Under the pieces are notes generated by a model that saw nothing but the letters and a program-made list of their open reading frames with translations, made no database searches and was not told the origin of the DNA. 64,000 nucleotides of DNA from Pseudomonadota bacterium (GTDB lineage Bacteria; Desulfobacterota; Syntrophorhabdia; Syntrophorhabdales; Syntrophorhabdaceae), in assembly GCA_026388255.1 (NCBI GenBank), contig JAPLKC010000035.1, positions 1-64,000 on the forward strand. Reading direction: 5' to 3'. Numbering within the stretch: the first letter of the stretch is position 1; every line of letters starts with the position of its first letter. The translations under genes and the position numbers were made by a program. This document shows, piece by piece, positions 1 through 64,000 of the stretch.

Positions 1-50
1 TCTCTCGTTACGTATTGCGTGTTGCCCGATGATGCATTGATGTAGGTCAT
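1..50 (-). CDS. Possible 5' end of a leftward gene (partial)
   Basis: Reading leftward from base 50, an ATG is followed by 16 open codons (MTYINASSGNTQYVTR) that run off the window edge. A GGAGAG ribosome-binding sequence lies just before it at about bases 55-60. I do not recognise the product. Its position right beside a truncated oxidoreductase remnant would fit an inserted or rearranged neighbour, but 50 bases are too few to decide. Confidence 0.3.
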   Translation of the reverse strand, partial: MTYINASSGNTQYVTR

Positions 51-142
51 GTTTCTCTCCTTTTTTTCTTACAGAAAAAACAAAGAGATAATGACCCTCT
101 GATGGTCTAAGAATCAAGTATCATTTTGTTACGTATAGCAAT

Positions 143-496
143 GTGAATTGGATGTCGCCGGTTAAGATAAGAACAACGCTCATCGGTGGTGACAAAAAGA
201 TGCTTGTCTGGAATGATCTTCAAGAAGATCAAAAAATAGAAATATACGACAAAGGAGTTGATGTAGAAAGCAGGGAAGGCATTTATGATCTCCTTGTCAG
301 TTACCGTTCAGGAGATATGTGGGTGCCGAAAGTGAATAAAACGGAAGCGTTGAAGCTTGAAACAGAACATTTTGTAGACTGTGTGTTAAACAATAAAACG
401 CCCATCAATGATGGTATATCAGGATTAAGAGTTGTCGAAGTTCTTGAAGCTGCAAATAAATCGTTAATGAAAAAGGGTGAAATAGTAGAACTATGA
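143..496 (+). pseudogene. C-terminal remnant of a Gfo/Idh/MocA oxidoreductase (WbpB/WlbA type)
   Basis: The reading frame encodes only the C-terminal third of a Gfo/Idh/MocA sugar dehydrogenase. It has the NWMSPVKIRTTLIGG strand, the KKML-W-DL segment and the C-terminal helix around DGISGLRVVEVLEAA. The N-terminal Rossmann fold with its GxGxxG motif and the catalytic EKP segment are absent. Family members are about 310-350 residues; this is 117 from a GTG at 143. Homology-like coding seems to start about ten codons before that GTG (near FVTYSNVNW), but an in-frame TGA at 92-94 closes the frame. The 3' end overlaps the next gene by 4 bases (ATGA), as in an intact wbpB-D-E order. In that pathway the enzyme oxidises the 3-position of UDP-GlcNAc-uronate. 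I infer a truncated, inactive gene. Confidence 0.75.
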
Positions 497-981
497 GTCA
501 ATATTTGTCCGTATCAGATGATGTCAAGCTTGGGAAAAACATAAAACTGTCAAAGTTTATAAACCTGTACGGATGCTCCATCGGCGATAATACCAAGATA
601 GGTGCATTTGTAGAGGTACAGAAAAATGCCGTAATCGGCAAGAACTGCAAAATATCAAGCCACACCTTTATCTGTGAAGGCGTGACCATAGAAGACAATG
701 TTTTTGTCGGACACGGTGTAGCTTTCATAAACGACCTTTACCCGAGAGCAACAAACCCTGAAGGTGCATTGCAGACAGAGGAGGATTGGAAAGTGGAACC
801 AACTTTGGTTAAAAGAGGAGCTTCAATTGGCTCCGGATCAACTATCCTCTGTAATGTAACAATAGGAGAAAATGCAGTTATAGGAGCCGGTAGTGTTGTA
901 ACGAAAGATGTACCGCCAGATATGATAGTGGCGGGCAATCCGGCCCGTATACTGAGAAAAATCCAGGAGGTTAAACCGTGA
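493..981 (+). CDS. wbpD: WbpD/WlbB-like sugar N-acetyltransferase
   Basis: A 162-residue left-handed beta-helix acyltransferase. Hexapeptide repeats run through most of the protein (for example IGDNTKIGAFVEVQKNAVIG, then IGENAVIGAGSVVTKDV). The C-terminal AGNPARILRKI is typical of this family. Known members (WbpD, WlbB) acetylate the 3-amino group of a UDP-GlcNAc-derived uronic acid using acetyl-CoA in the cytoplasm. It overlaps the upstream oxidoreductase remnant and the downstream aminotransferase by 4 bases each, so the three were translated as one operon. Substrate assignment rests on that gene order; the fold assignment is firm. Confidence 0.85.
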   Translation: MSQYLSVSDDVKLGKNIKLSKFINLYGCSIGDNTKIGAFVEVQKNAVIGKNCKISSHTFICEGVTIEDNVFVGHGVAFINDLYPRATNPEGALQTEEDWKVEPTLVKRGASIGSGSTILCNVTIGENAVIGAGSVVTKDVPPDMIVAGNPARILRKIQEVKP

Positions 982-2078
982 AAGTACCTTTTCTCGATCT
1001 TAAAATGCAGTATCAGTCTCTTAGAACAGAAATTAATCAAGCATTACAAAATGTTATGGACAATACAGCCTTTGCCGGCGGACCCTTAGTCGCGCAGTTT
1101 GAAAAGGAATTTGCCGCATTCTGTGGATCTGAGCATGCTATCGGAGTGGGTTCCGGAACAGATGCCCTGTGGCTGAGCCTGATTGCTCTTGGTGTTGGTG
1201 AAGGAGATGAAGTTATAACGGTGCCTGATACGTTTATTGCGACTGCAGAGGCCATAAGTTTTTGCGGTGCAAAGCCTGTTTTTGTTGATGTTGATGAAAA
1301 AACTTACAACATGGACACATCTTTAATTGAGGCCGCAATTACATCAAAGACAAAGGCGATAATACCGGTCCATCTTTTTGGTCAGACGGCCGATATGGAT
1401 TCAATAATGGATATCGCCAGAGAGCATGGTTTACATGTCATTGAAGATGCATGTCAGGCACACGGGGCTTTATACAAGGGAAACTCAGCCGGTACAATGG
1501 GTGACGCGGGCTGTTTTAGTTTCTATCCGGGCAAGAACCTCGGAGCCTATGGTGAAGCAGGTGCTGTGGTAACCAACAACGGTGATATGGCAGACAGAAT
1601 TCGCATATTGCGGGATCATGGTCAGGCAAAAAAGTACTACCATAATTTTATAGGTTGGAACGCACGTATGGATGGTTTTCAGGGCGCTATTTTAAGTGTT
1701 AAAATAAAATATCTTAATGCATGGAATGAAGCGCGTCGCAAAAACGCGCTTTTATACAATTTAGCCCTCGAAGGTGTAGATGGTCTTATTCTGCCTAAAG
1801 AGGCTGATTTCGCAAAACACGTATATCATATTTATGCGATACGCGCTAAAGATCGTGACAATCTCATAGCCGGTCTTGCCGAGAAGGAAATTAATTGCGG
1901 AATCCACTATCCTATCCCGGTTCATTTGCAGACTGCTTACGATTTTCTGGGTTATTGCAAAGGAAGTTTGCCAGTTGCAGAGAAGTGTGCCGAAGAATTT
2001 GTTTCGCTGCCGATGTTCCCGGAATTAACCAAGGATCAGATTGAGTATGTAGCTAATGGAATAAGGGATCTTCTCTAA
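978..2078 (+). CDS. wbpE: DegT/DnrJ/EryC1/StrS aminotransferase (WbpE-like)
   Basis: A 366-residue PLP-dependent sugar aminotransferase starting at GTG 978, overlapping the acetyltransferase stop. The family landmarks are present: GSGTDALWLSLIALG, PVHLFGQTADMD, EDACQAHGA, and the Schiff-base lysine in FSFYPGKNLGAYGEAGA. WbpE/WlbC enzymes transfer the amino group of glutamate to the 3-keto UDP-GlcNAc-uronate. The product is the substrate of the acetyltransferase encoded just before it. The full protein is intact in length and motifs. Confidence 0.9.
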   Translation: MKVPFLDLKMQYQSLRTEINQALQNVMDNTAFAGGPLVAQFEKEFAAFCGSEHAIGVGSGTDALWLSLIALGVGEGDEVITVPDTFIATAEAISFCGAKPVFVDVDEKTYNMDTSLIEAAITSKTKAIIPVHLFGQTADMDSIMDIAREHGLHVIEDACQAHGALYKGNSAGTMGDAGCFSFYPGKNLGAYGEAGAVVTNNGDMADRIRILRDHGQAKKYYHNFIGWNARMDGFQGAILSVKIKYLNAWNEARRKNALLYNLALEGVDGLILPKEADFAKHVYHIYAIRAKDRDNLIAGLAEKEINCGIHYPIPVHLQTAYDFLGYCKGSLPVAEKCAEEFVSLPMFPELTKDQIEYVANGIRDLL

Positions 2079-2161
2079 AGCGAGATACATTTACATTGTT
2101 TCTGATTCCCAAGGATTAACGGGCATGAACGCCGTATTTTTGCATTCTTTTTTGCTATCTC

Positions 2162-3196
2162 ATGGACCTTCAAATTATTAACCCAATCAATTTTGTAGGA
2201 TGGGACAGCCTGGTTCTTGAAAAATCCGGCTATTCTTTCTTTCACTCATCTGCCTGGGCAAGAGTACTGAGCGAAGCCTATCATTATAATCCCGTTTATT
2301 TTGTATTATTTGATAGTGGACATATTTTGGCATTGATCCCGCTTATGGAGGTAGATAGTAAGATAACCGGTAAACGGGCCGTTTCCCTGCCTTTTACTGA
2401 TTATTGTGAACCCATATTTGACAATCCTGAGCAACTTAATGTTCTGTTTAATGCCATGATTGATCATGGTAAGAGATTCAAATGGCGATATTTGGAATTA
2501 AGAGGTGCCCAGGACGGTTTGAACTATTCAGAATACTCTGAAAGATATCTCCATCATTTTCTGACCTTATCCCGAAAAGAAGAATCAATATTTACCGACT
2601 TCAGAAAGGGGACGAAAAGTGCTATCCACAAAGCTGCAAGAGAAGGAGTAGAGGTAAAAATCTTAAACAGTATGGAATCTGTGAGAGATTTTTATAAACT
2701 TAACTGTATTACGAGGAAGCGCCATGGGATACCCCCACAGCCTTACTTTTTTTTTAAAAAACTCCATGAACACGTTATATCGAAAAATATGGGTTTTGTT
2801 GCACTTGCTTCCTTCCGGAACAACTATATTGCCGGCGCCATGTTTGTCAATTTCGGAGAGGAAGCGATGTACAAGTATGCGGCATCATATATGGAATTTC
2901 AATGTTTAAGGGCGAATAACCTTATTTTGTGGGAGGCGATAAGATGGTATTGTCAACGTGGTTATAAGACCCTATCTTTGGGAAGAACGGAGCCTGAGAA
3001 CGAAGGCCTCAGAAAGTTCAAGACAGGTTGGGGCGCTACGGAAAAGGAGATAGGATACTATAGATATAATTTAATGAAGAATACTCCCACGAAAACTGCC
3101 CAGAAAGTAGGAAAATTTAACCATTTTTTATTCAGCAAAATGCCCATCCCGGTACTCAAATCGATAGGTTCCCTGCTGTATAAACATATAGGGTGA
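2162..3196 (+). CDS. FemAB-like GNAT protein, exosortase/PEP-CTERM-associated type
   Basis: A 344-residue protein with tandem acyltransferase (GNAT-like) halves of the FemAB group. Typical pieces are FFHSSAWARVLSEAY at the N-terminus, LPFTDYCEP, RKGTKSAIHKAAREGVEV in the middle, and YKTLSLGRTEPENEGLRKFKTGWG near the C-terminus. FemAB proteins transfer aminoacyl groups; the subgroup found in exosortase loci has no proven reaction. The context of exopolysaccharide and exosortase genes fits that subgroup. The ATG at 2162 has no clear ribosome-binding site. The next gene starts 3 bases after its stop. Confidence 0.75.
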   Translation: MDLQIINPINFVGWDSLVLEKSGYSFFHSSAWARVLSEAYHYNPVYFVLFDSGHILALIPLMEVDSKITGKRAVSLPFTDYCEPIFDNPEQLNVLFNAMIDHGKRFKWRYLELRGAQDGLNYSEYSERYLHHFLTLSRKEESIFTDFRKGTKSAIHKAAREGVEVKILNSMESVRDFYKLNCITRKRHGIPPQPYFFFKKLHEHVISKNMGFVALASFRNNYIAGAMFVNFGEEAMYKYAASYMEFQCLRANNLILWEAIRWYCQRGYKTLSLGRTEPENEGLRKFKTGWGATEKEIGYYRYNLMKNTPTKTAQKVGKFNHFLFSKMPIPVLKSIGSLLYKHIG

Positions 3197-3199
3197 TGA

Positions 3200-4126
3200 A
3201 TGCTGCCTAGTTTCCTCACAGCTTTTTATTATAATATAAAACCCATTGTACCAAGGTCATTACAAATCTTACTCAGAAGGCTTATGGCTAAATACAAACT
3301 GAACAGTTGCAGAGATGTCTGGCCGATCGATGAGAAGGCAGGTAATCCCCCTATTGGCTGGAACGTATGGCCGGAGGGCAAGAAATTTGCCCTGATCTTA
3401 ACTCATGATGTTGAAACCGCAGGTGGTCACGACAAAAGCCGCGAACTGGCCGATCTCGAGCAATCCATGAATTTCTGTTCATCTTTCAACTTTGTGCCTG
3501 AACGATATTCTGTCTCACCGGATCTGCGAAAGTATTTGAATACGAAGGGTTTTGAAGTGGGGATACACGGGTTATACCACGATGGAAAGCTCTACCGTTC
3601 CAGAGAAATATTTCTTGAGCGAGCTTTCAAAATCAATAAATATCTTGAAGCATGGGGAAGTGTTGGTTTCCGATCACCATTTATGCAGCATAACCTCGAT
3701 TGGATTCATGATTTAAATATCGAGTATGACGCCTCAACCTTTGATACTGATCCATTTGAACCTCAACCTGACGGCGTGGAGACAATATTCCCTTTTTGGG
3801 TTGCAGACAAGAGCAAAGAAAAAGGATATATCGAGCTCCCGTGTACACTTCCACAAGATTTTACGCTATTTAAGCTTCTCGAAGAGCAGGATATTTCTAT
3901 ATGGAAGAAAAAATTAGACTGGGTTGTGGACCGTGGCGGCATGGTATTGGTAAATACCCATCCTGACTATATGAATTTCGGAACATCCAAGCCGAATATG
4001 GAAGAATATCCTATCAAATATTACACAGATCTTCTTGAATATATTAAAAAAAAATACGAAAGACAGTTCTGGCATGTACTGCCTAGGGATATTGCAAGAT
4101 TTTGGTTCAATAATTTCAAAAATTGA
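3200..4126 (+). CDS. Polysaccharide deacetylase family protein (NodB-like)
   Basis: A 308-residue carbohydrate esterase-4-like protein. The metal-site motif appears as LILTHDVETAGG at about residue 72, followed by VGIHGLYHDGKLY (second motif) and VGFRSPFMQHNLDW (the FRSP motif). Such enzymes remove N-acetyl or O-acetyl groups from polysaccharides. No signal peptide is visible, so an action on lipid-linked or cytoplasmic intermediates is possible. It lies 3 bases after the FemAB gene, in one operon. The substrate is unknown. Confidence 0.8.
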   Translation: MLPSFLTAFYYNIKPIVPRSLQILLRRLMAKYKLNSCRDVWPIDEKAGNPPIGWNVWPEGKKFALILTHDVETAGGHDKSRELADLEQSMNFCSSFNFVPERYSVSPDLRKYLNTKGFEVGIHGLYHDGKLYRSREIFLERAFKINKYLEAWGSVGFRSPFMQHNLDWIHDLNIEYDASTFDTDPFEPQPDGVETIFPFWVADKSKEKGYIELPCTLPQDFTLFKLLEEQDISIWKKKLDWVVDRGGMVLVNTHPDYMNFGTSKPNMEEYPIKYYTDLLEYIKKKYERQFWHVLPRDIARFWFNNFKN

Positions 4127-4175
4127 GGTAAGATAAAATTAACAGACAATTTATTAGAAATAAAAACAACAGCTT

Positions 4176-5225
4176 ATGGATCCACTAATGCAAAAGAAAA
4201 TATGGATCGATTTAGACAATTCACCGCACGTGCCATTTTTTAAGCCGATCATAGGCAAATTGCAGGAAGCCGGATATATTTTATTTATTACTGCCAGGGA
4301 CAGTTATCAGGTATATAATCTCGCCGATTTTATGAAGATTGAATATAAAAAAGTCGGACGCCATTATGGTAAGAACAAATTTATGAAACTTTATGGCTTT
4401 TTGCATAGAGGAATACAGTTGCTGCCGCTTGCTTTAAGGGAAAAACCTGATCTTGCATTGTCCCACGGTTCCAGATCGCAGATACTTGTATCATCAATTC
4501 TTGGAATAACATCGATTGCAATTTCCGATTATGAACACACTGCAGAAGTTGTCAGTCCAACATGGGCTCTTGTGCCCGATATTATGCATAAAGAGAAAAT
4601 CAAGCATTTTAAAAAGGGTATTCTTACCTACCCAGGGATTAAAGAGGATGTGTATGTTCCGTATTTTCAACCGAATCCTAAAATTCTTCAAGAATTGGGC
4701 GTTCACACGGAGAGCCTGTTGATTGTCATACGGCCCCCGGCTGTTGAGGCACATTATCATACTGCTGAAAGCGAATCACTTTTTTTGAAAACGATTGATT
4801 TTCTTGGTAATATTGAGAATGTTTGCATGATTCTGGTTCCAAGAAATGACCGTCAAAAATTACTTGTCAAGAATACATGGCCTGATTTATATAAAAGAAA
4901 AAAGATAATCATACCTGAGCAGGTTGTTGACGGACTTAATTTGATGTGGTATGCCGATGTGGTGATTAGTGGTGGCGGAACTATGAATAGGGAGGCTGCG
5001 GCCTTAGGTGTGCCCGTCTACAGTATCTTTCGCGGAAAATTGGGTGCTGTAGATAAATACCTTGTTGATTGCGGCCGTTTAACTTTACTGGAAAATGAAG
5101 AAGGCCTGAAAAATGTTCTGAAGATTCCGAAGAGAAATCGATCAGAAGATACAATTTTAAGGAATAATCTGGCATTGACAAGTATCATAAGCAATGTTAC
5201 CAAAGTTCTTGAAAATGTATTTTAG
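4176..5225 (+). CDS. DUF354 protein, glycosyltransferase/epimerase-like fold
   Basis: A 349-residue protein of the DUF354 group. It opens with KKIWIDLDNSPHVPFFKPII and carries DLALSHGSRSQILVSSILG, then a C-terminal GGGTMNREAAALGVPVYSIF. The last segment matches the nucleotide-sugar-binding half of GT-B enzymes such as UDP-GlcNAc 2-epimerase. DUF354 genes commonly sit in polysaccharide loci; no reaction is established. An in-frame ATG at 4188 (MQKKIW) is an alternative start, since the first four residues add nothing recognisable. Confidence 0.75.
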   Translation: MDPLMQKKIWIDLDNSPHVPFFKPIIGKLQEAGYILFITARDSYQVYNLADFMKIEYKKVGRHYGKNKFMKLYGFLHRGIQLLPLALREKPDLALSHGSRSQILVSSILGITSIAISDYEHTAEVVSPTWALVPDIMHKEKIKHFKKGILTYPGIKEDVYVPYFQPNPKILQELGVHTESLLIVIRPPAVEAHYHTAESESLFLKTIDFLGNIENVCMILVPRNDRQKLLVKNTWPDLYKRKKIIIPEQVVDGLNLMWYADVVISGGGTMNREAAALGVPVYSIFRGKLGAVDKYLVDCGRLTLLENEEGLKNVLKIPKRNRSEDTILRNNLALTSIISNVTKVLENVF

Positions 5226-5291
5226 GACTGCAATCTGCATAAAAATAACTAAACATAAAAAATAAGTATAATTGACCCTTATGGAGAAAAA

Positions 5292-6548
5292 GTGAAAATT
5301 CTCAGTGTAGTTGGCACCAGGCCGAATTTTATGAAGGTTGCCCCTGTCTGTGCAGCAATAGAAAAGCACAACAGGCACTATGCCGGTTCTCCGCAGACCA
5401 TAGAACATATTCTGGTTCATACGGGCCAACATTACGATCAACTGATGTCAGATTCTTTTTTTAATGACCTGAATCTTCCCAAACCGGATATTAACCTGGG
5501 AGTTGGTTCCGGGACGCATATTGAACAATTGGCTGAGATCATGAAAAAGTTTGCAAAAGTTTTGCTTCAAGTTATACCTGATGTTGTGATTGTTGTAGGT
5601 GATGTAAATTCTACACTTGCATGTGCGCTCGCAGCTTCAAAAATATTCCATGATTCGAAAAATGTTAAACCATCTATTGCCCATGTTGAAGCAGGTCTCC
5701 GTTCCTTTGATCAGACTATGCCTGAAGAAACGAACAGGGTACTTACCGACCATCTCTCTGATTATCTTTTTGTTACCGAAAGAAGTGGAATACTTAATTT
5801 AAAAAAAGAAGGTATTCCAGACGAAAAAGTATATTTCGTCGGCAACACCATGATAGATACCTTGCTGATTTTTAAGGATATTGCAAACAGATCAACAATT
5901 CTGTCGAATTTAGGTATTGCTTCTCAAGTCAGCAAAACAACCGGTACAGAGGAAACATTCAAGGACTGCTTGATCACTCCTTATGCTTTATTGACGCTTC
6001 ACCGTCCTTCAAATGTTGACAACAAGCCACTTTTTTTGAACATAATAGAAGCTTTGGCTGAAATCTCAATATACCTCCCTGTTATTTTTCCTGCCCATCC
6101 CCGTACTGTGAATAAAATTAATGAATTCGGTATCAATAATTATTTTAACTTTTTAACGGGACTTCAGACTTGTGGAAATGGGGCACAAATCTCAGAAAAA
6201 AGAATAAACCTTATTGATCCGTTAAGCTATATCGATTTTTTATGTCTAATGTCTAATGCGAAAATAGTTTTGACTGATTCCGGAGGTATTCAGGAGGAAA
6301 CTACCTGTTTAGGCATACCCTGTGTTACGGTAAGAAATAATACTGAAAGACCTGTAACAATAGAAGAAGGAACAAATATTCTTGCAGGGACGGATAAAAA
6401 CAAAATAATAAAATGTTTTCATGATCAATTAAGAAAAATTGCCGCCACTAAAAGTCCGGACTACTGGGACGGCAGAGCCGCCGAAAGAATCATCGATGTT
6501 TTAGCTGCAAAGGTATACGCACAAAGAGAAAAAGAGGGATTATGTTAG
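5292..6548 (+). CDS. wecB: Non-hydrolysing UDP-GlcNAc 2-epimerase (WecB/WbpI family)
   Basis: A 418-residue GT-B-fold epimerase. It begins MKILSVVGTRPNFMKVAPV and contains VHTGQHYD, HVEAGLRSFDQTMPEETNR and LTDSGGIQEETTCLGIPCVT, all diagnostic. The enzyme inverts C2 of UDP-GlcNAc or of its diacetamido-uronate derivative. Next to the WbpA/D/E-type genes, the WbpI role (making the manno isomer) is plausible. Start is GTG at 5292. There is an insertion of about 20 residues around position 200 (ASQVSKTTGTEETFKDC) that many relatives lack. The last 7 bases overlap the next gene. Confidence 0.9.
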   Translation: MKILSVVGTRPNFMKVAPVCAAIEKHNRHYAGSPQTIEHILVHTGQHYDQLMSDSFFNDLNLPKPDINLGVGSGTHIEQLAEIMKKFAKVLLQVIPDVVIVVGDVNSTLACALAASKIFHDSKNVKPSIAHVEAGLRSFDQTMPEETNRVLTDHLSDYLFVTERSGILNLKKEGIPDEKVYFVGNTMIDTLLIFKDIANRSTILSNLGIASQVSKTTGTEETFKDCLITPYALLTLHRPSNVDNKPLFLNIIEALAEISIYLPVIFPAHPRTVNKINEFGINNYFNFLTGLQTCGNGAQISEKRINLIDPLSYIDFLCLMSNAKIVLTDSGGIQEETTCLGIPCVTVRNNTERPVTIEEGTNILAGTDKNKIIKCFHDQLRKIAATKSPDYWDGRAAERIIDVLAAKVYAQREKEGLC

Positions 6549-7876
6549 CCGATCCATTAACCGGTATCACATATGTTACATTAATGGGCTTGATGCTCAC
6601 ATTGATTATGGGTGTAATGTCAATAACTTTGCAAAGACAATATGCCATTATCCCTTTTCTTTTTATAACCTTATTTGTTTCCGGCGGCCAGAGAATAGTA
6701 ATAGGTGATTTCAATTTTATCTTGTACAGAATAGCAACATTTTTTGCGTGGGTAGGCGTGATGAGACGCCATGACCTTCAATTTATCACGCTAAACCGTA
6801 TCGACAAAGTCTTTATTTACTTTGTTATTGCGGCATTCTTTTCACGTGTCCTTTTATTTGGGAGCTGGGCAAGTGTCGTGAACCGTCTTGGATTCGCCTA
6901 TGATATGATCGGTATGTATTTTCTCTTCAGATGTTTGATAACAGATATGGAAGATGTTGTCCGAGTAATTAAAATCTTTACGTATTTCGCCGTAGGTGTT
7001 GCTGCTATAATGATTTTCGAATCTCTGACAGGACAAAAGTTTACTTTTTTCGGTGGATTGCAGCAGGTCGTTGAAGTTCGTGAGACAAAAGTACGGGCGC
7101 AAGGCCCATTCGGTCATTCGATCTTGGCCGGGACCTTCGGGGCAGTGCTTGTGCCGATGGCAATTTCGCTTTGGAAGGAAGAGCGTGGGGGAAAGAAGAT
7201 CGCTATTATCTGTTTTTTTGCTTCGACAATCATTGTTATGACTTCCGGATCGAGTGGCCCGGTTATGTCTTATGTGGCAGGTTTATTTGGAATATTTATG
7301 TGGCGTTTTAAAAACAATGCCCGTTTTATATGGCGTGTAACTCTGGTAACTATGGTGTTTTTGCAAATTGGCCTATCATGGAACGTATGGCGTCTTTTAG
7401 CAAAGTTCAAGATATATACGGCATCAACAGCCTATCACAGGTACAAGCTCCTGGATGCTTTTTTTGAGCAATTTGGAGATTGGTGGCTGTTTGGCTCTGC
7501 AAGTACGGCATATTGGGACGAATATGGTAAGCTGGCGGATGTAACAAATTGGTTTGTACGGATTGGAGTGAATGGAGGACTGTTCACTCTTATCCTTTTT
7601 ATATACATTTTTGTCCTATGCTTTAACGGGCTTGGAAAATTATTAAGAGCCAGCGAGGGTGAACCGGGAAAGCAATTTTTCTTATGGGGGATTGGAGCTT
7701 CTTTATTTACTCATGTTGTTTCATCTTTTGGAGTTGCTTATTTTGATCAAAACGTTTCCATATTTTTAACCGCTATTGCAATGATTTCACTTATTATCAG
7801 TTTGCCACAAAATGTAGCAAAAGAGGAGGAATCACTGGATTCTAAAGGGCAGTTCGTTTATTTATCGGCAAAATAA
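6542..7876 (+). CDS. O-antigen ligase/polymerase-like membrane protein
   Basis: A 444-residue integral membrane protein with about 11-12 hydrophobic segments and a long central loop (GPFGHSILAGTFGAVLVPMA), as in Wzy/WaaL family members. These join or polymerise repeat units at the periplasmic face of the inner membrane. It overlaps the epimerase gene by 7 bases. The flippase encoded at 13408 would supply its substrate. Ligase and polymerase cannot be told apart from sequence alone. Confidence 0.75.
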   Translation: MLADPLTGITYVTLMGLMLTLIMGVMSITLQRQYAIIPFLFITLFVSGGQRIVIGDFNFILYRIATFFAWVGVMRRHDLQFITLNRIDKVFIYFVIAAFFSRVLLFGSWASVVNRLGFAYDMIGMYFLFRCLITDMEDVVRVIKIFTYFAVGVAAIMIFESLTGQKFTFFGGLQQVVEVRETKVRAQGPFGHSILAGTFGAVLVPMAISLWKEERGGKKIAIICFFASTIIVMTSGSSGPVMSYVAGLFGIFMWRFKNNARFIWRVTLVTMVFLQIGLSWNVWRLLAKFKIYTASTAYHRYKLLDAFFEQFGDWWLFGSASTAYWDEYGKLADVTNWFVRIGVNGGLFTLILFIYIFVLCFNGLGKLLRASEGEPGKQFFLWGIGASLFTHVVSSFGVAYFDQNVSIFLTAIAMISLIISLPQNVAKEEESLDSKGQFVYLSAK

Positions 7877-7907
7877 ATTATAATGAATTATCACATAAAA
7901 TAGTGCC

Positions 7908-8852
7908 TTGACAGAAGAGATTAATCTATCAATTATCATTGTAAGCTGGAATACGAAAGATTTGTTGCTGCAATGTTTACGATCTGTTATTTCAGAAATA
8001 AGTGTGTTCAGATCAGAAATTATAGTAGTTGATAATGCATCAACTGATGGTTCCGCTGCCATGGTGGAACAAATTTTCCCTGAAGTTACTCTTATAAAAA
8101 ACACATCCAACCTTGGTTTTGCAAAGGCAAACAATATTGGAATTCAACGAAGTCGAGGTAAATACATTTGTTTAATAAACTCCGACATAATAGTAGAACG
8201 TTTCTGTATAGTTAACTTATATAATTACGTTGAGCAATATCCGCAAATTGCTATAGTAGCTCCAAAAATATTAAATCCGGACAGCACGCTCCAACCTTCA
8301 TGTAAACAATTTCCAACATTATGGAATTGTACGTGTCGAGCTCTGGCTTTTGATACTTTATTTCCAGGAACGTCGTTGTTTAGCGGCCAATTGATGACTT
8401 TTTGGGCACATAATCAAATCAGGCGAGTAGATTCTCTCAGCGGTTGTTTTATGATGGTACGGCGTGAGGCAATAGATCAGGCGGGTTTGCTCGACGATTC
8501 CTTTTTTATGTACGCTGAGGACAAAGACTGGTGTAAGAGGTTTTGGGGTGCTGGTTGGCAGGTTGTGTTTTATCCGGGATCGACGGCTATTCATTTTGGC
8601 GGAGCAAGTTCTTCCATTGCTCCAGCAGAGTTTGCTATTGAGGAATGGCGTGCAAATCTGCAATATTGGAGAAAACATTACAATACACTGCAGCAGGCAG
8701 GATTTTATCTGATTATCATACTTCATGAACTGGTAAGAACCGTTATCGGATTAGCCGTCTATTTGGTAAAGCCATCTAAAAGAGATGTGATGTTAAATAA
8801 AATTAAGTCAAGTGCCGCATGCCTTCACTGGATGATTTCGCGAACCCCATAA
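7908..8852 (+). CDS. Family 2 glycosyltransferase
   Basis: A 314-residue GT-A enzyme. LSIIIVSWNTKDLL starts the nucleotide-binding half. VVDNASTDGS, LINSDIIV (the DxD-like metal motif), and SGCFMMVRREAIDQAGLLDDSFFMYAEDKDWCKR follow. This layout is usual for rhamnosyl- or related transferases acting on lipid-linked glycans. A C-terminal hydrophobic stretch (FYLIIILHELVRTVIGLAVYL) may attach it to the membrane. The start is TTG at 7908; no better codon precedes the conserved region. Confidence 0.85.
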   Translation: MTEEINLSIIIVSWNTKDLLLQCLRSVISEISVFRSEIIVVDNASTDGSAAMVEQIFPEVTLIKNTSNLGFAKANNIGIQRSRGKYICLINSDIIVERFCIVNLYNYVEQYPQIAIVAPKILNPDSTLQPSCKQFPTLWNCTCRALAFDTLFPGTSLFSGQLMTFWAHNQIRRVDSLSGCFMMVRREAIDQAGLLDDSFFMYAEDKDWCKRFWGAGWQVVFYPGSTAIHFGGASSSIAPAEFAIEEWRANLQYWRKHYNTLQQAGFYLIIILHELVRTVIGLAVYLVKPSKRDVMLNKIKSSAACLHWMISRTP

Positions 8853-8872
8853 ATTGATCTACTTACGGAAAA

Positions 8873-9757
8873 ATGTACGTCCTAATAACCCCCGCAAGGA
8901 ATGAAGAATCCTTTATTGGAAAAACGATTGAGGCAGTAGCTGCTCAATCTGTTCTCCCGAAGGAATGGGTGATCGTTAATGATGGGTCAACAGACCGCAC
9001 TGAGGAAGTAGTTGCTTCATATCAGAGAGATCATAGTTTTATAAGACTTATATCTGTCTCTGAACATCAGGGACGGAATTTTAACTCGAAAGCGTATGCC
9101 TTCCAGGCAGGTTACAGGAGATTAGAGTCTAAAGATTACCACTTTATAGGTAATTTGGATGCTGATGTTTCTTTTGAATCTGATTATTATAAAAATATAT
9201 TGGAAAAGTTCAGCGAAAATTTAAAACTGGGAATAGCAGGCGGAATTATTGCCGAGCTGGTAAATAATGTTTATGTATTACAAAACATCAGCCTCAACAG
9301 TGTCGCAGGGGCAACTCAATTGTTTCGTCGGGAGTGCTATGAAAATATCGGAGGATATATCCCTATCATGACCGGGGGGATAGATACTGCGGCCGAAATA
9401 ATGGCGAGGTCGAAGGGGTGGGAGGTGAGAACATTCCCGGAACTTACAGTGCTCCATCACCGACGCGTTGCTTCTGGAAAAGGGAATATATTAGCCGAAG
9501 GATTTCGAAAGGGAATTTCACACTACCTGCTCGGGTATCACCCGTTATTTCAGGTAGCACGGTATATGTCACGCATTAAGGATAAACCATATATACTGGG
9601 AAGCTTTTTTATATTGTCAGGCTATCTTTGGGCTCTGGTCCGTCGATACAAAAGGCCAATCCCTGATGATGTTGTGCGATATCTGAGAAAGGAACAGATG
9701 AGACGGTTATGGTCGTTTCTTGCTACAGGGAGTCGTCAAAAAACAGGATCAGGATAG
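8873..9757 (+). CDS. Family 2 glycosyltransferase
   Basis: A 294-residue GT-A protein starting MYVLITPARNEESFIGKTI. It has VIVNDGSTDRTEEVV, an NLDADVSFE metal-binding segment and TQLFRRECYENIGGYIPI, the acceptor-side motif. It sits 20 bases downstream of another glycosyltransferase. The 3' end lies 29 bases before the AsnB start, in the same operon. Donor and acceptor sugars cannot be named. Confidence 0.85.
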   Translation: MYVLITPARNEESFIGKTIEAVAAQSVLPKEWVIVNDGSTDRTEEVVASYQRDHSFIRLISVSEHQGRNFNSKAYAFQAGYRRLESKDYHFIGNLDADVSFESDYYKNILEKFSENLKLGIAGGIIAELVNNVYVLQNISLNSVAGATQLFRRECYENIGGYIPIMTGGIDTAAEIMARSKGWEVRTFPELTVLHHRRVASGKGNILAEGFRKGISHYLLGYHPLFQVARYMSRIKDKPYILGSFFILSGYLWALVRRYKRPIPDDVVRYLRKEQMRRLWSFLATGSRQKTGSG

Positions 9758-9786
9758 ACTTTCTCTCTCAAAAAAAAAGGCAGAAT

Positions 9787-11655
9787 ATGTGCGGAATTTG
9801 CGGCCAGTTTAATTATGTGGAGAACTCTCCGGTGGATGTTTCAGTCGTGAGAGCTATGGCCCGCGCTTTGTCTCACCGGGGGCCGGATGATGAAGGATAT
9901 CATTTTTCCGGTTCTATTGGATTAGGTTTTAGAAGATTGTCGATAATAGACCTTGAAGGCGGCCACCAACCTATGTCTGACAGTGAAGAGACGATATGGG
10001 TAGTGTTTAATGGTGAAATTTATAATTTTCCTGAATTAAGAGTCGAGCTTGAAAGTCAAGGATATATTTTTAGAACGAAATCAGATACAGAAGTCATAAT
10101 CCATGGTTACAAACATTGGGATGACGATGTTCTTCAACATTTGAACGGGATATTCGGGCTCGCTATATGGGATGAAAGAAAACAAAAACTTATTCTGGCA
10201 CGTGACCGTTTAGGTGTTAAGCCTGTATATTACAAGATTCAGGATGGGTCTCTCTGGTTTGCTTCAGAAATGAGGTCTATAACAACCAGTGAAAGAGGGA
10301 AACCCGATGTTGATCCGGTGGCTATCAACCTTTTCCTGAGATACAGATACACTCCGTCCCCGCTTACCATAATCAATGGTATTAAAAAGCTTGCCCCGGG
10401 AACAAAATTGACTGTTGAGAAGGGAAGGTATCTGGTTGAACGCTGGTGGAAGTACCAACCGATTCCCTTTGACCCTTTGCCCGATTTCAGACAGGCCGAA
10501 GACGATCTTCTTCATCTTTACAAGCGGGCAGTTAAAAGGCAACTCATAAGCGATGTCCCGCTTGGTCTTCTATTGAGCGGAGGTGTAGATTCGGGACTAC
10601 TTCTTGCTCTTATGGAGGCACATGGCAGTGATTGGCAGACATTCACTGTTGGTTTTGGCGACGAATTCCGTGACGATGAGCTTGATGCGGCAGCCAATAC
10701 TGCTCGTATTCTCGGGGCGCGCAATAGTGGAATCAAGATGGAAAAGAAAGACTTCGATGATATATTTTCGAAAGTCGTATGGGCGTTAGAGGAGCCTATT
10801 GCAGCCTCATCAGCCATACCAATGTACAGTCTGTGCGAACATGTTCGGAGCAAGGTGAAGGTCGCGCTCATGGGGCAAGGCCCCGATGAGTTGTTCGGCG
10901 GATACAAAAGGCATATCGGTGTCCAATACGGTCGATATTGGAGAGCATTGCCGAAACCGTTTAGAAAACTCATGGGTTCTGTTGTGGGGTACTTACCGCG
11001 GAATGAAGCTGCCAAACGAGCAATATACTCCTTAGATGTACAGGAAAGGATGGTCAGGTATCAACATGTGTTTTCACTTATGTCCGGTGGATTTGTCGAC
11101 AGCCTTTTTCAGGACGGCATTTTACCTGATGGGGCTGGAGACAGGATTCTCGAATGCTGGCAAGGTCTAGAACCCATGATAGAATATACTGATGAACTCG
11201 GAGGTTTCCAATTCCTGGAGGTTCGGTCTGCTCTTCCTGATGAATTGTTGCTTTATGCAGATAAACTTTCTATGGCGCATGGTCTTGAGATAAGAGTTCC
11301 TTTTTTGGATCAGGAGGTTGTGGAATACGCGGAAAAACTTCCGGCATCTTATAAAGTACGTAACGGATCAGGGAAATGGATACACAAGCAGGTATGCAAG
11401 AGATTCCTGCCTGATGAGATTATTAAAAGAAGAAAGCTCGGTTTTGTTACGCCTGTTGATGAGTGGTTTCGTCAGGGGGTGTACGGTGGTGCAGAGAGCA
11501 GCCTGCTTGATAATAATGCTATAATGTATAACTATTTTCAGTATGAAAGAGTCCAGCAACTGATCAAAGAGCATCGAAGCGGTCGACACAATCACTTCAA
11601 GATACTCTTTAGTCTTCTTTTCCTTAATGCTTGGTTTAACACGTTTTTGTCATGA
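9787..11655 (+). CDS. asnB: Glutamine-dependent asparagine synthase-like amidotransferase
   Basis: A 622-residue protein with an N-terminal class II glutaminase domain and a C-terminal synthetase domain. I place the start at ATG 9787 because it makes Cys2 (MCGICGQF) the catalytic nucleophile; a longer frame from 9709 would bury it. Glutaminase landmarks are LSHRGPDDEG and VFNGEIYNFPELR. The ATP-pyrophosphatase loop is LLSGGVDSG, with MGQGPDELFGGYKRH later. Homologues are standard members of exosortase/EPS loci. There the product is probably an amidated sugar or peptide rather than free asparagine, which is an inference. Confidence 0.88.
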   Translation: MCGICGQFNYVENSPVDVSVVRAMARALSHRGPDDEGYHFSGSIGLGFRRLSIIDLEGGHQPMSDSEETIWVVFNGEIYNFPELRVELESQGYIFRTKSDTEVIIHGYKHWDDDVLQHLNGIFGLAIWDERKQKLILARDRLGVKPVYYKIQDGSLWFASEMRSITTSERGKPDVDPVAINLFLRYRYTPSPLTIINGIKKLAPGTKLTVEKGRYLVERWWKYQPIPFDPLPDFRQAEDDLLHLYKRAVKRQLISDVPLGLLLSGGVDSGLLLALMEAHGSDWQTFTVGFGDEFRDDELDAAANTARILGARNSGIKMEKKDFDDIFSKVVWALEEPIAASSAIPMYSLCEHVRSKVKVALMGQGPDELFGGYKRHIGVQYGRYWRALPKPFRKLMGSVVGYLPRNEAAKRAIYSLDVQERMVRYQHVFSLMSGGFVDSLFQDGILPDGAGDRILECWQGLEPMIEYTDELGGFQFLEVRSALPDELLLYADKLSMAHGLEIRVPFLDQEVVEYAEKLPASYKVRNGSGKWIHKQVCKRFLPDEIIKRRKLGFVTPVDEWFRQGVYGGAESSLLDNNAIMYNYFQYERVQQLIKEHRSGRHNHFKILFSLLFLNAWFNTFLS

Positions 11656-11833
11656 ATGGTTATTATGCTGGAGAGCTTTAATAGACAAGTAATTGAGGTT
11701 TTTTTTGTATTTCTCTTCTGGTATTGTAGATTTTACGGGATGTAGCTCCTTAGCATTATGGCGCGAGATTTGATCGCAGAATTTGAAAAGTTGCTTAAAG
11801 CTGGCATTACAATTAACCAATAGGAGGCGCTTT

Positions 11834-13303
11834 ATGTCTTTTAAGGCGTTTATCGCTTTTTTTCTTTTTTTATTGTCTTTAGTTGGGATCATGTTTGTTG
11901 CAATGGACGGAAATAGCATGATGCAAAGAGTTTTGGCCTTGGATGTGAGAGAAATGATGGGCAAGATTAAAGATAAGATAAGTGATAAAAAGCCCCTTGA
12001 TCTGAAAGTTGCTAACCTGTTAGATAAAAAAACTGCATCTAAAGAAGCCGAACTATCGAGTTATTGCATCCGTCCGGCTGTTGGTGTAAATGCTTGCGCA
12101 AATGACGGCGATGGATCAAGCTGGTCTTGCGCAACATCACCCAATGGACGCGGAGCTTTTAAGGGGTTGCCTTCCAAAATGAAACGCGGAAGCACTTATT
12201 ATGTGGGGGATGGACGATACGATTGGCACATTTTGAGAGAGTCCGAATCCGGATCGCAACTCATTACAATTAAAAAAGCCATTTTAACTGACCATGGGGC
12301 TAATGCTGACTGGGATAATGCCTTAGGAACAGGACAATCTATTTTTCAAGGTTTCAAGATCACAACCGGCTATTGGATCCTGGATGGCCAAAGAAGAAAT
12401 GACGACTGGAAGTCCGGCTATGGATTTGCAATAGACACATCCGAAAAAGGTGGCCCCGGGATATATGTTGGTAATACATACAGTGCCTCCCATATAACAA
12501 TTAAATATTTAGAAGTAATTGGTGGCGGGGACGACAACGATAAAGGTGGAAATAATTTGATTTGTGCAGGAGGGATTCCCGGTACAACCGGTTGGAAAAT
12601 CCAGTATTGTTATCTTCATGATGCAGGTGGAACGCCAATTCAAATAATTCATAATAACAATGTTCTCATAGAATACTGTTATATAGCCAGAAACGAGAGT
12701 CACCCAAAAGAGCATTCGGAAGGAATTATGGCGCACGACCAAAATGACTCGTGGATCGTCAGATTTAATATATGGGAGGACATTGAAGGAACTGCTGTAA
12801 TAGCATTTGTTGGCGATAACTGGGAGATTTATGGGAATGTGTTTTATCATACGGAAAGCAATAATCCAAAAGTCAGAAAACGCTGGGGTGTCGGTAACGG
12901 TACTATTGCGACTTTTACCGGTCGTATTTGCAACAATACAAAAATATATAACAACACGTTTGCAAATATGAGAGGTCATAATAATGGTATATATTTTAGT
13001 TCAGGCCAAAAAAATGTAGCATTCAACAATCTATGGTATAGTTGTAATCATGTTGAATTTGCTAATGTTGATCATGATTACAACTGGTTCTTCAAGTCTG
13101 GCACTCAATCAGAACCAAATATCCAAAAAGGCACCGAAAACCCTTTTATCAATGAAGCTAACAATAATTTCCGTCTCTCAAAATCCACTAGTCCAGGTAA
13201 AAACGATTTAGGCGCTTTATATAATACTGATATCGACGGTAAAATTCGCGGCGCCGATGGAGTTTGGGATAGAGGAGCATTTGAATATAGTGCGGAAAAA
13301 TAA
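11834..13303 (+). CDS. Exported right-handed beta-helix protein
   Basis: A 489-residue protein. ATG 11834 is chosen because TAGGAGG lies 6 bases before it; a TTG at 11783 would only add an unlikely leader. Residues 4-25 are a hydrophobic signal or anchor segment. After a lysine-rich stretch come repeated short strands typical of parallel beta-helices (WIVRFNIWEDIEG, WEIYGNVFYHTESNN, TKIYNNTFANMRGHNNG), as in polysaccharide lyases and hydrolases. Cysteines at CIRPAVGVNACANDGDG and SWSCAT may form disulfides. A role in trimming or binding the exopolysaccharide is inferred from context. Confidence 0.75.
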   Translation: MSFKAFIAFFLFLLSLVGIMFVAMDGNSMMQRVLALDVREMMGKIKDKISDKKPLDLKVANLLDKKTASKEAELSSYCIRPAVGVNACANDGDGSSWSCATSPNGRGAFKGLPSKMKRGSTYYVGDGRYDWHILRESESGSQLITIKKAILTDHGANADWDNALGTGQSIFQGFKITTGYWILDGQRRNDDWKSGYGFAIDTSEKGGPGIYVGNTYSASHITIKYLEVIGGGDDNDKGGNNLICAGGIPGTTGWKIQYCYLHDAGGTPIQIIHNNNVLIEYCYIARNESHPKEHSEGIMAHDQNDSWIVRFNIWEDIEGTAVIAFVGDNWEIYGNVFYHTESNNPKVRKRWGVGNGTIATFTGRICNNTKIYNNTFANMRGHNNGIYFSSGQKNVAFNNLWYSCNHVEFANVDHDYNWFFKSGTQSEPNIQKGTENPFINEANNNFRLSKSTSPGKNDLGALYNTDIDGKIRGADGVWDRGAFEYSAEK

Positions 13304-13407
13304 CTGCAAAGTAAAACAATGTTATTTTCTGTAAAATTCGATCATAGCAGTATATTTATAAACTATTGCTTCCCAGTGGCGACGGAAAAAATTGCCAAAA
13401 ATCCATA

Positions 13408-14895
13408 ATGTCTACAATGCAGAATGCACCTCATGGCTCGCTCCATAAACGTGTAATTGAGAGTGGGTTTTGGATATTTGTATTAAGAGTTGCCAATCAG
13501 ATTCTTAGCCTGATTAAGATGGTTATTCTGGCAAGAATTCTTACACCTCATGATTTTGGGTTGGCAGCAGTAGCAATGCTTACTATATCGACCCTGGAAG
13601 CTTTTTCTCAGACCGGTTTTCAGGCAGCATTAATACAAAAAGAAAAGAGTGTTAGAGAATACCTTGATAGCGCATGGATTACCGCGATTGCAAGGGGGGC
13701 GGTTTTATTCTCGGTAATCTATTTCATTGCCCCTCGTGTGAGTATATTTTTTAACGTATCAGAAGCAACGCCGATTATTCGCACTGTTGCTCTCATATTA
13801 CTTATCCAGGGATTTAATAATATTGGTGTTATATACTTCCAAAAAGATTTGGAATTTAAGAAAGAATTCATGTATCAAATATCCGGCACATTTGTTGAAT
13901 TCATTGTTGCTGTTTCTGTTTCTTTATTGTTGAAAAACGTATGGGGTCTAGTATTTGGATTGCTTGCTGGTAATTGTACGACTCTCATCGCAAGTTACCT
14001 TCTACATCCGTACAAACCCCATTTTTATTTCGATTTTAAAAAGATAAAAGATCTTTTAAATTTTGGAGTTTGGGTCTTTGGCTCAAGCATTTTAATATTC
14101 CTGACAAGTAATGGAGATAATATGGTAGTGGGTAAAATGTTGGGGGTAAGCATGCTTGGATTATACCAAATGTCATACAGATTTGGAAATCTACCAACAA
14201 CCGAAATTACCCATATGGTTTCCAAAATTGCTTTTCCAACATACTCAAAATTAAAAAATGATTTAATTCAGCTCAGAGATGCGTATTTAAAGGTATTGCA
14301 GTTCACGTTGTTTTTTTCCTTCTGCGCCGGCGGGCTTATGTTCTCTTTGGCAGATGAATTTACAAAAATTATATTAGGCGACAAATGGTTGCCAATGGTT
14401 ATGCCACTGAAAATATTGGTTTTTGCAGGAATGGCACGTTCTGTTTCGGCAACAGCCGGTCCTATATTGTATGCTACGGGTCAGCCGATAATAGATACAA
14501 AAATGCAAACTCTCCGTTTTTTTATCCTTGCAATACTTATTTACCCGTTGACCAGTAAAGGAGGTTTAATTGGTGCTTCTATCGCTGTGTTCATAAGCGA
14601 GTTGGCAAGCAGCATAGGTTTTACGTTTTTTGCGATTAAGAGAACTTATTGTGGTGTCTGGAAATTTATCAGGATTTTATACCCGCTTCTTATAAACCTA
14701 TTTATTACTATATGTTTAATATCAGTGCTCAGGAATGCTTTGCCTTCTTATCAGTTATTGTGGTTTATTTTAATTGCATGTAGCGGAGTTTTCACATATT
14801 TTATACTGTTTTATCCTTTCGACAGGCTTATAAATTATGGAATATATTCGTTAATGAGAGGAAGCATAAGCATATTAATAAAAAAAGTGTCTTAG
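13408..14895 (+). CDS. Lipid-linked oligosaccharide flippase (MOP superfamily)
   Basis: An integral membrane protein of about 495 residues with 12-14 hydrophobic segments. The N-terminal region (FWIFVLRVANQILSLIKMVI, ILTPHDFGLAAVAM) is characteristic of the polysaccharide biosynthesis/Wzx-like family. It moves undecaprenyl-linked repeat units across the inner membrane. An upstream TTG at 13366 is open but has no ribosome site; ATG 13408 or 13417 is more likely. The methyltransferase gene begins 2 bases after its stop. Confidence 0.85.
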   Translation: MSTMQNAPHGSLHKRVIESGFWIFVLRVANQILSLIKMVILARILTPHDFGLAAVAMLTISTLEAFSQTGFQAALIQKEKSVREYLDSAWITAIARGAVLFSVIYFIAPRVSIFFNVSEATPIIRTVALILLIQGFNNIGVIYFQKDLEFKKEFMYQISGTFVEFIVAVSVSLLLKNVWGLVFGLLAGNCTTLIASYLLHPYKPHFYFDFKKIKDLLNFGVWVFGSSILIFLTSNGDNMVVGKMLGVSMLGLYQMSYRFGNLPTTEITHMVSKIAFPTYSKLKNDLIQLRDAYLKVLQFTLFFSFCAGGLMFSLADEFTKIILGDKWLPMVMPLKILVFAGMARSVSATAGPILYATGQPIIDTKMQTLRFFILAILIYPLTSKGGLIGASIAVFISELASSIGFTFFAIKRTYCGVWKFIRILYPLLINLFITICLISVLRNALPSYQLLWFILIACSGVFTYFILFYPFDRLINYGIYSLMRGSISILIKKVS

Positions 14896-14897
14896 AT

Positions 14898-15530
14898 ATG
14901 GGATTGAAACCGGGCAATGAGCAATATTTCAATAAGAGCTATGATTCAAAAGGGCGCTTCGTAAGTTATTGGCATCAAATAAATGAAGTAATTTCTCTTA
15001 ACCCAAAAAATATTCTTGAAATAGGAACCGGCAATAAGTTTTTTTTTAATTATCTCAAAGATAGAGGGTTTGACATAATTTCCATTGATATTGACAAGAA
15101 ATTAAATCCGAAAGTAGTTGGTAATATTTTGGATTTGCCTTTCAAAAAATCTGTTTTTGATGTTGTTACTTGTTTTGAGGTACTTGAACATTTAGAATTT
15201 AGTATAGTACCTAAGGCCTTTGGCGAACTTGCTCGTGTGTCTAAAAAACATATAGTTATATCGATACCTGACACCGAAAGAGCATACAGATTTAATATTC
15301 AGATTCCAAAAATTAAAGAAATTAAAAGGCTTATTACGATTAAACGGATCAGAAAGCCTCGCATTAATAATGAGGATGAGCACAGGTGGGAAATCGGTAT
15401 TCAAGGTTATCCTTTAAAAAGAATTATCAATGTAATGAAAAAAACATTTCTTTATATTGAAAATACATACCGTGTTTTTGAAATGCCATGGCATAGATTC
15501 TTTATCCTGCGAAAGGCTAATGAGGCATAA
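14898..15530 (+). CDS. Class I SAM-dependent methyltransferase
   Basis: A 210-residue Rossmann-fold methyltransferase. Motif I is ILEIGTGNKFFFNYL, the acidic end of strand 2 is ISIDIDKK, and motif IV/post-IV is DVVTCFEVLEHLEF. The group includes enzymes that methylate sugars or lipid carriers. Its stop shares one base with the next start (TAATG). Target unknown; placement between flippase and glycosyltransferase suggests glycan decoration. Confidence 0.8.
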   Translation: MGLKPGNEQYFNKSYDSKGRFVSYWHQINEVISLNPKNILEIGTGNKFFFNYLKDRGFDIISIDIDKKLNPKVVGNILDLPFKKSVFDVVTCFEVLEHLEFSIVPKAFGELARVSKKHIVISIPDTERAYRFNIQIPKIKEIKRLITIKRIRKPRINNEDEHRWEIGIQGYPLKRIINVMKKTFLYIENTYRVFEMPWHRFFILRKANEA

Positions 15531-16393
15531 TGGATACCAGCATCGTATTTGTTACCTATAATAGGCTTGAATACACAAAAAAAAGTATTGTATCGCTCCT
15601 TAACAAGGACGATGATTTTTTATTATATTTATGGGATAACGCTTCTACAGATGGCACACAAGAATATTTAAAAGACATTTCAAAAGATTCCAGAGTTAAA
15701 GAAGTTGTGTTTCACAAAGAAAATGTTGGGCCAACCTATGCGCTAAATTATTTCTGGCACAAATGTGACACTGAGTTGGTAGGCAAGGTTGACAACGATT
15801 GTCTTGTAGAACCAGGATGGATAAAAATTATTTCAAAGGCTCATGAAGATATCCCGCAGCTTGGAGCTATAGCTTGCTGGCATTACAGAAAAGATGATTT
15901 TGATGAAAGTGTTGCATCAAAAAAAATTCAAAAATTCGGAAAACACTTCATATTCAGACATCCCTGGGTGTGTGGTACCGGTTTTCTTCTTAAAAAGAGC
16001 ATTTTTTTGGAAGCAGGAGACTTAGAGGCTGGGTCGCCGCGTATAGGGATGACCGATTATTTTTTGAAGATAGCGCAACGAGGCTATATTAATGGATGGT
16101 ACTATCCGTTGATATTGCAGGAGCATATGGACGATCCATTTTCACCATACAGCCTTACTAAAAATGATGATTATTTTCAAAAATTCCATAACATTACCTA
16201 TTCAACGCGAGAGAATAAAATCAAGGATATTGAAGACAGCAAACGGATTTCAAAGGAATTTCTCAACACTTTATTATACGGACCGTTTGAAGCCAAACAT
16301 TATACCGGTTGGCGCGCTAAACTTAAAAGGATTATAAGTTTAAAAAAACGTTTTTTTGCAAAACTTGATTTATTGGATAAAATAAAAAAATGA
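15530..16393 (+). CDS. Family 2 glycosyltransferase
   Basis: A 287-residue GT-A enzyme starting MDTSIVFVTYNRLEYTKKSI. LWDNASTDGTQEYL and VGKVDNDCLVEPGW give the nucleotide- and metal-binding segments. GTGFLLKKSIFLEAGDL is the usual acceptor-loop region. Start and stop overlap both neighbours by 1-4 bases, so it is co-translated. Sugar specificity cannot be read from the sequence. Confidence 0.82.
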   Translation: MDTSIVFVTYNRLEYTKKSIVSLLNKDDDFLLYLWDNASTDGTQEYLKDISKDSRVKEVVFHKENVGPTYALNYFWHKCDTELVGKVDNDCLVEPGWIKIISKAHEDIPQLGAIACWHYRKDDFDESVASKKIQKFGKHFIFRHPWVCGTGFLLKKSIFLEAGDLEAGSPRIGMTDYFLKIAQRGYINGWYYPLILQEHMDDPFSPYSLTKNDDYFQKFHNITYSTRENKIKDIEDSKRISKEFLNTLLYGPFEAKHYTGWRAKLKRIISLKKRFFAKLDLLDKIKK

Positions 16394-17628
16394 AAAGAAT
16401 ATATTATTTATTAATAAGCACAGTATTATTTAGTTTTATCATTATTCTTCCGTTATATTCATCAGAGGCGAAGTCATTAAATATTGTTTTTCGTTATGAT
16501 GATTTTTCCAGTATTAGTTCGGACGAGTTTGATATTAAAATCTTAAATGTTTTCCAAAAATATAACATTCATTGTACATTTGGAGTCATTCCCTTTGTGG
16601 TTGAAGGCAACCAGCATAATCCAATATCTCAACCTACCTTGCCGTTGAGTGACAAGAAAGCTGAAATTGTCAGGGAAGGCATAAATAAAGGTTTTGTGGA
16701 GGTGGGGCTTCACGGGTATACCCACCAGACATACAAGATACCATCCGATAGAATATATTCTGAATTTTCAGGAGTTCCTTTCAAAATTCAGGAAAGCAAA
16801 ATTGTTCAAGCAAAAACCTTTCTCGAGAAACGTCTTGCCACTAAAATCAGTACTTTCATCCCTCCATGGAATACTTTCGATGCAAACACTTTAACAGCTC
16901 TTCAAGATAATGGTTTTAAGCAAATCTCTGCCTATATCATAAGGGCGGATAGCTTATTGTCAAGTCGACTGAAATCCATACCAGCCGTTTGCGGTTTATC
17001 AAACTTGAAGGAAGCAATAGAGTCAGCACGAAAAATAAAAGACCCTCAGTCTGTTATTGTTGTTTTATTCCATAGTTATGATTTTAAGGGGATGGGAACA
17101 AGCGGCATTTTCACTTATGATGATTTAGACAATATCCTGAGTTGGCTTTCATCTCAACAGGATATCAATTCTCTTACTATTCGTGAAGCAGCGGAAAGGA
17201 TAGAAGATTTAAGCGGTATACGGCTGATGAAATATGACTCTTATCTTAAATCTATTTCTTTAATACCGCATCAGTTATATCCGGCATCGCCTCATGTGTA
17301 TTACTCAACAAATATTTTTGATAAATTAATACTGAGGGCGTGGATAATTACCTTCGTATTTTATTTTATCCTCATTCTAATTATAGCAAAAGTATCATTT
17401 TTTGTCGGCTCAGTTGTTCTCAGGAAAAGCAGATTTACATGGGCACTTGTTCACTACGGATCACTGTTTCTTGTCTTATTTATTTTATTTTATTTTATTC
17501 ACTATCGAATACTTAATGCTTATTACCACGGAACAATCTATTACAAAGTTATGTTTTTTATTTCCTTAATTACAGAGTATATATCTTGGCTGAGCGCTTT
17601 AATTAAAGCACGAATTAATAAATTGTAA
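16390..17628 (+). CDS. DUF2334-type polysaccharide deacetylase with membrane tail
   Basis: A 412-residue protein. Residues 1-27 form a signal peptide or anchor (YLLISTVLFSFIIILPLYS). The deacetylase-like core follows: FRYDDFSSISSDEF (metal site), VEVGLHGYTHQTY, FIPPWNTFDANTL and VVLFHSYDF. Residues from about 315 hold three hydrophobic segments ending in the membrane. This layout puts the enzyme domain at the outer face of the inner membrane. It would act on a periplasmic glycan, unlike the soluble deacetylase at 3200. It overlaps both neighbours by 1-4 bases. Confidence 0.75.
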   Translation: MKRIYYLLISTVLFSFIIILPLYSSEAKSLNIVFRYDDFSSISSDEFDIKILNVFQKYNIHCTFGVIPFVVEGNQHNPISQPTLPLSDKKAEIVREGINKGFVEVGLHGYTHQTYKIPSDRIYSEFSGVPFKIQESKIVQAKTFLEKRLATKISTFIPPWNTFDANTLTALQDNGFKQISAYIIRADSLLSSRLKSIPAVCGLSNLKEAIESARKIKDPQSVIVVLFHSYDFKGMGTSGIFTYDDLDNILSWLSSQQDINSLTIREAAERIEDLSGIRLMKYDSYLKSISLIPHQLYPASPHVYYSTNIFDKLILRAWIITFVFYFILILIIAKVSFFVGSVVLRKSRFTWALVHYGSLFLVLFILFYFIHYRILNAYYHGTIYYKVMFFISLITEYISWLSALIKARINKL

Positions 17629-18497
17629 TGCCAAAAATATCTGTTATTATGCCTTGTTATGATCAAGCTCAATACATTTCGGAGTCCATTGAAGGTGTAC
17701 TGCAACAAACATATAATGATTTTGAGCTTATTATTGTTGATGATTGCTCTAATGATGACTCCTTGGACATCATAAAAAAATATGAAAACATGGATAAAAG
17801 AATTGTAGTCATCCATCACGAAATGAATAAAGGTGTTGGCGCCTCAAGAAACGACGCGATGGCTGTTTCAGGTGGTGAGTATATAGCTTTCTGCGACTCC
17901 GATGATATATGGAAAAAAAATAAATTGGATATTCAGCTTGCGTTTCTTGAGAAAAATCAGCAAATCGGGCTAATCCACTCCGATTCAATCATTATTAATG
18001 AAAAAAGCGAGCCAACAGGTGAGCGATTCAGTTCTATTTACCAAAAAGGGGTAAAATTGTCAGGTGATTTGTTTGAAGAACTTTGTGTTACAAATTTTAT
18101 TAATATTGCAACTGTTGTAATGCGTCAAAAATGTTTAGAAGACGCAGTGCGTTTTGAGGAGGACCTGGGGTCTGTTGAAGATTGGGTGTACTGGGTAAGG
18201 GTGGCAAGAAAAAATACTATTTATTACATCGATGACGTTCTTGCAAAATATAGGGTACACAGTAGAAGCACGCGGCTCAATAGAAGCAATGTAACCACGA
18301 AAAGAATTAGAGGATATAAGCTTATTTTGGAAACGTATCCTGATATCCCCCGCAAATTGAGATCAAGGATGCTCTATTTAATAGGTGCGGATTATCTTTC
18401 CTTGACCGACAAGGAATCAGCCAAAGTTTTTTTCGGAAGATCACTAAAAGCAAATATGTTTAACATGAAAAGCATAGTCCGATATTTGATAAACTGA
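17628..18497 (+). CDS. Family 2 glycosyltransferase
   Basis: A 289-residue GT-A protein beginning MPKISVIMPCYDQAQYISESI. It shows LIIVDDCSNDDSLDII, the AFCDSDDIWKKNKLD metal motif and SVEDWVYWVRVARK. The last is a WbbD/EpsE-like catalytic region. It is the final gene of the tightly packed run from 13408. A 145-base gap follows before the exosortase gene, in which I see no gene or terminator. Confidence 0.85.
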   Translation: MPKISVIMPCYDQAQYISESIEGVLQQTYNDFELIIVDDCSNDDSLDIIKKYENMDKRIVVIHHEMNKGVGASRNDAMAVSGGEYIAFCDSDDIWKKNKLDIQLAFLEKNQQIGLIHSDSIIINEKSEPTGERFSSIYQKGVKLSGDLFEELCVTNFINIATVVMRQKCLEDAVRFEEDLGSVEDWVYWVRVARKNTIYYIDDVLAKYRVHSRSTRLNRSNVTTKRIRGYKLILETYPDIPRKLRSRMLYLIGADYLSLTDKESAKVFFGRSLKANMFNMKSIVRYLIN

Positions 18498-18642
18498 GTC
18501 GGTTTGCCCTCCCCCGCATGTTGAGCATAGACCAGGTAGATCAAAGAGAATACGGATATTAAGCAATACGCCATGGGGATTATCCATAAAAAAGACAAAG
18601 GATATACCCCAGGTATTAATCGAGCTGAAAGGATATAGGCAT

Positions 18643-20607
18643 ATGGGATTAGGTTATACAATCTTCTATTGTTTTATTTTGTTAGTCATCGGTTTATTTC
18701 CGTTTAATTTCCGACAATCCAACAATGCGTTGTTGAATCAGATTGACGGACTTATGCTTGCCCCGCCGAGTACGGTTTATACACTGGCTCCACCTGAAAA
18801 GTTGGTCAATATAAATGAACTTTCAGTTTTAGTAGAGTTGAAAACAGATTTTACCCAGGAAAGCGGGTATGCAAGAATTATCAGTTACTCGCTGGATCCT
18901 GAAAATATGAATTTTAGGGTGGCTCAATGGGAAGATCGTTTAATTTTTGAATTGAAAACTGCTGATGCTCCCAGGGGACTCCATTTTGAAGTTCTTAACA
19001 TCTTCAACAATAATGCAAGAAAGTGGATTCTAATAAGTTGCAAGGGCAATAAAATAGCTTTTTATAAAGATGGTGAATTAAGAAAAACGATTGAAACCGG
19101 ACAAATAGATTTTGCAAATTGGGATAAAACCTATCCACTTTCTGTTGGAAGCGAAAGCAATGGGAAATTTTGCTGGGGTGGAAGTATTAACCGGATTGCC
19201 ATTTATGCACGCTCATTTATGCCTGAAGAAGTAATGGATTTATATTTGCACCCCTTGGAAGTACGTCCTTTAATTTATTATTCTTTTACCGGAAACCAAA
19301 ATCGTTTGATTGCCGACCAGGGAATAGGGAAACCTTCTAATTTGTCAGTTCCGGAACATTTCACGCCATACAAAAGAAGCACCCTGGAGAAATTCTATAA
19401 GCCCTATGGCACGACATGGCGCAGCTATAAATATCATTTGCTCGACATATTGGTTAATATCATCGGGTTTATTCCTCTGGGATTTTTATTGGCATCATAT
19501 ATTGTACGAAAAAAATTACCGTTGATTCTATCAATATTGCTGCCGACTCTGGGAGGTTTTATTGTTAGTTTTACAATCGAGATATTACAAACATACCTGC
19601 CGGGACGTTCTTCCAGCTTGAATGATCTTATATGCAACACTATCGGGGTATTGTCCGGTTCCTTTGCTTTTTGCATCCTTCATTTGACATTCAAGGAAGA
19701 TGAAAAAACAGTCCTGGCCAGGGGCGTAAAACATATGGCCAAAAAACTGGAATATCACAGGTATATAGGACTCATTATCTTTACCCTTGCGACATTGTGG
19801 ATGTTTTATGAACCGTTGAGAGAGCTTTTACGTTTCTACTGGGACAGCGAATATTATTCCCATATTATCATCATTCCCCTTATAAGCGGATTTTTTCTTT
19901 ACAAGAGCAGAAATGAATTATTTGGTGCACCTCGGTATTCTTTTTTTGTTGGGAGTATTGTAATAGCTTTCAGTATTTCTATCTATATTTTGGGGCAAAC
20001 GGTTTTTGTTTATCTTAACCAGAATGATTATGCAGCACTGGTAACTTTTTCCGGTATTGTTCTCTGGATTGGCGCTTTCATATTTTTTTATGGTACACAT
20101 TCTTTCAGGAAGGCATTTTTTCCGTTTTTCTTTCTCCTCTTTATGGTACCGATCCCGAGCGTAATTATGGATAAGATTCTTTATGTTTTGCAAACTACTT
20201 CAAGTTGGGTAACCTGTATTCTTTTTAAAATTGCCCAGATTCCGTTCACCAAAGATGGATTTATTTTTGTTTTGCCCAATAATTTATATATACGAATAGC
20301 GGTTGAGTGCAGCGGAATCCGTTCCTCGATAGCGTTGTTGATAATAAGCGTAATAGTAAATCATATATATTTGAGGAAGAAGTGGAACAAGACCGTGCTC
20401 CTTGCTGCTGTATTTCCAATAACAGTTGTCAAAAATGGTATTAGAATTTTTGTTCTCAGCCTGTTAGGAATATATGTGGACCGGAAGTTTGTTGTTTCAG
20501 GATTTCTGCACGAGGCAGGCGGTATTTTTTTCTATCTTCCCGCCCTTTTACTTTTTTTGTTTGTTCTCGGTTATCTTGTGAAGCGTGAACAAAAAACTGA
20601 AAAATAA
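18643..20607 (+). CDS. LamG-VanZ-exosortase fusion, catalytically complete
   Basis: A 654-residue inner-membrane protein with three parts. After one membrane segment (residues 3-20) a concanavalin/LamG-like domain spans about 40-205 (ESGYARIISYSLDPENMNFR, ENGKFCWGGSIN-type). A VanZ domain spans about 265-350 (DILVNIIGFIPLGFLLASYI, STLND-like SSSLNDLICN). An exosortase domain spans about 373-650. The catalytic triad is intact: Cys556 in VECSGIRSS, Arg601 in KNGIRIF, His623 in GFLHEAGG. Exosortases cleave C-terminal sorting signals such as PEP-CTERM. The PEP-CTERM protein at 32740 is a candidate substrate. The function of the LamG and VanZ parts is unknown; LamG suggests glycan binding. Confidence 0.88.
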   Translation: MGLGYTIFYCFILLVIGLFPFNFRQSNNALLNQIDGLMLAPPSTVYTLAPPEKLVNINELSVLVELKTDFTQESGYARIISYSLDPENMNFRVAQWEDRLIFELKTADAPRGLHFEVLNIFNNNARKWILISCKGNKIAFYKDGELRKTIETGQIDFANWDKTYPLSVGSESNGKFCWGGSINRIAIYARSFMPEEVMDLYLHPLEVRPLIYYSFTGNQNRLIADQGIGKPSNLSVPEHFTPYKRSTLEKFYKPYGTTWRSYKYHLLDILVNIIGFIPLGFLLASYIVRKKLPLILSILLPTLGGFIVSFTIEILQTYLPGRSSSLNDLICNTIGVLSGSFAFCILHLTFKEDEKTVLARGVKHMAKKLEYHRYIGLIIFTLATLWMFYEPLRELLRFYWDSEYYSHIIIIPLISGFFLYKSRNELFGAPRYSFFVGSIVIAFSISIYILGQTVFVYLNQNDYAALVTFSGIVLWIGAFIFFYGTHSFRKAFFPFFFLLFMVPIPSVIMDKILYVLQTTSSWVTCILFKIAQIPFTKDGFIFVLPNNLYIRIAVECSGIRSSIALLIISVIVNHIYLRKKWNKTVLLAAVFPITVVKNGIRIFVLSLLGIYVDRKFVVSGFLHEAGGIFFYLPALLLFLFVLGYLVKREQKTEK

Positions 20608-20642
20608 CGTCCACTAAACTCATAAACATGAGACTCAAATAA

Positions 20643-22100
20643 ATGCTTTTCAATTCATACCAATATATTTTTCTTTTTCTTCCACTGTGTTTAATCATAT
20701 TTCTTTATCTCAACAAAAGGAATATGCTGGTTGCCGCTAAGTTTTGGCTGGTCTGTGCTTCTCTCTTTTTTTATGGTTGGTTCAATTTTTATTATGTCAT
20801 ATTGTTAGTAGGAAGCGTGTTGATAAATTATCTTTTCAGTATGAAATTATTAATGCGCAAGAACTATGTTTGCTTCAACAAGAAAGTAATCTTAGCCCTG
20901 GCAATATTGTTAAACCTTGTCTTACTGGCATTTTATAAATATACGAATCTGTTAATAAATCAGTTCGCAGGTAATGATAGCATACTAAAGCTGATCAATA
21001 TAGCGCTGCCGATCGGAATAAGTTTTTTTACTTTTACTCAGATTATATACCTTATTGATTCATACAGAGGCAGGGTTTCGAAATTCGGTTTATTGGACTA
21101 TTCTCTTTTTGTGACATTCTTTCCTTATTTGGTTTCGGGTCCCATAGTTTATCAGCAAGAGGTTTTACCTCAGTTCGAAGTATCTGAAAAAAAGAATCTT
21201 AATTATAAAAACCTTTCTATAGGAATTTTTTTATTTTCCATTGGCCTGTTTAAAAAAGCTGTGATCGGTGATACACTTTCCGAATGGGCAAACACCGGAT
21301 TTGATATAGCCGACAAATTAAAGTTAATAGAAGCCTGGATAACAAGCTTATCTTATACACTTCAGTTATATTTCGATTTTTCGGGATATACCGATATGGC
21401 ATTGGGAAGCGCCCTCATGTTTAATATCGAGCTTCCGATAAATTTTAACAGTCCCTACAAATCTCTTAATATTCAGGATTTTTGGAGGCGCTGGCATATT
21501 ACGCTCAGCAGGTTTTTGAGAGAATATATTTATGTGCCGCTGGGCGGTAGCCGTGTGTCGGATGTGAGAATAATAATTAACATTATGATTACTTTTCTGT
21601 TGTGCGGCCTCTGGCATGGTGCCGGCTGGATGTTTCTCTTCTGGGGTTTTTTTCATGGCGCAGGAATTGTTGTATTCAGAATGTGGAGGAAACTTAACAT
21701 CAATCTGCCGAAAATAATAGCCTGGTGCATTACTTTTAATTTTATAAATATTGCATGGGTTTTTTTCAGAGCAAGAAATTTTCATGATGCTCTCAAAGTG
21801 ATAGATGGAATGCTTGGCATGAACGGAGTGGCGGTACCGGCATGGCTTGGGGACAAGCTGTTATTTTTGCGCATTTATGGCGTAGAATTCCAACCTCTTT
21901 TGATAAATATCGAGGGCGACCGGAAGGCATTGTTCGCTATTATAGCCTTTTTCGCGGCCTCAGTTTTTTTCAGAAATTCTAACGAATTGGCACGAGACTT
22001 TAAAAGTAACTTGTTGTCGCTTGTCTTTGCGGTTATTTTATTTTGTGTATCAATGTTACATTTAAGCAACTATTCGGAGTTTCTTTATTTCAGGTTTTAG
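20643..22100 (+). CDS. MBOAT-family membrane O-acyltransferase (AlgI-like)
   Basis: A 485-residue polytopic membrane protein of the MBOAT family. Diagnostic motifs are YFDFSGYTDMALGSALMF, the RRWHITLSRFLREYIYVPLGG stretch, and LWHGAGWMFLFWGFFHGAG with the conserved catalytic histidine. AlgI-type proteins pass acyl groups across the membrane for O-acetylation of exopolysaccharides. The SGNH-like gene starts 1 base after its stop, giving an AlgI/AlgJ-like pair. The pair sits between two exosortase paralogues. Confidence 0.9.
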   Translation: MLFNSYQYIFLFLPLCLIIFLYLNKRNMLVAAKFWLVCASLFFYGWFNFYYVILLVGSVLINYLFSMKLLMRKNYVCFNKKVILALAILLNLVLLAFYKYTNLLINQFAGNDSILKLINIALPIGISFFTFTQIIYLIDSYRGRVSKFGLLDYSLFVTFFPYLVSGPIVYQQEVLPQFEVSEKKNLNYKNLSIGIFLFSIGLFKKAVIGDTLSEWANTGFDIADKLKLIEAWITSLSYTLQLYFDFSGYTDMALGSALMFNIELPINFNSPYKSLNIQDFWRRWHITLSRFLREYIYVPLGGSRVSDVRIIINIMITFLLCGLWHGAGWMFLFWGFFHGAGIVVFRMWRKLNINLPKIIAWCITFNFINIAWVFFRARNFHDALKVIDGMLGMNGVAVPAWLGDKLLFLRIYGVEFQPLLINIEGDRKALFAIIAFFAASVFFRNSNELARDFKSNLLSLVFAVILFCVSMLHLSNYSEFLYFRF

Positions 22101-22101
22101 A

Positions 22102-23226
22102 ATGAAGTTAAATAGAGAGTTTACATTTGCAGGTTGGCTTAGAAGATTTTTATTATTATCATTAATCATTGTCATGATAACGGTAATACTAAACTATTTC
22201 CTTGACACAATGGGTATATTCAATCCTGAAAAAGGTCTGAGAAAAGCAGCTAAAAGCTTGTTGGCCGGGAATATGATTGCGGGACTTGGCGATATTGATG
22301 ATCGAAAATTTCAGGAGCTTATTGTTGATACCAATAAAAATAGAGTTAGTGAAATTGTGCTTGGTTCATCGCGGAGCTTACAACTCGAAAAGAATATAAT
22401 GGCAGGAAAAAATCATGATTATGTTTTCTTAAATCATTCTGTGCCAAGAGGAACACTGGATGATTTCATAGCGATTATTGGTTTATATATGAGCAAAAAG
22501 AAGTATATCCCAAAAACAGTTGTCCTGGCAGCGGATCCATGGCTATTTAACGTTAACAACGAGATAGATGCATGGAAGTCCTTAAAACCTTTTCATGAGT
22601 ATGTATTGCGGGGCATGTACGGAAAAAAAATCAAAGATGATATCGACCTGTCATCCGCTAAAAACAAATACAAATTGTTGATAAATTGGCAATATACCGT
22701 AAAAAATATAATTTCTCTGAAAAGAAAAAGCATGTTTTATATTACAGAAAATGAAAATATTAATGACGACATCAGAAGACCTGACGGATCCCTGGTATAT
22801 CCTGTTAGCATAAGACTTCAGAGCGATGATGAAGGGATTATGAAAGCAAAGGCTTATGCAAGGGGGCCGGTTCATCTGATGGAAAACTTTGATAAATTAT
22901 CGAATATAAAACTTTTCGAAGATTTTTTGAACTATATAGCGGACAATGACAGTGAAGTGATAATACTTCTAATACCCTTTCACCCGGTTGCGTACAATCT
23001 TTTAATCAATAATCCGAAATATAACATTATGCAGGGCGCGGAAGTGTATTTGAAAAATCTTTGCAGCAAAAATAATTTCAGAATTTTAGGTTCATATGAT
23101 CCTGAAAAAAATAACTTGCAGAACAATGATTTTTTCGACGGAGTTCACATGAAAGAATCGGGTTTCAGAAAAATAATACCGCCCCAAAAAAACAGTACAC
23201 GTAAAAAACGGACTGAAGTCCCGTAA
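22102..23226 (+). CDS. SGNH-like protein, partner of the MBOAT acyltransferase
   Basis: A 374-residue protein with one N-terminal membrane anchor (residues 13-34, FLLLSLIIVMITVILNYFL). The rest is probably periplasmic. SGNH-type blocks are visible: VLGSSRSLQLE (block I serine) near residue 88 and FFDGVHMKESGFRKI (block V, Asp/His) near the end. Partner proteins of this layout accept acyl groups from MBOAT proteins and transfer them to the polysaccharide. The link is based on adjacency (1 base) and these motifs. It ends with a basic tail. Confidence 0.7.
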   Translation: MKLNREFTFAGWLRRFLLLSLIIVMITVILNYFLDTMGIFNPEKGLRKAAKSLLAGNMIAGLGDIDDRKFQELIVDTNKNRVSEIVLGSSRSLQLEKNIMAGKNHDYVFLNHSVPRGTLDDFIAIIGLYMSKKKYIPKTVVLAADPWLFNVNNEIDAWKSLKPFHEYVLRGMYGKKIKDDIDLSSAKNKYKLLINWQYTVKNIISLKRKSMFYITENENINDDIRRPDGSLVYPVSIRLQSDDEGIMKAKAYARGPVHLMENFDKLSNIKLFEDFLNYIADNDSEVIILLIPFHPVAYNLLINNPKYNIMQGAEVYLKNLCSKNNFRILGSYDPEKNNLQNNDFFDGVHMKESGFRKIIPPQKNSTRKKRTEVP

Positions 23227-23252
23227 CAACTAAAAGGTCATCTCGAAACATA

Positions 23253-25229
23253 ATGACGTTAATTTGTCTTTATAGTTATATACTTTTGTTGATTTTCACA
23301 GGCTTGTGGCCGTTCACCTTTTTTCCGGAAAACAGGGTGACCGTTGACAGCCTTAAGGGGCTTCACCTTACGCCCCCAGCCACTCTTTACACCGAAGCGC
23401 CACCGGAAAAACTATCTCAACTGCGGGAATTTACCTTTCTTTTACGCCTGTCTTCGAATTTTTCCGGTGAGAGCGGCTACGCAAGAATTTTGAGTTATTC
23501 TATTAATTATTCATCCATGAACTTTATGCTGGCTCAGTGGAAAGATCGCTTAATTTGCAGAATTAAGACGGATAGCAACGAAAACACTATTCATTTTGAG
23601 GTCTTGGAGTTTTTTAAGAAAGGCACTGAAAATCGGCTTGCCGTTGTCTTTAAGAATAATGAATTTAATGTATATCGGGATGGAGAAAGAAAAAAAGCGA
23701 TTAGTTTAGATCCTATGAAGGTTTTTAAATGGAACCATTCATACCCCCTTGTCCTTGGATCAGATGCCGACGGAAAATTTTGTTGGGGGGGCAATATTTA
23801 TTCATTAAGCATATATGATCGAGCACTTTCCGCTGCAGAGGTTCTGGAACCTCCGGTAAAGCAGCCTGAGAAACTTCCGTTAATCCATTATTCTTTTCGA
23901 GAAATCAAGAACTCGAAGATTTTGGACGAGGGAAAGGGCCCCCCGGCTAACCTGACTGTACCTCGCTATTATATTCCATATAAAAGACCTTTCTTTAATA
24001 TTTTCCCGACCGACAGGGTCAATTTGAGATACAATTTATTGGATATAGTTATCAATATTTTGAGTTTTATGCCAATCGGTCTTTTGATTTCTATTTATCT
24101 TTATTCTAAAAAAATGGCCTTTAAAATTCATCTTTTAGTCTCATTTTTAGTTGGTCTAAGCGTCAGTCTTCTGATTGAGTTTTTCCAGGCATTTATTCCT
24201 GTCAGGGATTCAACAATGAATGATGTTTTTGGGAATGTTGTAGGGGCATCTTTTGGAGCGATAATCTATTTCTTTTTACATGTCCGGAGGATTTTTCAGC
24301 AAGGCATTATTAAAGAGAGGACAGGAACCAGAAATTGGCAGGCATCTGGCATAAGTCAAAAATCAATGCATTTCATAGCAAGTATAGACAACAGGCACAT
24401 CCTGTTTCTTACGTTGCTTCTAATTTCAATTACCATTATCTACACACCCTACAGAACATTGTTGGGAACCTATATGACGATAGACTCTTATATACATATA
24501 ATTTTTGTTCCCATAGTATGTGGGTATTTGTTTTACGAGAAAAAGGAAGCAATTTTTCGCCAATTTTCCTACGATGTGAAGATAGGTGTTCCTATAGCTA
24601 CTGCAGGAATAGGTATTTTACTAATAGGGAACAAATATGGTAGACACCTCAACATAAACGATTACACGTCAATTATAATGTTATCGGATGCTGTTTTCTG
24701 GTCAGGTTCATGTATTATTCTTTATGGATTAAAAGCTTTTCGGGCAGCGTTAATACCCCTTCTTTTTCTTGTTTTTTTGATTCCAATTCCAACTCTGGTG
24801 CAAAACAAAGTGGCAACGATAATACAGTCAATCCTCAGCAATATCACGAGTCTGGTTTTTAAGGCCATTAACTTACCGTTTATCAACAATGGATCGGTTT
24901 TCTACCTCCAGGATAACCTCAATTTGGATATCGCGTATTGTGCCAGCCGAATCCCGTTGATTTTCGCGCTGTTTATCCTGGCCTTTTTGGTAAGCCATAT
25001 TTTTCTGGCAACAGGTTGGAAAAAACTTGTTCTAACCTTTTCCATCCTCCCCGTTGTTCTGTTGAGTAATTGTGTCAATATCCTTGTGCTGGCGTTGCTT
25101 GGGGTGTATATGGATGATAGGATTCTATCGCTGGAATTGTCGAGCACATCTATGGGTTTATTCTTTTATATCCCAGTATTGGTTTTGTTCCTTCCAATTC
25201 TCTGGATTTTCAGAATGTCAGACAAGTAA
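23253..25229 (+). CDS. LamG-VanZ-exosortase paralogue lacking the catalytic triad
   Basis: A 658-residue paralogue of the protein at 18643 with the same order: anchor, LamG-like domain (about 36-205), VanZ (about 260-345), exosortase-like region (about 378-650). Gap-free alignment of the C-terminal 90 residues shows the catalytic positions changed. Cys is Ala564 (a Cys sits one residue earlier, IAYCASRIP), Arg is Asn609 (SNCVNIL), and His is Ser631 (LELSSTSMG). The membrane segments are preserved. I infer a non-catalytic exosortase, perhaps a scaffold or a glycan/sorting-signal-binding protein. The frame is intact, so this is not simple decay. Confidence 0.85.
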   Translation: MTLICLYSYILLLIFTGLWPFTFFPENRVTVDSLKGLHLTPPATLYTEAPPEKLSQLREFTFLLRLSSNFSGESGYARILSYSINYSSMNFMLAQWKDRLICRIKTDSNENTIHFEVLEFFKKGTENRLAVVFKNNEFNVYRDGERKKAISLDPMKVFKWNHSYPLVLGSDADGKFCWGGNIYSLSIYDRALSAAEVLEPPVKQPEKLPLIHYSFREIKNSKILDEGKGPPANLTVPRYYIPYKRPFFNIFPTDRVNLRYNLLDIVINILSFMPIGLLISIYLYSKKMAFKIHLLVSFLVGLSVSLLIEFFQAFIPVRDSTMNDVFGNVVGASFGAIIYFFLHVRRIFQQGIIKERTGTRNWQASGISQKSMHFIASIDNRHILFLTLLLISITIIYTPYRTLLGTYMTIDSYIHIIFVPIVCGYLFYEKKEAIFRQFSYDVKIGVPIATAGIGILLIGNKYGRHLNINDYTSIIMLSDAVFWSGSCIILYGLKAFRAALIPLLFLVFLIPIPTLVQNKVATIIQSILSNITSLVFKAINLPFINNGSVFYLQDNLNLDIAYCASRIPLIFALFILAFLVSHIFLATGWKKLVLTFSILPVVLLSNCVNILVLALLGVYMDDRILSLELSSTSMGLFFYIPVLVLFLPILWIFRMSDK

Positions 25230-25279
25230 ATGAAATAATAAAGTATTGTGGGAAATAAAGAGATATACAGAAGCATGTC

Positions 25280-25293
25280 CAGAACATGTTCTG
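25280..25293. promoter_or_regulatory. 14-bp perfect palindrome upstream of the SUMF1/OmpA gene
   Basis: CAGAACATGTTCTG is a perfect 14-bp palindrome, 87 bases before the gene at 25381, in a 151-base gap. It is the size and symmetry of a dimeric repressor operator. No convincing -35/-10 pair is seen close by, so the role is open. Confidence 0.35.
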
Positions 25294-25380
25294 ACAAAAA
25301 AACTTGAAGATTGAATTCTTTTTTCAATTGTAGTATGTTCCGGTTTAGGCAAAATAAATGTGGAAAGGAGCGTATGAGTA

Positions 25381-26673
25381 ATGGGAGTATCTAAACCTTA
25401 TTTAACTTCTTATCAGATTGTTTCTATATGTTTATTCACCATTCTTCTATTGACGGTTGTTCCTGCTGTTCAAGGGGAGACATACATAGATCAGCTTACT
25501 GGCATGGAGTTAATCCGTGTAAAAGGTGGATGTTATATTATTGGAGATACTTTTGATAAAGGCAGAGATGATGAAAGGCCTAATAAAGAAGTATGCATTG
25601 ATGATTTTTATTTGGGTAAGTATGAAGTTACTCAAATACAGTGGGCAACAATCATCGGGAAGAACCCATCCTATTTTCAAAAAGATGTGCACCAAATTTT
25701 CTGTGGCCTTAGGTTCTGTGTAGGTTGTCCTGAGAATGTTTGTGGTTTTATTGATCTCAGTAAGTTTCCCGTTGAAAATGTAAGCTGGGATGATATACAG
25801 GAATTCTTAGAAAAAATTAATAATAGAACTGGAAAAGACTATCGTTTGCCAACAGAAGCAGAGTGGGAATACGCTGCAAGGAGTGGTGGGAATAAGGAAA
25901 AATGGGCAGGGACACACTTTGAACTGGAACTTGATAAATATGCGTGGTATCGAGATACTTCAGGATACAGAACTCAACCTGTGGGGCAGATGAAACCCAA
26001 TGGGTTGGGGTTATACGACATGACAGGCAATGTCTGGGAGTGGGTTAATGACTGGTACGATGCGGATTATTATAAAACTATAAAAAAGAACAATCCTGAA
26101 GGTCCAAAAACAGGGGTATATCGTGTCATGCGTGGCGGTTCCTGGTTTGAGGATCCATGGGTTATACGGACAAGTTACCGCAACAGCGGTTTTCCGTATT
26201 TAAGAAGCACTAATGTAGGCTTCCGTCTGGCAATGTCGGCTCCAAAGCCGCCCCCTCCTATTGAAGAGCCGCCACCCAAGAAACCAATGGAAGTTACCAT
26301 CTTAGAAAAAGGACGGATCACCCTTGATATTCATTTTGATTTTGACAAGTGGAATATTAAACTCAAATACCATGAAGAAATTAAAAGATTTGCCGAAGTC
26401 ATGAAAAAATACCCTGACATGAAAGTTCAGATAGAAGGTCACACATGTATTATTGGAGGAGCAAAATATAACCTCAGACTCTCTCAAAGAAGGGCTGATA
26501 GCGTTCGAAAATATTTAATACAAAAATTTGGCATTGAACCATCACGATTAACCGCTAAGGGCTATGGGCTATCAAGACCAATTGCTTCCAACAAGACTGC
26601 GGAAGGGAGAAAACAGAATAGAAGGATTGAAGGGGTTGCAGAATATACGATTACAAAAACGAAGCCTTATTGA
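25381..26673 (+). CDS. Formylglycine-enzyme-like (SUMF1) domain fused to OmpA C-terminal domain
   Basis: A 430-residue exported protein. Residues 1-32 are a signal peptide (SICLFTILLLTVVPAVQG). Residues about 36-285 match the SUMF1/EgtB/PvdO fold: MELIRVKGGCYIIGDTF, DFYLGKYEVTQIQW, RLPTEAEWEYAARSGG, GLYDMTGNVWEWVNDWY, RVMRGGSW. A proline-rich hinge (about 289-302) leads to an OmpA peptidoglycan-binding domain (FDFDKWNIK, QIEGHTCIIGGAKYNLRLSQ, GYGLSRPIASN). It would therefore be periplasmic and tethered to the cell wall. Ribosome site GGAAAGGAG lies close upstream. The next gene overlaps or follows immediately. Confidence 0.85.
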   Translation: MGVSKPYLTSYQIVSICLFTILLLTVVPAVQGETYIDQLTGMELIRVKGGCYIIGDTFDKGRDDERPNKEVCIDDFYLGKYEVTQIQWATIIGKNPSYFQKDVHQIFCGLRFCVGCPENVCGFIDLSKFPVENVSWDDIQEFLEKINNRTGKDYRLPTEAEWEYAARSGGNKEKWAGTHFELELDKYAWYRDTSGYRTQPVGQMKPNGLGLYDMTGNVWEWVNDWYDADYYKTIKKNNPEGPKTGVYRVMRGGSWFEDPWVIRTSYRNSGFPYLRSTNVGFRLAMSAPKPPPPIEEPPPKKPMEVTILEKGRITLDIHFDFDKWNIKLKYHEEIKRFAEVMKKYPDMKVQIEGHTCIIGGAKYNLRLSQRRADSVRKYLIQKFGIEPSRLTAKGYGLSRPIASNKTAEGRKQNRRIEGVAEYTITKTKPY

Positions 26674-26720
26674 ATTTTGAAGAACAATCTTTCCGAAAAA
26701 ACTCTTCGAAGGAGATGTGT

Positions 26721-28013
26721 ATGGATTTAATTGATAAAATAAATGGAAAATCTGCCCAGATAGGTGTAATTGGCCTTGGTTATGTGGGGTTGCCCCTTGT
26801 AATTGAATTCTGCTTGGCTGGCTTTAAGGTTACCGGTTTTGACAAGGACCTTGAAAAGGTAGAGCTACTTAAGCAGGGTAAGAGCTATATCAAACATATT
26901 CATATGTCATCTGTCAGGCAGGAACTGTCAGCCAGATTTACCCCTACATCAGATTTTTCACTCCTTGCAAAGGCTGACTGCATTATCATCTGTGTTCCAA
27001 CCCCGCTTAATGAAAACAGGGAACCTGACATGACATATATCTTTAATACTACTGAGACTATTGCAAAAAATCTCCATACAGAACAATTAGTGGTACTTGA
27101 ATCAACAACGTATCCCGGGACTACCGATGAAGATATGAGAAGGATACTCGAGAAGACCGGATTGAAGGCAGGTGAAGATTTTTACCTTGCATTTTCACCG
27201 GAACGCGAGGATCCAAACAACAAAGATTTCAACCTTAAAACAACACCAAAAGTTGTTGGAGGATACACACCTAAATGTCTTGAAATTGCTTTGACACTCT
27301 ACAATTCTATAGTCGTAAAAACCGTACCCGTCTCATCTACAAGGGCTGCCGAAGCAACAAAACTGATTGAAAATACATACAGGGCTGTCAATATTGCCCT
27401 TGTCAACGAACTTAAAATGCTTTTTGACAGAATGGATATAGACATTTGGGAGACGATTGAAGCGGCTAAGACAAAACCATTCGGTTTTCATGCCTTCTAC
27501 CCGGGACCCGGGCTTGGAGGTCACTGTATACCTATAGACCCTTTTTATCTTACGTGGAAAGCAAGAGAATATGGGTTTTCCACCCGTTTTGTGGAACTTG
27601 CCGGTGAAATTAATACAGCCATGCCTGATTTTGTTGTTACTAAAGTGATAAAAGCGCTTAACGATGCCGGAAAACCCGTTAAAGGAACGAAAATTTTACT
27701 TTTAGGGCTTGCATATAAAGCCAATGTTGATGATGACAGAGAATCTCCTTCTTACCACCTGATGGAAAAGCTTGAAGAAATGGGTGCCGCTGTAAGTTAT
27801 AACGACCCCTACATACCGGTTATTAAACCCATACGCAAGTATCCGGAGTTCGCCGGCAGGCACTCTGTTGAAATTACCGGTAATTATGATTTGATGCTCA
27901 TTGCTACCCCTCACGATATGTACAAAAACATAGACTTTTTTTCCTTCAACATCCCCATAGTTGATACGAGAAATATCGTGCATGGGGAAAATAGATTGCT
28001 TTACAAAGCGTAG
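26721..28013 (+). CDS. wbpA: UDP-N-acetylglucosamine 6-dehydrogenase (WbpA-like)
   Basis: A nucleotide-sugar dehydrogenase of 430 residues. ATG 26721 is preferred over upstream codons because AAGGAG lies 6 bases before it and the protein then begins MDLIDKINGKSAQIG. The NAD-binding motif is IGVIGLGYVGLPL. The catalytic segment is PGPGLGGHCIPIDPFYL (Cys nucleophile), and the C-terminal UDP-binding domain has GLAYKANVDDDRESPS. WbpA oxidises UDP-GlcNAc to the uronate, the first step of the pathway whose later enzymes lie at 493-2078. An equivalent role on UDP-ManNAc cannot be excluded. Confidence 0.88.
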   Translation: MDLIDKINGKSAQIGVIGLGYVGLPLVIEFCLAGFKVTGFDKDLEKVELLKQGKSYIKHIHMSSVRQELSARFTPTSDFSLLAKADCIIICVPTPLNENREPDMTYIFNTTETIAKNLHTEQLVVLESTTYPGTTDEDMRRILEKTGLKAGEDFYLAFSPEREDPNNKDFNLKTTPKVVGGYTPKCLEIALTLYNSIVVKTVPVSSTRAAEATKLIENTYRAVNIALVNELKMLFDRMDIDIWETIEAAKTKPFGFHAFYPGPGLGGHCIPIDPFYLTWKAREYGFSTRFVELAGEINTAMPDFVVTKVIKALNDAGKPVKGTKILLLGLAYKANVDDDRESPSYHLMEKLEEMGAAVSYNDPYIPVIKPIRKYPEFAGRHSVEITGNYDLMLIATPHDMYKNIDFFSFNIPIVDTRNIVHGENRLLYKA

Positions 28014-28058
28014 GCGCGTCAGGCTGTAGTAAAAGCAGTTAATATCATTGAGTTACTG

Positions 28059-28087
28059 TTGAAAAGTAACAGTATATGTGTTATGTT
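28059..28087 (+). promoter_or_regulatory. Probable promoter of tRNA-Pro
   Basis: TTGAAA, 17 bases, then TATGTT. The predicted start at about 28094 lies 2 bases before the tRNA 5' end. The -10 box is not consensus, so confidence is moderate. Confidence 0.4.
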
Positions 28088-28095
28088 ATACCGTT

Positions 28096-28174
28096 CGGGG
28101 CGTGGCGCAGCATGGTTTAGCGCGCTTGCCTTGGGAGCAAGAGGTCGCTGGTTCAAATCCAGTCGCCCCGACCA
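28096..28174 (+). tRNA. tRNA-Pro (anticodon UGG)
   Basis: The acceptor arms CGGGGCG and CGCCCCG pair fully, followed by discriminator A and an encoded CCA (28172-28174). The anticodon stem CTTGC/GCAAG encloses the loop CTTGGGA, giving anticodon TGG. The T arm is CTGG-TTCAAAT-CCAG. All four arms fold normally. Confidence 0.97.
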
Positions 28175-28285
28175 GAATTATACCCGCCGTGACTTATCTA
28201 ATTACCGCTGTCCGCAATTAAAAATTGTAATATTTTACACCATTGTCTATTGGTAAGTTTTGACGCTCAAGGTTGTAGACGAACA

Positions 28286-28314
28286 TTGACAGGCTTTTTG
28301 TATTCTGCTAATAT
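28286..28314 (+). promoter_or_regulatory. Strong sigma-70 promoter of the candidate selenopeptide gene
   Basis: A perfect -35 TTGACA at 28286-28291, a 17-base spacer, and -10 TAATAT at 28309-28314. The expected start is near 28321, 48 bases before the TTG start codon. It is one of the best sigma-70 matches in the window and precedes only the short gene. Confidence 0.7.
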
Positions 28315-28368
28315 CATATATTGCAGCATTCCGGAAAACAGTATAGCTGAGGAAGGAGGTGAGAAGAA

Positions 28369-28491
28369 TTGAAGAAGGGTAATGACAAAAAGGTACTTGA
28401 AAAAGAAGCATTATTCTGGAATGGCATCAAAAAAAGCTTAGGGAAGAGCATTACTAAGAGATGCCACAAATGAAAGGGCTGAAAGACGTAA
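28369..28491 (+). CDS. Candidate selenocysteine-containing RiPP precursor peptide
   Basis: A 40-codon frame starting at TTG 28369, 9 bases after a full AGGAGG (28354-28359 region). Codons 2-34 are lysine-rich with one Phe-Trp (EALFWNGIKKSLG). The frame then meets TGA at 28471-28473, TGA at 28480-28482, and TAA at 28489-28491. Decoding both TGAs as selenocysteine gives the tail TKRCHKUKGUKT, an evenly spaced C-x2-U-x2-U. A hairpin with the loop AGGUCU follows at once (see the SECIS entry). The next gene is a radical SAM/SPASM enzyme. Radical SAM maturases with selenocysteine-containing peptide targets are an established class (the selenobiotic type). I do not recognise this sequence as a known member. 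If TGA is only a stop, the product is a 34-residue peptide ending CHK. Confidence 0.65.
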
Positions 28492-28510
28492 AGTTGCAGG
28501 TCTGCAACTT
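28491..28510 (+). promoter_or_regulatory. Bacterial SECIS-like hairpin
   Basis: AAGTTGC and GCAACTT form a 7-bp stem around the loop AGGTCT. The E. coli fdhF SECIS apical part is GGUUGC-AGGUCU-GCACC; loop and closing pairs are the same. In fdhF 11 bases separate UGA from that stem. Here 10 bases separate the second TGA from GTTGC, and 19 separate the first. The bulged U of fdhF is absent. SelB recognises this loop, so recoding of the TGAs is likely. The same sequence read as 9 bp with a 2-base loop is an alternative fold. Confidence 0.65.
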
Positions 28511-28517
28511 AATCCCT

Positions 28518-28562
28518 GACAGGCAGCTAAGGTGTTGAATTGCCTTATCTGCCTGTCTTTTT
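28518..28562 (+). terminator. Intrinsic terminator between peptide and maturase genes
   Basis: GACAGGCAG (28518-28526) pairs perfectly with CTGCCTGTC (28549-28557). Inside, TAAGG pairs with CCTTA, and TTTTT follows. It would end most transcripts after the peptide and let a minority read into the radical SAM gene. That is a common way to make more precursor than enzyme. Confidence 0.8.
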
Positions 28563-28571
28563 ATTTTATTT

Positions 28572-29744
28572 ATGAAACTTAATCAAACTACTAAAAACGA
28601 ACCATTATTCGATTTTTTTGTGCAGTGGCATCTCACGGAAAAATGCAATCTCAAGTGCACCCATTGTTATCAGGAAGGAAAAGCGATCAGAGATATGTCG
28701 CTGACGGAGATAAAAACGACAGTGCGGCATATTTCGGATACGATCCAACAGTGGTCGGATACCTATGAGATCCCTTTCTCTGCAAGTTCCAACATAACAG
28801 GTGGTGAGCCCCTTCTGCGGAAAGACCTTCCGAAAATTCTTCAGGAACTTGCCAGATATCATTTCAACATATCTGTTCTCACCAACGGGACATTGATGGA
28901 AAAGGAAACAGCCCGAATGCTTGCAGATTTTTCTGTCAGGGGTGTTCAGGTGAGCCTTGAGGGGCCGGAAATAATCCATGAAAAGATCCGGGGGAAACAT
29001 AGCTTCTCCTCTGCTATTAGGGGTGTTGAATTCCTTCTTGATGCCGGGATTCCTGTAACCCTGAATGTCACGCTCTCTGAGCTAAATGCGGATTTTATTA
29101 CAGATATGGTGTCTTTAGCAACCGATCTTGGAGTCCAGCGCCTCGGCTTTTCTCGACTCGTGCCTTATGGAAGAGGCTTCTCAATGCTAACAAGGATGCT
29201 CACAAAAGAGAGGGTCAGAGAAGTCTATGAGCAGATATTTTCAACCAAGGCCCCAAGTTCTGAACAAGAGCATATCCCGCAAGCCCCCCTTTTTAACCGG
29301 GGTCCAGAGGCGCACAGTGATTTGAATCCATACCTATCCGGGAAGCCCACGGTCCTCAAATGCGAAGAGCTTCAAATTGTAACAGGTGACCCTGTTGCAT
29401 CACAGTTGGGTGTAGAAGCAATCGATGATGATTTTGAAGCCGTTCCTGTTGGTGGCTGTGCCGCAGGGGTATCAGGAGTAACCTTGCTACCCGATGGAAC
29501 GATTTCCCCTTGCAGGCGGTTGGATATTTCTATCGGAAACATATTAAAGGATTCGCTGAGGGAAGTGTGGGCAACTTCGAGCGTCCTGAATGTTCTTAGA
29601 GACAAAAATGCCTATAAGGGAAAATGTAAGACCTGTAAGCGTTGGTCAAACTGCCGGGGATGCAGGGCAATAGCCTATGCCTATGCTCTTTCCCAGGGGA
29701 GGAACGATTTTCTTGACGAAGACCCCCAGTGCTTTATTGAGTGA
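28572..29744 (+). CDS. Radical SAM/SPASM peptide maturase candidate
   Basis: A 390-residue radical SAM enzyme. The cluster motif CNLKCTHCY uses Cys25, Cys29 and Cys32; a GGEPLLRKDLPK segment follows. The C-terminal SPASM region holds CAAGVSGVTLLPDGTISPC and CKTCKRWSNCRGCRAIAYAY, which would bind auxiliary iron-sulfur clusters. SPASM proteins commonly modify Cys-rich peptides. The gene begins 9 bases after the T-run of the terminator behind the selenopeptide. No ribosome-binding site precedes the ATG, and no later in-frame start lies before the cluster motif. Pairing with the peptide is inferred from adjacency. An unrelated anaerobic sulfatase-maturase-like role is the main alternative. Confidence 0.85.
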   Translation: MKLNQTTKNEPLFDFFVQWHLTEKCNLKCTHCYQEGKAIRDMSLTEIKTTVRHISDTIQQWSDTYEIPFSASSNITGGEPLLRKDLPKILQELARYHFNISVLTNGTLMEKETARMLADFSVRGVQVSLEGPEIIHEKIRGKHSFSSAIRGVEFLLDAGIPVTLNVTLSELNADFITDMVSLATDLGVQRLGFSRLVPYGRGFSMLTRMLTKERVREVYEQIFSTKAPSSEQEHIPQAPLFNRGPEAHSDLNPYLSGKPTVLKCEELQIVTGDPVASQLGVEAIDDDFEAVPVGGCAAGVSGVTLLPDGTISPCRRLDISIGNILKDSLREVWATSSVLNVLRDKNAYKGKCKTCKRWSNCRGCRAIAYAYALSQGRNDFLDEDPQCFIE

Positions 29745-29833
29745 GAATTCTAGAACATCTTTTGGAGTGTAAGGGTGGATATCCCTAACGTCCCTTGAGT
29801 TTTTTGATAACTATTACAACGTTAAAAATCATC

Positions 29834-31018
29834 TTACAAGGAAATCTCTTCTTCCGTCAGATAGCACTGCGGGTCTTCTGCCCACACATCACCTGCAACC
29901 GCCTCTGCCCTGACCCTGAAATTTCCCGCACATATATTGAGCCATCTGCATCTTGTGCATCTGCCTTTTACAAATTGCTTCTTATTCTTCAACTTTGCCA
30001 TAAGCTCGTTTGAGGAATCCATCCAGATTTCGCTGAAGGGCTTTTTTCTCACGTTGCCAAAGGCGTAATGCCTCCAGAACTGGTCTGCATGGACATACCC
30101 TTCCTCATCCACACAGGCAATGCCCTTACCTGATGCATTCCCTTCATTCATCATAAGGAGTTTATACACCTCTTCCGCCCTTTTTCTGTCTTCTTTTAAA
30201 AGCCGTAAATATGTGTAGGGACCGTCAGCATGGTTATCAACAGTAAGCACTTCAATTGGCTTACCCTGGTTAAAAAAGGCTTGAGTACGGTCCATAATAT
30301 AATCAACAACTTTTCTTGACTCAACGTGCGGAAGGTCTTCCGAGATTAACATAGAACCCCTTCCCGCATATACAAGGTGATAGAAGCAGACCCTCTCTAT
30401 GCCCTCTTCCTCGATAAGGTCGAAGACCCTTGGAATCTCTTCGTAATTTCTTTTGTTTATCGTAAACCGCAAGCCCACCTTTATCCCTGCCTTTTTTGCG
30501 TTCCTGATCCCGGTTATTGCCCGCCCAAACGCCCCCTCAACACCCCTGAAGGCATCGTTTTTTTCTGCAATGCCATCGATACTTACTCCTACATAGGAGA
30601 GCGAAAACTCTGAAAAAACCCGTGCTTTTTCCTGTGTGATAAGGGTGCCATTTGTTGAAATAACTGCCCGCATCCCTTTCTTTACCGCGTAATCGATAAG
30701 GCGGGGTAGATCATCCCTCAGCAGGGGTTCGCCGCCCGAAAAAAGGATCACGGGCACACCAAAAGAGGCAAGGTCATCAATCATTTCCATACCCTCTTGC
30801 GTCGAAAGTTCCTTTCCCTTATATTCCTCGCCTTCAGCAAAGGCATAACAGTGCACACATCTCAGATTGCACCGTTTTGTCATATTCCATACAACAACTG
30901 GTTTTTTATCTTGCGAGAACTGCAAGAGATGTGAAGGCAGTTTTGCTGAATCCCTGCCGTACCTGAGAGGGTCTGAGGCCTCAACGGCTCCGCAGTACAA
31001 CTTGGATATACCGATCAT
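29834..31018 (-). CDS. ahbC: 12,18-didecarboxysiroheme deacetylase AhbC
   Basis: A 394-residue radical SAM/SPASM protein. The N-terminus MIGISKLYCGAVEASDPLRY, the SKLPSHLLQFS-like ASAKLPSHLLQFSQDKKPVV region, and WNMTKRCNLRCVHCYA (Cys50, Cys54, Cys57) are hallmarks of AhbC. The C-terminus holds CTRCRWLNICAGNFRVRAEA and EDPQCYLTEEEI. AhbC removes the two acetate side chains of didecarboxysiroheme to give Fe-coproporphyrin III. This is the siroheme route to heme of sulfate reducers and archaea. The last step (AhbD) is encoded at 43286. AhbA/B are not in the window. Confidence 0.9.
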   Translation of the reverse strand: MIGISKLYCGAVEASDPLRYGRDSAKLPSHLLQFSQDKKPVVVWNMTKRCNLRCVHCYAFAEGEEYKGKELSTQEGMEMIDDLASFGVPVILFSGGEPLLRDDLPRLIDYAVKKGMRAVISTNGTLITQEKARVFSEFSLSYVGVSIDGIAEKNDAFRGVEGAFGRAITGIRNAKKAGIKVGLRFTINKRNYEEIPRVFDLIEEEGIERVCFYHLVYAGRGSMLISEDLPHVESRKVVDYIMDRTQAFFNQGKPIEVLTVDNHADGPYTYLRLLKEDRKRAEEVYKLLMMNEGNASGKGIACVDEEGYVHADQFWRHYAFGNVRKKPFSEIWMDSSNELMAKLKNKKQFVKGRCTRCRWLNICAGNFRVRAEAVAGDVWAEDPQCYLTEEEISL

Positions 31019-31206
31019 GTTGTTATTTTGTACGCAAAATGGAAAAAAGTCAACGAAGTTATCCCTTGTCCCTTATCCGGCGGGATTAAGACATTCCAGG
31101 AAGTCTTGTCCGCAGGACGAGAAGCTTCGTTTTTAAGAGTCTGTTATTCTTTAACTGTGGTATAATCGATTAGAATTTAAAACTATTTTAAAGGAGTATT
31201 ATAAAT

Positions 31207-32514
31207 ATGCCCTTTTTAGAAATTACCTCAGTAATAATTCTTTTAATTCTCAATGGCATCTTTTCAGCAGGGGAAATGGCAATTGTTTCTATGAGGAAGA
31301 GCGAGATAAAGGATATGGCTAAAGATAAAAATGAAAAGAGGGCAGAGGCCTTGCTCGAGATGAAGGAAAATCCTGAAAGTTTCCTCTCTGCAGTGCAGAT
31401 CGGCATTACTTTATTCGGCACCCTTGCCTCGGCAATAGGAGGTGTCTTTTCGGTAAAATATCTCAAGCCGTTATTTGAGAGGATACCTTTTATCCGTGCG
31501 ATAAGCGATACAGTTTCACTTGTAATCGTTGTGGTAGTGCTGACATATCTTTTTCTTATTATCGGCGAGCTTGTGCCGAAATATATCGGTATCAATTATA
31601 AAAAACGTGTCGCTCTGTGGGTTACACCCGTATTTGGCCTCACCTCCAGAGTACTCTTTGTTTTTGTGAACTTTATGTCGCTTTCCACGATGCTTGTGGT
31701 GCAAAGTCTTAATTTAAAAAAACGTGAAGAGCATGCCGGAGAGGGTGAAATAAAAATATTGCTGGAGGAGGGCAGAAGAAAGGGCATCTTTGACAGGACA
31801 GAAGAGGAACTGATTCACGGTGTCTTTAAGTTTGCCGATAAATCGGTAAAAGATGTTATGGTTCCAAAACCGAATATTTACAGTATCGATATTGAAAAAA
31901 GCAAGGATACAGTCATGGGATATATTGTTGAAAACGAGTTTTCACGTTACCCTGTTTACAGGAATAATCTTGATAACATTGTAGGCATTGCTTATTTAAA
32001 AGATATCTTTAAGCAGATGTGGAGTCAACAGACCCCTTTCAATCTGGAAAAACTGGTAAGAAAACCTTATTTTGTGCCTGACACGATGAAGGTCAGCGTT
32101 TTATTGAAGGAGATGCAGAAAAGACGTCAGCACCTTGCTGTTGTGATAGACGAATACGGAACCACTGTTGGTATTGTAACGCTTGAAGATATTATGGAAG
32201 AGATATTCGGTGAAATTATGGATGAAACAGATGTAGACGACAGAATAGAAAGACTAAGGGACGGTACTGTCATTATCGATGCCTCCTATTCTATCAGAGA
32301 CCTGAATAACAGGTTAAATATTAATCTACCGGAATCCTCTGATTATGAGACCCTCGGTGGATTTATCCTTATTCAGCTACAGGATATCCCGAGGAGTGGA
32401 GAGATAATTTATTATGGGGTGCACAGATTCACCGTAGTAGGCTTAGAGGGTAGAAGGATCACAAAAGTTAAATTGGACAAACCGTTTGCAAAGCAGCACG
32501 TTGTTAGCGGTTAA
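31207..32514 (+). CDS. CNNM/CBS/CorC-HlyC domain membrane protein (hemolysin C family)
   Basis: A 435-residue protein. An N-terminal CNNM membrane domain (about 1-150; ILNGIFSAGEMAIVSMRKSE, GELVPKYIGINY) leads to a CBS pair (about 195-315; VKDVMVPKPNIYSIDIEKS, LAVVIDEYGTTVGIVTLEDI) and a C-terminal CorC_HlyC domain. Relatives are linked to magnesium or cobalt efflux. A TATAAT at 31161-31166 and the ribosome site AAAGGAG lie upstream; no good -35 box is seen. Confidence 0.88.
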   Translation: MPFLEITSVIILLILNGIFSAGEMAIVSMRKSEIKDMAKDKNEKRAEALLEMKENPESFLSAVQIGITLFGTLASAIGGVFSVKYLKPLFERIPFIRAISDTVSLVIVVVVLTYLFLIIGELVPKYIGINYKKRVALWVTPVFGLTSRVLFVFVNFMSLSTMLVVQSLNLKKREEHAGEGEIKILLEEGRRKGIFDRTEEELIHGVFKFADKSVKDVMVPKPNIYSIDIEKSKDTVMGYIVENEFSRYPVYRNNLDNIVGIAYLKDIFKQMWSQQTPFNLEKLVRKPYFVPDTMKVSVLLKEMQKRRQHLAVVIDEYGTTVGIVTLEDIMEEIFGEIMDETDVDDRIERLRDGTVIIDASYSIRDLNNRLNINLPESSDYETLGGFILIQLQDIPRSGEIIYYGVHRFTVVGLEGRRITKVKLDKPFAKQHVVSG

Positions 32515-32576
32515 GATATTTTTTTATCAGACGATAATACATAAATGGGTAAAATGTGCTATAATATAATAATATG

Positions 32577-32614
32577 TCTACAATCTTTGTGGGTACTCTA
32601 ACGAAAATTGTAGA
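32577..32614. promoter_or_regulatory. Inverted repeat, candidate enhancer site for the sigma-54 promoter
   Basis: TCTACAAT (32577-32584) and ATTGTAGA (32607-32614) are a perfect 8-bp inverted repeat separated by 22 bases. The pair ends 40 bases before the -24 element. Sigma-54 activators bind such upstream sites; in PEP-CTERM systems the activator is PrsR. No gene for it lies in the window. Confidence 0.4.
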
Positions 32615-32653
32615 AGCAGTTAAAAAACCGCTTGTGTTTTAAGGTAAATAGCA

Positions 32654-32669
32654 TGGCACGTAAATTGCT
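32654..32669 (+). promoter_or_regulatory. Sigma-54 promoter of the PEP-CTERM gene
   Basis: TGGCACGTAAATTGCT matches the -24/-12 consensus at every key base. GG (32655-32656) and GC (32667-32668) are separated by exactly 10 bases. The start would be near 32680, 60 bases before the ATG. Sigma-54 control of PEP-CTERM proteins is known in exosortase systems. Confidence 0.85.
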
Positions 32670-32739
32670 TTAAAGTTTAGTGTAATGGAAAAAACAATTT
32701 CCATTATAAGTATTGTTTTCAAAATTTGGAGGACAGAAC

Positions 32740-33363
32740 ATGAAAAAGACATTTTTAATCTTGGTGATAGTAGGTTTTATATGGGCACTCGGCGTCGGTA
32801 CCGGACTTGCCGACACTATAAATCTCCAGACTCTCCCGTCCAGCACCTATAATGGATACTATGTCGGCGGAGTAGGCGGAAACATCAATGGCGGACACAC
32901 GATGAGCTTTTATTGCAACGATTTCTCGACAACAACATATGTGCCAAGTTCTTTTGCCGTTGCAGTAAGTACCTTGTCCGACCTTTCCCAAACAAAATTT
33001 GGAGGTACACCTAATGCCCTGTCCAGATATCAGCAGGCAGGGTGGCTTATTAGTCAGATGGAACTTAACCCCTCTCAGGTGGGACCGATTCAGTATGCAT
33101 TATGGAGCGTCTTCAATTCATCAACGCCAAGCCCGCCCGGTGCAGCAAATTGGCTTAGCGCTGCAAGTTCCATAAACCCGGCTCAATTTGATTTCAGCTC
33201 GGTGCGTGTCTATACGGCGACCAATACCGTAAACCAGGAATTTATCAGTGGCGGGGCACATGCACTGCCTGAGCCGTCAATCATACTCCTGCTCAGCTTG
33301 GGCCTTGGCTGTTTAGTCTTAGTCAAGCGGAGGCTGCAAAAAAAGACTGCACTCAGGGTTTAG
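32740..33363 (+). CDS. PEP-CTERM sorting-signal protein
   Basis: A 207-residue exported protein. ATG 32740 follows TTGGAGGA and begins the signal peptide MKKTFLILVIVGFIWALGVG, cleaved near GLADT. The C-terminus is a canonical exosortase signal: PEP in HALPEPSIILLLSLGL, a membrane segment, then KRRLQKK. The mature part is Ser/Thr/Gly/Asn-rich (NGYYVGGVGGNINGGHTMSF), as in surface proteins. The LamG-VanZ-exosortase at 18643 is a candidate processing enzyme. Such proteins are thought to be transferred to the exopolysaccharide or outer surface. It lies alone under a sigma-54 promoter. Confidence 0.9.
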   Translation: MKKTFLILVIVGFIWALGVGTGLADTINLQTLPSSTYNGYYVGGVGGNINGGHTMSFYCNDFSTTTYVPSSFAVAVSTLSDLSQTKFGGTPNALSRYQQAGWLISQMELNPSQVGPIQYALWSVFNSSTPSPPGAANWLSAASSINPAQFDFSSVRVYTATNTVNQEFISGGAHALPEPSIILLLSLGLGCLVLVKRRLQKKTALRV

Positions 33364-33497
33364 GAAAGGGTTATTCACAGCGCAAGGCAAATTACTTCAG
33401 ATTTGCACATGTAAATCTATCGGCAGTGTTCATATAACAATTCTGTATTACTTGTTTACACGGATCTCTTTGCCGGAATACCTTACTGGAAGTTGAT

Positions 33498-33538
33498 ATA
33501 CCACATTTTCCGTTGAAAATACAGGGGTTATGTGGTAT
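33498..33538. repeat. Nested inverted repeat upstream of the small basic protein gene
   Basis: ATACCACAT (33498-33506) and ATGTGGTAT (33530-33538) are perfect 9-bp arms. Inside, TTTTC (33506-33510) pairs with GAAAA (33515-33519). No T-run follows. It could be a folded 5' leader or an operator for the gene at 33567. Confidence 0.4.
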
Positions 33539-33566
33539 GTTTATCGCATTTAAAAGGAGGTAGCAT

Positions 33567-33698
33567 ATGGGATCTAATACAAAAAAGGTGGAATTGAGAA
33601 GAAAGAGGAAAAGAACAGCATCAGGGAAGAAGAGGAAAAAAGTTATGTCGAAGATGTCTACACCCGCCTTCCCTATCCATATAGAAAAGAATGAGTAA
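33567..33698 (+). CDS. Small highly basic protein (43 aa)
   Basis: ATG 33567 is 7 bases after AAAGGAGG. The product starts MGSNTKKVELRRKRKRTASG, continues with GKKRKKVMSK and ends in an STPAFPIHIEKNE tail. About 17 of 43 residues are Lys or Arg. I recall short proteins with the same TKKVE-RRKRK...GKKRK pattern as frequent in deltaproteobacteria, with no assigned function; nucleic-acid binding is the obvious guess. The last 8 bases overlap the start of the radical SAM gene at 33691, so the two are probably co-translated. Confidence 0.7.
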   Translation: MGSNTKKVELRRKRKRTASGKKRKKVMSKMSTPAFPIHIEKNE

Positions 33699-34845
33699 TG
33701 CCTTCCGTTATGAAATAGGTCCGATTAGGCCCCCGAATGAGGCGTACAGCCTTTTGTTGAGGTTTACCCGGAATTGCCCCTGGAACCAATGTGCCTTTTG
33801 CCACGTATACAAGAGGAGGAGGTTCGAAAAAAGGGATCCGGAAGAGATAAAAAAAGACATTGATACTGTTAAGGCCATACATGACGATATCGTAAATCTA
33901 TCATTAAAAAAGGGTTTTGGGGGTAGGATCACCGAATCGCTGGCAGAATATATATTCTCCGGCAGCACCTACAATGAATGCTACAGGAGCATCACTGTCT
34001 GGCTGTATTTTGGAGGGAAAAACGTATTCATACAGGATGCAAATTCCCTTGCCATGAAACCCGAAGATTTTGTTAATGCATTGAAATATTTGAAAGAAAA
34101 ATTCCCAACTGTTGACAGGGTAACATCCTATGCCCGTTCGAGGACTATCGCTAAAAGACTGACTGTTGACAATTTAAAAAAGATGAAACAGGCCGGACTT
34201 ACGAGGCTTCACGTAGGTCTGGAATCAGGCAGTAACGCCCTCCTTAAGTATATGAGGAAAGGGGCAATAAAGGAAGACCATGTTGAATGCGGGAAAAAGG
34301 TAAAAGAATCAGGCATAGAGCTCTCCGAATATGTTGTTCTTGGTATGGGCGGCAAGAAATGGTGGAAAGAGCATGCAATTGAAACTGCTGAAGTCCTTAA
34401 CCGGATAGACCCCGATTTTATACGGTTAAGGACATTAAAAGTCTTAAAGGATATGCTGCTTTACGAAAAGCTTGAAACAGGCGATTTTGCACTCTCAACC
34501 GAAGAGGACATTGTTTTAGAAGAGAGGCTGTTGATAGAGAACCTGAATGGAATTACAAGCCATTTAAAAAGCGACCATATTCTTAACTTACTCGAAGAAG
34601 TCGACGGCAAGTTGCCGGAAGACAAAGAAAAGATACTATCTGTTGTTGATGAATTTCTTTCTCTTACCGAGGAGCAAAAGCTTATTTTCAGGTTCGGAAG
34701 AAGGGCCGGTATTTACAGATGCTTAAACGACTTAAACGATGAACTCACATACTTCAAAATAAAAAAGCAGATTCGCGAGATGGAAGCAAAAGAACCGGGT
34801 AGCACTGAAAAGACCCTCTCGCTGCTGCTCGATAACTATATTTGA
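33691..34845 (+). CDS. Radical SAM protein of unknown substrate
   Basis: A 384-residue radical SAM enzyme with the wider cluster motif C-x4-C-x2-C (CPWNQCAFCHVYK, Cys29, Cys34, Cys37). This is the Elp3/HemN-like type, not SPASM. RLHVGLESGSNALLKYMRKG is the glycine-rich SAM-site segment common to COG1032-like proteins. There is no B12-binding domain. The C-terminal 120 residues are helical and charged. The gene overlaps the small basic protein gene by 8 bases. No substrate can be proposed with confidence. Confidence 0.8.
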   Translation: MSNAFRYEIGPIRPPNEAYSLLLRFTRNCPWNQCAFCHVYKRRRFEKRDPEEIKKDIDTVKAIHDDIVNLSLKKGFGGRITESLAEYIFSGSTYNECYRSITVWLYFGGKNVFIQDANSLAMKPEDFVNALKYLKEKFPTVDRVTSYARSRTIAKRLTVDNLKKMKQAGLTRLHVGLESGSNALLKYMRKGAIKEDHVECGKKVKESGIELSEYVVLGMGGKKWWKEHAIETAEVLNRIDPDFIRLRTLKVLKDMLLYEKLETGDFALSTEEDIVLEERLLIENLNGITSHLKSDHILNLLEEVDGKLPEDKEKILSVVDEFLSLTEEQKLIFRFGRRAGIYRCLNDLNDELTYFKIKKQIREMEAKEPGSTEKTLSLLLDNYI

Positions 34846-35289
34846 CAAAAAAATATTTTTTCTTGTTTAAAATTAACCCGCAACAGGTTGTTTATCTTTG
34901 GTTATCTGGAAGTATCGTTTAAACACATCAAAATAATATAAATAAATAATTTCTGAGAATCTTGACACCCGCTTCTTTATATTGGCTGCAGTCCTTGCAT
35001 TTTCGGTCATATTGTCTCTATTTCTTTCATTAAAATGTTGAAAATATGGAGAAAAGCCAGGAATCTATTTCAAAAAGAAGCCGATAAACTTATTGAATTT
35101 AGTTTTTCATGTGATTACAAGTGGTTGCCTGATAATGAGGCTAAAAAGTCCAGCAAGTCCGGTATTATTTACATTGTTGACCTGGATTACGTAAAATGTT
35201 AATTTTCGAAAGCTCATGCTTATGGCAAGCCATTAACGCTCAAGCGCTTTATACAATTTTTTACTAAATGTTTTTATCAGGAGGAAGCT
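34846..35289. other. 444-base gap; one possible 55-codon frame
   Basis: An AT-rich stretch after the radical SAM gene. The only open frame of note is 35035-35202 (+), MLKIWRKARNLFQKEADKLI at its start and ending GIIYIVDLDYVKC, with no ribosome site. I cannot tell whether it is real. AGGAGG at 35279-35284 belongs to the next gene. No terminator hairpin or repeat stands out. Confidence 0.5.
35035..35202 (+). CDS. Possible small hypothetical protein (55 aa)
   Basis: A lysine-rich 55-codon frame ending in a YIVDLDYVKC tail. It has plausible amino-acid composition but no ribosome site and no family I recognise. A random frame of this length in 444 bases is quite possible. Confidence 0.25.
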   Translation: MLKIWRKARNLFQKEADKLIEFSFSCDYKWLPDNEAKKSSKSGIIYIVDLDYVKC

Positions 35290-36543
35290 TTGGAACTCAA
35301 GGCCAGATCATATAACAAGATCGTCCAGTTAGTAAATAAAGGCGTGGATATCCCCAATCCTGCAACGCTCGACATCGGCAAAGAGGTCAACCCTGAACGT
35401 ATTTCAGGCAACGGGGTGACGATCTACCCCGGATGTCGGATTTATGGCGAGAAGACGGTCATCTCGGCAGGTGCAAAGATAGGCTACGAAGGTCCGGTAA
35501 CAATTGATGACTGCCAGATCGGTCCAAATGTTGAGCTCAAGGGCGGGTACTTCAATAAAGCTGTTTTTCTCGAAAAGGCCAACATGGGTCTTGGCGCTCA
35601 TGTGCGTGAAGGATGTATTTTAGAAGAAGAGGCAGGCGGTGCCCACTGTGTGGGATTGAAGCAGACCATCCTCTTCCCTTTTGTCACCCTTGGGAGCCTG
35701 ATAAATTTTTGTGACTGTCTGATGGCAGGCGGCACAAGCCGGAAAGACCACAGCGAAGTCGGCAGTTCGTACATCCATTTTAATTTCACCCCTGATGGAG
35801 ACAAAACAACGGCGTCTCTTATCGGTGATGTTCCAAGAGGTGTAATGCTAAACCAGCCCCCAATTTTTCTGGGAGGGCAGGGCGGCATGGTGGGACCGCT
35901 CCGTATAGGTTACGGCAATATTATTGCCGCAGGCACGGTATTACGAAAAGATATTACCAAGGAAAACAAATTGATTTTCGGCAAAAACATGTCCGGTGCA
36001 ATGATTGACAACAATCCAAAAAATTATCCCTCAATTTCCCGTGTGGTGGGAAACAACATCCTCTACCTGGCAAATCTGGTTGCACTTGAACAATGGTATA
36101 TGCATATTCGCCAGCCCTTTTTTAAAGAACAGGAATTCGGCGAGCTTATCTATGCGGGAGCAATGGACAAACTGCCGTCGGCAAAAAAGGAACGCATTAA
36201 ACGCCTTGCGGATATGGCAGACAAAGCAAAAGTCTCTATTGAAAAATACCCCGATAAAAAACAATCCGAAACCGGTAAAAAAGAATTTCACGCCGCTGTT
36301 GACAATATCCGGGAAATTTTTACCGGCAACCTTGCAAGCAACCTGCATGGGGAACTGCGTGACAGTTTTCTTGCCGCAACGAATTTACAAAAACAAAACG
36401 ATGACAAAAATTATATTGATTTTATAAAAAGTTTGCCTGTCGACGCATCAAGGGCGGGCGTAAAATGGCTTGAGGCAATCATTGACAGTCTTTGCAGCGA
36501 GGCAAGCAGCTCCATGCCGTCACTAAACCTGTTTAATAAATAG
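35290..36543 (+). CDS. Left-handed beta-helix acyltransferase-like protein
   Basis: A 417-residue protein. The first 250 residues are hexapeptide repeats (VTIYPGCRIYGEKTVISAG, VTIDDCQIGPNVELKGG) and resemble the GlmU acyltransferase end. It contains SYIHFNFTPDGDKTTASLIG and GYGNIIAAGTVLRKDI. The C-terminal 150 residues are helical. There is no N-terminal pyrophosphorylase domain. The TTG start at 35290 is 5 bases after AGGAGG. Next to glmM, a role in UDP-amino-sugar metabolism is likely but the reaction is not established. Confidence 0.7.
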   Translation: MELKARSYNKIVQLVNKGVDIPNPATLDIGKEVNPERISGNGVTIYPGCRIYGEKTVISAGAKIGYEGPVTIDDCQIGPNVELKGGYFNKAVFLEKANMGLGAHVREGCILEEEAGGAHCVGLKQTILFPFVTLGSLINFCDCLMAGGTSRKDHSEVGSSYIHFNFTPDGDKTTASLIGDVPRGVMLNQPPIFLGGQGGMVGPLRIGYGNIIAAGTVLRKDITKENKLIFGKNMSGAMIDNNPKNYPSISRVVGNNILYLANLVALEQWYMHIRQPFFKEQEFGELIYAGAMDKLPSAKKERIKRLADMADKAKVSIEKYPDKKQSETGKKEFHAAVDNIREIFTGNLASNLHGELRDSFLAATNLQKQNDDKNYIDFIKSLPVDASRAGVKWLEAIIDSLCSEASSSMPSLNLFNK

Positions 36544-36565
36544 CTTTTTAAAAAGGAGGCAACAA

Positions 36566-37915
36566 ATGGGTCAATTATTCGGTACAGACGGAATAAGGGG
36601 CGAGGCCAACCGTCATCCGATGAATTCCGCCATTGCATTTTCAGTGGGACAAGCAATCACACATCTGTTGAGAAAATCTCATCACAAACCCAGGTTGATT
36701 ATAGGAAAAGACACGAGGATTTCCGGCTATATGCTGGAAAGTTCCCTTGAGGCAGGCATTACCTCCATGGGAGGGATACCTTTCCTTGTCGGGGTTTTGC
36801 CTACGCCGGGCATTGCCTTCATCACTCAGAGCATGCGCGCCGACGCAGGGGTTGTTATCTCTGCCTCCCACAATCCATATCAGGATAACGGAATCAAAAT
36901 TTTTTCAGGTAATGGCTTTAAATTGTCCGACGAGCAGGAAGACACTATAGAAGCACTGATGCTCGAAGGTAAACTTCCCGACATGGTACCTCCGGCAGCA
37001 GAAATGGGGCGTGCATACCGCTTGGATGATGTACACGGGAGATATATTGTTTTTCTGAAAAATACCTTTCCCCGTGAATTATCTATGGAAGATATGAAGA
37101 TTATAATAGATGCCGCCAACGGTGCCGCTTACAAGGTTGCCCCTGATGCATTTTTTGAACTGGGTGCCGATATTGAGGTAATCCATAACAAACCAAACGG
37201 CCTTAATATCAACGACAATTGCGGATCTCAATACACAAGTGATCTTAAAAAACGCGTTATAGAAACAGGTGCAGCCATAGGACTTGCCTTTGACGGCGAT
37301 GGGGACCGCCTCATTGCCGTTGACGAAAAGGGCAATGAAATCACTGGTGATCAAATCCTCATTATCTGCGCCAAAGTATTAAAAGATGAGGGCAAGTTGA
37401 AAAATGACCTGCTTGTCAGCACTATTATGAGCAATCTCGGGCTTACCATGGCCTGCAAGAAATACGGCTTCAAGCAACATGCTTCAAAGGTCGGGGACCG
37501 GTATGTCCTGGAAGACATGTTGCGTTTAGGAAGTATTATCGGCGGCGAAGAATCGGGTCACATGATCTTTCTCGATCATCACACGACCGGCGACGGCATT
37601 CTTACAGCCATGCAACTAATCGCCGTCATGGTAAAAACAGGAAAATCTTTGTCCGAGCTTGCCAAATTAATGGATGTATTTCCACAAAAGGTCATCAACG
37701 TACCGGTAACAAGCATGCCCGAAATTATTTCTTTACCACAGGTAGTTCAGGTAATCAGGCAGGTTGAGAAAGAACTCGGTGAAAGCGGCCGGGTACTGGT
37801 ACGCTATTCAGGTACACAGAACGTTTGCCGTGTGATGATCGAAGGACCCAGCGATGAGTTGACCGAAAAATATTGCAAACAGATTGCAGATGTTTTAAGT
37901 GCCGCAATAGGATAA
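36566..37915 (+). CDS. glmM: Phosphoglucosamine mutase
   Basis: A 449-residue alpha-D-phosphohexomutase. MGQLFGTDGIRGEAN opens the protein, the phosphoserine loop is VVISASHNPYQDNG (Ser101), the metal site is AFDGDGDRLIAVD, and the sugar loop is GGEESGHMIF. The C-terminal RYSGTQNVCRVMIEG is the phosphate-binding motif. GlmM converts glucosamine-6-phosphate to glucosamine-1-phosphate on the way to UDP-GlcNAc, the precursor of the polysaccharide and peptidoglycan. Ribosome site AAGGAGG precedes the ATG by 6 bases. Confidence 0.95.
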   Translation: MGQLFGTDGIRGEANRHPMNSAIAFSVGQAITHLLRKSHHKPRLIIGKDTRISGYMLESSLEAGITSMGGIPFLVGVLPTPGIAFITQSMRADAGVVISASHNPYQDNGIKIFSGNGFKLSDEQEDTIEALMLEGKLPDMVPPAAEMGRAYRLDDVHGRYIVFLKNTFPRELSMEDMKIIIDAANGAAYKVAPDAFFELGADIEVIHNKPNGLNINDNCGSQYTSDLKKRVIETGAAIGLAFDGDGDRLIAVDEKGNEITGDQILIICAKVLKDEGKLKNDLLVSTIMSNLGLTMACKKYGFKQHASKVGDRYVLEDMLRLGSIIGGEESGHMIFLDHHTTGDGILTAMQLIAVMVKTGKSLSELAKLMDVFPQKVINVPVTSMPEIISLPQVVQVIRQVEKELGESGRVLVRYSGTQNVCRVMIEGPSDELTEKYCKQIADVLSAAIG

Positions 37916-37961
37916 GGGGGAAGGGGGATTAAATGTCGATCCAGGTTTTTGTAACCCATGA

Positions 37962-38039
37962 GTTAAACACATAGGCAAGGTAGCTGCAGAAATTGTAGAA
38001 AGGGATATTATCAAAGCGCTCCAGCGAAGATACTTTTGA
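37962..38039 (+). pseudogene. Possible remnant of a Fis/NtrC-type C-terminal helix
   Basis: A 25-codon frame between stops reads IGKVAAEIVERDIIKALQRR. This resembles the helix that precedes the DNA-binding domain of NtrC-type regulators. Nothing else of such a gene is near. It may be chance, and no start codon is present. Confidence 0.2.
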
Positions 38040-38071
38040 CAACGCGCCGACGGTTATGTTAAAAATACGCC

Positions 38072-39535
38072 ATGACGATAAGAGTTTACAATACATTTAC
38101 AGGGAAAAAAGAGGAATTTATACCTGTGCATGTTGGCAAGGTCAAACTGTATGTATGCGGCGTCACTGTTTATGACCATTGTCATATTGGACATGCACGG
38201 AGCGCCATTGTTTTTGATGTGATTTATAGATATCTAAAGACAAAAGGCTATGAAGTTACCTTTGTAAAAAACTTTACCGATATAGACGATAAAATCATTA
38301 AAAAGGCAAACATCGAAGGAATTTCCTGGAAAGAGGTCGGTACAAAATACATAACATCTTTTTACGAGGATATGGATGCGTTGAACATTTTACGACCCAC
38401 CCATGAACCAAAAGCAACCGACCATATCGACGAAATGGTTGTTCTTGTGGAAACACTTCTGAAAAAAGGCTATGCCTATAACACAAACGGCGATATCTAT
38501 TTTTCCGTTGAGAGTTTCAAGAGCTATGGTGCCCTTTCAAAAAGGACACTTGAGGAAATGGTGGCTGGTGCGCGAGTTGAAGTGGATGAGAGAAAAAGAA
38601 ATCCACTTGACTTTGCCCTATGGAAAGCGTCAAAAGAAGGCGAACCCTCATGGGATACTCCTTTTGGGAAAGGCCGGCCGGGTTGGCATTTGGAATGCTC
38701 AGTTATGAGCACAAAGTATCTTGACAACCCCTTTGATATTCATGGCGGGGGGAAAGACCTGATATTCCCCCATCACGAAAACGAAAGAGCTCAAACAGAG
38801 GCTGCGACGGGTGGTAAGTTCGTAAACTATTGGATACATAACGGTTTTGTCAACATTCAGAAAGAAAAGATGTCTAAATCGCTGGGCAACTTTCTTTTGA
38901 TAAAGGATTTTATAAAAGAATACCACCCTGAGGCGCTAAGACTTTTTTTTCTTTCGACACACTACAGAAGCCCGATAGATTACAACGAAAAATCAATAGA
39001 AGATAACAACAATACCCTCTACCGGCTCTACTATACCCTTGAAAGGGCATTAAAAATAGAAAGGTCTACAGGAGCCGTACCAAAAAAATTTGTTGAGACT
39101 GCAGAGATTGAAAAGAGGTTTTATGAGGCAATGGACGATGATTTCAACACAGCCCTTGCACTGTCCTGTATGCTTGAGTTGTCAAAGACGCTGAATAAGC
39201 TTATTGACCAGAACGATGAAAGCGCATCGCCGTTCATTGTCTACACCAGGAATGTTTTTACTTCGCTTGCCGATGTTCTTGGATTTTTGAAGAGTGATTT
39301 CGATGTATTCGATTCACAGGAGAAAGTCCGCCACCTGACGCGTGTTGGATTAGATATGCCTTCTCTTGAAGGTTTTATGAAAGAAAGGGTGGAAGCGAGA
39401 AAAAATAAGAATTATAAGAGAGCGGATGAGATCCGCGAAACGCTTTCCGGGCAGGGGATCTTTTTACAAGATTCACCAAAAGGCACAGAATGGAGAATAA
39501 AAAATATTTTTACATCAAAAGGGGAGGATAGATGA
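38072..39535 (+). CDS. cysS: Cysteinyl-tRNA synthetase
   Basis: A 487-residue class I synthetase. The HIGH region is [20 protein letters not shown]. Zinc ligands include the Cys of WHLECS and the HENERAQ segment. KMSKSLGNF is the second signature. Length is normal for the family. It overlaps the next gene by 4 bases (ATGA), an unusual pairing with an oxidoreductase subunit. Confidence 0.96.
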
Positions 39536-40086
39536 TAGAGATAAGATTTCATGGAAGAGGCGGTCAAGGTGCAGTGACGTCTGCAGAAATTGTTGCCCAG
39601 GCTGCAATAAAACTGAATTACTATGCACAGGCATTCCCAAGTTTTGGTCCGGAAAGGAGAGGCGCTCCTGTTCAGGCTTTTTTACGGGTTTCAAATACAC
39701 CTATCAGACTCAGATCAAAGATATATTACCCGGATAATGTTATTATACTGGATCCCACATTGCTGAACACTGCAAATCCAACAGTCGGCTTAAAAGAACA
39801 TGGTTTTATAATTATTAATTCCAATAAGTCTGCCGATGAATTGAAGGAACTGTTCCCGGGACGCAACATAGCCCATGTTGATGCCTCAAAGATAGCGAAA
39901 GAGGAACTTGGTATACCAATCACAAATACCACCATGATAGGAGCTTTGGTGAAGGCATCGGACGTTGTTAGCATAGAAGCGCTGGAGGAACCGGTGCGAG
40001 AGCGCTTTGGGGTGATTGCACAGAAGAATATCAACGCATATATGCGTGCCTATAGCGAGACGAATATTATCAAAGGTGTAAAATAA
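39532..40086 (+). CDS. 2-oxoacid:acceptor oxidoreductase gamma subunit, without partners
   Basis: A 184-residue protein of the pyruvate/ketoisovalerate oxidoreductase catalytic domain family (PorG type). [20 protein letters not shown] is the diagnostic glycine-rich start. [21 protein letters not shown] is also conserved. In most genomes porG lies with porA, porB and porD. Here it overlaps cysS by 4 bases and is followed by ade, with no alpha, beta or ferredoxin subunits anywhere in the window. It may serve a complex encoded elsewhere. Confidence 0.88.
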
Positions 40087-40198
40087 TAAAACACTCTATG
40101 CTTGCCGCTATATATTTGAAGAATTGATAAGATATGTGGTTTTGCATTAATCTATTGGTTTCTGCTTCCTATCTTCTTATCCACTTACCGTTTGGTTT

Positions 40199-41821
40199 AT
40201 GAAAGTTTCTGCCAATATCGTAGATGTATTAAACTCGACAATCTATCCCGGTATGATTGATATTCAAAACGGGAGAATAGCGGCCATTACGAGGAACAAT
40301 GGGAGCTATGATACCTTTATCCTTCCAGGCTTTGTAGATGCCCATGTCCACATAGAAAGTTCCATGCTGGTACCCTCTGAATTTGCCAGGTTGGCAGTAA
40401 TGCATGGTACGGTGGCTACCGTATCTGATCCCCATGAGATTGCAAACGTGCTTGGTATGAATGGTGTAAGGTTCATGATTGAGAACGGAAAGTCCGTTCC
40501 CTTTAAGTTCTACTTTGGTGCATCACCTTGTGTGCCTGCAACGGTTTTTGAAACAGCCGGCGCCTCGCTCGGGCAATATGAGATAGAAACTTTACTTGAG
40601 AACAACGAAATTAAGTATTTAAGCGAGATGATGAACTTTCCGGGTGTTATAGGGGGAGATTCGGATATAATGGCAAAGATCGGGGCTGCAAAAAAATACG
40701 GGAAACCCATCGATGGTCATGCCCCCGGTCTTAGAGGTGAACCGCTTAAGCATTATATCGGTGCAGGCATATCTACCGACCATGAGACCTTCCAGTATGA
40801 CGAGGGGGAAGAAAAACTGTCCCTGGGCATGAAACTTCTTTTGAGGGAAGGATCTGCTGCGAAAAATTTTGATACCTTAAATCATCTGATTACAAAATAT
40901 CCCGAACAATGCATGCTTTGCAGCGACGATAAGCACCCCGATGACCTTGTGGCGGGTCATATAAACGAGCTTGTGAAAAGGGCAGTTATCATGGGAATTG
41001 ATAGAATGATTATACTGAAATGTGCCTGTGTGAACCCTGTCCTTCATTATGGTCTCGATGTAGGCTTGTTGAGGATTGGGGATGATGCCGATTTTATCGA
41101 GGTAGATAGTCTGAGTAGTTTTAATGTGCTTAAAACATACATAAAGGGGCGCATTGTTGCCGAAAACGGAAAACCGCTGCTGCCACATGTAGCAGTGAAC
41201 CGTATTAATAATTTTGAGACAGGGATACACAGTTCAGACGAATTTGCAATGAAGGCAAGGGGAAATAAAATACGTATAATAGAGGCAATAAATCATCAGG
41301 TAATAACCGGCAGCGTCCAGGCAATATTGAAACAGAAAAACGGAAATGTTGTCCCGGATATCGAAAGGGACATCCTGAAAATAGCCGTTGTTAATCGTTA
41401 TAAGAATCTCCCGCCGGCAATCGGTCTGGTGAAGAACTTCGGTCTGAAGATAGGCGCCATTGCATCGTCTGTGTCCCATGATTCACACAACATAGTTGCC
41501 GTTGGTGTCACAGATGAAGACATATGTAACGCAATAAATCTTGTTGTTGAGTGTAAAGGAGGGCTGGCGGTTTCATACGATAATATTCGGGAAGTACTCC
41601 CACTTCCCATAGCAGGTCTCATGTCTGATGAGGATGGTTTCAGTGTGGCAAGGCAGTACTCAAGGATTGACCGGATTTCCAAGCAACTCGGCTCACACTT
41701 AGATGCGCCTTTTATGACCCTTTCCTTCATGGCGCTCCTTGTCATACCAAAATTAAAGTTGAGCGACATGGGGTTATTTGATGGTGAGCGTTTTGAGTTT
41801 GTTGATGTCCTTGAAGGGTAA
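40199..41821 (+). CDS. ade: Adenine deaminase
   Basis: A 540-residue amidohydrolase of the Ade type. DAHVHIESSMLVPSEFARL carries the metal-binding HxH. GHAPGLRGEPLKHYIGAG, LCSDDKHPDDLVAGHI and DADFIEVDSL are further conserved segments, and the C-terminal domain has GLVKNFGLKIGAIASSVSHD. It converts adenine to hypoxanthine and ammonia. The start ATG 40199 has no clear ribosome site. The 112-base gap before it shows no purine-riboswitch-like core. Confidence 0.92.
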   Translation: MKVSANIVDVLNSTIYPGMIDIQNGRIAAITRNNGSYDTFILPGFVDAHVHIESSMLVPSEFARLAVMHGTVATVSDPHEIANVLGMNGVRFMIENGKSVPFKFYFGASPCVPATVFETAGASLGQYEIETLLENNEIKYLSEMMNFPGVIGGDSDIMAKIGAAKKYGKPIDGHAPGLRGEPLKHYIGAGISTDHETFQYDEGEEKLSLGMKLLLREGSAAKNFDTLNHLITKYPEQCMLCSDDKHPDDLVAGHINELVKRAVIMGIDRMIILKCACVNPVLHYGLDVGLLRIGDDADFIEVDSLSSFNVLKTYIKGRIVAENGKPLLPHVAVNRINNFETGIHSSDEFAMKARGNKIRIIEAINHQVITGSVQAILKQKNGNVVPDIERDILKIAVVNRYKNLPPAIGLVKNFGLKIGAIASSVSHDSHNIVAVGVTDEDICNAINLVVECKGGLAVSYDNIREVLPLPIAGLMSDEDGFSVARQYSRIDRISKQLGSHLDAPFMTLSFMALLVIPKLKLSDMGLFDGERFEFVDVLEG

Positions 41822-41865
41822 CGCCCGGCATTTTGCGGGTATATTTGGATATCAAATTTTATTGT

Positions 41866-41894
41866 TTGACTTTAACGCCATAAATAACTATAAT
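41866..41894 (+). promoter_or_regulatory. Strong sigma-70 promoter abutting the lipoprotein start
   Basis: TTGACT, 17 bases, TATAAT. The predicted transcription start (about 41901) is at or one base before the ATG at 41902. The mRNA would be leaderless or nearly so. Confidence 0.65.
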
Positions 41895-41901
41895 CACCTA
41901 A

Positions 41902-43146
41902 ATGTATAAAAAATCTCTGATCCTCCTTGTAATAATATTGCTTATTGCTTCCTGCAGCACCTTTTCAAAAAAGAAAGAAGATACATCGGCAAAGACCCCC
42001 CCGGCCAAAGCAGACAAAAAAACAGAGAAGATGGAAGCAATTGAGGAATCTACCCAAAAACCAGGGGACATAAAGGTTATTGATGGGGTCGAGTACATAT
42101 ATGCATCCAACAGAAGGTTCATGCTTACGCCCTATGAGCCGGAATATGTGTGGGTTAGGAAAGATCAGTATGCACCGCGTTTCGGGGAAGCTTTAACGTC
42201 TGGCGGCGGCGGGGCAACCGGAAAGAAAGAACGCGAGGAGACGGAAAAAAGAATTGGCAAGCTCGAGGAAGAGCTTAAAAAGAAAGGAATTGCACCGCAA
42301 ATGGTATATCCATACCAGATGGGCTCCTTTCCGGCAGGTATGGGTTTTATGCCAGGTATTTCTCTGATTTCATTTAATTACCCGTCACCAAAGATGAAGA
42401 GACGAATCATTGTGCTGCCCATGGCAGACCAGACAAATTATAAAGGAGAGGGACTGGGAGATCTGGCAACAAGGCGGCTTGTAACGAGACTTGAGAATGC
42501 CGGGGCAATCATCTGTATAGACCCTCAGACAGTAAACAATAAAGGAGCGCTTACAGACCCCGAGAACATGAAATCTTTAAATGAATTGTACGGGATACAG
42601 GCGATTTTAAAAGGAACACTTTCGGATATATATACCAGTTCATCAAAAATTGAGGGTAAAGATGAAAAAGATACCTCTTTTGCGATATCTAAAATCACCC
42701 TTGAAGTTTACAACACCGATACCGGTATTGTTCTTAAGCAGCTATCCGGCAGAAACCCCATCTCTCTCACGAGAGAGAAGGGAGAAATGAGCATAGAAAA
42801 GGCAAAAATAAAGGCGATAGACCTGGCAATAGAATTATTGGCCGAAGACCTTTTAAAGGCTATACTCACGCTGGATTGGCACGCAAGAGTTGCATCCGTT
42901 GAGACCGGAAAGGTTTATGTTAATGCTGGAAGGCAATCAGGCTTAGACAAAGGCAGCATCCTTGACGTATATTCTCCAGGAGAGCAAATCATAGACTCAA
43001 AGACAAAAATGCCGCTTGGGACAATAAAAGGAAAATATAAAGGGGAGCTTGAAGTGTCAGAACTTTTCGGTGTCGATGCCTGCTGGGCAAAAGTTAAGAA
43101 GGGCAGTAACTTTTCAGCTACTGATCTTGTATACTTTCAGAAATAG
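41902..43146 (+). CDS. Lipoprotein with FlgT/CsgG-like features
   Basis: A 414-residue lipoprotein. Residues 1-18 are a signal ending in the lipobox LIASC, with Cys18 as the lipidated residue and Ser next to it. A Lys/Ala/Thr-rich linker follows. Residues about 160-290 resemble a CsgG-like domain (IIVLPMADQTNYKGEGLGDL, GIQAILKGTLSDIY). The C-terminus (VASVETGKVYVNAGRQSGLD, GVDACWAKVKKGSNFSATD) looks like the C-terminal domain of FlgT-type proteins. The role is unknown; outer-membrane attachment is likely. Confidence 0.7.
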   Translation: MYKKSLILLVIILLIASCSTFSKKKEDTSAKTPPAKADKKTEKMEAIEESTQKPGDIKVIDGVEYIYASNRRFMLTPYEPEYVWVRKDQYAPRFGEALTSGGGGATGKKEREETEKRIGKLEEELKKKGIAPQMVYPYQMGSFPAGMGFMPGISLISFNYPSPKMKRRIIVLPMADQTNYKGEGLGDLATRRLVTRLENAGAIICIDPQTVNNKGALTDPENMKSLNELYGIQAILKGTLSDIYTSSSKIEGKDEKDTSFAISKITLEVYNTDTGIVLKQLSGRNPISLTREKGEMSIEKAKIKAIDLAIELLAEDLLKAILTLDWHARVASVETGKVYVNAGRQSGLDKGSILDVYSPGEQIIDSKTKMPLGTIKGKYKGELEVSELFGVDACWAKVKKGSNFSATDLVYFQK

Positions 43147-43285
43147 TTATACCAATTCGCCATCAATCATATAACTTCGTTACCTCGTCGTCACACTCCT
43201 CGACTTACTGCGACCCACTTATTGCAGGTTCCGCGCGCCTGTGTCAGGGTAGCCTCTGGGTGCTATCTATGAATCCAAACCGGTA

Positions 43286-44299
43286 TCAATTATTGCCTTT
43301 ATACGAGCAGTATGGTTCTTCGCCCAAGAAGTCTCCATAAAGTTCATATGCGCGTGCCCTGCATCCACCGCAGATTTTAAGGTATTTGCACCCGCTGCAT
43401 TTGCCACGATAAGACGATAAATCTCTCAACTGATTGAATACAGGCGATTCCTCCCAGACCTTCTTTACTCCATCCTTCCTTACATCACCTGACGGGATTT
43501 CAAGATAACCGCAGGGTTGTGCAATACCCTTATGGGATATGAACATGAAATGTTTTCCGGCAAGGCACCCAGCACTATTCGGCGTGTTGCCCTTTTCCTT
43601 CACGATCCGGTAATAGTGGGGTGCGCAGGTGACTTTTATTTCAAGCTCGTTTTTCTTTTCAATATTGTATAGCCACTCAAGTACTTGTTCATACATGACT
43701 GTACTCAGCTCTTTTCCCTTCAGTCCCTGTCCCCTGCCGACGGGCACAAGAAGGAAGGTGTGCCAAGCCACAGCGCCGATGGATTGAGCGAGTTCGTATA
43801 TTTCCTCAAGCGCTTCCACGTTAAGTTGTGTAACTGTTGTATTTATTTGAAATGGCATATCTGCATTTGTTAATATTCCTGCTGCCCTTATCACCGATGC
43901 AAAGGAGCCCTTAACGCCTCTGAACAGATCATGCGCTACGCTGTCTTTTCCGTCTATGCTCAGGCTCACCCGCTTGATCCCGCCAGCTTTAAGCCTTTTT
44001 GCCTTTTCCTCATCAAGCAAAGTTCCATTAATGGCGATGACGAGTCTCAAGCCCTTTATAGTACCGTATTCGATAATGTCAAATATATCATCCCGGATTA
44101 GGGGTTCGCCGCCTGTCAGGATGATGGTGGGTGAGGCAAAACCCACTATTTCATCAATAATTTTGCAGCATTCGGCAAAGTTTAATTCTCCGGTATGTGG
44201 GCCGAGTGTTGCCGAGGCCCTGCAGTGGATGCAGTTAAGGTTGCAGTTCCGAGTGAGTTCCAATGCAACCATCCTGAGAGAGGATTCTATCTTAACCAT
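43286..44299 (-). CDS. ahbD: Fe-coproporphyrin III decarboxylase (heme synthase) AhbD
   Basis: A 337-residue radical SAM/SPASM protein with LELTRNCNLNCIHCRASA (Cys19, Cys23, Cys26) and GGEPLIRDDIFDII. The C-terminus is CSGCKYLKICGGCRARAYEL and EEPYCSYK. AhbD oxidatively decarboxylates two propionates of Fe-coproporphyrin III to give heme b. The call rests on these motifs, on overlap of 13 bases with hemB in one operon, and on ahbC in the same window. A different SPASM role would be the alternative. Confidence 0.85.
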   Translation of the reverse strand: MVKIESSLRMVALELTRNCNLNCIHCRASATLGPHTGELNFAECCKIIDEIVGFASPTIILTGGEPLIRDDIFDIIEYGTIKGLRLVIAINGTLLDEEKAKRLKAGGIKRVSLSIDGKDSVAHDLFRGVKGSFASVIRAAGILTNADMPFQINTTVTQLNVEALEEIYELAQSIGAVAWHTFLLVPVGRGQGLKGKELSTVMYEQVLEWLYNIEKKNELEIKVTCAPHYYRIVKEKGNTPNSAGCLAGKHFMFISHKGIAQPCGYLEIPSGDVRKDGVKKVWEESPVFNQLRDLSSYRGKCSGCKYLKICGGCRARAYELYGDFLGEEPYCSYKGNN

Positions 44300-45261
44300 T
44301 CCGCAAGATCTTTTGCAAAATATGTAATGATAATATCTGCGCCTGCGCGCCTTACCCCTATCATCAATTCAAGCACAGCCCTTTTGTAATCGAGATATCC
44401 CTTCGATGCGGCATGTTTTATCATTGCATACTCGCCGCTTACCGAATAGGCAGCCAGCGGGATATTAAACTCTCTTTTTGCTGCGGCCAGCACGTCGAGG
44501 TAGAACATGGCCGGTTTTACCATAATTATATCTGCCCCCTCTTCAATGTCGAGCATCATTTCGCGGAGCGCCTCCTGTTGGTTCGGCGGGTCCATCTGGT
44601 ACGCTTTTCTGTCACCGAATTGGGGTGCGGATTCGGCAGCATCTCTAAAAGGGCTGTAAAGGCATGATGCATACTTGGCTGCATAACTCATAATAGGTAT
44701 ATTATAGTCGCCATGAAGGTCAAGCATTTCCCTGATTGCCCTTACCCTGCCATCCATCATATCAGAGGGGGCCACCATGTCCGCCCCTGCCATTGTGTGC
44801 GAGAGGGCGCTTTTCGCAAGGAGCTTCAAGGTCTCGTCGTTATCCACATGGCCGTCCTTTACAATCCCGCAGTGGCCGTGGCTCGTATACTCGCACATAC
44901 AAACATCGGTGATCACCATAATATCATCGCCAAAAAGCTTTTTTATCTTTCTTGTTGTATTTTGTATAACACCGTTTTTGTCGTAAGCGCCACTCCCCGT
45001 CTCATCCTTTTTCTCCGGTATGCCGAAGAGCAGGATTGCCGGTATGCCCAAACTCACAACATCCTCTATCTCCTTGAGCAGTCCCTCAACAGAAAACTGA
45101 TATATATCCGGCATGGAAGGGATGGGTACCTTCTCTTCCTGCATCTCCTTGACAAACATGGGGTACACGAGGTGCCTTGTTGATAGTTCCGTTTCCTGGA
45201 TCATACCCCTCAACCTATCATTTTTCCTTAATCTCCTCGGCCTGTATTCCGGAAATTTCAT
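44287..45261 (-). CDS. hemB: Porphobilinogen synthase
   Basis: A 324-residue HemB. Catalytic lysines lie in MSYAAKYASCLYSPFRDA and DIIMVKPAMFYLD. The zinc site is present as DVCMCEYTSHGHCG, so this is the zinc-dependent type. It condenses two 5-aminolevulinate molecules. GGAGGT precedes the ATG. It is the first gene of the hemB-ahbD operon. Length is normal. Confidence 0.95.
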   Translation of the reverse strand: MKFPEYRPRRLRKNDRLRGMIQETELSTRHLVYPMFVKEMQEEKVPIPSMPDIYQFSVEGLLKEIEDVVSLGIPAILLFGIPEKKDETGSGAYDKNGVIQNTTRKIKKLFGDDIMVITDVCMCEYTSHGHCGIVKDGHVDNDETLKLLAKSALSHTMAGADMVAPSDMMDGRVRAIREMLDLHGDYNIPIMSYAAKYASCLYSPFRDAAESAPQFGDRKAYQMDPPNQQEALREMMLDIEEGADIIMVKPAMFYLDVLAAAKREFNIPLAAYSVSGEYAMIKHAASKGYLDYKRAVLELMIGVRRAGADIIITYFAKDLAEWLR

Positions 45262-45287
45262 TTAGACCTCCGTCAAAACAATTATTA

Positions 45288-45316
45288 ATAATAAATTTGC
45301 AAGGGTATGTCTGCAA
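45288..45316 (-). promoter_or_regulatory. Possible hemB promoter
   Basis: On the - strand, TTGCAG (45316-45311), 17 bases, TATTAT (45293-45288). Start near 45281, 20 bases before the hemB ATG. The boxes are only fair matches. Confidence 0.35.
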
Positions 45317-45492
45317 TCCTGTTATTTTTTTGTTGTCATTTTCTTAATTATGTACGAAAACTTTATTCAGTTCAATCTTTTTGTTGTTAGAGGATACATC
45401 AAAAAGATCATTAAAGTTTTCCATGACAGGCACCAGTTCTCCGATCTAACCCCTAAATTGAATAATCTCCCGGCATGATTTGTGACATTCAT

Positions 45493-45520
45493 TTGACACT
45501 TACAGGTCAAATTATATAAT
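45493..45520 (+). promoter_or_regulatory. Consensus sigma-70 promoter with overlapping operator-like repeat
   Basis: TTGACA at 45493-45498, 16 bases, TATAAT at 45515-45520; both boxes are perfect. The inverted repeat ATTTGAC-N8-GTCAAAT (45491-45512) covers the -35 box and spacer. A repressor bound there would block it, or an activator for the downstream sigma-54 promoter could use it. Start near 45527. Confidence 0.6.
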
Positions 45521-45569
45521 AAAGATTTGTAACAACCTTTATATATTACCTTTTTATGATGTTGGAATC

Positions 45570-45585
45570 TGGCACACTTTTTGCT
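45570..45585 (+). promoter_or_regulatory. Sigma-54 promoter of the FlgM-like gene
   Basis: TGGCACACTTTTTGCT fits the -24/-12 consensus, with GG and GC separated by exactly 10 bases. The transcription start would be near 45596, only about 5 bases before the ATG at 45601. Confidence 0.8.
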
Positions 45586-45600
45586 TTTAAGTAGTACAGA

Positions 45601-46020
45601 ATGAAGATAGATGAAAATAGAAAATCAGCCATCCTTAATAGCCTCTTAAAGCCCAAGGCAGTGCGTGCAAAAGATTCAACCGGAACAGATGATTTTATTT
45701 TAAGAAGTGAAGAAACTATCGATAAATTGGAATTATCCACACAAAAAAGTACGATTGACAGGCCTCAAGAGAAGACCGGGATACCCCCTGTATTGCTAAA
45801 AGAACTTAAAGGCTATAATTTTATTGATAAAGTTGAATTATCCACAAGGAAGAAGTCCAATATTCCGGTGAAAGAAAAAGTAAAATACGCCTCAACTATT
45901 GTAAGTCAGGACAGGATAAATGCGCTGCTCGAGGCGCTTCAGTCCGAAACATATAATGCGAGGGTTGAGATTAGCGCCAAAAACAGTATGAAGAGCCAAC
46001 TATTGGACATTGTGATTTAA
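45601..46020 (+). CDS. FlgM-like small protein (possible anti-sigma-28)
   Basis: A 139-residue, hydrophilic, probably disordered protein. The short motif DKLELST at about residue 40 recurs as DKVELSTRKK near 80; FlgM proteins have a VELS element. The C-terminus (SQDRINALLEALQSETYNAR) resembles the FlgM helices that bind sigma-28, with SETYNAR in place of the usual SGTYKV. FlgM holds back late flagellar genes until the hook is complete. Sigma-54 control fits a flagellar hierarchy, but no flagellar genes are in the window. No ribosome site precedes the ATG. The call is tentative. Confidence 0.5.
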   Translation: MKIDENRKSAILNSLLKPKAVRAKDSTGTDDFILRSEETIDKLELSTQKSTIDRPQEKTGIPPVLLKELKGYNFIDKVELSTRKKSNIPVKEKVKYASTIVSQDRINALLEALQSETYNARVEISAKNSMKSQLLDIVI

Positions 46021-46220
46021 TTAATGCGAATAAATTCTCCGCAGTTTGCCATCAAGAAGATTTCCGTGATTCCCCATTGATTTTAAAGACTTTTTAAGGT
46101 AAATTGAAATGCTGTTTTGATGAGTCCTGCCAAGCGGGATGACACGAATCGAAGCATTTGCAATAGCGAGAACTGCCGCAGCCATACCGTTCAAGGTTTT
46201 GGCCGTACATGGAGGATTAG

Positions 46221-47204
46221 ATGAAAAGAATATTCAGCGGGATTCAGCCGACAGGCGAAATCCATCTGGGAAATTATGTAGGTGCAATAAGAAATTGGGT
46301 TAGTTTGATGGATGAATATGATTGTATTTTCTGTGTAGTTGATTACCATGCAATAACTGTGGAGTACGAAATAGAGAAGCTTAGAAGCAGGACGGTGGAT
46401 ACGGCTTTAATACTTCTTGCTTGTGGCCTGTCACCCGAAAAATGCAAAATACTTGTCCAGTCCCATGTGCCGGAGCATACCGAGCTTGCCTGGATATTTA
46501 ATTGTGTAACCCCTATAGGCGAGCTTGAGCGGATGACTCAATTTAAGGATAAATCAAAACAGCATAGGGCAAATATCAATATGGGCCTCATGGGATATCC
46601 CGTTCTTCAGGCTGCGGATATTCTTATATACAAAGCCGGTTTTGTGCCTGTTGGCGAGGATCAGGTGCAGCATGTAGAACTATCGAGAGAGGTGGCGAGA
46701 AAATACAACAGCAGATACGGGAATTTCTTTCCCGAGCCACAGGCAATCCTTTCTGTGGCGCCTAAGATTCTTGGGGTGGACGGGGCAAGTAAGATGTCTA
46801 AATCAATGAATAATTATATAGGATTATTGGAAGACAAAAACTCCATATGGGAAAAATTGAGGACAGCAGTAACCGATGTAAACAGGGTAAGAAGAAAAGA
46901 CCCGGGTAACCCTGAGGTTTGCAATATATTCACGATACACAGGGCTTTTTCACCGAATGATACTCTTTTAGAGGTAGATAAAGGCTGCAGGAGTGCTGCA
47001 ATAGGTTGTATTGACTGTAAAACAATGCTTTTTAAAAATATAATGGATGAACTGACCCCGATACAGGAGAGGGCTGCTTCTCTGAACGAGAATCCCGGTT
47101 ATATTAAGGATGTGATAAACACAGGGGCAAATAAATGCAGCGTTATTGCAAAAGAGACAATGGACGAAGTGAGGAAGGCGGTAGGGCTGTTTTATGAACG
47201 ATAA
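46221..47204 (+). CDS. trpS: Tryptophanyl-tRNA synthetase
   Basis: A 327-residue class I synthetase. IFSGIQPTGEIHLGNYVGAI carries the HIGH-like motif. MGLMGYPVLQAADILIYKA, PVGEDQVQHVELSREVA and ASKMSKSMNNYIGLL (KMSKS) are all present. Length is normal. The start ATG 46221 has GGAGGA 6 bases before it. The 200 bases upstream contain no T-box-like or other leader structure that I can recognise. Confidence 0.96.
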   Translation: MKRIFSGIQPTGEIHLGNYVGAIRNWVSLMDEYDCIFCVVDYHAITVEYEIEKLRSRTVDTALILLACGLSPEKCKILVQSHVPEHTELAWIFNCVTPIGELERMTQFKDKSKQHRANINMGLMGYPVLQAADILIYKAGFVPVGEDQVQHVELSREVARKYNSRYGNFFPEPQAILSVAPKILGVDGASKMSKSMNNYIGLLEDKNSIWEKLRTAVTDVNRVRRKDPGNPEVCNIFTIHRAFSPNDTLLEVDKGCRSAAIGCIDCKTMLFKNIMDELTPIQERAASLNENPGYIKDVINTGANKCSVIAKETMDEVRKAVGLFYER

Positions 47205-47431
47205 AGCAAAACTAAATTGTGTGTTTTAAAAGATTATTCCGTCAGAAAAGGCGTTGAAACATGCGATGGATGTGATAAATTATATTGATATAGATATTAT
47301 TTCCCCACAACACGTAAGTGTTTTTGCAAATAAAAGAGATATAAATGTGCTCATCAAAAAGCCCTCTTCTTTGACGCAAGTCGGCATTGATACGCTTTGT
47401 TAAATAATATTTGATAATTGCAATTATTTTC

Positions 47432-47460
47432 TTGACAATAAGATTTTCATGTATTATATT
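47432..47460 (+). promoter_or_regulatory. Strong sigma-70 promoter of a candidate small transcript
   Basis: TTGACA at 47432-47437, 17 bases, TATATT at 47455-47460. Start near 47467. It lies 228 bases after the trpS stop and faces a terminator about 200 bases downstream. Confidence 0.65.
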
Positions 47461-47466
47461 GATTCA

Positions 47467-47670
47467 TGTTAAATAATTCACATAATAAACAAGCAAATAC
47501 ACTGTTTTATCAGGTTTATTGCGGTTATTTATATAAAACTGCTTTACGATTAAGTTATATTTGCAAGAGTTGTTCATTAATTCACAAGTAGTTCTTTAAC
47601 GTAGACATTCACCCTCACTAGCTTCTCATAATAACCCCCCTTCCCCCTGGGAACGCCCAGGGGGTTTTTT
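47467..47670 (+). ncRNA. Candidate ~200-nt transcript (non-coding or 41-aa leaderless ORF)
   Basis: The sequence runs from a consensus-like promoter to an intrinsic terminator. The only frame is ATG 47466 to TAG 47591, 41 codons, starting MLNNSHNKQANTLFYQVYCG and ending ICKSCSLIHK. The ATG coincides with the predicted transcription start and has no ribosome site. About 200 bases is the size of 6S and other regulatory RNAs. I did not recognise a specific RNA family. The rest of the 484-base gap between trpS and tolQ (47205-47431) shows no gene. Confidence 0.4.
47643..47670 (+). terminator. Intrinsic terminator before tolQ
   Basis: CCCCCTGGG, loop AACG, CCCAGGGGG, then TTTTTT. A perfect 9-bp GC-rich stem with a T-run; one of the clearest terminators in the window. 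Confidence 0.93.
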
Positions 47671-47688
47671 ATTTACAAGACAGGCAAA

Positions 47689-48381
47689 TTGTTGTATGTT
47701 TTTGCCGTGGATATATCGAGTATAAATAATTATTCCGGTGGTGTTTTAAGCCTGATCTATGCTTCCGGACCGGTTGCAAAGGTGGTTTTGTCCATTCTTT
47801 TTATATTTTCGATTGTATCATGGACGATCATACTCTATAAACTCAAGCAATACGGCAGAGCAGAGAGCGATGCGGAAAGGTTTATGAGAACCGCAAGGGA
47901 TGCCGATTCTTTTAAGAAATTAGTAACGACATACCGGGAAACCCCCAACAATGCTTTTTACCGTTTGATGTTTGCATCTTACAAGGAGATTGCCTCAAGG
48001 CAAAAAGAAAATCCCGGGATAAGACCTGAAATAATGCCGTCCGTTGAAAATGCTCTAAAAATCATTATGTCTGAAGAAACAGACAGGTTTGAAAGGAGAC
48101 TTTCTTTTCTTGCCACAACTGCAAACACTGCGCCGTTTATTGGTCTATTCGGTACGGTATGGGGTATCATGGATTCGTTCCGTGAGATAGGGCTTAAGGG
48201 AACAACAAGTCTGTCCGTTGTTGCACCGGGCATAAGCGAGGCGCTTATAGCCACTGCTATCGGCCTCGCAACAGCTATACCGGCAGTCCTCGCATATAAT
48301 TATTTTAATGGCAGGCTAAAACGTATTCTATCAAAAATGGAAAATGCATCTATGTATATACTGAACCTCCTGGAGAAATGA
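47689..48381 (+). CDS. tolQ: TolQ/ExbB-type proton channel protein
   Basis: A 230-residue inner-membrane protein with three membrane segments (about 22-45, 148-170, 180-205). Conserved segments are VVLSILFIFSIVSWTIILYK, TANTAPFIGLFGTVWGIMDS and ISEALIATAIGLATAIPAVL. With TolR it forms the proton-driven motor that energises TolA. The start is probably TTG 47689, with only a weak AGG ribosome site. It overlaps tolR by 4 bases. Confidence 0.92.
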   Translation: MLYVFAVDISSINNYSGGVLSLIYASGPVAKVVLSILFIFSIVSWTIILYKLKQYGRAESDAERFMRTARDADSFKKLVTTYRETPNNAFYRLMFASYKEIASRQKENPGIRPEIMPSVENALKIIMSEETDRFERRLSFLATTANTAPFIGLFGTVWGIMDSFREIGLKGTTSLSVVAPGISEALIATAIGLATAIPAVLAYNYFNGRLKRILSKMENASMYILNLLEK

Positions 48382-48785
48382 AATTATCAAAGGATTCAAA
48401 AGCCCCACTTTCTGAAATAAACATCGTCCCTCTTGTTGATGTGATGCTTGTCCTGCTTATCATATTCATGATAACGGCGCCCATGATGCAGCACGGAATG
48501 AATATCGATATCCCCAAGGTAACAACAAAACCCCTGCCAACCAAAGACGAGCCACAAATACTCAGTATTTCAAGTAATAAGCAGCTTATATTGAATGAAA
48601 AAAAATTAGATGTAAAAGACCTCAAAGCGGCAATACAGCTACTTTTTACAAATAAAAACAGCAAAGAGATTTACTTAAGGGCAGACAAAAACGTCCCTTA
48701 TGGTTTTGTTGTGACTTGTATGGGTATTGTAAAAGAAGCTGGGGTAGAGAAGGTAAATATAGTGACAAAGCCTGCAGAGGAATAA
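48378..48785 (+). CDS. tolR: TolR/ExbD-type protein
   Basis: A 135-residue protein with one membrane segment (about 15-35). INIVPLVDVMLVLLIIFMIT contains the conserved proton-path Asp. The periplasmic domain follows, with IYLRADKNVPYGFVV. It partners the TolQ encoded immediately upstream in the motor complex. Length is normal. Confidence 0.93.
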   Translation: MKLSKDSKAPLSEINIVPLVDVMLVLLIIFMITAPMMQHGMNIDIPKVTTKPLPTKDEPQILSISSNKQLILNEKKLDVKDLKAAIQLLFTNKNSKEIYLRADKNVPYGFVVTCMGIVKEAGVEKVNIVTKPAEE

Positions 48786-48888
48786 TGGCGAACAAGCGCC
48801 CGGCTATCAGCACTTTTATGGGAATCATGAGGGCGGCGCATATTTTACTGCTCGTGGAAGGCTAAAAAATACTGACTGCCGAATTATC

Positions 48889-49701
48889 ATGAAAGAAGAA
48901 ACCTGGTTCAAAATGCTCACAATCTCTACTGTTCTCCACTTCATTGTGGTTGGTGCATTCAGTATCCCAATAAAAAGAACACCAAAGAGATTTGATGCAT
49001 TATCGTCATATTCTGTTAATCTTGTCGGAGATATTGGCGGTGGTCCCGGTGGCCCGAAGGCAGGAAAATTCTTGGAAAGCAAACATGCTCCCGAAAAGGA
49101 GACGTCTCCTGCCAGGGTGAGTAAGCCCGTTTCCACACCAAAGAGCAAGCCGGTACCAATTCGAAAGGAAAAAGAGGCTGTGTCTCTTTCAAAAAAAAAG
49201 GAACCCCCCAAGGCTATACCTTCGAAAGAAACAACTACCAAAGAAGAATTAAGTCATCTCAATGACCGGATAAGGGAGATGAAAAAACGGACAGAGTATC
49301 TTGACGTTACCAGGACTAAAGGATTATCGGGAACAGCGGGACCGGGAAGGACAGGCAATAGCGGTTATGGACTACCCGGCTCCTCCGAGGGAGGGGGAAG
49401 AACCCTTGATCCGGTATCGCAGAGATATATGCTTGAAATATGGGAGAAAATAAAAAATTCATGGGGTTTACCCGGCATAGCCTCCTACAAAAAAGACCTG
49501 GAAACAATAGTGACAATCAGAATACGAAAGGACGGAAGAATAGTGGATGTAAACATTGAAAAGCGATCCGGGAACAGGATATATGATGAATCAATCCTTC
49601 GGGTTTTACGTTCTGTTGACCCCCTGCCGCCTATACCTACCACTCTCAACATGGAAACCATGGAGATAGGCTTCAGGTTTTTGCCGGGTGATCTGTCATG
49701 A
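48889..49701 (+). CDS. TolA/TonB-like energy transducer
   Basis: A 270-residue protein. One N-terminal membrane segment (about 8-24, MLTISTVLHFIVVGAFSIPI), a Lys/Pro/Ser-rich periplasm-spanning linker, then a TonB C-terminal-type domain with TIRIRKDGRIVDVNIEKRSG and YDESILRVLRSVDPLPPIP. Its place after tolQR makes it the likely TolA. It overlaps uppP by 4 bases. The 103-base gap before it has no gene. Confidence 0.88.
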   Translation: MKEETWFKMLTISTVLHFIVVGAFSIPIKRTPKRFDALSSYSVNLVGDIGGGPGGPKAGKFLESKHAPEKETSPARVSKPVSTPKSKPVPIRKEKEAVSLSKKKEPPKAIPSKETTTKEELSHLNDRIREMKKRTEYLDVTRTKGLSGTAGPGRTGNSGYGLPGSSEGGGRTLDPVSQRYMLEIWEKIKNSWGLPGIASYKKDLETIVTIRIRKDGRIVDVNIEKRSGNRIYDESILRVLRSVDPLPPIPTTLNMETMEIGFRFLPGDLS

Positions 49702-50480
49702 GCGAGTTTGAGAGCATTATACTCGGCGCCGTCCAGGGCATAACGGAGTTTCTGCCCATCAGCAGTTCTGCCCATCTAATTGTTTTGCCGTGGTTTTTCA
49801 AAGTTAAAGAAGGTGGCATAACCTTTGATGTAATGCTCCACTTCGGAACCCTGCTTGCTATTCTGACTCTATATGGAAGAAAATTTTTAACTGTTTTGAT
49901 AGAAGGACTACATGACTTGAAAGAAAAGAGGCTTGGGAACTCACTGCTTTTTAAGATTATTGCAGGCACTTTGCCGGCAGTTGTATGCGGTTTGCTTTTC
50001 AAGGGTTTTATTGAATCTCATTTAAGAACGCCTTATGTAGCGGTATTCGGCCTTATCGCAGTATCGATCATGATGATAGTATGTGAGAGGATTTATGTAA
50101 GCGAAAAAAGCATATCCTATCCCATTGCGATAGGGATAGGTATAGCACAGGCCTTAGCCCTTGTACCGGGTACATCAAGAAGCGGTATTACAATTGTGGT
50201 AGGCATGCTTCTGGGCCTGAAGAGAACTCAGGCCGTGGACTTCTCTTTCCTGCTGTCAATACCGATAATACTCGGTGCGTCCCTGTATGAATCAAGACAT
50301 ATACACTTTCATGATGTAGGGGCAGAAATAGAGTTGTTAGTACTTGGAGTAGCTTCTTCTTTTATTTTCGGATTGTTAAGCCTTAAATTTCTTATCAGGT
50401 TTTTAAAGAAACATTCACTTGATGTCTTTGCCGTCTACAGGATCGGGCTTGCCCTCATCATTCTTCTTTTTTCCAAATAA
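49698..50480 (+). CDS. uppP: Undecaprenyl-diphosphatase
   Basis: A 260-residue polytopic membrane protein. The two catalytic motifs are AVQGITEFLPISSSAHLIVL and ALVPGTSRSGITIVVGMLLG. The enzyme dephosphorylates Und-PP for recycling of the lipid carrier used in peptidoglycan and polysaccharide synthesis. Its last 66 bases overlap the 3' end of the convergent gene at 50415. Confidence 0.94.
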   Translation: MSEFESIILGAVQGITEFLPISSSAHLIVLPWFFKVKEGGITFDVMLHFGTLLAILTLYGRKFLTVLIEGLHDLKEKRLGNSLLFKIIAGTLPAVVCGLLFKGFIESHLRTPYVAVFGLIAVSIMMIVCERIYVSEKSISYPIAIGIGIAQALALVPGTSRSGITIVVGMLLGLKRTQAVDFSFLLSIPIILGASLYESRHIHFHDVGAEIELLVLGVASSFIFGLLSLKFLIRFLKKHSLDVFAVYRIGLALIILLFSK

Positions 50481-51206
50481 CTTGTGAATCATATCGTTAA
50501 CGGCCTGTATTATATAGTTTCTTGTAAAGTATAGGACAACAGTAAATACTATGCTTGCAAACAGCAGCCAGAAAAAAGCCTGATATTTGCCGTTTTTTAA
50601 CGCATTGCCCTGTAAAGTAAGCATAAGTGTTCCCGGCAGCCTGCCGAATATATTCATAAACAGGAAATCAACAAGCCGCATACGGGTAAGGCCAAGGAGG
50701 TAGCAGAGAGAATCCTTGGGGAATCCGGGCAGGAGAAAGAGGATAAAGGTGATGTTCAGGCCTTTGTGTGTAATAAAATAATTGAATTTATCTATATATT
50801 CTTTTTTTACTATCTTTTCCACAAAACCCAAGCCGAATAGTCTTGTTATACCAAAGGCAAAGAGGGAACCCACTGTAAGACCTATTGTGGAGAGTATCAC
50901 CCCTGATGTATTCCCGAAGAGAAAACCGCCGACAACACCGGTAAGCTCTCCCGGGACCGGGGCAACTATAACCTGTAATGCCTGAACGAAGACGAATGCA
51001 ATGGCAGCAAAGGGGCCGAAAGAGGCAATAAAAAAACGGAGCTTTCTCGGATCAAAAAAGAACCTGTAGAAGCGGATTATTTCCCGCCACTGACCTTCGT
51101 GATAGACATAAAACATAAGGAGAATAAGAAAAGATACACATAGCCAGAGAATTACGCGCAGGAATATGGATATATTTTTGGACTTGACGATGGATTCTTT
51201 TATCAA
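50415..51206 (-). CDS. VTT-domain (TVP38/TMEM64) membrane protein
   Basis: A 263-residue protein with five to six membrane segments. FVQALQVIVAPVPGELTGVV and TFILFLLPGFPKDSLCYLLG are the conserved VTT motifs. Relatives (DedA/TVP38) include Und-P flippase-like proteins. It overlaps the PilB-type gene by 4 bases at its start and uppP by 66 bases at its 3' end. A role in Und-P handling, next to uppP and uppS, is possible. Confidence 0.85.
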   Translation of the reverse strand: MIKESIVKSKNISIFLRVILWLCVSFLILLMFYVYHEGQWREIIRFYRFFFDPRKLRFFIASFGPFAAIAFVFVQALQVIVAPVPGELTGVVGGFLFGNTSGVILSTIGLTVGSLFAFGITRLFGLGFVEKIVKKEYIDKFNYFITHKGLNITFILFLLPGFPKDSLCYLLGLTRMRLVDFLFMNIFGRLPGTLMLTLQGNALKNGKYQAFFWLLFASIVFTVVLYFTRNYIIQAVNDMIHKLFGKKKNDEGKPDPVDGKDIK

Positions 51207-53200
51207 GTTGGAATGGCCACTGTCCTTAATACTTCGTCAACAGTGGTTAAACCTCCTTCGAGCAATATCAGACAGTAGTCTTTCAGGGTTCTCATTCCGC
51301 TATTTATAGCTTCCTGTCGTATTATATTCGTTTCCGCCCCTTCCGCGATCAGATGTCTCACCGACTCGGTTACCATGAGCACCTCGTATACACCTACCCT
51401 GCCTTTGTAACCGGACATGCCGCATGCATCGCAACCTTTGCCTTTACATAGCTCTACATCTTCCGGCAGTCCGAGGTATTTTGTTATTACTTTTTCGGGA
51501 ACATACTTTTCCTTGCAATTCGGGCAAATCCTTCGAACAAGTCTCTGTGCAACAATACCGATGATTGATGTGGAAATGAGAAAGGACTCTATGCCCATAT
51601 CGTTAAGTCTCATGAATGTACTCGGCGCATCGTTTGCGTGAAGTGTCGTAAAAACAAGGTGTCCGGTAAGGGCTGCCTCAACTGCTATCTTCGCCGTTTC
51701 TTTATCTCTTGTTTCTCCGACAAGTATGATATCAGGGTCCTGTCTCAAAAAGGCCCTTAACACCCGTGCAAAATCAAGTCCTATATCAGAGTTTACCTGG
51801 ACCTGGTTTATGCCTGCAAGGTCGTATTCAATGGGGTCTTCCACGGTAGATATATTTACGTCGATATCATTTTTTTCAGCTAATGCACTGTATAAAGTGG
51901 TACTCTTCCCGGAGCCTGTAGGTCCTGTGACAAAAATAATCCCATAGGGCTTCTTTATCATATCCCGAACAAGGTCTAATGTGGGTTGATGCGAAATAAG
52001 TTTATCCAAACCCATAGAGGTATTGCTCTTGTCCAGAATTCTTGTACAGATCTTCTCACCGAATTTTGTTGGTATGGATGACACCCTGAAGTCTACCGTT
52101 TTATCTCCTATTTTCATGGTGATCCTGCCGTCCTGGGGCATTCTTCTCTCCGTAATATCCAGTTTTGATATAATCTTTACCCTGCTGATGAGGGGGAGTA
52201 TCACCTTTCTGGGCAGCATCATCTGTTCCCTTAAGACACCGTCTATCCTGTAGCGCACCCTGCACCCTTTTTCCATGGGTTCTATATGGATATCGCTTGC
52301 CCCCTTTTTCAAGGCCATGCCTATAATATTGTTCGTGAGTCTTATAATAGGTGCACCTTTTGCCTCACTTTCCAGATCCGCTATCCCCATTTCATCGTCT
52401 TTGCCTTCTTCGACCTCCATATCCTTCATAATATCGGATTGGAGAGAATCCATGTTTTCAAGGATAGAGTCTATGCTGATCTCAGGTTTCTCTTCCTCTT
52501 TCTTCATGATTTCGGGATAGTCTTTTTCCATGAATGTTTTCAGGTCTTGATCGACAACGAGAACCTGTTCAATGGCAAGTCCTTTTATAAACTTTCTTAC
52601 TTCATCTATTGCCAGAAGGTCTGTTGGATTGACCATGGCAAGCGTTAGAGTACTGTTCGAGTAGGCAATGGGGAGTACTTTGTAACGCATGATGAGTTGC
52701 TTCGGGATTAAAGAGAGCACTTCCGAGTCAATTTTGATAGTTGCAAGGGATTTTATGCCCATGCCCTTCTGGGCATTCATTGTCTCTATCCTTTCAGCCA
52801 CTATCTTGTTCAAAGACATGGAGATTGTGGGGTGCTCCCCGAGCAGGCTCTCAAAATCAGTTTTTTCAAGCACAAATACCGATGTTGCCTGGATTGCCAT
52901 TACCGTGGCTGTCCTCGGATTACCTGTCAAAAGGGCCATCTCGCCGAAACATGCGCCGCTGTCAAGAGAGGCGATCGACAGATCTATCCCAAGGTTGGGC
53001 TCCCGTTTCTTTATATCCACCTTCCCATTTTTTATGATGAACATGGAGTCCCCGGATGCACCTTCCCTGACTATTGCAGTATTGGGAGGATAAACCCTTT
53101 CTTTCAGCCTGGCAGAAAGCTCCTGAAGCTCTTCATCACCCAGGGATTTAAAAAGCTCTGTGTTTTTGAGACAAGATAATTTATCCGAGCAAACATTCAT
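51203..53200 (-). CDS. PilB/GspE-type secretion ATPase with N-terminal CRP-like domain
   Basis: I place the start at 53200 (MNVCSDKLSC): it overlaps the uppS stop by 4 bases and has GAGGAG nearby. A longer frame from 53275 is unsupported. The product is 665 residues. Residues about 10-135 are a cyclic-nucleotide-binding-like domain with GACFGEMALLTGNPRTATV, the phosphate-binding cassette. A T2SSE N-terminal-like domain (about 155-240) follows. The ATPase core has Walker A GPTGSGKSTT, Walker B DPDIILVGETRD and zinc-ligand pairs CPNC and CDAC. It is the motor of a type IV pilus or type II secretion system. The sensor fusion suggests nucleotide control. Confidence 0.88.
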   Translation of the reverse strand: MNVCSDKLSCLKNTELFKSLGDEELQELSARLKERVYPPNTAIVREGASGDSMFIIKNGKVDIKKREPNLGIDLSIASLDSGACFGEMALLTGNPRTATVMAIQATSVFVLEKTDFESLLGEHPTISMSLNKIVAERIETMNAQKGMGIKSLATIKIDSEVLSLIPKQLIMRYKVLPIAYSNSTLTLAMVNPTDLLAIDEVRKFIKGLAIEQVLVVDQDLKTFMEKDYPEIMKKEEEKPEISIDSILENMDSLQSDIMKDMEVEEGKDDEMGIADLESEAKGAPIIRLTNNIIGMALKKGASDIHIEPMEKGCRVRYRIDGVLREQMMLPRKVILPLISRVKIISKLDITERRMPQDGRITMKIGDKTVDFRVSSIPTKFGEKICTRILDKSNTSMGLDKLISHQPTLDLVRDMIKKPYGIIFVTGPTGSGKSTTLYSALAEKNDIDVNISTVEDPIEYDLAGINQVQVNSDIGLDFARVLRAFLRQDPDIILVGETRDKETAKIAVEAALTGHLVFTTLHANDAPSTFMRLNDMGIESFLISTSIIGIVAQRLVRRICPNCKEKYVPEKVITKYLGLPEDVELCKGKGCDACGMSGYKGRVGVYEVLMVTESVRHLIAEGAETNIIRQEAINSGMRTLKDYCLILLEGGLTTVDEVLRTVAIPT

Positions 53201-53970
53201 CTTCCGAATCTCCTCACTCTGTGCTGGTAGCTTCTGATTGCCCGCAGAAAATCGATCTTTCTGAAGGCAGGCCACAGTGCATCACAAAAATAAAATTCAC
53301 TGTATACACTTTGCCATAAAAGAAAACCACTTAAGCGAATTTCGCCGCTTGTGCGGATTATAAGGTCCGGATCAGGGATTCCGTTTGTATATAAATGATT
53401 TGTGATATCTTCAATGGTTATGCTGTTTGCAAGCTCCTCGGCATTCTCCACACTTCTTTCTCTTATTGCCTTTCTCACTGCTTCAACAATTTCTTCCCTA
53501 CCGCCGTAACCGATCGCTATATTCAGGATGTGCCTCTCATTATCCTTTGTATATTCTTCGGCATTTCTTATTGCTTCTTTTAATGTGTCCGGCAGTACAT
53601 CGAATTTTCCAAGGATATTAATCCTGAAGCCATTTCTCTTTATGACCAGACTCCTTGAGAGTTCGAAGATCTTTTCTTCTATTACTTTCAAGAGGCCGTT
53701 TAATTCCAGATTATCTCTTCGGGTATTTTCCGTTGAAAGTACCCATATAGTTACAATTTTAATGCCCAGATTGCTACACCACTGGAGGACATCATCAAGC
53801 TTCTTCGCCCCTTCCTTGTGCCCCATCGTTACGTCATCAAAGCCCATCTCTTTTGCAAACCTTCTGTTGCCGTCAAGGATGATGCCTATATGGGTCGGTG
53901 TTGTCCCCTGCTGCACTTCCTTTTCAAGAAGTTTTTCATAAGAATAGTATAGAGCCCTTTTTACAAACAT
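53197..53970 (-). CDS. uppS: Isoprenyl (undecaprenyl) diphosphate synthase
   Basis: A 257-residue cis-prenyltransferase. HIGIILDGNRRFAKEMGF is the catalytic Asp/DGNxR motif. GYGGREEIVEAVRKA, and RTSGEIRLSGFLLWQSVYSE (usually RLSNFLLWQ) follow. The RRF/RLSG variants depart from E. coli UppS, so the chain length of the product is uncertain. It makes the polyprenyl carrier for cell-wall and polysaccharide synthesis. The gene starts the - strand set leading to the PilB-type ATPase. Confidence 0.85.
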   Translation of the reverse strand: MFVKRALYYSYEKLLEKEVQQGTTPTHIGIILDGNRRFAKEMGFDDVTMGHKEGAKKLDDVLQWCSNLGIKIVTIWVLSTENTRRDNLELNGLLKVIEEKIFELSRSLVIKRNGFRINILGKFDVLPDTLKEAIRNAEEYTKDNERHILNIAIGYGGREEIVEAVRKAIRERSVENAEELANSITIEDITNHLYTNGIPDPDLIIRTSGEIRLSGFLLWQSVYSEFYFCDALWPAFRKIDFLRAIRSYQHRVRRFGR

Positions 53971-54061
53971 ATTAGATTATAATGCAATTTTTTATAAATT
54001 AACATTGTTTTTACAGGAAATACAAGGATACTGCAAAACACAGAGTTCAGAAAAGGCTTTA

Positions 54062-55288
54062 TTATCGGCCCCGTATTTGCCCCATTTGTTTCGGTCTTGA
54101 GACAAGGGACTTTACCGCATCCTTTAAGCCGTCAAGGGTGAGCTCAAACATAGGAAATACCTTGCTTATCGTATCTACGGTATAATGACCCCAATAATTC
54201 CTATGTGTGGGGTTCAGCCAGACCGAATGCGGAAAGTGCTCTTTGATCTTCATAAGCCATTCCAACCCCGGTTTGTCGTTTGTATAGTAGTAGTCAATGT
54301 TGCCATTTACGTCAAAGAGTTCCGAGTATGCCATCCTCGCATCGCCGACAAAGACAACCTTGTATCCGCTATGGAAGTTTGAAAAAAGTTTTTCCGTCGG
54401 CACCCTTTTATAGTTCGCTATGTCCTCGTAAATGTCCTGGTATATACAATTGTGGAAAAAATAATATTTAAACTCTTTGAAATGTTCCATCTGGGTTGCA
54501 GCAGAAAAAAGCCTTTCGCATAGTTCTGAATATGGCCACATTGAACCGCCGGTGTCCATAAGGAGAATAAGTCTTACCGAGTTTTCCCTCGACTTATTGA
54601 AAACAAGCTCAATCTCCCCGCCTTCTTTTGCGGTTTTATCTATTGTCTGATCTATATCCAACTCTTCTTCCGCCCCTTCTCTTTTCAATTCTCTCAGTTT
54701 TTTCAGGGCCATCTTTGTTTGTCTTACGTCAAGAATAATGTCGTTCCTATAGTTCTTGAATCTTCTTTCTTCTGCTACTTTTGATGCGGACTGCATCCAG
54801 GATTCCCCGCCAACCCTTATACCACCGGGATGGTATCCGTACGCTCCAAAAGGCGATGTCCCGCCGGTGCCTATCCATTTGCCTCCGCCGTCGTGACGTT
54901 CTTTCTGCTCTTTCAGCCTTTCCCTGAACTGTCTCATCAATTCTTCCATGTCATGTTCTTTCTTAAATTCTTCCAGCTTTTGTTGAAACTCCGCCATTTC
55001 TTCGGGACTCATCTTTGGAAGCCTGTGGGTGGGGTTCTCAAGCCATTCAAGCACCTTGTCGAGCTCGGCCGGCTCTGTTTTGATTCCGCCGAAATACTCC
55101 TGAAAGGCCTCGTCAAACATATCGTAAAATGCTTCACTTTTTACAAGAAAAGCCCTGCCGATATAATAAAGGTGATCCAGGCTTGATTGAAAATAACCGT
55201 TATACAGCGCTTCTATAAAGGATATCCATTCTGTGACGGCAACAGGAACGCCTTTTTTTCTTAAAAGATAAAAAAAATCAGTAAACAT
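54062..55288 (-). CDS. VWA-domain protein (CoxE/YeaD-like)
   Basis: A 408-residue protein. Residues about 80-160 are charged and helical (LEWLENPTHRLPKMSPEEMA and a coiled-coil-like EFQQKLEEFKKEHDM). The C-terminal half is a von Willebrand A-type domain with a MIDAS-like start, RLILLMDTGGSMWPYSEL. VWA proteins pair with MoxR ATPases to assemble or activate metalloenzymes and surface complexes. The MoxR gene lies 61 bases upstream on the same strand. The target is unknown. Confidence 0.85.
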   Translation of the reverse strand: MFTDFFYLLRKKGVPVAVTEWISFIEALYNGYFQSSLDHLYYIGRAFLVKSEAFYDMFDEAFQEYFGGIKTEPAELDKVLEWLENPTHRLPKMSPEEMAEFQQKLEEFKKEHDMEELMRQFRERLKEQKERHDGGGKWIGTGGTSPFGAYGYHPGGIRVGGESWMQSASKVAEERRFKNYRNDIILDVRQTKMALKKLRELKREGAEEELDIDQTIDKTAKEGGEIELVFNKSRENSVRLILLMDTGGSMWPYSELCERLFSAATQMEHFKEFKYYFFHNCIYQDIYEDIANYKRVPTEKLFSNFHSGYKVVFVGDARMAYSELFDVNGNIDYYYTNDKPGLEWLMKIKEHFPHSVWLNPTHRNYWGHYTVDTISKVFPMFELTLDGLKDAVKSLVSRPKQMGQIRGR

Positions 55289-55349
55289 TATATGACTCCA
55301 GGATTACAATCTCTTCACGACCGGCCTCAGAACTGCAGCCGCCTTTGTT

Positions 55350-56204
55350 TTAGAATCTTTTCCTGAATCCTCCTCCGCCCTGGGCATTACTTAGTTTTAC
55401 AAACCTTCCTGTATCCTGCTCGGTTTTAAGGAGTGCTCCAAGGAAAGGTATTTCAGAGGATATCTTATCTATGCTGATGCCGCCCAGCGCGAGAACTTTT
55501 ATCCAATCAATAAGCTCGCTTGTCGACGGTTTCTTTCGCAAACCCTCTACTTCGCGTATCCAGTAGAATTTTTTTATTGCCTCTCTCATAAGTTTGTTTT
55601 CAATATCAGGATAGTGCACTTTTACAATCCTTTCCATCATCTCCTGGTCGGGAAACTCAATGTAGTGAAATATACATCTTCTAAGAAAGGCGTCAGGCAA
55701 TTCCTTCTCCGAATTGCTTGTAATGATTACAACAGGCCTGTGCTTCGCCCTGACTTCTTCGTCGAGTTCCGGTATATGAAAAGACATTTCGTCGAGTTCG
55801 TTAAGCAAATCATTCGGGAACTCTACATCAGCCTTATCAACCTCATCTATCAAAAGGACCAACTGCTCGTCGCTGGTAAATGCCTGTCCCAGTTTGCCGA
55901 GCTTTATATACTGTCTTATATCGGAAATGTCCTTGTCCTTAAACCTTGCATCATTCAGCCTCTGAACGGTATCGTACACATAGAGGCCGTCTTTTGCCTT
56001 TGTAGTTGATTTAATGTTCCAGATAAGAAGCTTCTTGTTGAGCGCCCCTGCTATGCTATGAGCGAGAAGTGTCTTGCCTGTGCCGGGTTCGCCTTTGATA
56101 ACAAGTGGTTTTCCCAGGGCGACTGAAACGTTTACAATCTCCATTAAGGGCTTTGACGCTATGTAGTTATCGCTCCCCTGATATCCGTGTATGGTTGTTG
56201 CCAT
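55350..56204 (-). CDS. MoxR-family AAA ATPase
   Basis: I choose ATG 56204, preceded by AAGGAGGAG, over the longer frame to 56285. The 284-residue protein has Walker A GEPGTGKTLLAHSIAGAL, Walker B QLVLLIDEVDKAD, sensor 1 PVVIITSNSEKELPD and the arginine finger region FLRRCIFHY. It starts MATTIHGYQGSDNYIASKPL. MoxR ATPases act as chaperones with the VWA partner encoded downstream. Confidence 0.92.
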   Translation of the reverse strand: MATTIHGYQGSDNYIASKPLMEIVNVSVALGKPLVIKGEPGTGKTLLAHSIAGALNKKLLIWNIKSTTKAKDGLYVYDTVQRLNDARFKDKDISDIRQYIKLGKLGQAFTSDEQLVLLIDEVDKADVEFPNDLLNELDEMSFHIPELDEEVRAKHRPVVIITSNSEKELPDAFLRRCIFHYIEFPDQEMMERIVKVHYPDIENKLMREAIKKFYWIREVEGLRKKPSTSELIDWIKVLALGGISIDKISSEIPFLGALLKTEQDTGRFVKLSNAQGGGGFRKRF

Positions 56205-56470
56205 GAACTCCTCCTTCTTATTAGTGAAAAATATCACTATAATATACGACTTAGTTATGTCTGTTGTCAACCGGAGGATGGCCATTGCAGGTTTTTCGGG
56301 ATTTCACGGGCATGGCAAAACCTCTTCGCTTAAATTTGGATGATGTGAAAAGCTAATGCACAAACTGTAAAAGATTCTTCCAGTCATGAGATCGATTTAT
56401 TAACAGCTTCTTAGGAAATTACGTTTTACCTTGATAAAAGTGAATTGTTGTGGCACGTTATCAATTATAT

Positions 56471-58861
56471 ATGCATCGTGAATATTTAAAACATTTCCGT
56501 TTGATACAAATAGTTCCTGCACTGCTCTTCTTGTTGCCCGCTTTATTTGCTTTCTGTTCCCAGCCTTTATTAGCTCAGGAAAAACCTTCGGTATGGCGGG
56601 ATATGATAAACCGGGAGAAAACAGAGGTCAGGGAGGTGCAGCTTGAAATAGAAAAGTTCATTGCCGAACAGCCGGAAAAAGCTCAAAAGCTTCAGGAAAA
56701 GGCCCGGGAATTTAACCGCGAGCTGAGACATTTGCTCCTTATCCACAGCATAGCTGAAAATAACCCTATTGAATTCCGCAACACTTTAAAAGTAATGGAT
56801 GCCCTTAAAAAAAGCGCCAATAGTCTTATTAACCCCATAAATGAACAAATAAAAAATGTCGGCGAATTTGAAAAGTCTATGTTTGAAAGAAAGGAAGAAT
56901 ACAGCAAATTAGCCGAGGACAAATTGCTGGTAGAATCGGCCCGGATAAGCAGAGAATATGTAGAAGATTTGATAAAGCTTTTAACCGTTATAAACACAGC
57001 AAAAAAACTCCTTACCGTTTTTCCTCATCAGATCGAAGATTTCCTCTTGAGACTGGAACAAAAAAGATCGGATGTTGAGAAAGAATTTAGCGACTCATGG
57101 AAAACATATTTTTTCACATCCACGCCAAAGCATTATTTTACATCAGGCTCATGGGAGCTGGCCTATTTGGTAGCGACAAAATGGTTGAAATTTGTAGCTC
57201 TTTACGGATTAACGCCTTCCGACGAGCAAAAGCACTCCTTTAATGATTTTATCCTCAAGATTATTTTATCAGGGCTCATAGCTTCCCTTATCTGCTATCT
57301 TTTCCTTAAATGGCTTGGCAAAAAACTGCATAACAGCCATACGGTCAGATATTGTTTGCCCTTCAGCGTCTGGGCAATTTTCGGCCTCTCAACCATTATC
57401 AATGCCGTTACTTCCGAATATTTTCAGTTCGGCGCATACCAGGCCTTCGGGGAAATTCTGCTCGCAGGCGGTGCAGTATCCCTTGCCTGGAATTTGCGTA
57501 AAACATCGCTCATAGCGTCTCATCGCACAGGCTATAATATCCTCTGGCCCCTCTGGCTTATCTTTGCTTCCGGAATAACTGTGCAGGCATTACGCGTCCC
57601 TATTGTTACAATGACCCCGTTGTTTACGGCCCTACTTCTTATATGCAGTGCATATTACTACCTTATAAAGAAACACGTTGTATCCGAACCGGAGCAAAAA
57701 CTATCTATTTTCACAACCGGATTCACGGCAATACTTGCTGTAACGACCTTGCTCGGTTGGGGAAGCCTTTCCATGCTTGCCTCGGCGCTCTGGTTTATGG
57801 TTGTCTTGAATATAGTGCTCGGATCAGGATTGAGCAGCTATTTCTGGAGGACCATACATTCCGGTAAACAGAAATCCATAAGCCTGATTTTATTGAGTAA
57901 TATGGTTTTACCACTTATCTTCATAGGGCTTTTTACCCTGATTGTCGTATGGGCATCTATATACACGGGCGGAATGCCGCTTTTGATGAAAATCATTCAA
58001 TGGAAAAAAGATTGGGGCATTATATCGTTGCGGATTACAACTTTATTGACCCTTGCCGCATTATTCTTTATTGCCCGCTCTTTTATAGCTTTTTCCCATA
58101 CAGCGATAAAATTTCTGAAGATGCGCTGGGAGAATATCGAAGAAGGCGTCATAAAGTCCCTGCAAACTCTCTCATCTTATGTAATCTGGTTTTGTTATGT
58201 CATTGTCTCTTTAAACTTTCTGGGAATAGGCATCGGCAATCTTACCATTATTGCAGGAGGCCTGTCGGTAGGCGTAGGCTTTGCCCTTCAGGATCTTATT
58301 AAGAATTTTGTCAGCGGCCTTATACTGCTTTTCGGGCGTTCCATACATCCCGGCGATGAAATCCAGCTTGAGGATGTTCATGGAAGGGTTGAAAAAATCA
58401 ATATACGAAGCACTGTAGTACAGACCAATGAGGACTCTACAATATTCCTGCCGAACTCCGATCTGGTTTCAAAAAAAATTGTTAACTGGACGCATAGAGA
58501 CCCGAAGGGAAGGGCGGAGATTATTGTAGGCGTGGCCTACGGTTCCGATACAAATCTCATAAAAGACCTGCTCATCCGATGCGCGCTTTCAAACCCTGAT
58601 GTATTAAAAGAACCTCCACCCTATGTTCTGTTCAGTGATTTTGGGGACAATGCGCTTATTTTCCATCTCCGGTTCTGGATCATGCATGTAATACTTTTAA
58701 GAGACAAGGTAAGATCAGTAATTCGTTTCGAAATTGACAGGGTTTTCAAAGAGCACAACATAGAAATCGCATATCCGCAGCGTGATATTCACATACGTTC
58801 TGTTGATGGATTAGCCGGTTATTTGAAAACTGATGGTCAGTTAACAGACGGGAAGCCTTAA
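56471..58861 (+). CDS. MscS-family mechanosensitive channel (MscK/YjeP-like)
   Basis: A large membrane protein of about 796 residues. ATG 56471 is preferred because it opens directly into a signal peptide (IVPALLFLLPALFAFC, cleaved near LLAQEK); a GTG at 56450 adds seven residues. A periplasmic helical/coiled-coil region (about 40-200) precedes about ten membrane segments. The MscS core near the end has the pore helix GLSVGVGFALQDLIKNFVSG and the beta domain GDEIQLEDVHGRVEKINIRS. It releases solutes on osmotic downshock. Confidence 0.88.
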   Translation: MHREYLKHFRLIQIVPALLFLLPALFAFCSQPLLAQEKPSVWRDMINREKTEVREVQLEIEKFIAEQPEKAQKLQEKAREFNRELRHLLLIHSIAENNPIEFRNTLKVMDALKKSANSLINPINEQIKNVGEFEKSMFERKEEYSKLAEDKLLVESARISREYVEDLIKLLTVINTAKKLLTVFPHQIEDFLLRLEQKRSDVEKEFSDSWKTYFFTSTPKHYFTSGSWELAYLVATKWLKFVALYGLTPSDEQKHSFNDFILKIILSGLIASLICYLFLKWLGKKLHNSHTVRYCLPFSVWAIFGLSTIINAVTSEYFQFGAYQAFGEILLAGGAVSLAWNLRKTSLIASHRTGYNILWPLWLIFASGITVQALRVPIVTMTPLFTALLLICSAYYYLIKKHVVSEPEQKLSIFTTGFTAILAVTTLLGWGSLSMLASALWFMVVLNIVLGSGLSSYFWRTIHSGKQKSISLILLSNMVLPLIFIGLFTLIVVWASIYTGGMPLLMKIIQWKKDWGIISLRITTLLTLAALFFIARSFIAFSHTAIKFLKMRWENIEEGVIKSLQTLSSYVIWFCYVIVSLNFLGIGIGNLTIIAGGLSVGVGFALQDLIKNFVSGLILLFGRSIHPGDEIQLEDVHGRVEKINIRSTVVQTNEDSTIFLPNSDLVSKKIVNWTHRDPKGRAEIIVGVAYGSDTNLIKDLLIRCALSNPDVLKEPPPYVLFSDFGDNALIFHLRFWIMHVILLRDKVRSVIRFEIDRVFKEHNIEIAYPQRDIHIRSVDGLAGYLKTDGQLTDGKP

Positions 58862-59131
58862 ATTTCCTGTAAATCTCTGCTTACACATTCCCAATACGGT
58901 TGCACTGAAAATCAGACTCTTCCAATAAAACGCCGATTTTTGAAGGCAGTCGAAACCTTCAGGCTGCGTGTGCGTTTCTTTGCTTTTGTTGATATTGCTT
59001 TCCCGGATCGGATAAATGATCAGTGGCGCATATGTTTTCTTTTTAAACAATTTTAGAGGCACAACCTTTCAATTCGTATTCGGTAATTTCTTCATATTTT
59101 CTACTTGAAAATGAATTTGAATTAAAGGACA

Positions 59132-59590
59132 ATGGAAACTATGATTTATGATTCTTTAATATATTTTCATAAATATTTACCGATCCACCCTTTATTCAAA
59201 GTCGTTTTAAATTTTATCAACAACAATAATTTGTCAGATATTAATGTTGGCAAAATCGATATTGATCAAGGCGTATATGCGCTTATTGTCGAATACACAA
59301 CAAACGATATTGAAAGCAGATTCATAGAATGCCACACACAGTATATAGATATACAAATTGTTGTTGCCGGCATTGAACAAATAGGTATTTGCAACAAAAA
59401 AGAATGCAAAATCATCGGCACATATAATGAAGAAAATGATTACGAAAAACTTGAAGGCAAGATAGATTTGATTACTTTAAAAAACGGATACTTTACCGTA
59501 TTTTATCCTCAAGATGGTCATGTTGTAGGGCTAAAAATTCGTAACAAAGAGGATGTAGTTAAGAAAGTTGTATTCAAGGTTCCAGTGTGA
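59132..59590 (+). CDS. YhcH/YjgK/YiaL family protein
   Basis: A 152-residue cupin-like protein of the DUF386 group. MIYDSLIYFHKYLPIHPLFK, an ECHTQYIDIQIVVAGIEQIG stretch and YFTVFYPQDGHVVGLKI (metal-binding His/Glu) are conserved. Members are linked to sialic acid or other sugar metabolism. The ATG at 59132 has AAAGGA only 3 bases away; the ATG at 59141, giving MIYDSL as in relatives, is a good alternative. Confidence 0.85.
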   Translation: METMIYDSLIYFHKYLPIHPLFKVVLNFINNNNLSDINVGKIDIDQGVYALIVEYTTNDIESRFIECHTQYIDIQIVVAGIEQIGICNKKECKIIGTYNEENDYEKLEGKIDLITLKNGYFTVFYPQDGHVVGLKIRNKEDVVKKVVFKVPV

Positions 59591-59702
59591 AAAACACCAT
59601 AGCCTTACGTTACCCCAACAATCAATATAATAATGAGGACCCGTTGAAAAGAGATCTTATTTCATTTTTCAAAAATTATATTAATTACAGTATGGAGACA
59701 AA

Positions 59703-60095
59703 ATGAAAACAATCATATTAATCGGCGCATTACTCTGTATGCTTTGTTCTGCATTCACTCTATCGGCACAGGATTGCAGTAAGGCTGAAAATACTCATAC
59801 AATCATTGCATGCCATGAAGAACGATATAAAAATGCGGACAAAGAATTGAATAAAGTATATGGAGAATCAATGAAAACCCTTTCTCCTGCAGCACAGCAG
59901 AAACTGAAAGAATCCCAGAGGGCGTGGCTGAAATACAGGGATACAGGCCTTACTCTTGCAATAGAACTCAACAAAGACCTGAGGTCCTATGGTGATGTAG
60001 TTATAGCTGACTATAAGGCAACTATTGTTGAAAAGAGGGTGTTGGAGCTGAAATATCTTTTTTCAGGACCGGCAGACCCGCCAATCAAATGGTAA
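59703..60095 (+). CDS. Lysozyme inhibitor LprI-like exported protein (DUF1311)
   Basis: A 130-residue secreted protein with a signal peptide (MKTIILIGALLCMLCSAFTL, cleaved after LSA). Two Cys (DCSKAENTHTIIACHEERY) probably form a disulfide. LNKVYGESMKTLSPAAQQKL and SQRAWLKYRD are the family motifs. LprI-domain proteins block host lysozymes in mycobacteria; most others are uncharacterised. GGAG precedes the start. A 35-codon frame (60123-60227) in the following gap has no ribosome site and I do not call it. Confidence 0.85.
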   Translation: MKTIILIGALLCMLCSAFTLSAQDCSKAENTHTIIACHEERYKNADKELNKVYGESMKTLSPAAQQKLKESQRAWLKYRDTGLTLAIELNKDLRSYGDVVIADYKATIVEKRVLELKYLFSGPADPPIKW

Positions 60096-60230
60096 ACAAT
60101 AACCATATACAGAAGATACATCATGTTGCCGGACAGGGAAGTTTTTATGCAGGTCACTTCTTATACTTCACCAATGCTTGACGGGAATTCTTATCAAAAC
60201 TATTGTGCTGCTGATAATGGGAGATGAGCG

Positions 60231-60740
60231 ATGAAAATAAAAATATTCAGTTCTGTCATCGTAATGCTGGTTCTTTGTTTTACAATCGCTGAAGCCCAAA
60301 ATTCAGGGAAGGTTTTAACATTTAAAGGTTATAAGAACATTGAAATTGGAATGAAGATTAAAAATGTAGCGAAGGCAACCGGTTTAACATTTTCTTATGA
60401 TTCTCCCCCTGAAAACAATGAATGTACATATGCGTACACAAAATCGTTACCTGGACTATATTTAATGTTGGTTAATGAAGTCGTTGCCAGGATTGATGTT
60501 GACAAAGGCGATTATACAACGCTCGAAGGCGCAAAACCGGGTGATAGCGAGGAAACAATCAAGAAGCTTTATCCAAAGATAGAAATCGAAGGACAAAAAT
60601 ATATTCCTGAAGGACATTATCTCATTGTCCGTTCACCGGATAAGAGCCGGGCGATCATATTCGATACGGATGGTAAAAAGGTGACCGCGTTTCGTGTTGG
60701 CCGTATGCCTGAGGTGGAATATGTAGAGGGCTGCAATTAA
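60231..60740 (+). CDS. Exported protein of unknown function
   Basis: A 169-residue protein with a signal peptide (IFSSVIVMLVLCFTIAEAQ). The mature part has IEIGMKIKNVAKATGLTFSY and TTLEGAKPGDSEETIKKLYP, two segments that look like repeats of a small alpha/beta module seen in many lipoprotein-like domains. Cys in ENNECTYAY and EGCN may pair. GGGAGATGAG gives a ribosome site. I do not recognise a named family. Confidence 0.7.
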   Translation: MKIKIFSSVIVMLVLCFTIAEAQNSGKVLTFKGYKNIEIGMKIKNVAKATGLTFSYDSPPENNECTYAYTKSLPGLYLMLVNEVVARIDVDKGDYTTLEGAKPGDSEETIKKLYPKIEIEGQKYIPEGHYLIVRSPDKSRAIIFDTDGKKVTAFRVGRMPEVEYVEGCN

Positions 60741-61084
60741 ATAGCTTCCCGAAGTCCTCAACCGACAGGCCGCCAGAAACTATAAAGATTTCAACTGGCA
60801 ATTTATGACATAATCAAATAATTTTGGCTTGCAATCGTTCCACCGAGCCCAACGGATTCAAAACGAATGATCGATTGCTACTTCTCCCATGAACTGAGCG
60901 GTAAGGACAATGAAAATACATTGATATTGTATGGGTAATATAGAAAAGTCTCAGGAAACGTAATTATAAAAAAGATTGAAAATTAATCTCTAATGTCGGA
61001 AACTATCAGAAGTATTAGAACCACGTTATTTACATTATAATACGTGCAAAAATCGTGTGAACTGCTGTTCCGGAAAGGATTGAG
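60741..61084. other. 344-base gap with a possible coding remnant
   Basis: One short frame at 60867-60938 reads MIDCYFSHELSGKDNENTLI before its stop. Together with the preceding in-frame SPTDSKR it looks like the tail of a former gene, but no family is clear. A TATAAT at 61036-61041 may belong to the kinase gene at 61085; no -35 box fits well. Confidence 0.4.
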
Positions 61085-61978
61085 ATGAACAGGTATGATA
61101 TTATCTTTGTGGGTCACATAATCAAAGGCAAGATAGCGCCTTTTGAACAGGCTTCCAGATCAGGAACAGGGGGTGCATCATTTTTCGGTGCTGCAGCCGC
61201 ACTCTGTTGTACTAAAAAGATTGCTGTGATAACAAGAATGTCCAAGGATGATGAGCATTTTGTCGAACCTTTTAGAAAAATGGGTATTGACGTTTATGTC
61301 CAGTATTCAAATGAGACAACCAGCATGAAGGTTATTTATCCTAATCCAAATGTTGACGAAAGACAGCTCTTTCTAAAGAAAAACGCAGGATATTTCCGGC
61401 TTGATGAAATGCCCTCTTTAGAACCATGCTTAATTCATTTGAGCGGCTTAAGCGATCAGGAATTTACTATCGAATTTATGAAGGGATTAAAAGAGAAAGG
61501 ATTCCGTTTGTCAATTGATATGCAAGGTTTTTTGTGGGAGATAGACAGTCAGACGCGGGCTTTCTATCCCAAGGAATTGAAAGAGAAAGAGAAAATACTG
61601 CATCTTATTGAAGTCGTAAAACTGGACAAAAACGAAGCTAAAACATTGACCGGAACTGATGATCTGAAAAGAGCAGCCGCTATTATTGATGAATGGGGGT
61701 GTTCTGAAAGCCTTATAACTTCTTCGGACGGTGTATTGGCATACAAAAATGGTGAAAGCTATTTTGAACGGTTCACAAACAGAAGTGTTATAGGAAGAAC
61801 CGGAAGGGGCGACACGACAATGGGGGCATATCTTGCCAGGAGGATTGATCACTCAGTTGAAGATGCACTGCGATTTGCCGCAGCCCTCGTATCAATTAAG
61901 ATGGAGAGCGAAGGCCCTTTCAGGGGTACCCTTGAAGATGTGCTGGCAAGAATGGAAGCAAATCAGGAAAAAGCATGA
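61085..61978 (+). CDS. PfkB-family carbohydrate kinase
   Basis: A 297-residue ribokinase-fold enzyme. RSGTGGASFFGAAAALC near the N-terminus is the sugar-binding glycine region. The C-terminal catalytic motif is GRTGRGDTTMGAYLARRI, with GRGD in place of the usual GAGD and Asp as the base. KLDKNEAKTLTG is another family segment. Substrate is unknown; adenosine/inosine-type and sugar kinases share this layout. The ribosome site GGAAAGGATTGAG precedes ATG 61085. Confidence 0.85.
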   Translation: MNRYDIIFVGHIIKGKIAPFEQASRSGTGGASFFGAAAALCCTKKIAVITRMSKDDEHFVEPFRKMGIDVYVQYSNETTSMKVIYPNPNVDERQLFLKKNAGYFRLDEMPSLEPCLIHLSGLSDQEFTIEFMKGLKEKGFRLSIDMQGFLWEIDSQTRAFYPKELKEKEKILHLIEVVKLDKNEAKTLTGTDDLKRAAAIIDEWGCSESLITSSDGVLAYKNGESYFERFTNRSVIGRTGRGDTTMGAYLARRIDHSVEDALRFAAALVSIKMESEGPFRGTLEDVLARMEANQEKA

Positions 61979-62093
61979 GCTTTGTCTAATAGTAATAGTG
62001 AGATGCACTTTGCAATATTTATAATTTCGGCTTAATATCATTTTTTAGGGCTTTTTTATCTCCACGAAACCTCTTCAATGATCTTGCACTTGA

Positions 62094-62284
62094 GACTTCT
62101 TTTTGATCCCCGATGTACTCTCACCAACTTTTGATTCAGGATTTGCAAGAATGGAATATATCGGCAACAATCAGTTTAACCTCTCTTATATGTGCCATAC
62201 CGGACAGTGGCATGAGATTTATTCAGAACTGCTCTGGATGAGTGTCTGGTAAATATAAGGGATGAAGTGCATTTTTGGGTGTGA
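62094..62284 (+). pseudogene. Frameshifted remnant of a small conserved protein
   Basis: The frame from 62094 includes FARMEYIGNNQFNLSYMCHT and GQWHEIYSEL, then ends at TAA 62252. From about 62234 the reading continues sensibly in another frame as LDECLVNIRDEVHFWV before TGA 62284. The two parts join into one plausible C-terminus (HTGQW..IY..L.LDECL). I have seen this pattern in short uncharacterised proteins. A one-base slip near GAACTGCTCTGG would explain the break. No N-terminal part is found. The rest of the 61979-62505 gap holds only a 26-codon frame (62381-62461) that may also be a relic. Confidence 0.5.
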
Positions 62285-62505
62285 GAGGTCGGTTTAAAAG
62301 GAAGTCCGTAGTTAAGAATGTCTTCCTGAATTACACAATCCGGCAACCTTGAAAAAACACCTGATTTCTACCAGTTATCAATGATGTCATTTCCCTACGA
62401 ATGTGATATAAATAACATATTCTGTGAAGGTCTGGAACCAACGGATGTAAGTGTAAGATAATGTTGCGCTCCGGAAAAACAGGAGGAAAAAAGGAGGTAT
62501 TTAGT

Positions 62506-63261
62506 ATGAAGAGACTATTTTCCCTAAGCTTGATTTATGTAATATGCTTGCTCAGCTTCGGCTCAGCCTATGCACAGCAGAGTACTGAAAAAGGAACAAC
62601 CGAGCCACAGGCTAAGAAAAGCGGTCCCGAAATGATGTTCGTCCAGAACGCACGATCAGGATCACTCACGGAACTGAAGGAAGAAAAGGGGGCTTTTATC
62701 CTCAAGCTTGAGGGAGTCTCCAATGAGACTATCGCCTTTTCCGACCGACCCGACCGCATCGTCACACAGGTGGCGACGGAAAAACTGATAAAGTCAAGCT
62801 TGTTCAAGTCCAAGGACGCCCCGAATGCTGCTATAGAGATACTTGGGGCGGATGAAAACGCTGATGTTATGGTCGTCACTCTACAGAATCCGACCTACGA
62901 TGCTAAAACAGGTACCCTGCAGTACCTTGTGCGCCCACTGAAGGATCCCAAGCACAGCAGGGCTGTCTATAACAAGCGCCACGACCAGTCCCTGCCCGCA
63001 AGTTTCGGCCCCACCGCCCTATTCATAGACAACATGCAGCATGCATCATGTAGTAGTGGAACGTATGCCTGTTGCGACAATATGAGCGTAGGAAGAACTT
63101 GCGAATATAATGCGCTGACCAATATTCCATGCTGTTGGAAATGGAGCGAGATGGAATGCGATCTTTGCAATAATTCGTTGGATCTTGATGCTATGTGCAA
63201 AGCGAAGTATCCCCAGTATCCGAAAATGTGGGATAGGGGTCAAGGGTGCCACGGATGGTGA
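62506..63261 (+). CDS. Exported Cys-rich protein of unknown function
   Basis: ATG 62506 follows AAGGAGG by 8 bases and begins the signal peptide MKRLFSLSLIYVICLLSFGS, cleaved after AYA. The 251-residue product has a charged central domain (FILKLEGVSNETIAFSDRPD). The C-terminal region from about 190 carries ten Cys (ASCSSGTYACCDNM, NIPCCWKWSEMECDLC, DAMCKAKYPQ, GCHGW). They are likely disulfide-bonded outside the cytoplasm. I do not recognise a named family. Confidence 0.75.
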   Translation: MKRLFSLSLIYVICLLSFGSAYAQQSTEKGTTEPQAKKSGPEMMFVQNARSGSLTELKEEKGAFILKLEGVSNETIAFSDRPDRIVTQVATEKLIKSSLFKSKDAPNAAIEILGADENADVMVVTLQNPTYDAKTGTLQYLVRPLKDPKHSRAVYNKRHDQSLPASFGPTALFIDNMQHASCSSGTYACCDNMSVGRTCEYNALTNIPCCWKWSEMECDLCNNSLDLDAMCKAKYPQYPKMWDRGQGCHGW

Positions 63262-63416
63262 TCGAATTCTGAACTTTTGACACAATGAAACTCCCCGCCG
63301 TAAGCTACGTGCCATCTCATGGCTGGTAACTACTCTCAAAACGAAGCAAGTTTCGGGGAATATTACCCGGAGAGATTTAAGGGGGAGTTCACCGATGAAA
63401 TTCTCTTGTATCGCAA

Positions 63417-63869
63417 ATGGATAATCTATATTGCGAACTTCAAGCCGCCATGCCTGCCGCAGCAGCTTCTTGGATGAGCAATGAATTAGAAAGAGAAATC
63501 AAGAGCAATCTTGAAGTTGTACAATCACTTGGAATAGAGAAACTTAGAGGATTGAAATCCAAATTTAAAGCCCTAACAAAAAACTTGCCCGAGATAGTGG
63601 CAACAGAATTTCAGAAAAGCGGTATATGGCCTCATCACAAAATGACGCCTTCATACTCCATGGTGGCATCTTCCCCTGGAGCAAGCGAGCCACATTTGAA
63701 TCGAGTTTTCCGCAATGCCATAAGTTACCTTGGTAACCTTCTCGATGAATTCGGTCTTATCGAAGAACAGCGGGTTTGCTTTGCTTCATGGGAGCGTACA
63801 CGACAGAAGCGCTTTCGTTACGACAACAATCTGGGCCTGAATTGTCTGCCTGAAGCAAAGATAGACTAG
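63417..63869 (+). CDS. Hypothetical protein, in-frame TAG before a coding-like tail
   Basis: A 150-residue helical, charged protein beginning MDNLYCELQAAMPAAAASWM. It includes VVQSLGIEKLRGLKSKFKAL and FRNAISYLGNLLDEFGLIEE. TAG at 63867-63869 ends it, but the same frame stays open for 34 more codons with a coiled-coil-like sequence (LFDEYTSLNQKIENVQKSLA, then VAKAMELWNKA) to TGA 63972-63974. Either the gene carries a nonsense mutation or the TAG is read. Function unknown. There is no clear ribosome site. Confidence 0.5.
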   Translation: MDNLYCELQAAMPAAAASWMSNELEREIKSNLEVVQSLGIEKLRGLKSKFKALTKNLPEIVATEFQKSGIWPHHKMTPSYSMVASSPGASEPHLNRVFRNAISYLGNLLDEFGLIEEQRVCFASWERTRQKRFRYDNNLGLNCLPEAKID

Positions 63870-63986
63870 TATAGAATCCTATTCGACGAATATACGTCAC
63901 TAAACCAAAAGATAGAGAACGTCCAGAAATCATTGGCTGTAGCCAAAGCGATGGAGTTGTGGAACAAGGCCTGAAGAGAACGAAAT

Positions 63987-64000
63987 ATGACGTCCTATCC
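63987..64000 (+). CDS. Possible start of a further gene (partial)
   Basis: ATGACGTCCTATCC begins a frame (MTSY) 12 bases after the extended stop of the previous gene. Too short to judge. Confidence 0.15.

Follow-up and report, generated by a model that had tools for sequence, protein, structure and literature searches.

The question raised by this locus is why a genome should keep, beside an active exosortase, a second full-length copy from which the catalytic residues are gone. The window, i.e., the whole stretch of 64,000 nucleotides that was analysed, contains two genes with an identical Pfam order (Laminin_G_3, VanZ, Exosortase_EpsH), the active paralogue lying 2.6 kb upstream of what will be called the dead copy (Table 1). 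The two proteins are 36–37% identical (36% over 648 columns in BLASTP). The first-pass annotation had paired Cys556, Arg601 and His623 of the active protein with Ala564, Asn609 and Ser631 of the dead one, and the pairing was confirmed: BLASTP aligns C556/R601/H623 with A564/N609/S631, while MAFFT introduces a single gap close to the His and pairs H623 with Ser630 instead, so that the residue is Ser under both alignments. The alignment had been described as free of gaps, which is true of the exosortase domain and not of the first half of the protein or the linker. The search for an alternative alignment that would restore the triad found none, since past residue 560 the dead copy has a single His (H582) and only three Arg (R566, R623 and R654), none of them suitably placed, and no shift can therefore rebuild Cys/Arg/His. 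A realignment through Cys563 was also considered and discarded, because neither an Arg nor a His accompanies this Cys.

Exosortases share six invariant residues, in the motifs C-x-G, N-x-x-R and H-x-x-x-G (Haft et al. 2006, PMC1569441), and in the related archaeosortase the Cys and the Arg were found to be required by site-directed mutagenesis (PMC9263693). The dead copy has lost four of the six and keeps N606 and G635; judged from these residues, it is incapable of cleaving sorting signals, or of transferring them, in the manner of an exosortase. Its homology to the eight-helix EpsH domain is nonetheless established by PF09721, which scores 92.5–96 bits against 146.7 for the active paralogue (cut-off 25.7). 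The narrower models separate the two proteins, the dead copy falling below the cut-off and the active one above it for both TIGR02602 (66.8 and 119.2 bits, cut-off 105.55) and TIGR04178 (21.7 and 49.7 bits, cut-off 23). Hydropathy showed the membrane segments to be retained, so that the annotated preservation of domain order and membrane segments was right on both counts. An AlphaFold2 model of the dead copy built on a two-sequence alignment had a pLDDT of 39, too low to use, and a search of solved structures gave no real match.

Table 1. Positions of the two paralogues, their catalytic sites and neighbours in the window, and of the second pseudo-exosortase in other genomes.
Feature	Position	Strand	Evidence or remark
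Amidotransferase, XrtA/PEP-CTERM EPS type	9709..11655	+	TIGR03108, 509 bits, below equivalog cut-off 816.9
LamG-VanZ-exosortase, active paralogue	18643..20607	+	654 aa, frame open
Triad of active paralogue: C556, R601, H623	20308-20310, 20443-20445, 20509-20511	+	Alignment
MBOAT / DltB-like O-acyltransferase, between both copies	20643..22100	+	PF03062, 119.7 bits
DUF1574 protein, partner gene of the MBOAT (predicted acetylation-type pair)	22102..23226	+	PF07611, 31.8 bits
LamG-VanZ-pseudo-exosortase, dead copy	23253..25229	+	658 aa, ATG start, frame open
LamG / concanavalin-like domain, dead copy	23385..23852 (approximate, aa 45-200)	+	PF13385, 38.6 bits
VanZ domain, dead copy	24018..24278 (aa 256-342)	+	PF04892, 49.8 bits
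Exosortase_EpsH domain without catalytic residues, dead copy	24429..25208 (aa 393-652)	+	PF09721
New Cys563, directly before Ala564	24939-24941	+	Dead copy
Ala564, replacing nucleophile Cys	24942..24944	+	BLASTP and MAFFT alignments
New Cys607	25071-25073	+	Dead copy
Asn609, replacing catalytic Arg	25077..25079	+	BLASTP and MAFFT alignments
Ser631, replacing catalytic His (Ser630 in MAFFT)	25143..25145	+	BLASTP and MAFFT alignments
FGE-sulfatase/OmpA-domain protein, downstream of dead copy	25381..26673	+	Pfam
PEP-CTERM protein, likely exosortase substrate	32713..33363	+	TIGR02595, 22.4-26.4 bits, cut-off 16
G246/G288 pseudo-exosortase	L214:7519-8388 and L215:6792-7661		PF09721, 80 and 72 bits

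The pattern of change in the dead copy was followed over 57 conserved exosortase columns, defined from 22 active relatives. Of these columns 35 survive in the dead copy and 48 in the active paralogue; for those up to five residues from the triad the figures are 8 and 17 of 19, and elsewhere the dead copy keeps 27 of 38 (hand count), so that, as aligned, its losses cluster at the catalytic motifs. An error of assembly or sequencing, which might be suspected in a draft genome of 147 contigs, can be set aside as refuted for practical purposes, as 22 differences among 57 conserved columns, in a clean 658-codon frame with 37% identity to its paralogue, do not look like error. A three-way comparison with the homologous fusion of genome G003 (see below) counted the columns in which one protein was the odd one out: in LamG these were 24 for the dead copy, 34 for the active copy and 30 for G003, in the exosortase domain 53, 36 and 22 (Fisher p = 0.0035 for LamG versus exosortase). 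Branch lengths agree, with 1.07 for the dead exosortase domain against 0.60, 0.57 and 0.42 in active relatives, and, for the LamG–VanZ part, 0.73 in the dead copy and 0.81 in the active one. Tajima tests with 25 outgroups, which are related to one another so that the tests are not independent, gave p < 0.05 with most of them for the exosortase domain and none significant for LamG–VanZ. By these measures evolution has been faster in the exosortase domain of the dead copy than in that of the active one, but not in the LamG–VanZ part.

This acceleration is what would be expected under the main rival explanation, in which selection acts on LamG–VanZ alone while the exosortase domain decays as a relic, carried along and not yet truncated. 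LamG–VanZ can evidently work alone, since it exists as a separate gene, beside an exosortase or without one, in G352, G009, G283, G201 and G311. To a relic, however, stops and frameshifts should have come, and the dead frame has neither. In 300 runs of a neutral simulation, in which the active exosortase domain was drifted to an amino-acid p-distance of 0.38 (and also to 0.57), drift to 0.38 produced a mean of 5.5 stops and not one run without a stop (0/300), compared with the 0 stops observed, and drift to divergence of this order yields 5–8; the claim that the paralogue is held open is thereby supported. The hydropathy of the membrane columns is likewise retained, at 1.99 against simulated values of 1.67 (to 0.38) and 1.43 (to 0.57), with a standard deviation of about 0.2, and losses gathered at the catalytic motifs are not the even spread of decay. 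Moreover, the exosortase domain is C-terminal, so that a stop there would spare LamG–VanZ, as in the stand-alone genes, yet no truncation has occurred. Taken together, the absence of stops, the hydropathy above neutral expectation and the C-terminal position suggest that the exosortase domain is kept, and we regard the relic explanation as unlikely, if still the strongest competitor. The simulation gives no date for the loss of the triad, and an open frame would be uninformative if the loss were very recent; the raised divergence argues against that. Frame and hydropathy have been kept despite catalytic loss, as seen in a single draft genome, and because about 440 genomes yielded no orthologue of the dead copy, selection on it is something that we infer rather than measure directly.

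The first-pass annotation had correctly seen an intact, retained paralogue with a degenerate site; what it overlooked were the two other domains, a VanZ domain with an intact motif and a lectin-like LamG domain. In VanZ-1 proteins helix 2 carries a conserved Asn, helix 4 a DxDDxxxN motif and helix 3 an ExxQ that is shared with the Skillet families; the chemistry predicted for VanZ (a prediction only) concerns the head groups of lipid-carrier-linked polysaccharides, and fusions of VanZ to concanavalin-like domains have been reported (PMC12419801). In the dead copy N268, E309xxQ312 and D324xxxN328 are intact, with DxDDxxxN only partly present, and the active copy has the same residues at matching positions, which limits the catalytic loss to the exosortase module. 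With the VanZ motif intact and LamG–VanZ not accelerated, the retained function of the dead copy may be the VanZ/lectin one.

Relatives of the dead protein were sought in three overlapping sets, the genome itself with 98 related ones, 395 of the phylum and 46 of the class (about 440 distinct genomes in all), and PF09721 was searched in the 395 phylum genomes, with loci examined in selected ones. Among these roughly 440 genomes, 45 others of the same class included, none yielded an orthologue of the dead copy, and G001, from the same genus, has no such system. When the retrieved exosortases were aligned to an HMM, about 144 distinct ones from the phylum showed Cys/Arg/His; a full-length row in which all three residues are replaced occurs just once, for the dead copy, the other losses of all three being those of a tandem pair in G246 and G288. 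That homologues are catalytic at these positions had been named as evidence that could count against a pseudoenzyme; active relatives are indeed catalytic there, which shows only that the loss is lineage-specific. The C/R/Y, C/R/- and C/R/N rows were left out of the count of dead exosortases. The first two types were rejected as dead because they are short CNGLE-type members in which the third residue is poorly aligned; such short exosortase/archaeosortase members (L153, L149, L159 and L223) have a Tyr aligned at the His site, possibly through an alignment shift.

The only other full-length LamG–VanZ–exosortase fusion, that of G003 in the same family (L034:8807-10837), has its triad and occupies by synteny the position of the dead copy, with an MBOAT and its neighbouring gene upstream and, on the downstream side, a UDP-sugar dehydrogenase and the FGE/OmpA protein; inserted polymerase-like and asparagine-synthase genes are also present at this locus. 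Its FGE-sulfatase/OmpA counterpart sits one gene downstream of that active fusion, and in the window, too, an FGE-sulfatase domain is fused to an OmpA domain, with the synteny conserved. Elsewhere the parts occur apart, with one stand-alone LamG–VanZ gene adjoining an exosortase (L081:5992-7107). In G009 a single contig carries LamG–VanZ and an exosortase as distinct genes; two exosortase copies that differ slightly (L035, L036), located at the ends of contigs and perhaps reflecting a recent duplication or strain variation, are separated from LamG–VanZ there by small hicAB-like and four-helix-bundle-like genes. In G352 the LamG–VanZ gene is divergent from, and adjacent to, an exosortase lying near PrsK, and in G283 and G201 LamG–VanZ occurs without an exosortase match. 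A related-locus search of genome contigs matched only one VanZ-like stretch. As to origin, the exosortase tree groups the dead copy with G003 (90%) and the LamG–VanZ tree groups the dead and active copies weakly (52%); the two trees thus disagree on whether the copies are in-genome duplicates, and the long dead branch can mislead.

The neighbours of the dead copy are exopolysaccharide (EPS) and O-acetylation-type genes, and FemAB-like genes with scores below their equivalog cut-offs are also found in the window. The source genome has three TIGR02595 PEP-CTERM matches above the cut-off, one of them in the window, and PEP-CTERM proteins also occur in the G246, G288, G003, G009 and G352 genomes. 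A third exosortase of this genome, encoded separately on contig C85 (L037, about 8719-9609), has its triad intact and adjoins a protein whose end resembles a PEP-CTERM tail (SVPEQSS...) and which is not among the TIGR02595 matches; the two are possibly a dedicated pair.

On this evidence we consider it rather probable that the window gene is a pseudo-exosortase devoid of exosortase catalysis, retained and probably functional, that combines a VanZ/lectin unit with a non-catalytic scaffold. The LamG–VanZ–exosortase fusion would have been duplicated or acquired in parallel, with the upstream copy continuing to sort PEP-CTERM proteins. The dead copy would keep its VanZ and lectin activities, with the chemistry predicted for lipid-carrier-linked polysaccharide, and its exosortase domain would be a scaffold or docking module without catalysis, whose probable task is to pair with the active exosortase or to keep the latter's substrate near the polysaccharide machinery. 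The proposed docking or partner role is plausible. A variant of the receptor idea in the first-pass annotation would make the dead copy a regulatory decoy that competes for PEP-CTERM tails, as a dominant-negative or a storage receptor; PEP-CTERM proteins are encoded in the genome, one within the window, and the dead and active copies have their architecture in common, but the residues lining the catalytic motifs, which probably contact the signal, are those that changed most, and a decoy seems improbable. A new active site is less probable still. It might be built from Cys563 or Cys607, both at or near the old site and new relative to the active copy, with Asn or Ser, and have another peptidase, transferase or thiol activity, and N606 is indeed kept; against this, both Arg and His are absent from the site, the new residues are common to no homologue, so that no conserved new motif can be demonstrated, and the tandem pseudo-exosortases of G246 and G288 carry a different set of residues.

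These tandem genes are an instance of the paired active and inactive copies for which the first-pass annotation had proposed a survey. G246 and G288 are congeneric species from a different family of the same phylum, and their EPS locus runs from an active exosortase through a 290-aa PF09721 protein to EpsI. As aligned, the 290-aa protein preserves none of the six invariant residues (LPVQYFRESIS, MISHSIIY); a conserved Cys pattern, CETINC, is also seen in it. In each species the dead gene and its active neighbour share an ATGA overlap, which suggests coupled translation. The dead protein is 76% identical between the species, with a dN/dS of 0.23–0.26, i.e., purifying selection in spite of the lost catalytic residues, whereas its active partner is only 56% identical (dN/dS 0.23 by NG86, with dS saturated); the neighbouring glycosyltransferase has a dN/dS of 0.19. 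A dead exosortase can thus persist beside an active one, and this pair, which belongs to another lineage than the window gene, supports by analogy the general idea of a partner role. A bolder generalization, tentative and rather unlikely, is that exosortases can form heteromeric pairs in which a dead paralogue is obligate and either holds the tail or links it with the chemistry of the polysaccharide. The phylum would then have evolved this arrangement two or more times, and here the link would run through the fused intact VanZ, perhaps with a Cys563–Cys607 disulfide closing the old site.

The locus bears on the fate of PEP-CTERM proteins after exosortase cleavage and on the tie of sorting to polysaccharide export. 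The fusion of an exosortase to a lectin and to VanZ, predicted to act on lipid-carrier-linked glycans, suggests a physical link between the two, and dead copies kept beside active ones offer a genetic handle by which binding may be separated from catalysis. Our literature search, of partial coverage with most subscription journals outside it, found no description of the LamG–VanZ–exosortase architecture, nor any report joining exosortase with VanZ, pseudoenzyme or “catalytically inactive”. Pseudo-proteases are known in other membrane families, e.g., the iRhoms, which have kept the fold, lost the catalytic residues and are thought to bind clients. Their fold is unrelated, and function has been shown for them, whereas the window gene is known from its sequence. 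Closer in composition are the XrtE-type fusions of exosortase and CAAX protease (VPEID-CTERM), four EpsH–CAAX protease fusions having been reported (PMC1569441); these likewise join an exosortase to another membrane enzyme domain, which is however a different one, and the exosortase is assumed active there and is dead in the window gene. With the VanZ/Lipocone superfamily (PF04892; PMC12419801) the dead copy shares the N, ExxQ and DxxxN residues, an N-terminal lectin-like extracellular domain and the EPS context, and it differs in its fusion to an exosortase, “EpsH” being absent from that paper. From exosortases themselves (EpsH/Xrt; PF09721, TIGR02602) it differs by the loss of Cys/Arg/His, the scores below cut-off for TIGR02602 and TIGR04178 and the N-terminal fusion to LamG and VanZ; it is homologous to them across the whole eight-helix domain, with XrtA and XrtC as the best-matching NCBIfam types, and its genome resembles known exosortase systems in its EPS locus and PEP-CTERM proteins.

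Follow-up and report, generated by a model that had tools for sequence, protein, structure and literature searches.

A candidate double-selenocysteine peptide encoded beside a radical SAM/SPASM enzyme in uncultured anaerobes of several phyla

Introduction

Apart from the pair described here, we know of a single radical SAM/selenopeptide pair, SbtA/SbtM, which is also the only one with tested chemistry. SbtM acts on Cys/Sec peptides with the loss of four hydrogens, giving a thiooxazole in the case of Cys, and in the predicted SbtA precursor the SECIS element is found directly after the TGA (PMC11002830). In bacterial selenoproteins, the distance from the UGA to the SECIS loop ranges from 16 to 37 nt (PMC10778597).

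Here we analyze a short gene with two in-frame TGA codons that precedes a radical SAM/SPASM enzyme gene. Both lie in a 64,000-nucleotide stretch of DNA, hereafter the window.

Results

The peptide gene. The initial annotation had described a 40-codon frame ending in K-R-C-H-K-TGA-K-G-TGA-K-T-TAA, a reading that is borne out by the sequence. The frame (28369 to 28488) encodes the 40 residues LKKGNDKKVLEKEALFWNGIKKSLGKSITKRCHKUKGUKT, with U at both TGAs, and is accompanied by the following elements.

28286 to 28314, plus strand: promoter-like sequence ahead of the peptide gene, TTGACA-17-TAATAT and an extended TG (10 of 12 matches to the consensus in a scan)
28353 to 28362, plus strand: Shine-Dalgarno sequence AAGGAGGTGA (from the sequence; comparable sites precede the aligned start in relatives)
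28369 to 28491, plus strand: predicted double-selenocysteine peptide gene of 40 codons (TTG start, TAA stop at 28489 to 28491; coding signal across relatives)
28471 to 28473, plus strand: first UGA, predicted to encode Sec35, with the SECIS loop 25 nt downstream
28480 to 28482, plus strand: second UGA, predicted to encode Sec38, with the SECIS loop 16 nt downstream

The promoter-like site carries little weight because three such sites occur in the region against 1.8 expected. A pattern consisting of the two UGAs and the hairpin, composed after the site was known, matched once in the window and in none of 100 shuffles.

Ordinary gene calling would overlook a gene this short. In scans with every U replaced by C, NCBIfam gave no match to the window peptide up to E 1, TIGR04081 gave none up to E 10 to five peptides from relatives (one of them scanned with two Lys entered as Arg, MRR for MKK), and the peptide was covered by no model in Pfam or NCBIfam. 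A CxxUxxU mini-protein is not listed in a 119-family selenoprotein inventory (PMC13188914), and literature searches aimed at the motif gave no relevant hits. This is a putative selenoprotein family previously unlisted in these resources.

Conservation and coding signal. The enzyme was searched for in 119 relatives and, as a 20-sequence alignment, in a named genome collection. The peptide was found in 42 distinct loci, each time upstream of this SPASM radical SAM enzyme, from Thermodesulfobacteriota, Nitrospirota, Chloroflexota, and others, with record names that include Nitrospirae, Thermodesulfovibrionia, Geobacter, Syntrophaceae, Syntrophorhabdus, Desulfobulbaceae, and Chloroflexi/Dehalococcoidia. 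The peptides share a KEAxFW helix followed by C-x2-U-[K]-[S/G]-U-K-[S/T/G]-stop. As in a bacterial selenoprotein, the UGAs are retained: the second in 42 of 42 loci and the first in 41, the exception (L055) having TGC (Cys) at that position. The evenly spaced Cys-x2-Sec-x2-Sec tail on a basic peptide, as originally proposed, thus recurs throughout, C-x2-[U/C]-x2-U being invariant in the 42 loci. Persistence of the TGA positions and the hairpin in homologous loci had been named as a check, and both are conserved in nearly all.

The residue between the two UGAs is Ser or Gly in 40 of the 42 loci through different codons (AGY, TCC, GGN), i.e., AGC in 18, AGT in 4, and TCC in 5 for Ser, and GGC in 10, GGT in 2, and GGG in 1 for Gly; the other two loci have Lys (AAG). 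Since the codon varies while the residue is kept, this position behaves as a translated codon would. Lys codons vary almost solely between AAA and AAG. At the position that follows Sec2-Lys, nearly all loci have Ser, Thr, or Gly, encoded by AGN, TCN, ACN, and GGN. Among 24 peptides of equal length, pN/pS was 0.39 in the frame compared to 0.94 and 0.93 in the other two; the six-codon stretch that begins with the first UGA, taken alone in close relatives, is too short and too conserved to tell the frames apart.

The stop codon is TAA in 19 loci, TGA in 13, and TAG in 10. In the 13 loci with TGA (e.g., L002, L007, and L037), this third UGA comes shortly after the second, and because the sequence past it is not conserved as protein we take it as a stop.

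The SECIS hairpin and the selenocysteine machinery. Shortly past the second UGA lies the putative recoding element.

28491 to 28510, plus strand: bacterial SECIS hairpin AAGTTGCA-GGTC-TGCAACTT (covariation, fdhF match, fold)

Its core, GTTGC-AGGTCT-GCAAC, spans 28493 to 28508 and begins 10 nt past the second TGA; the extended stem has 8 bp and a free energy of −9.1 kcal/mol. The fold energy of this small hairpin alone is unexceptional (z −1.2); its support comes from conservation and covariation. In an alignment of 34 of the 42 distinct loci (L036, L041, L048, and L049, where the hairpin is absent or displaced, and four near-copies were left out), the six stem pairs were standard in 98.4% of the cells, and three of the six had changed on both sides (19 cells). 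The covariation score was reached by none of 500 shuffles, and structures slid along the alignment dropped to 15 to 62%. By motif search rather than folding, the hairpin starts 9 to 12 nt past the second UGA in 40 of 44 rows and 17 nt past it in the other 4. Two loci, L036 and L041, have no clear hairpin. L041 has lost the 3′ arm and has no selB above the cut-off in its genome while retaining the peptide frame, possibly a case of recent decay. An Rfam search of positions 28000 to 29000 gave no selenium-related RNA match up to E 5, but as RF00031 matched nowhere, controls included, this result carries no information.

The distances from both UGAs to the apical loop fall within the 16- to 37-nt range cited above. 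A stop at codon 41 is only 7 nt from the loop, outside that range; this short distance would account for the lack of recoding there. The likeness to the E. coli fdhF SECIS that had been noted at the outset also stands: GTTGCAGGTCTGCA is identical in the window and the spacing is similar. The fdhF spacing of 11 given with it does not, the distance being 12 nt when measured to the same GTTGC; the earlier figure arises from counting one more stem base. The fdhF element used for this comparison, TGACACGGCCCATCGGTTGCAGGTCTGCACC, matches 5,388 of 5,426 E. coli genomes, and the matches listed are annotated fdhF. Unlike fdhF, the window hairpin would serve two UGAs, and it shares bases with the stop codon or follows it.

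The absence of selA, selB, or selC from the genome had been set beforehand as grounds for abandoning the selenocysteine reading, and selD had been named as a further gene to check. All four are present, each above its curated cut-off (selA, 573 bits; selB, 373 bits; tRNA-Sec [selC], 74 bits; selD, 374 bits), and the SelD of this genome (L113, contig C36) is itself a selenoprotein with one in-frame TGA (...RGAGUASK...). Four genomes that carry the peptide (those of L039, L041, L053, and L062) had no selB above the cut-off. Many of the genomes surveyed are metagenome-assembled, and incompleteness or decay may account for these cases. Overall, the sequence evidence argues strongly that both UGAs are decoded as selenocysteine.

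The radical SAM/SPASM enzyme. The second gene of the pair follows the peptide gene on the same strand.

28572 to 29744, plus strand: radical SAM/SPASM enzyme, putative partner of the peptide (Pfam Radical_SAM and SPASM, family alignment, tree)

Its product scores above the Pfam cut-offs for PF04055 and PF13186, which places it among the SPASM radical SAM proteins, and its ATG at 28572 has no obvious Shine-Dalgarno sequence. Ten cysteines (C25, C29, C32, C296, C314, C352, C355, C361, C364, and C387) are invariant in 20 sequences and would fit a radical SAM cluster plus auxiliary SPASM clusters. The NCBIfam scores are all far below the cut-offs (AhbD, 162 against 500 bits; NirJ2, 156 against 500; ACGX, 152 against 400; SbtM, 124 against 350), and the family enzymes form one clade with an SH-aLRT of 98 to 99. 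SkfB and PqqE are the closest solved sequences; the best Foldseek matches are 6c8v (PqqE) and 6efn (SkfB), followed by SuiB, so that the nearest solved folds or sequences include the peptide-modifying enzymes PqqE, SkfB, SuiB, and anSME. Residues about 230 to 266 of the window enzyme form an insert of some 36 residues that is absent from aligned relatives.

In five loci (L007, L008, L009, L018, and L048), the peptide and the enzyme share a frame and are separated by TGA codons alone, so that reading through all of them would produce a fusion protein. For the in-frame peptide-linker-enzyme of L048, with TGA read as Cys, AlphaFold gave a model with a pTM of 0.82, a confident peptide helix at residues 7 to 26, and a disordered Cys/Sec tail (pLDDT below 50).

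Linkage of the two genes. The pairing was recovered from the opposite direction with the enzyme-blind DNA pattern (UGA-UGA-hairpin), which gave 25 matches in 395 genomes of the same phylum. Eight of them encode the peptide, all eight beside an enzyme with the CxxxCxxCYQ motif, and the other 17 have neither. Three of the eight genomes (G155, G183, and G281) were new with respect to the first enzyme search, the G155 peptide being the same as that of L062. A comparable scan across 400 genomes of Chloroflexota recovered the query genome and one new peptide/enzyme pair. For three enzymes with no adjacent peptide (L035, L044, and L047), the peptide gene lies elsewhere in the genome (L140, L142, and L141, respectively). 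No peptide was found in the enzyme-bearing genomes of L010, L019/L051, and L052, the first of which has no selB above the cut-off. Three weak pattern matches for an all-Cys or mixed peptide in the genomes of L010, L019, and L052, all without the helix, were judged to be due to chance.

In the initial annotation, the peptide was the substrate of the enzyme encoded from 28572. The pairing part of this claim is strongly supported by adjacency, pattern-first recovery, and unlinked co-occurrence; the modification itself we infer. Taken together, linkage and conservation indicate a gene pair under selection.

No third gene recurs in more than 5 of 49 loci when open reading frames of at least 90 residues within about 4 kb are clustered (less where a contig ends, and 1.5 kb in loci from the genome search), and no conserved protease, exporter, or second enzyme was found near the family loci. 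A protease or exporter is usual, if not universal, in RiPP clusters. Of the features of such a cluster, linkage and co-occurrence thus provide a precursor gene with a dedicated enzyme, its role as maturase being the probable one, and a protease or exporter is missing. The system does not look like a secreted RiPP.

In the window itself, the gene for AhbC (12,18-didecarboxysiroheme deacetylase; 690 bits, cut-off 650) lies at 29834 to 31018 on the minus strand, convergent with the enzyme gene. At lower coordinates are two similar open reading frames of about 655 residues (18643 to 20607 and 23253 to 25229), each with an exosortase-like C-terminal domain after other N-terminal sequence, and between them a DltB-like MBOAT protein; of the two frames, only the first exceeds the TIGR02602 cut-off.

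The intergenic region. The space between the two genes is taken up by a second, larger hairpin.

28518 to 28571, plus strand: long terminator-like hairpin (28518 to 28557) with a T-rich tail, between the peptide and enzyme genes (fold)

It folds with −25.1 kcal/mol (z −6.3; 0 of 200 shuffles) and was not listed by a consensus scan. Similar long hairpins are visible in some relatives. In the Chloroflexota loci, the enzyme begins about 50 to 80 nt past the peptide tail, which leaves too little room for such a hairpin. In the window, it would favor synthesis of the peptide over that of the enzyme.

Discussion

We consider it likely that the locus is a two-gene system consisting of a double-selenocysteine peptide and a SPASM radical SAM enzyme that modifies its Cys/Sec tail. 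The product of the first gene would be basic and about 40 residues long, helical in its N-terminal part (KEAxFWxxxKK) and ending in a Cys-x2-Sec-x2-Sec-Lys tail; SelB would read both UGAs as selenocysteine by means of the single SECIS hairpin just past the stop. The enzyme would then most likely bind the helix as a leader and act on the tail, a step that we regard as probable in its own right. Candidate modifications are a carbon-selenium or carbon-sulfur bond or an oxidized Se/S heterocycle. As no protease or exporter is conserved nearby, the product probably acts in the cell, perhaps as a redox-active or metal-binding selenopeptide.

A further reading, which we put forward tentatively and hold to be somewhat less likely to be right than wrong, is that of a new class of intracellular modified selenopeptide, in which the enzyme would join or oxidize the Sec residues of CxxSecxxSec into a selenium structure new to biology, possibly a selenoether crosslink or a metal-binding Se/S site. 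Its mini-gene would rely on one SECIS for the recoding of two UGAs, with a third left as it is.

Among the alternatives, the one that survives best, unlikely as we find it, makes the peptide a small redox- or metal-carrying partner (an electron donor, or a carrier of a cluster or of selenium) of an enzyme that acts on another substrate. The CxxUxxU motif might bind a metal or undergo redox cycling, some genomes encode the peptide apart from the enzyme, and the conserved neighborhood of two genes with no protease or exporter would suit such a partner; against this, the nearest solved relatives of the enzyme include peptide-modifying SPASM enzymes, and a helix with a short Cys-rich tail resembles the leader and core of a maturase substrate.

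Far less probable is a regulatory leader with no functional product, its UGAs sensing the supply of selenium or Sec-tRNA and governing terminator read-through into the enzyme gene. The terminator-like hairpin in the window, and those visible in some relatives, are what such a leader would have, but amino acid conservation extends well ahead of the UGAs (KEAxFW), with the low in-frame pN/pS, Cys replaces Sec-1 in L055, the Chloroflexota gap is short, and three genomes encode the peptide away from the enzyme. The least credible reading, that translation terminates at the first UGA, as is normal for this codon, to give ...KRCHK, and that the downstream conservation reflects an RNA element only, is rejected on coding evidence, as is the regulatory leader: Ser between the UGAs is kept through AGY and TCC codons and Ser/Thr/Gly after Sec2-Lys through four codon groups, one locus has a Cys codon in place of the first UGA, and a full Sec machinery goes with a covarying SECIS.

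With a peptide gene and maturase of the preferred, two-gene kind, two questions become directly testable: how a single bacterial SECIS could act on a pair of UGAs spaced nine nucleotides apart and still leave a nearby UGA as a stop, and how radical SAM enzymes act on selenocysteine.

With PqqE, SkfB, and other peptide-modifying SPASM enzymes, the window enzyme shares the fold, the CxxxCxxC motif, and seven further invariant cysteines in the SPASM region, but it has only 22 to 23% identity to them in structural alignment and scores below all of their NCBIfam cut-offs. Moreover, the substrates of PqqE, SkfB, and similar SPASM enzymes contain, to our knowledge, no Sec. The heme-pathway radical SAM/SPASM enzymes AhbD, AhbC, and NirJ offer another likeness, as AhbD gives the best NCBIfam score of the window enzyme and the AhbC gene adjoins it; AhbC, however, is not among the genes that recur beside family members, and an identity as AhbD heme b synthase was rejected on the score against TIGR04545 (162 bits, cut-off 500).

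Closest in kind is SbtA/SbtM (TIGR04081 "selenobacteriocin"/TIGR04082; thio[seleno]oxazole), likewise a radical SAM/SPASM enzyme with a short selenocysteine peptide. Unlike SbtM, the window enzyme reaches just 124 bits against the TIGR04082 cut-off of 350 (family members, up to about 167) and has no counterpart of the N-terminal part of about 190 residues; unlike SbtA, the window peptide has neither a hydrophobic leader-like start nor SGUG, and carries a single CxxUxxU tail. Of 32 family genomes, 4 also carry a true SbtM gene at another site, and in three of these four loci there are SbtA-like peptides that have a hydrophobic leader-like start and repeated SGUG/SSUG motifs. SbtM is not sister to the window-enzyme clade in the tree. 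SbtM/SbtA is a separate system in the same cells. Judged by its sequences, the pair described here would work like an SbtA/SbtM-type pair yet falls outside SbtA/SbtM itself, and it would be the second radical SAM/selenopeptide pair, present in uncultured anaerobes of several phyla.
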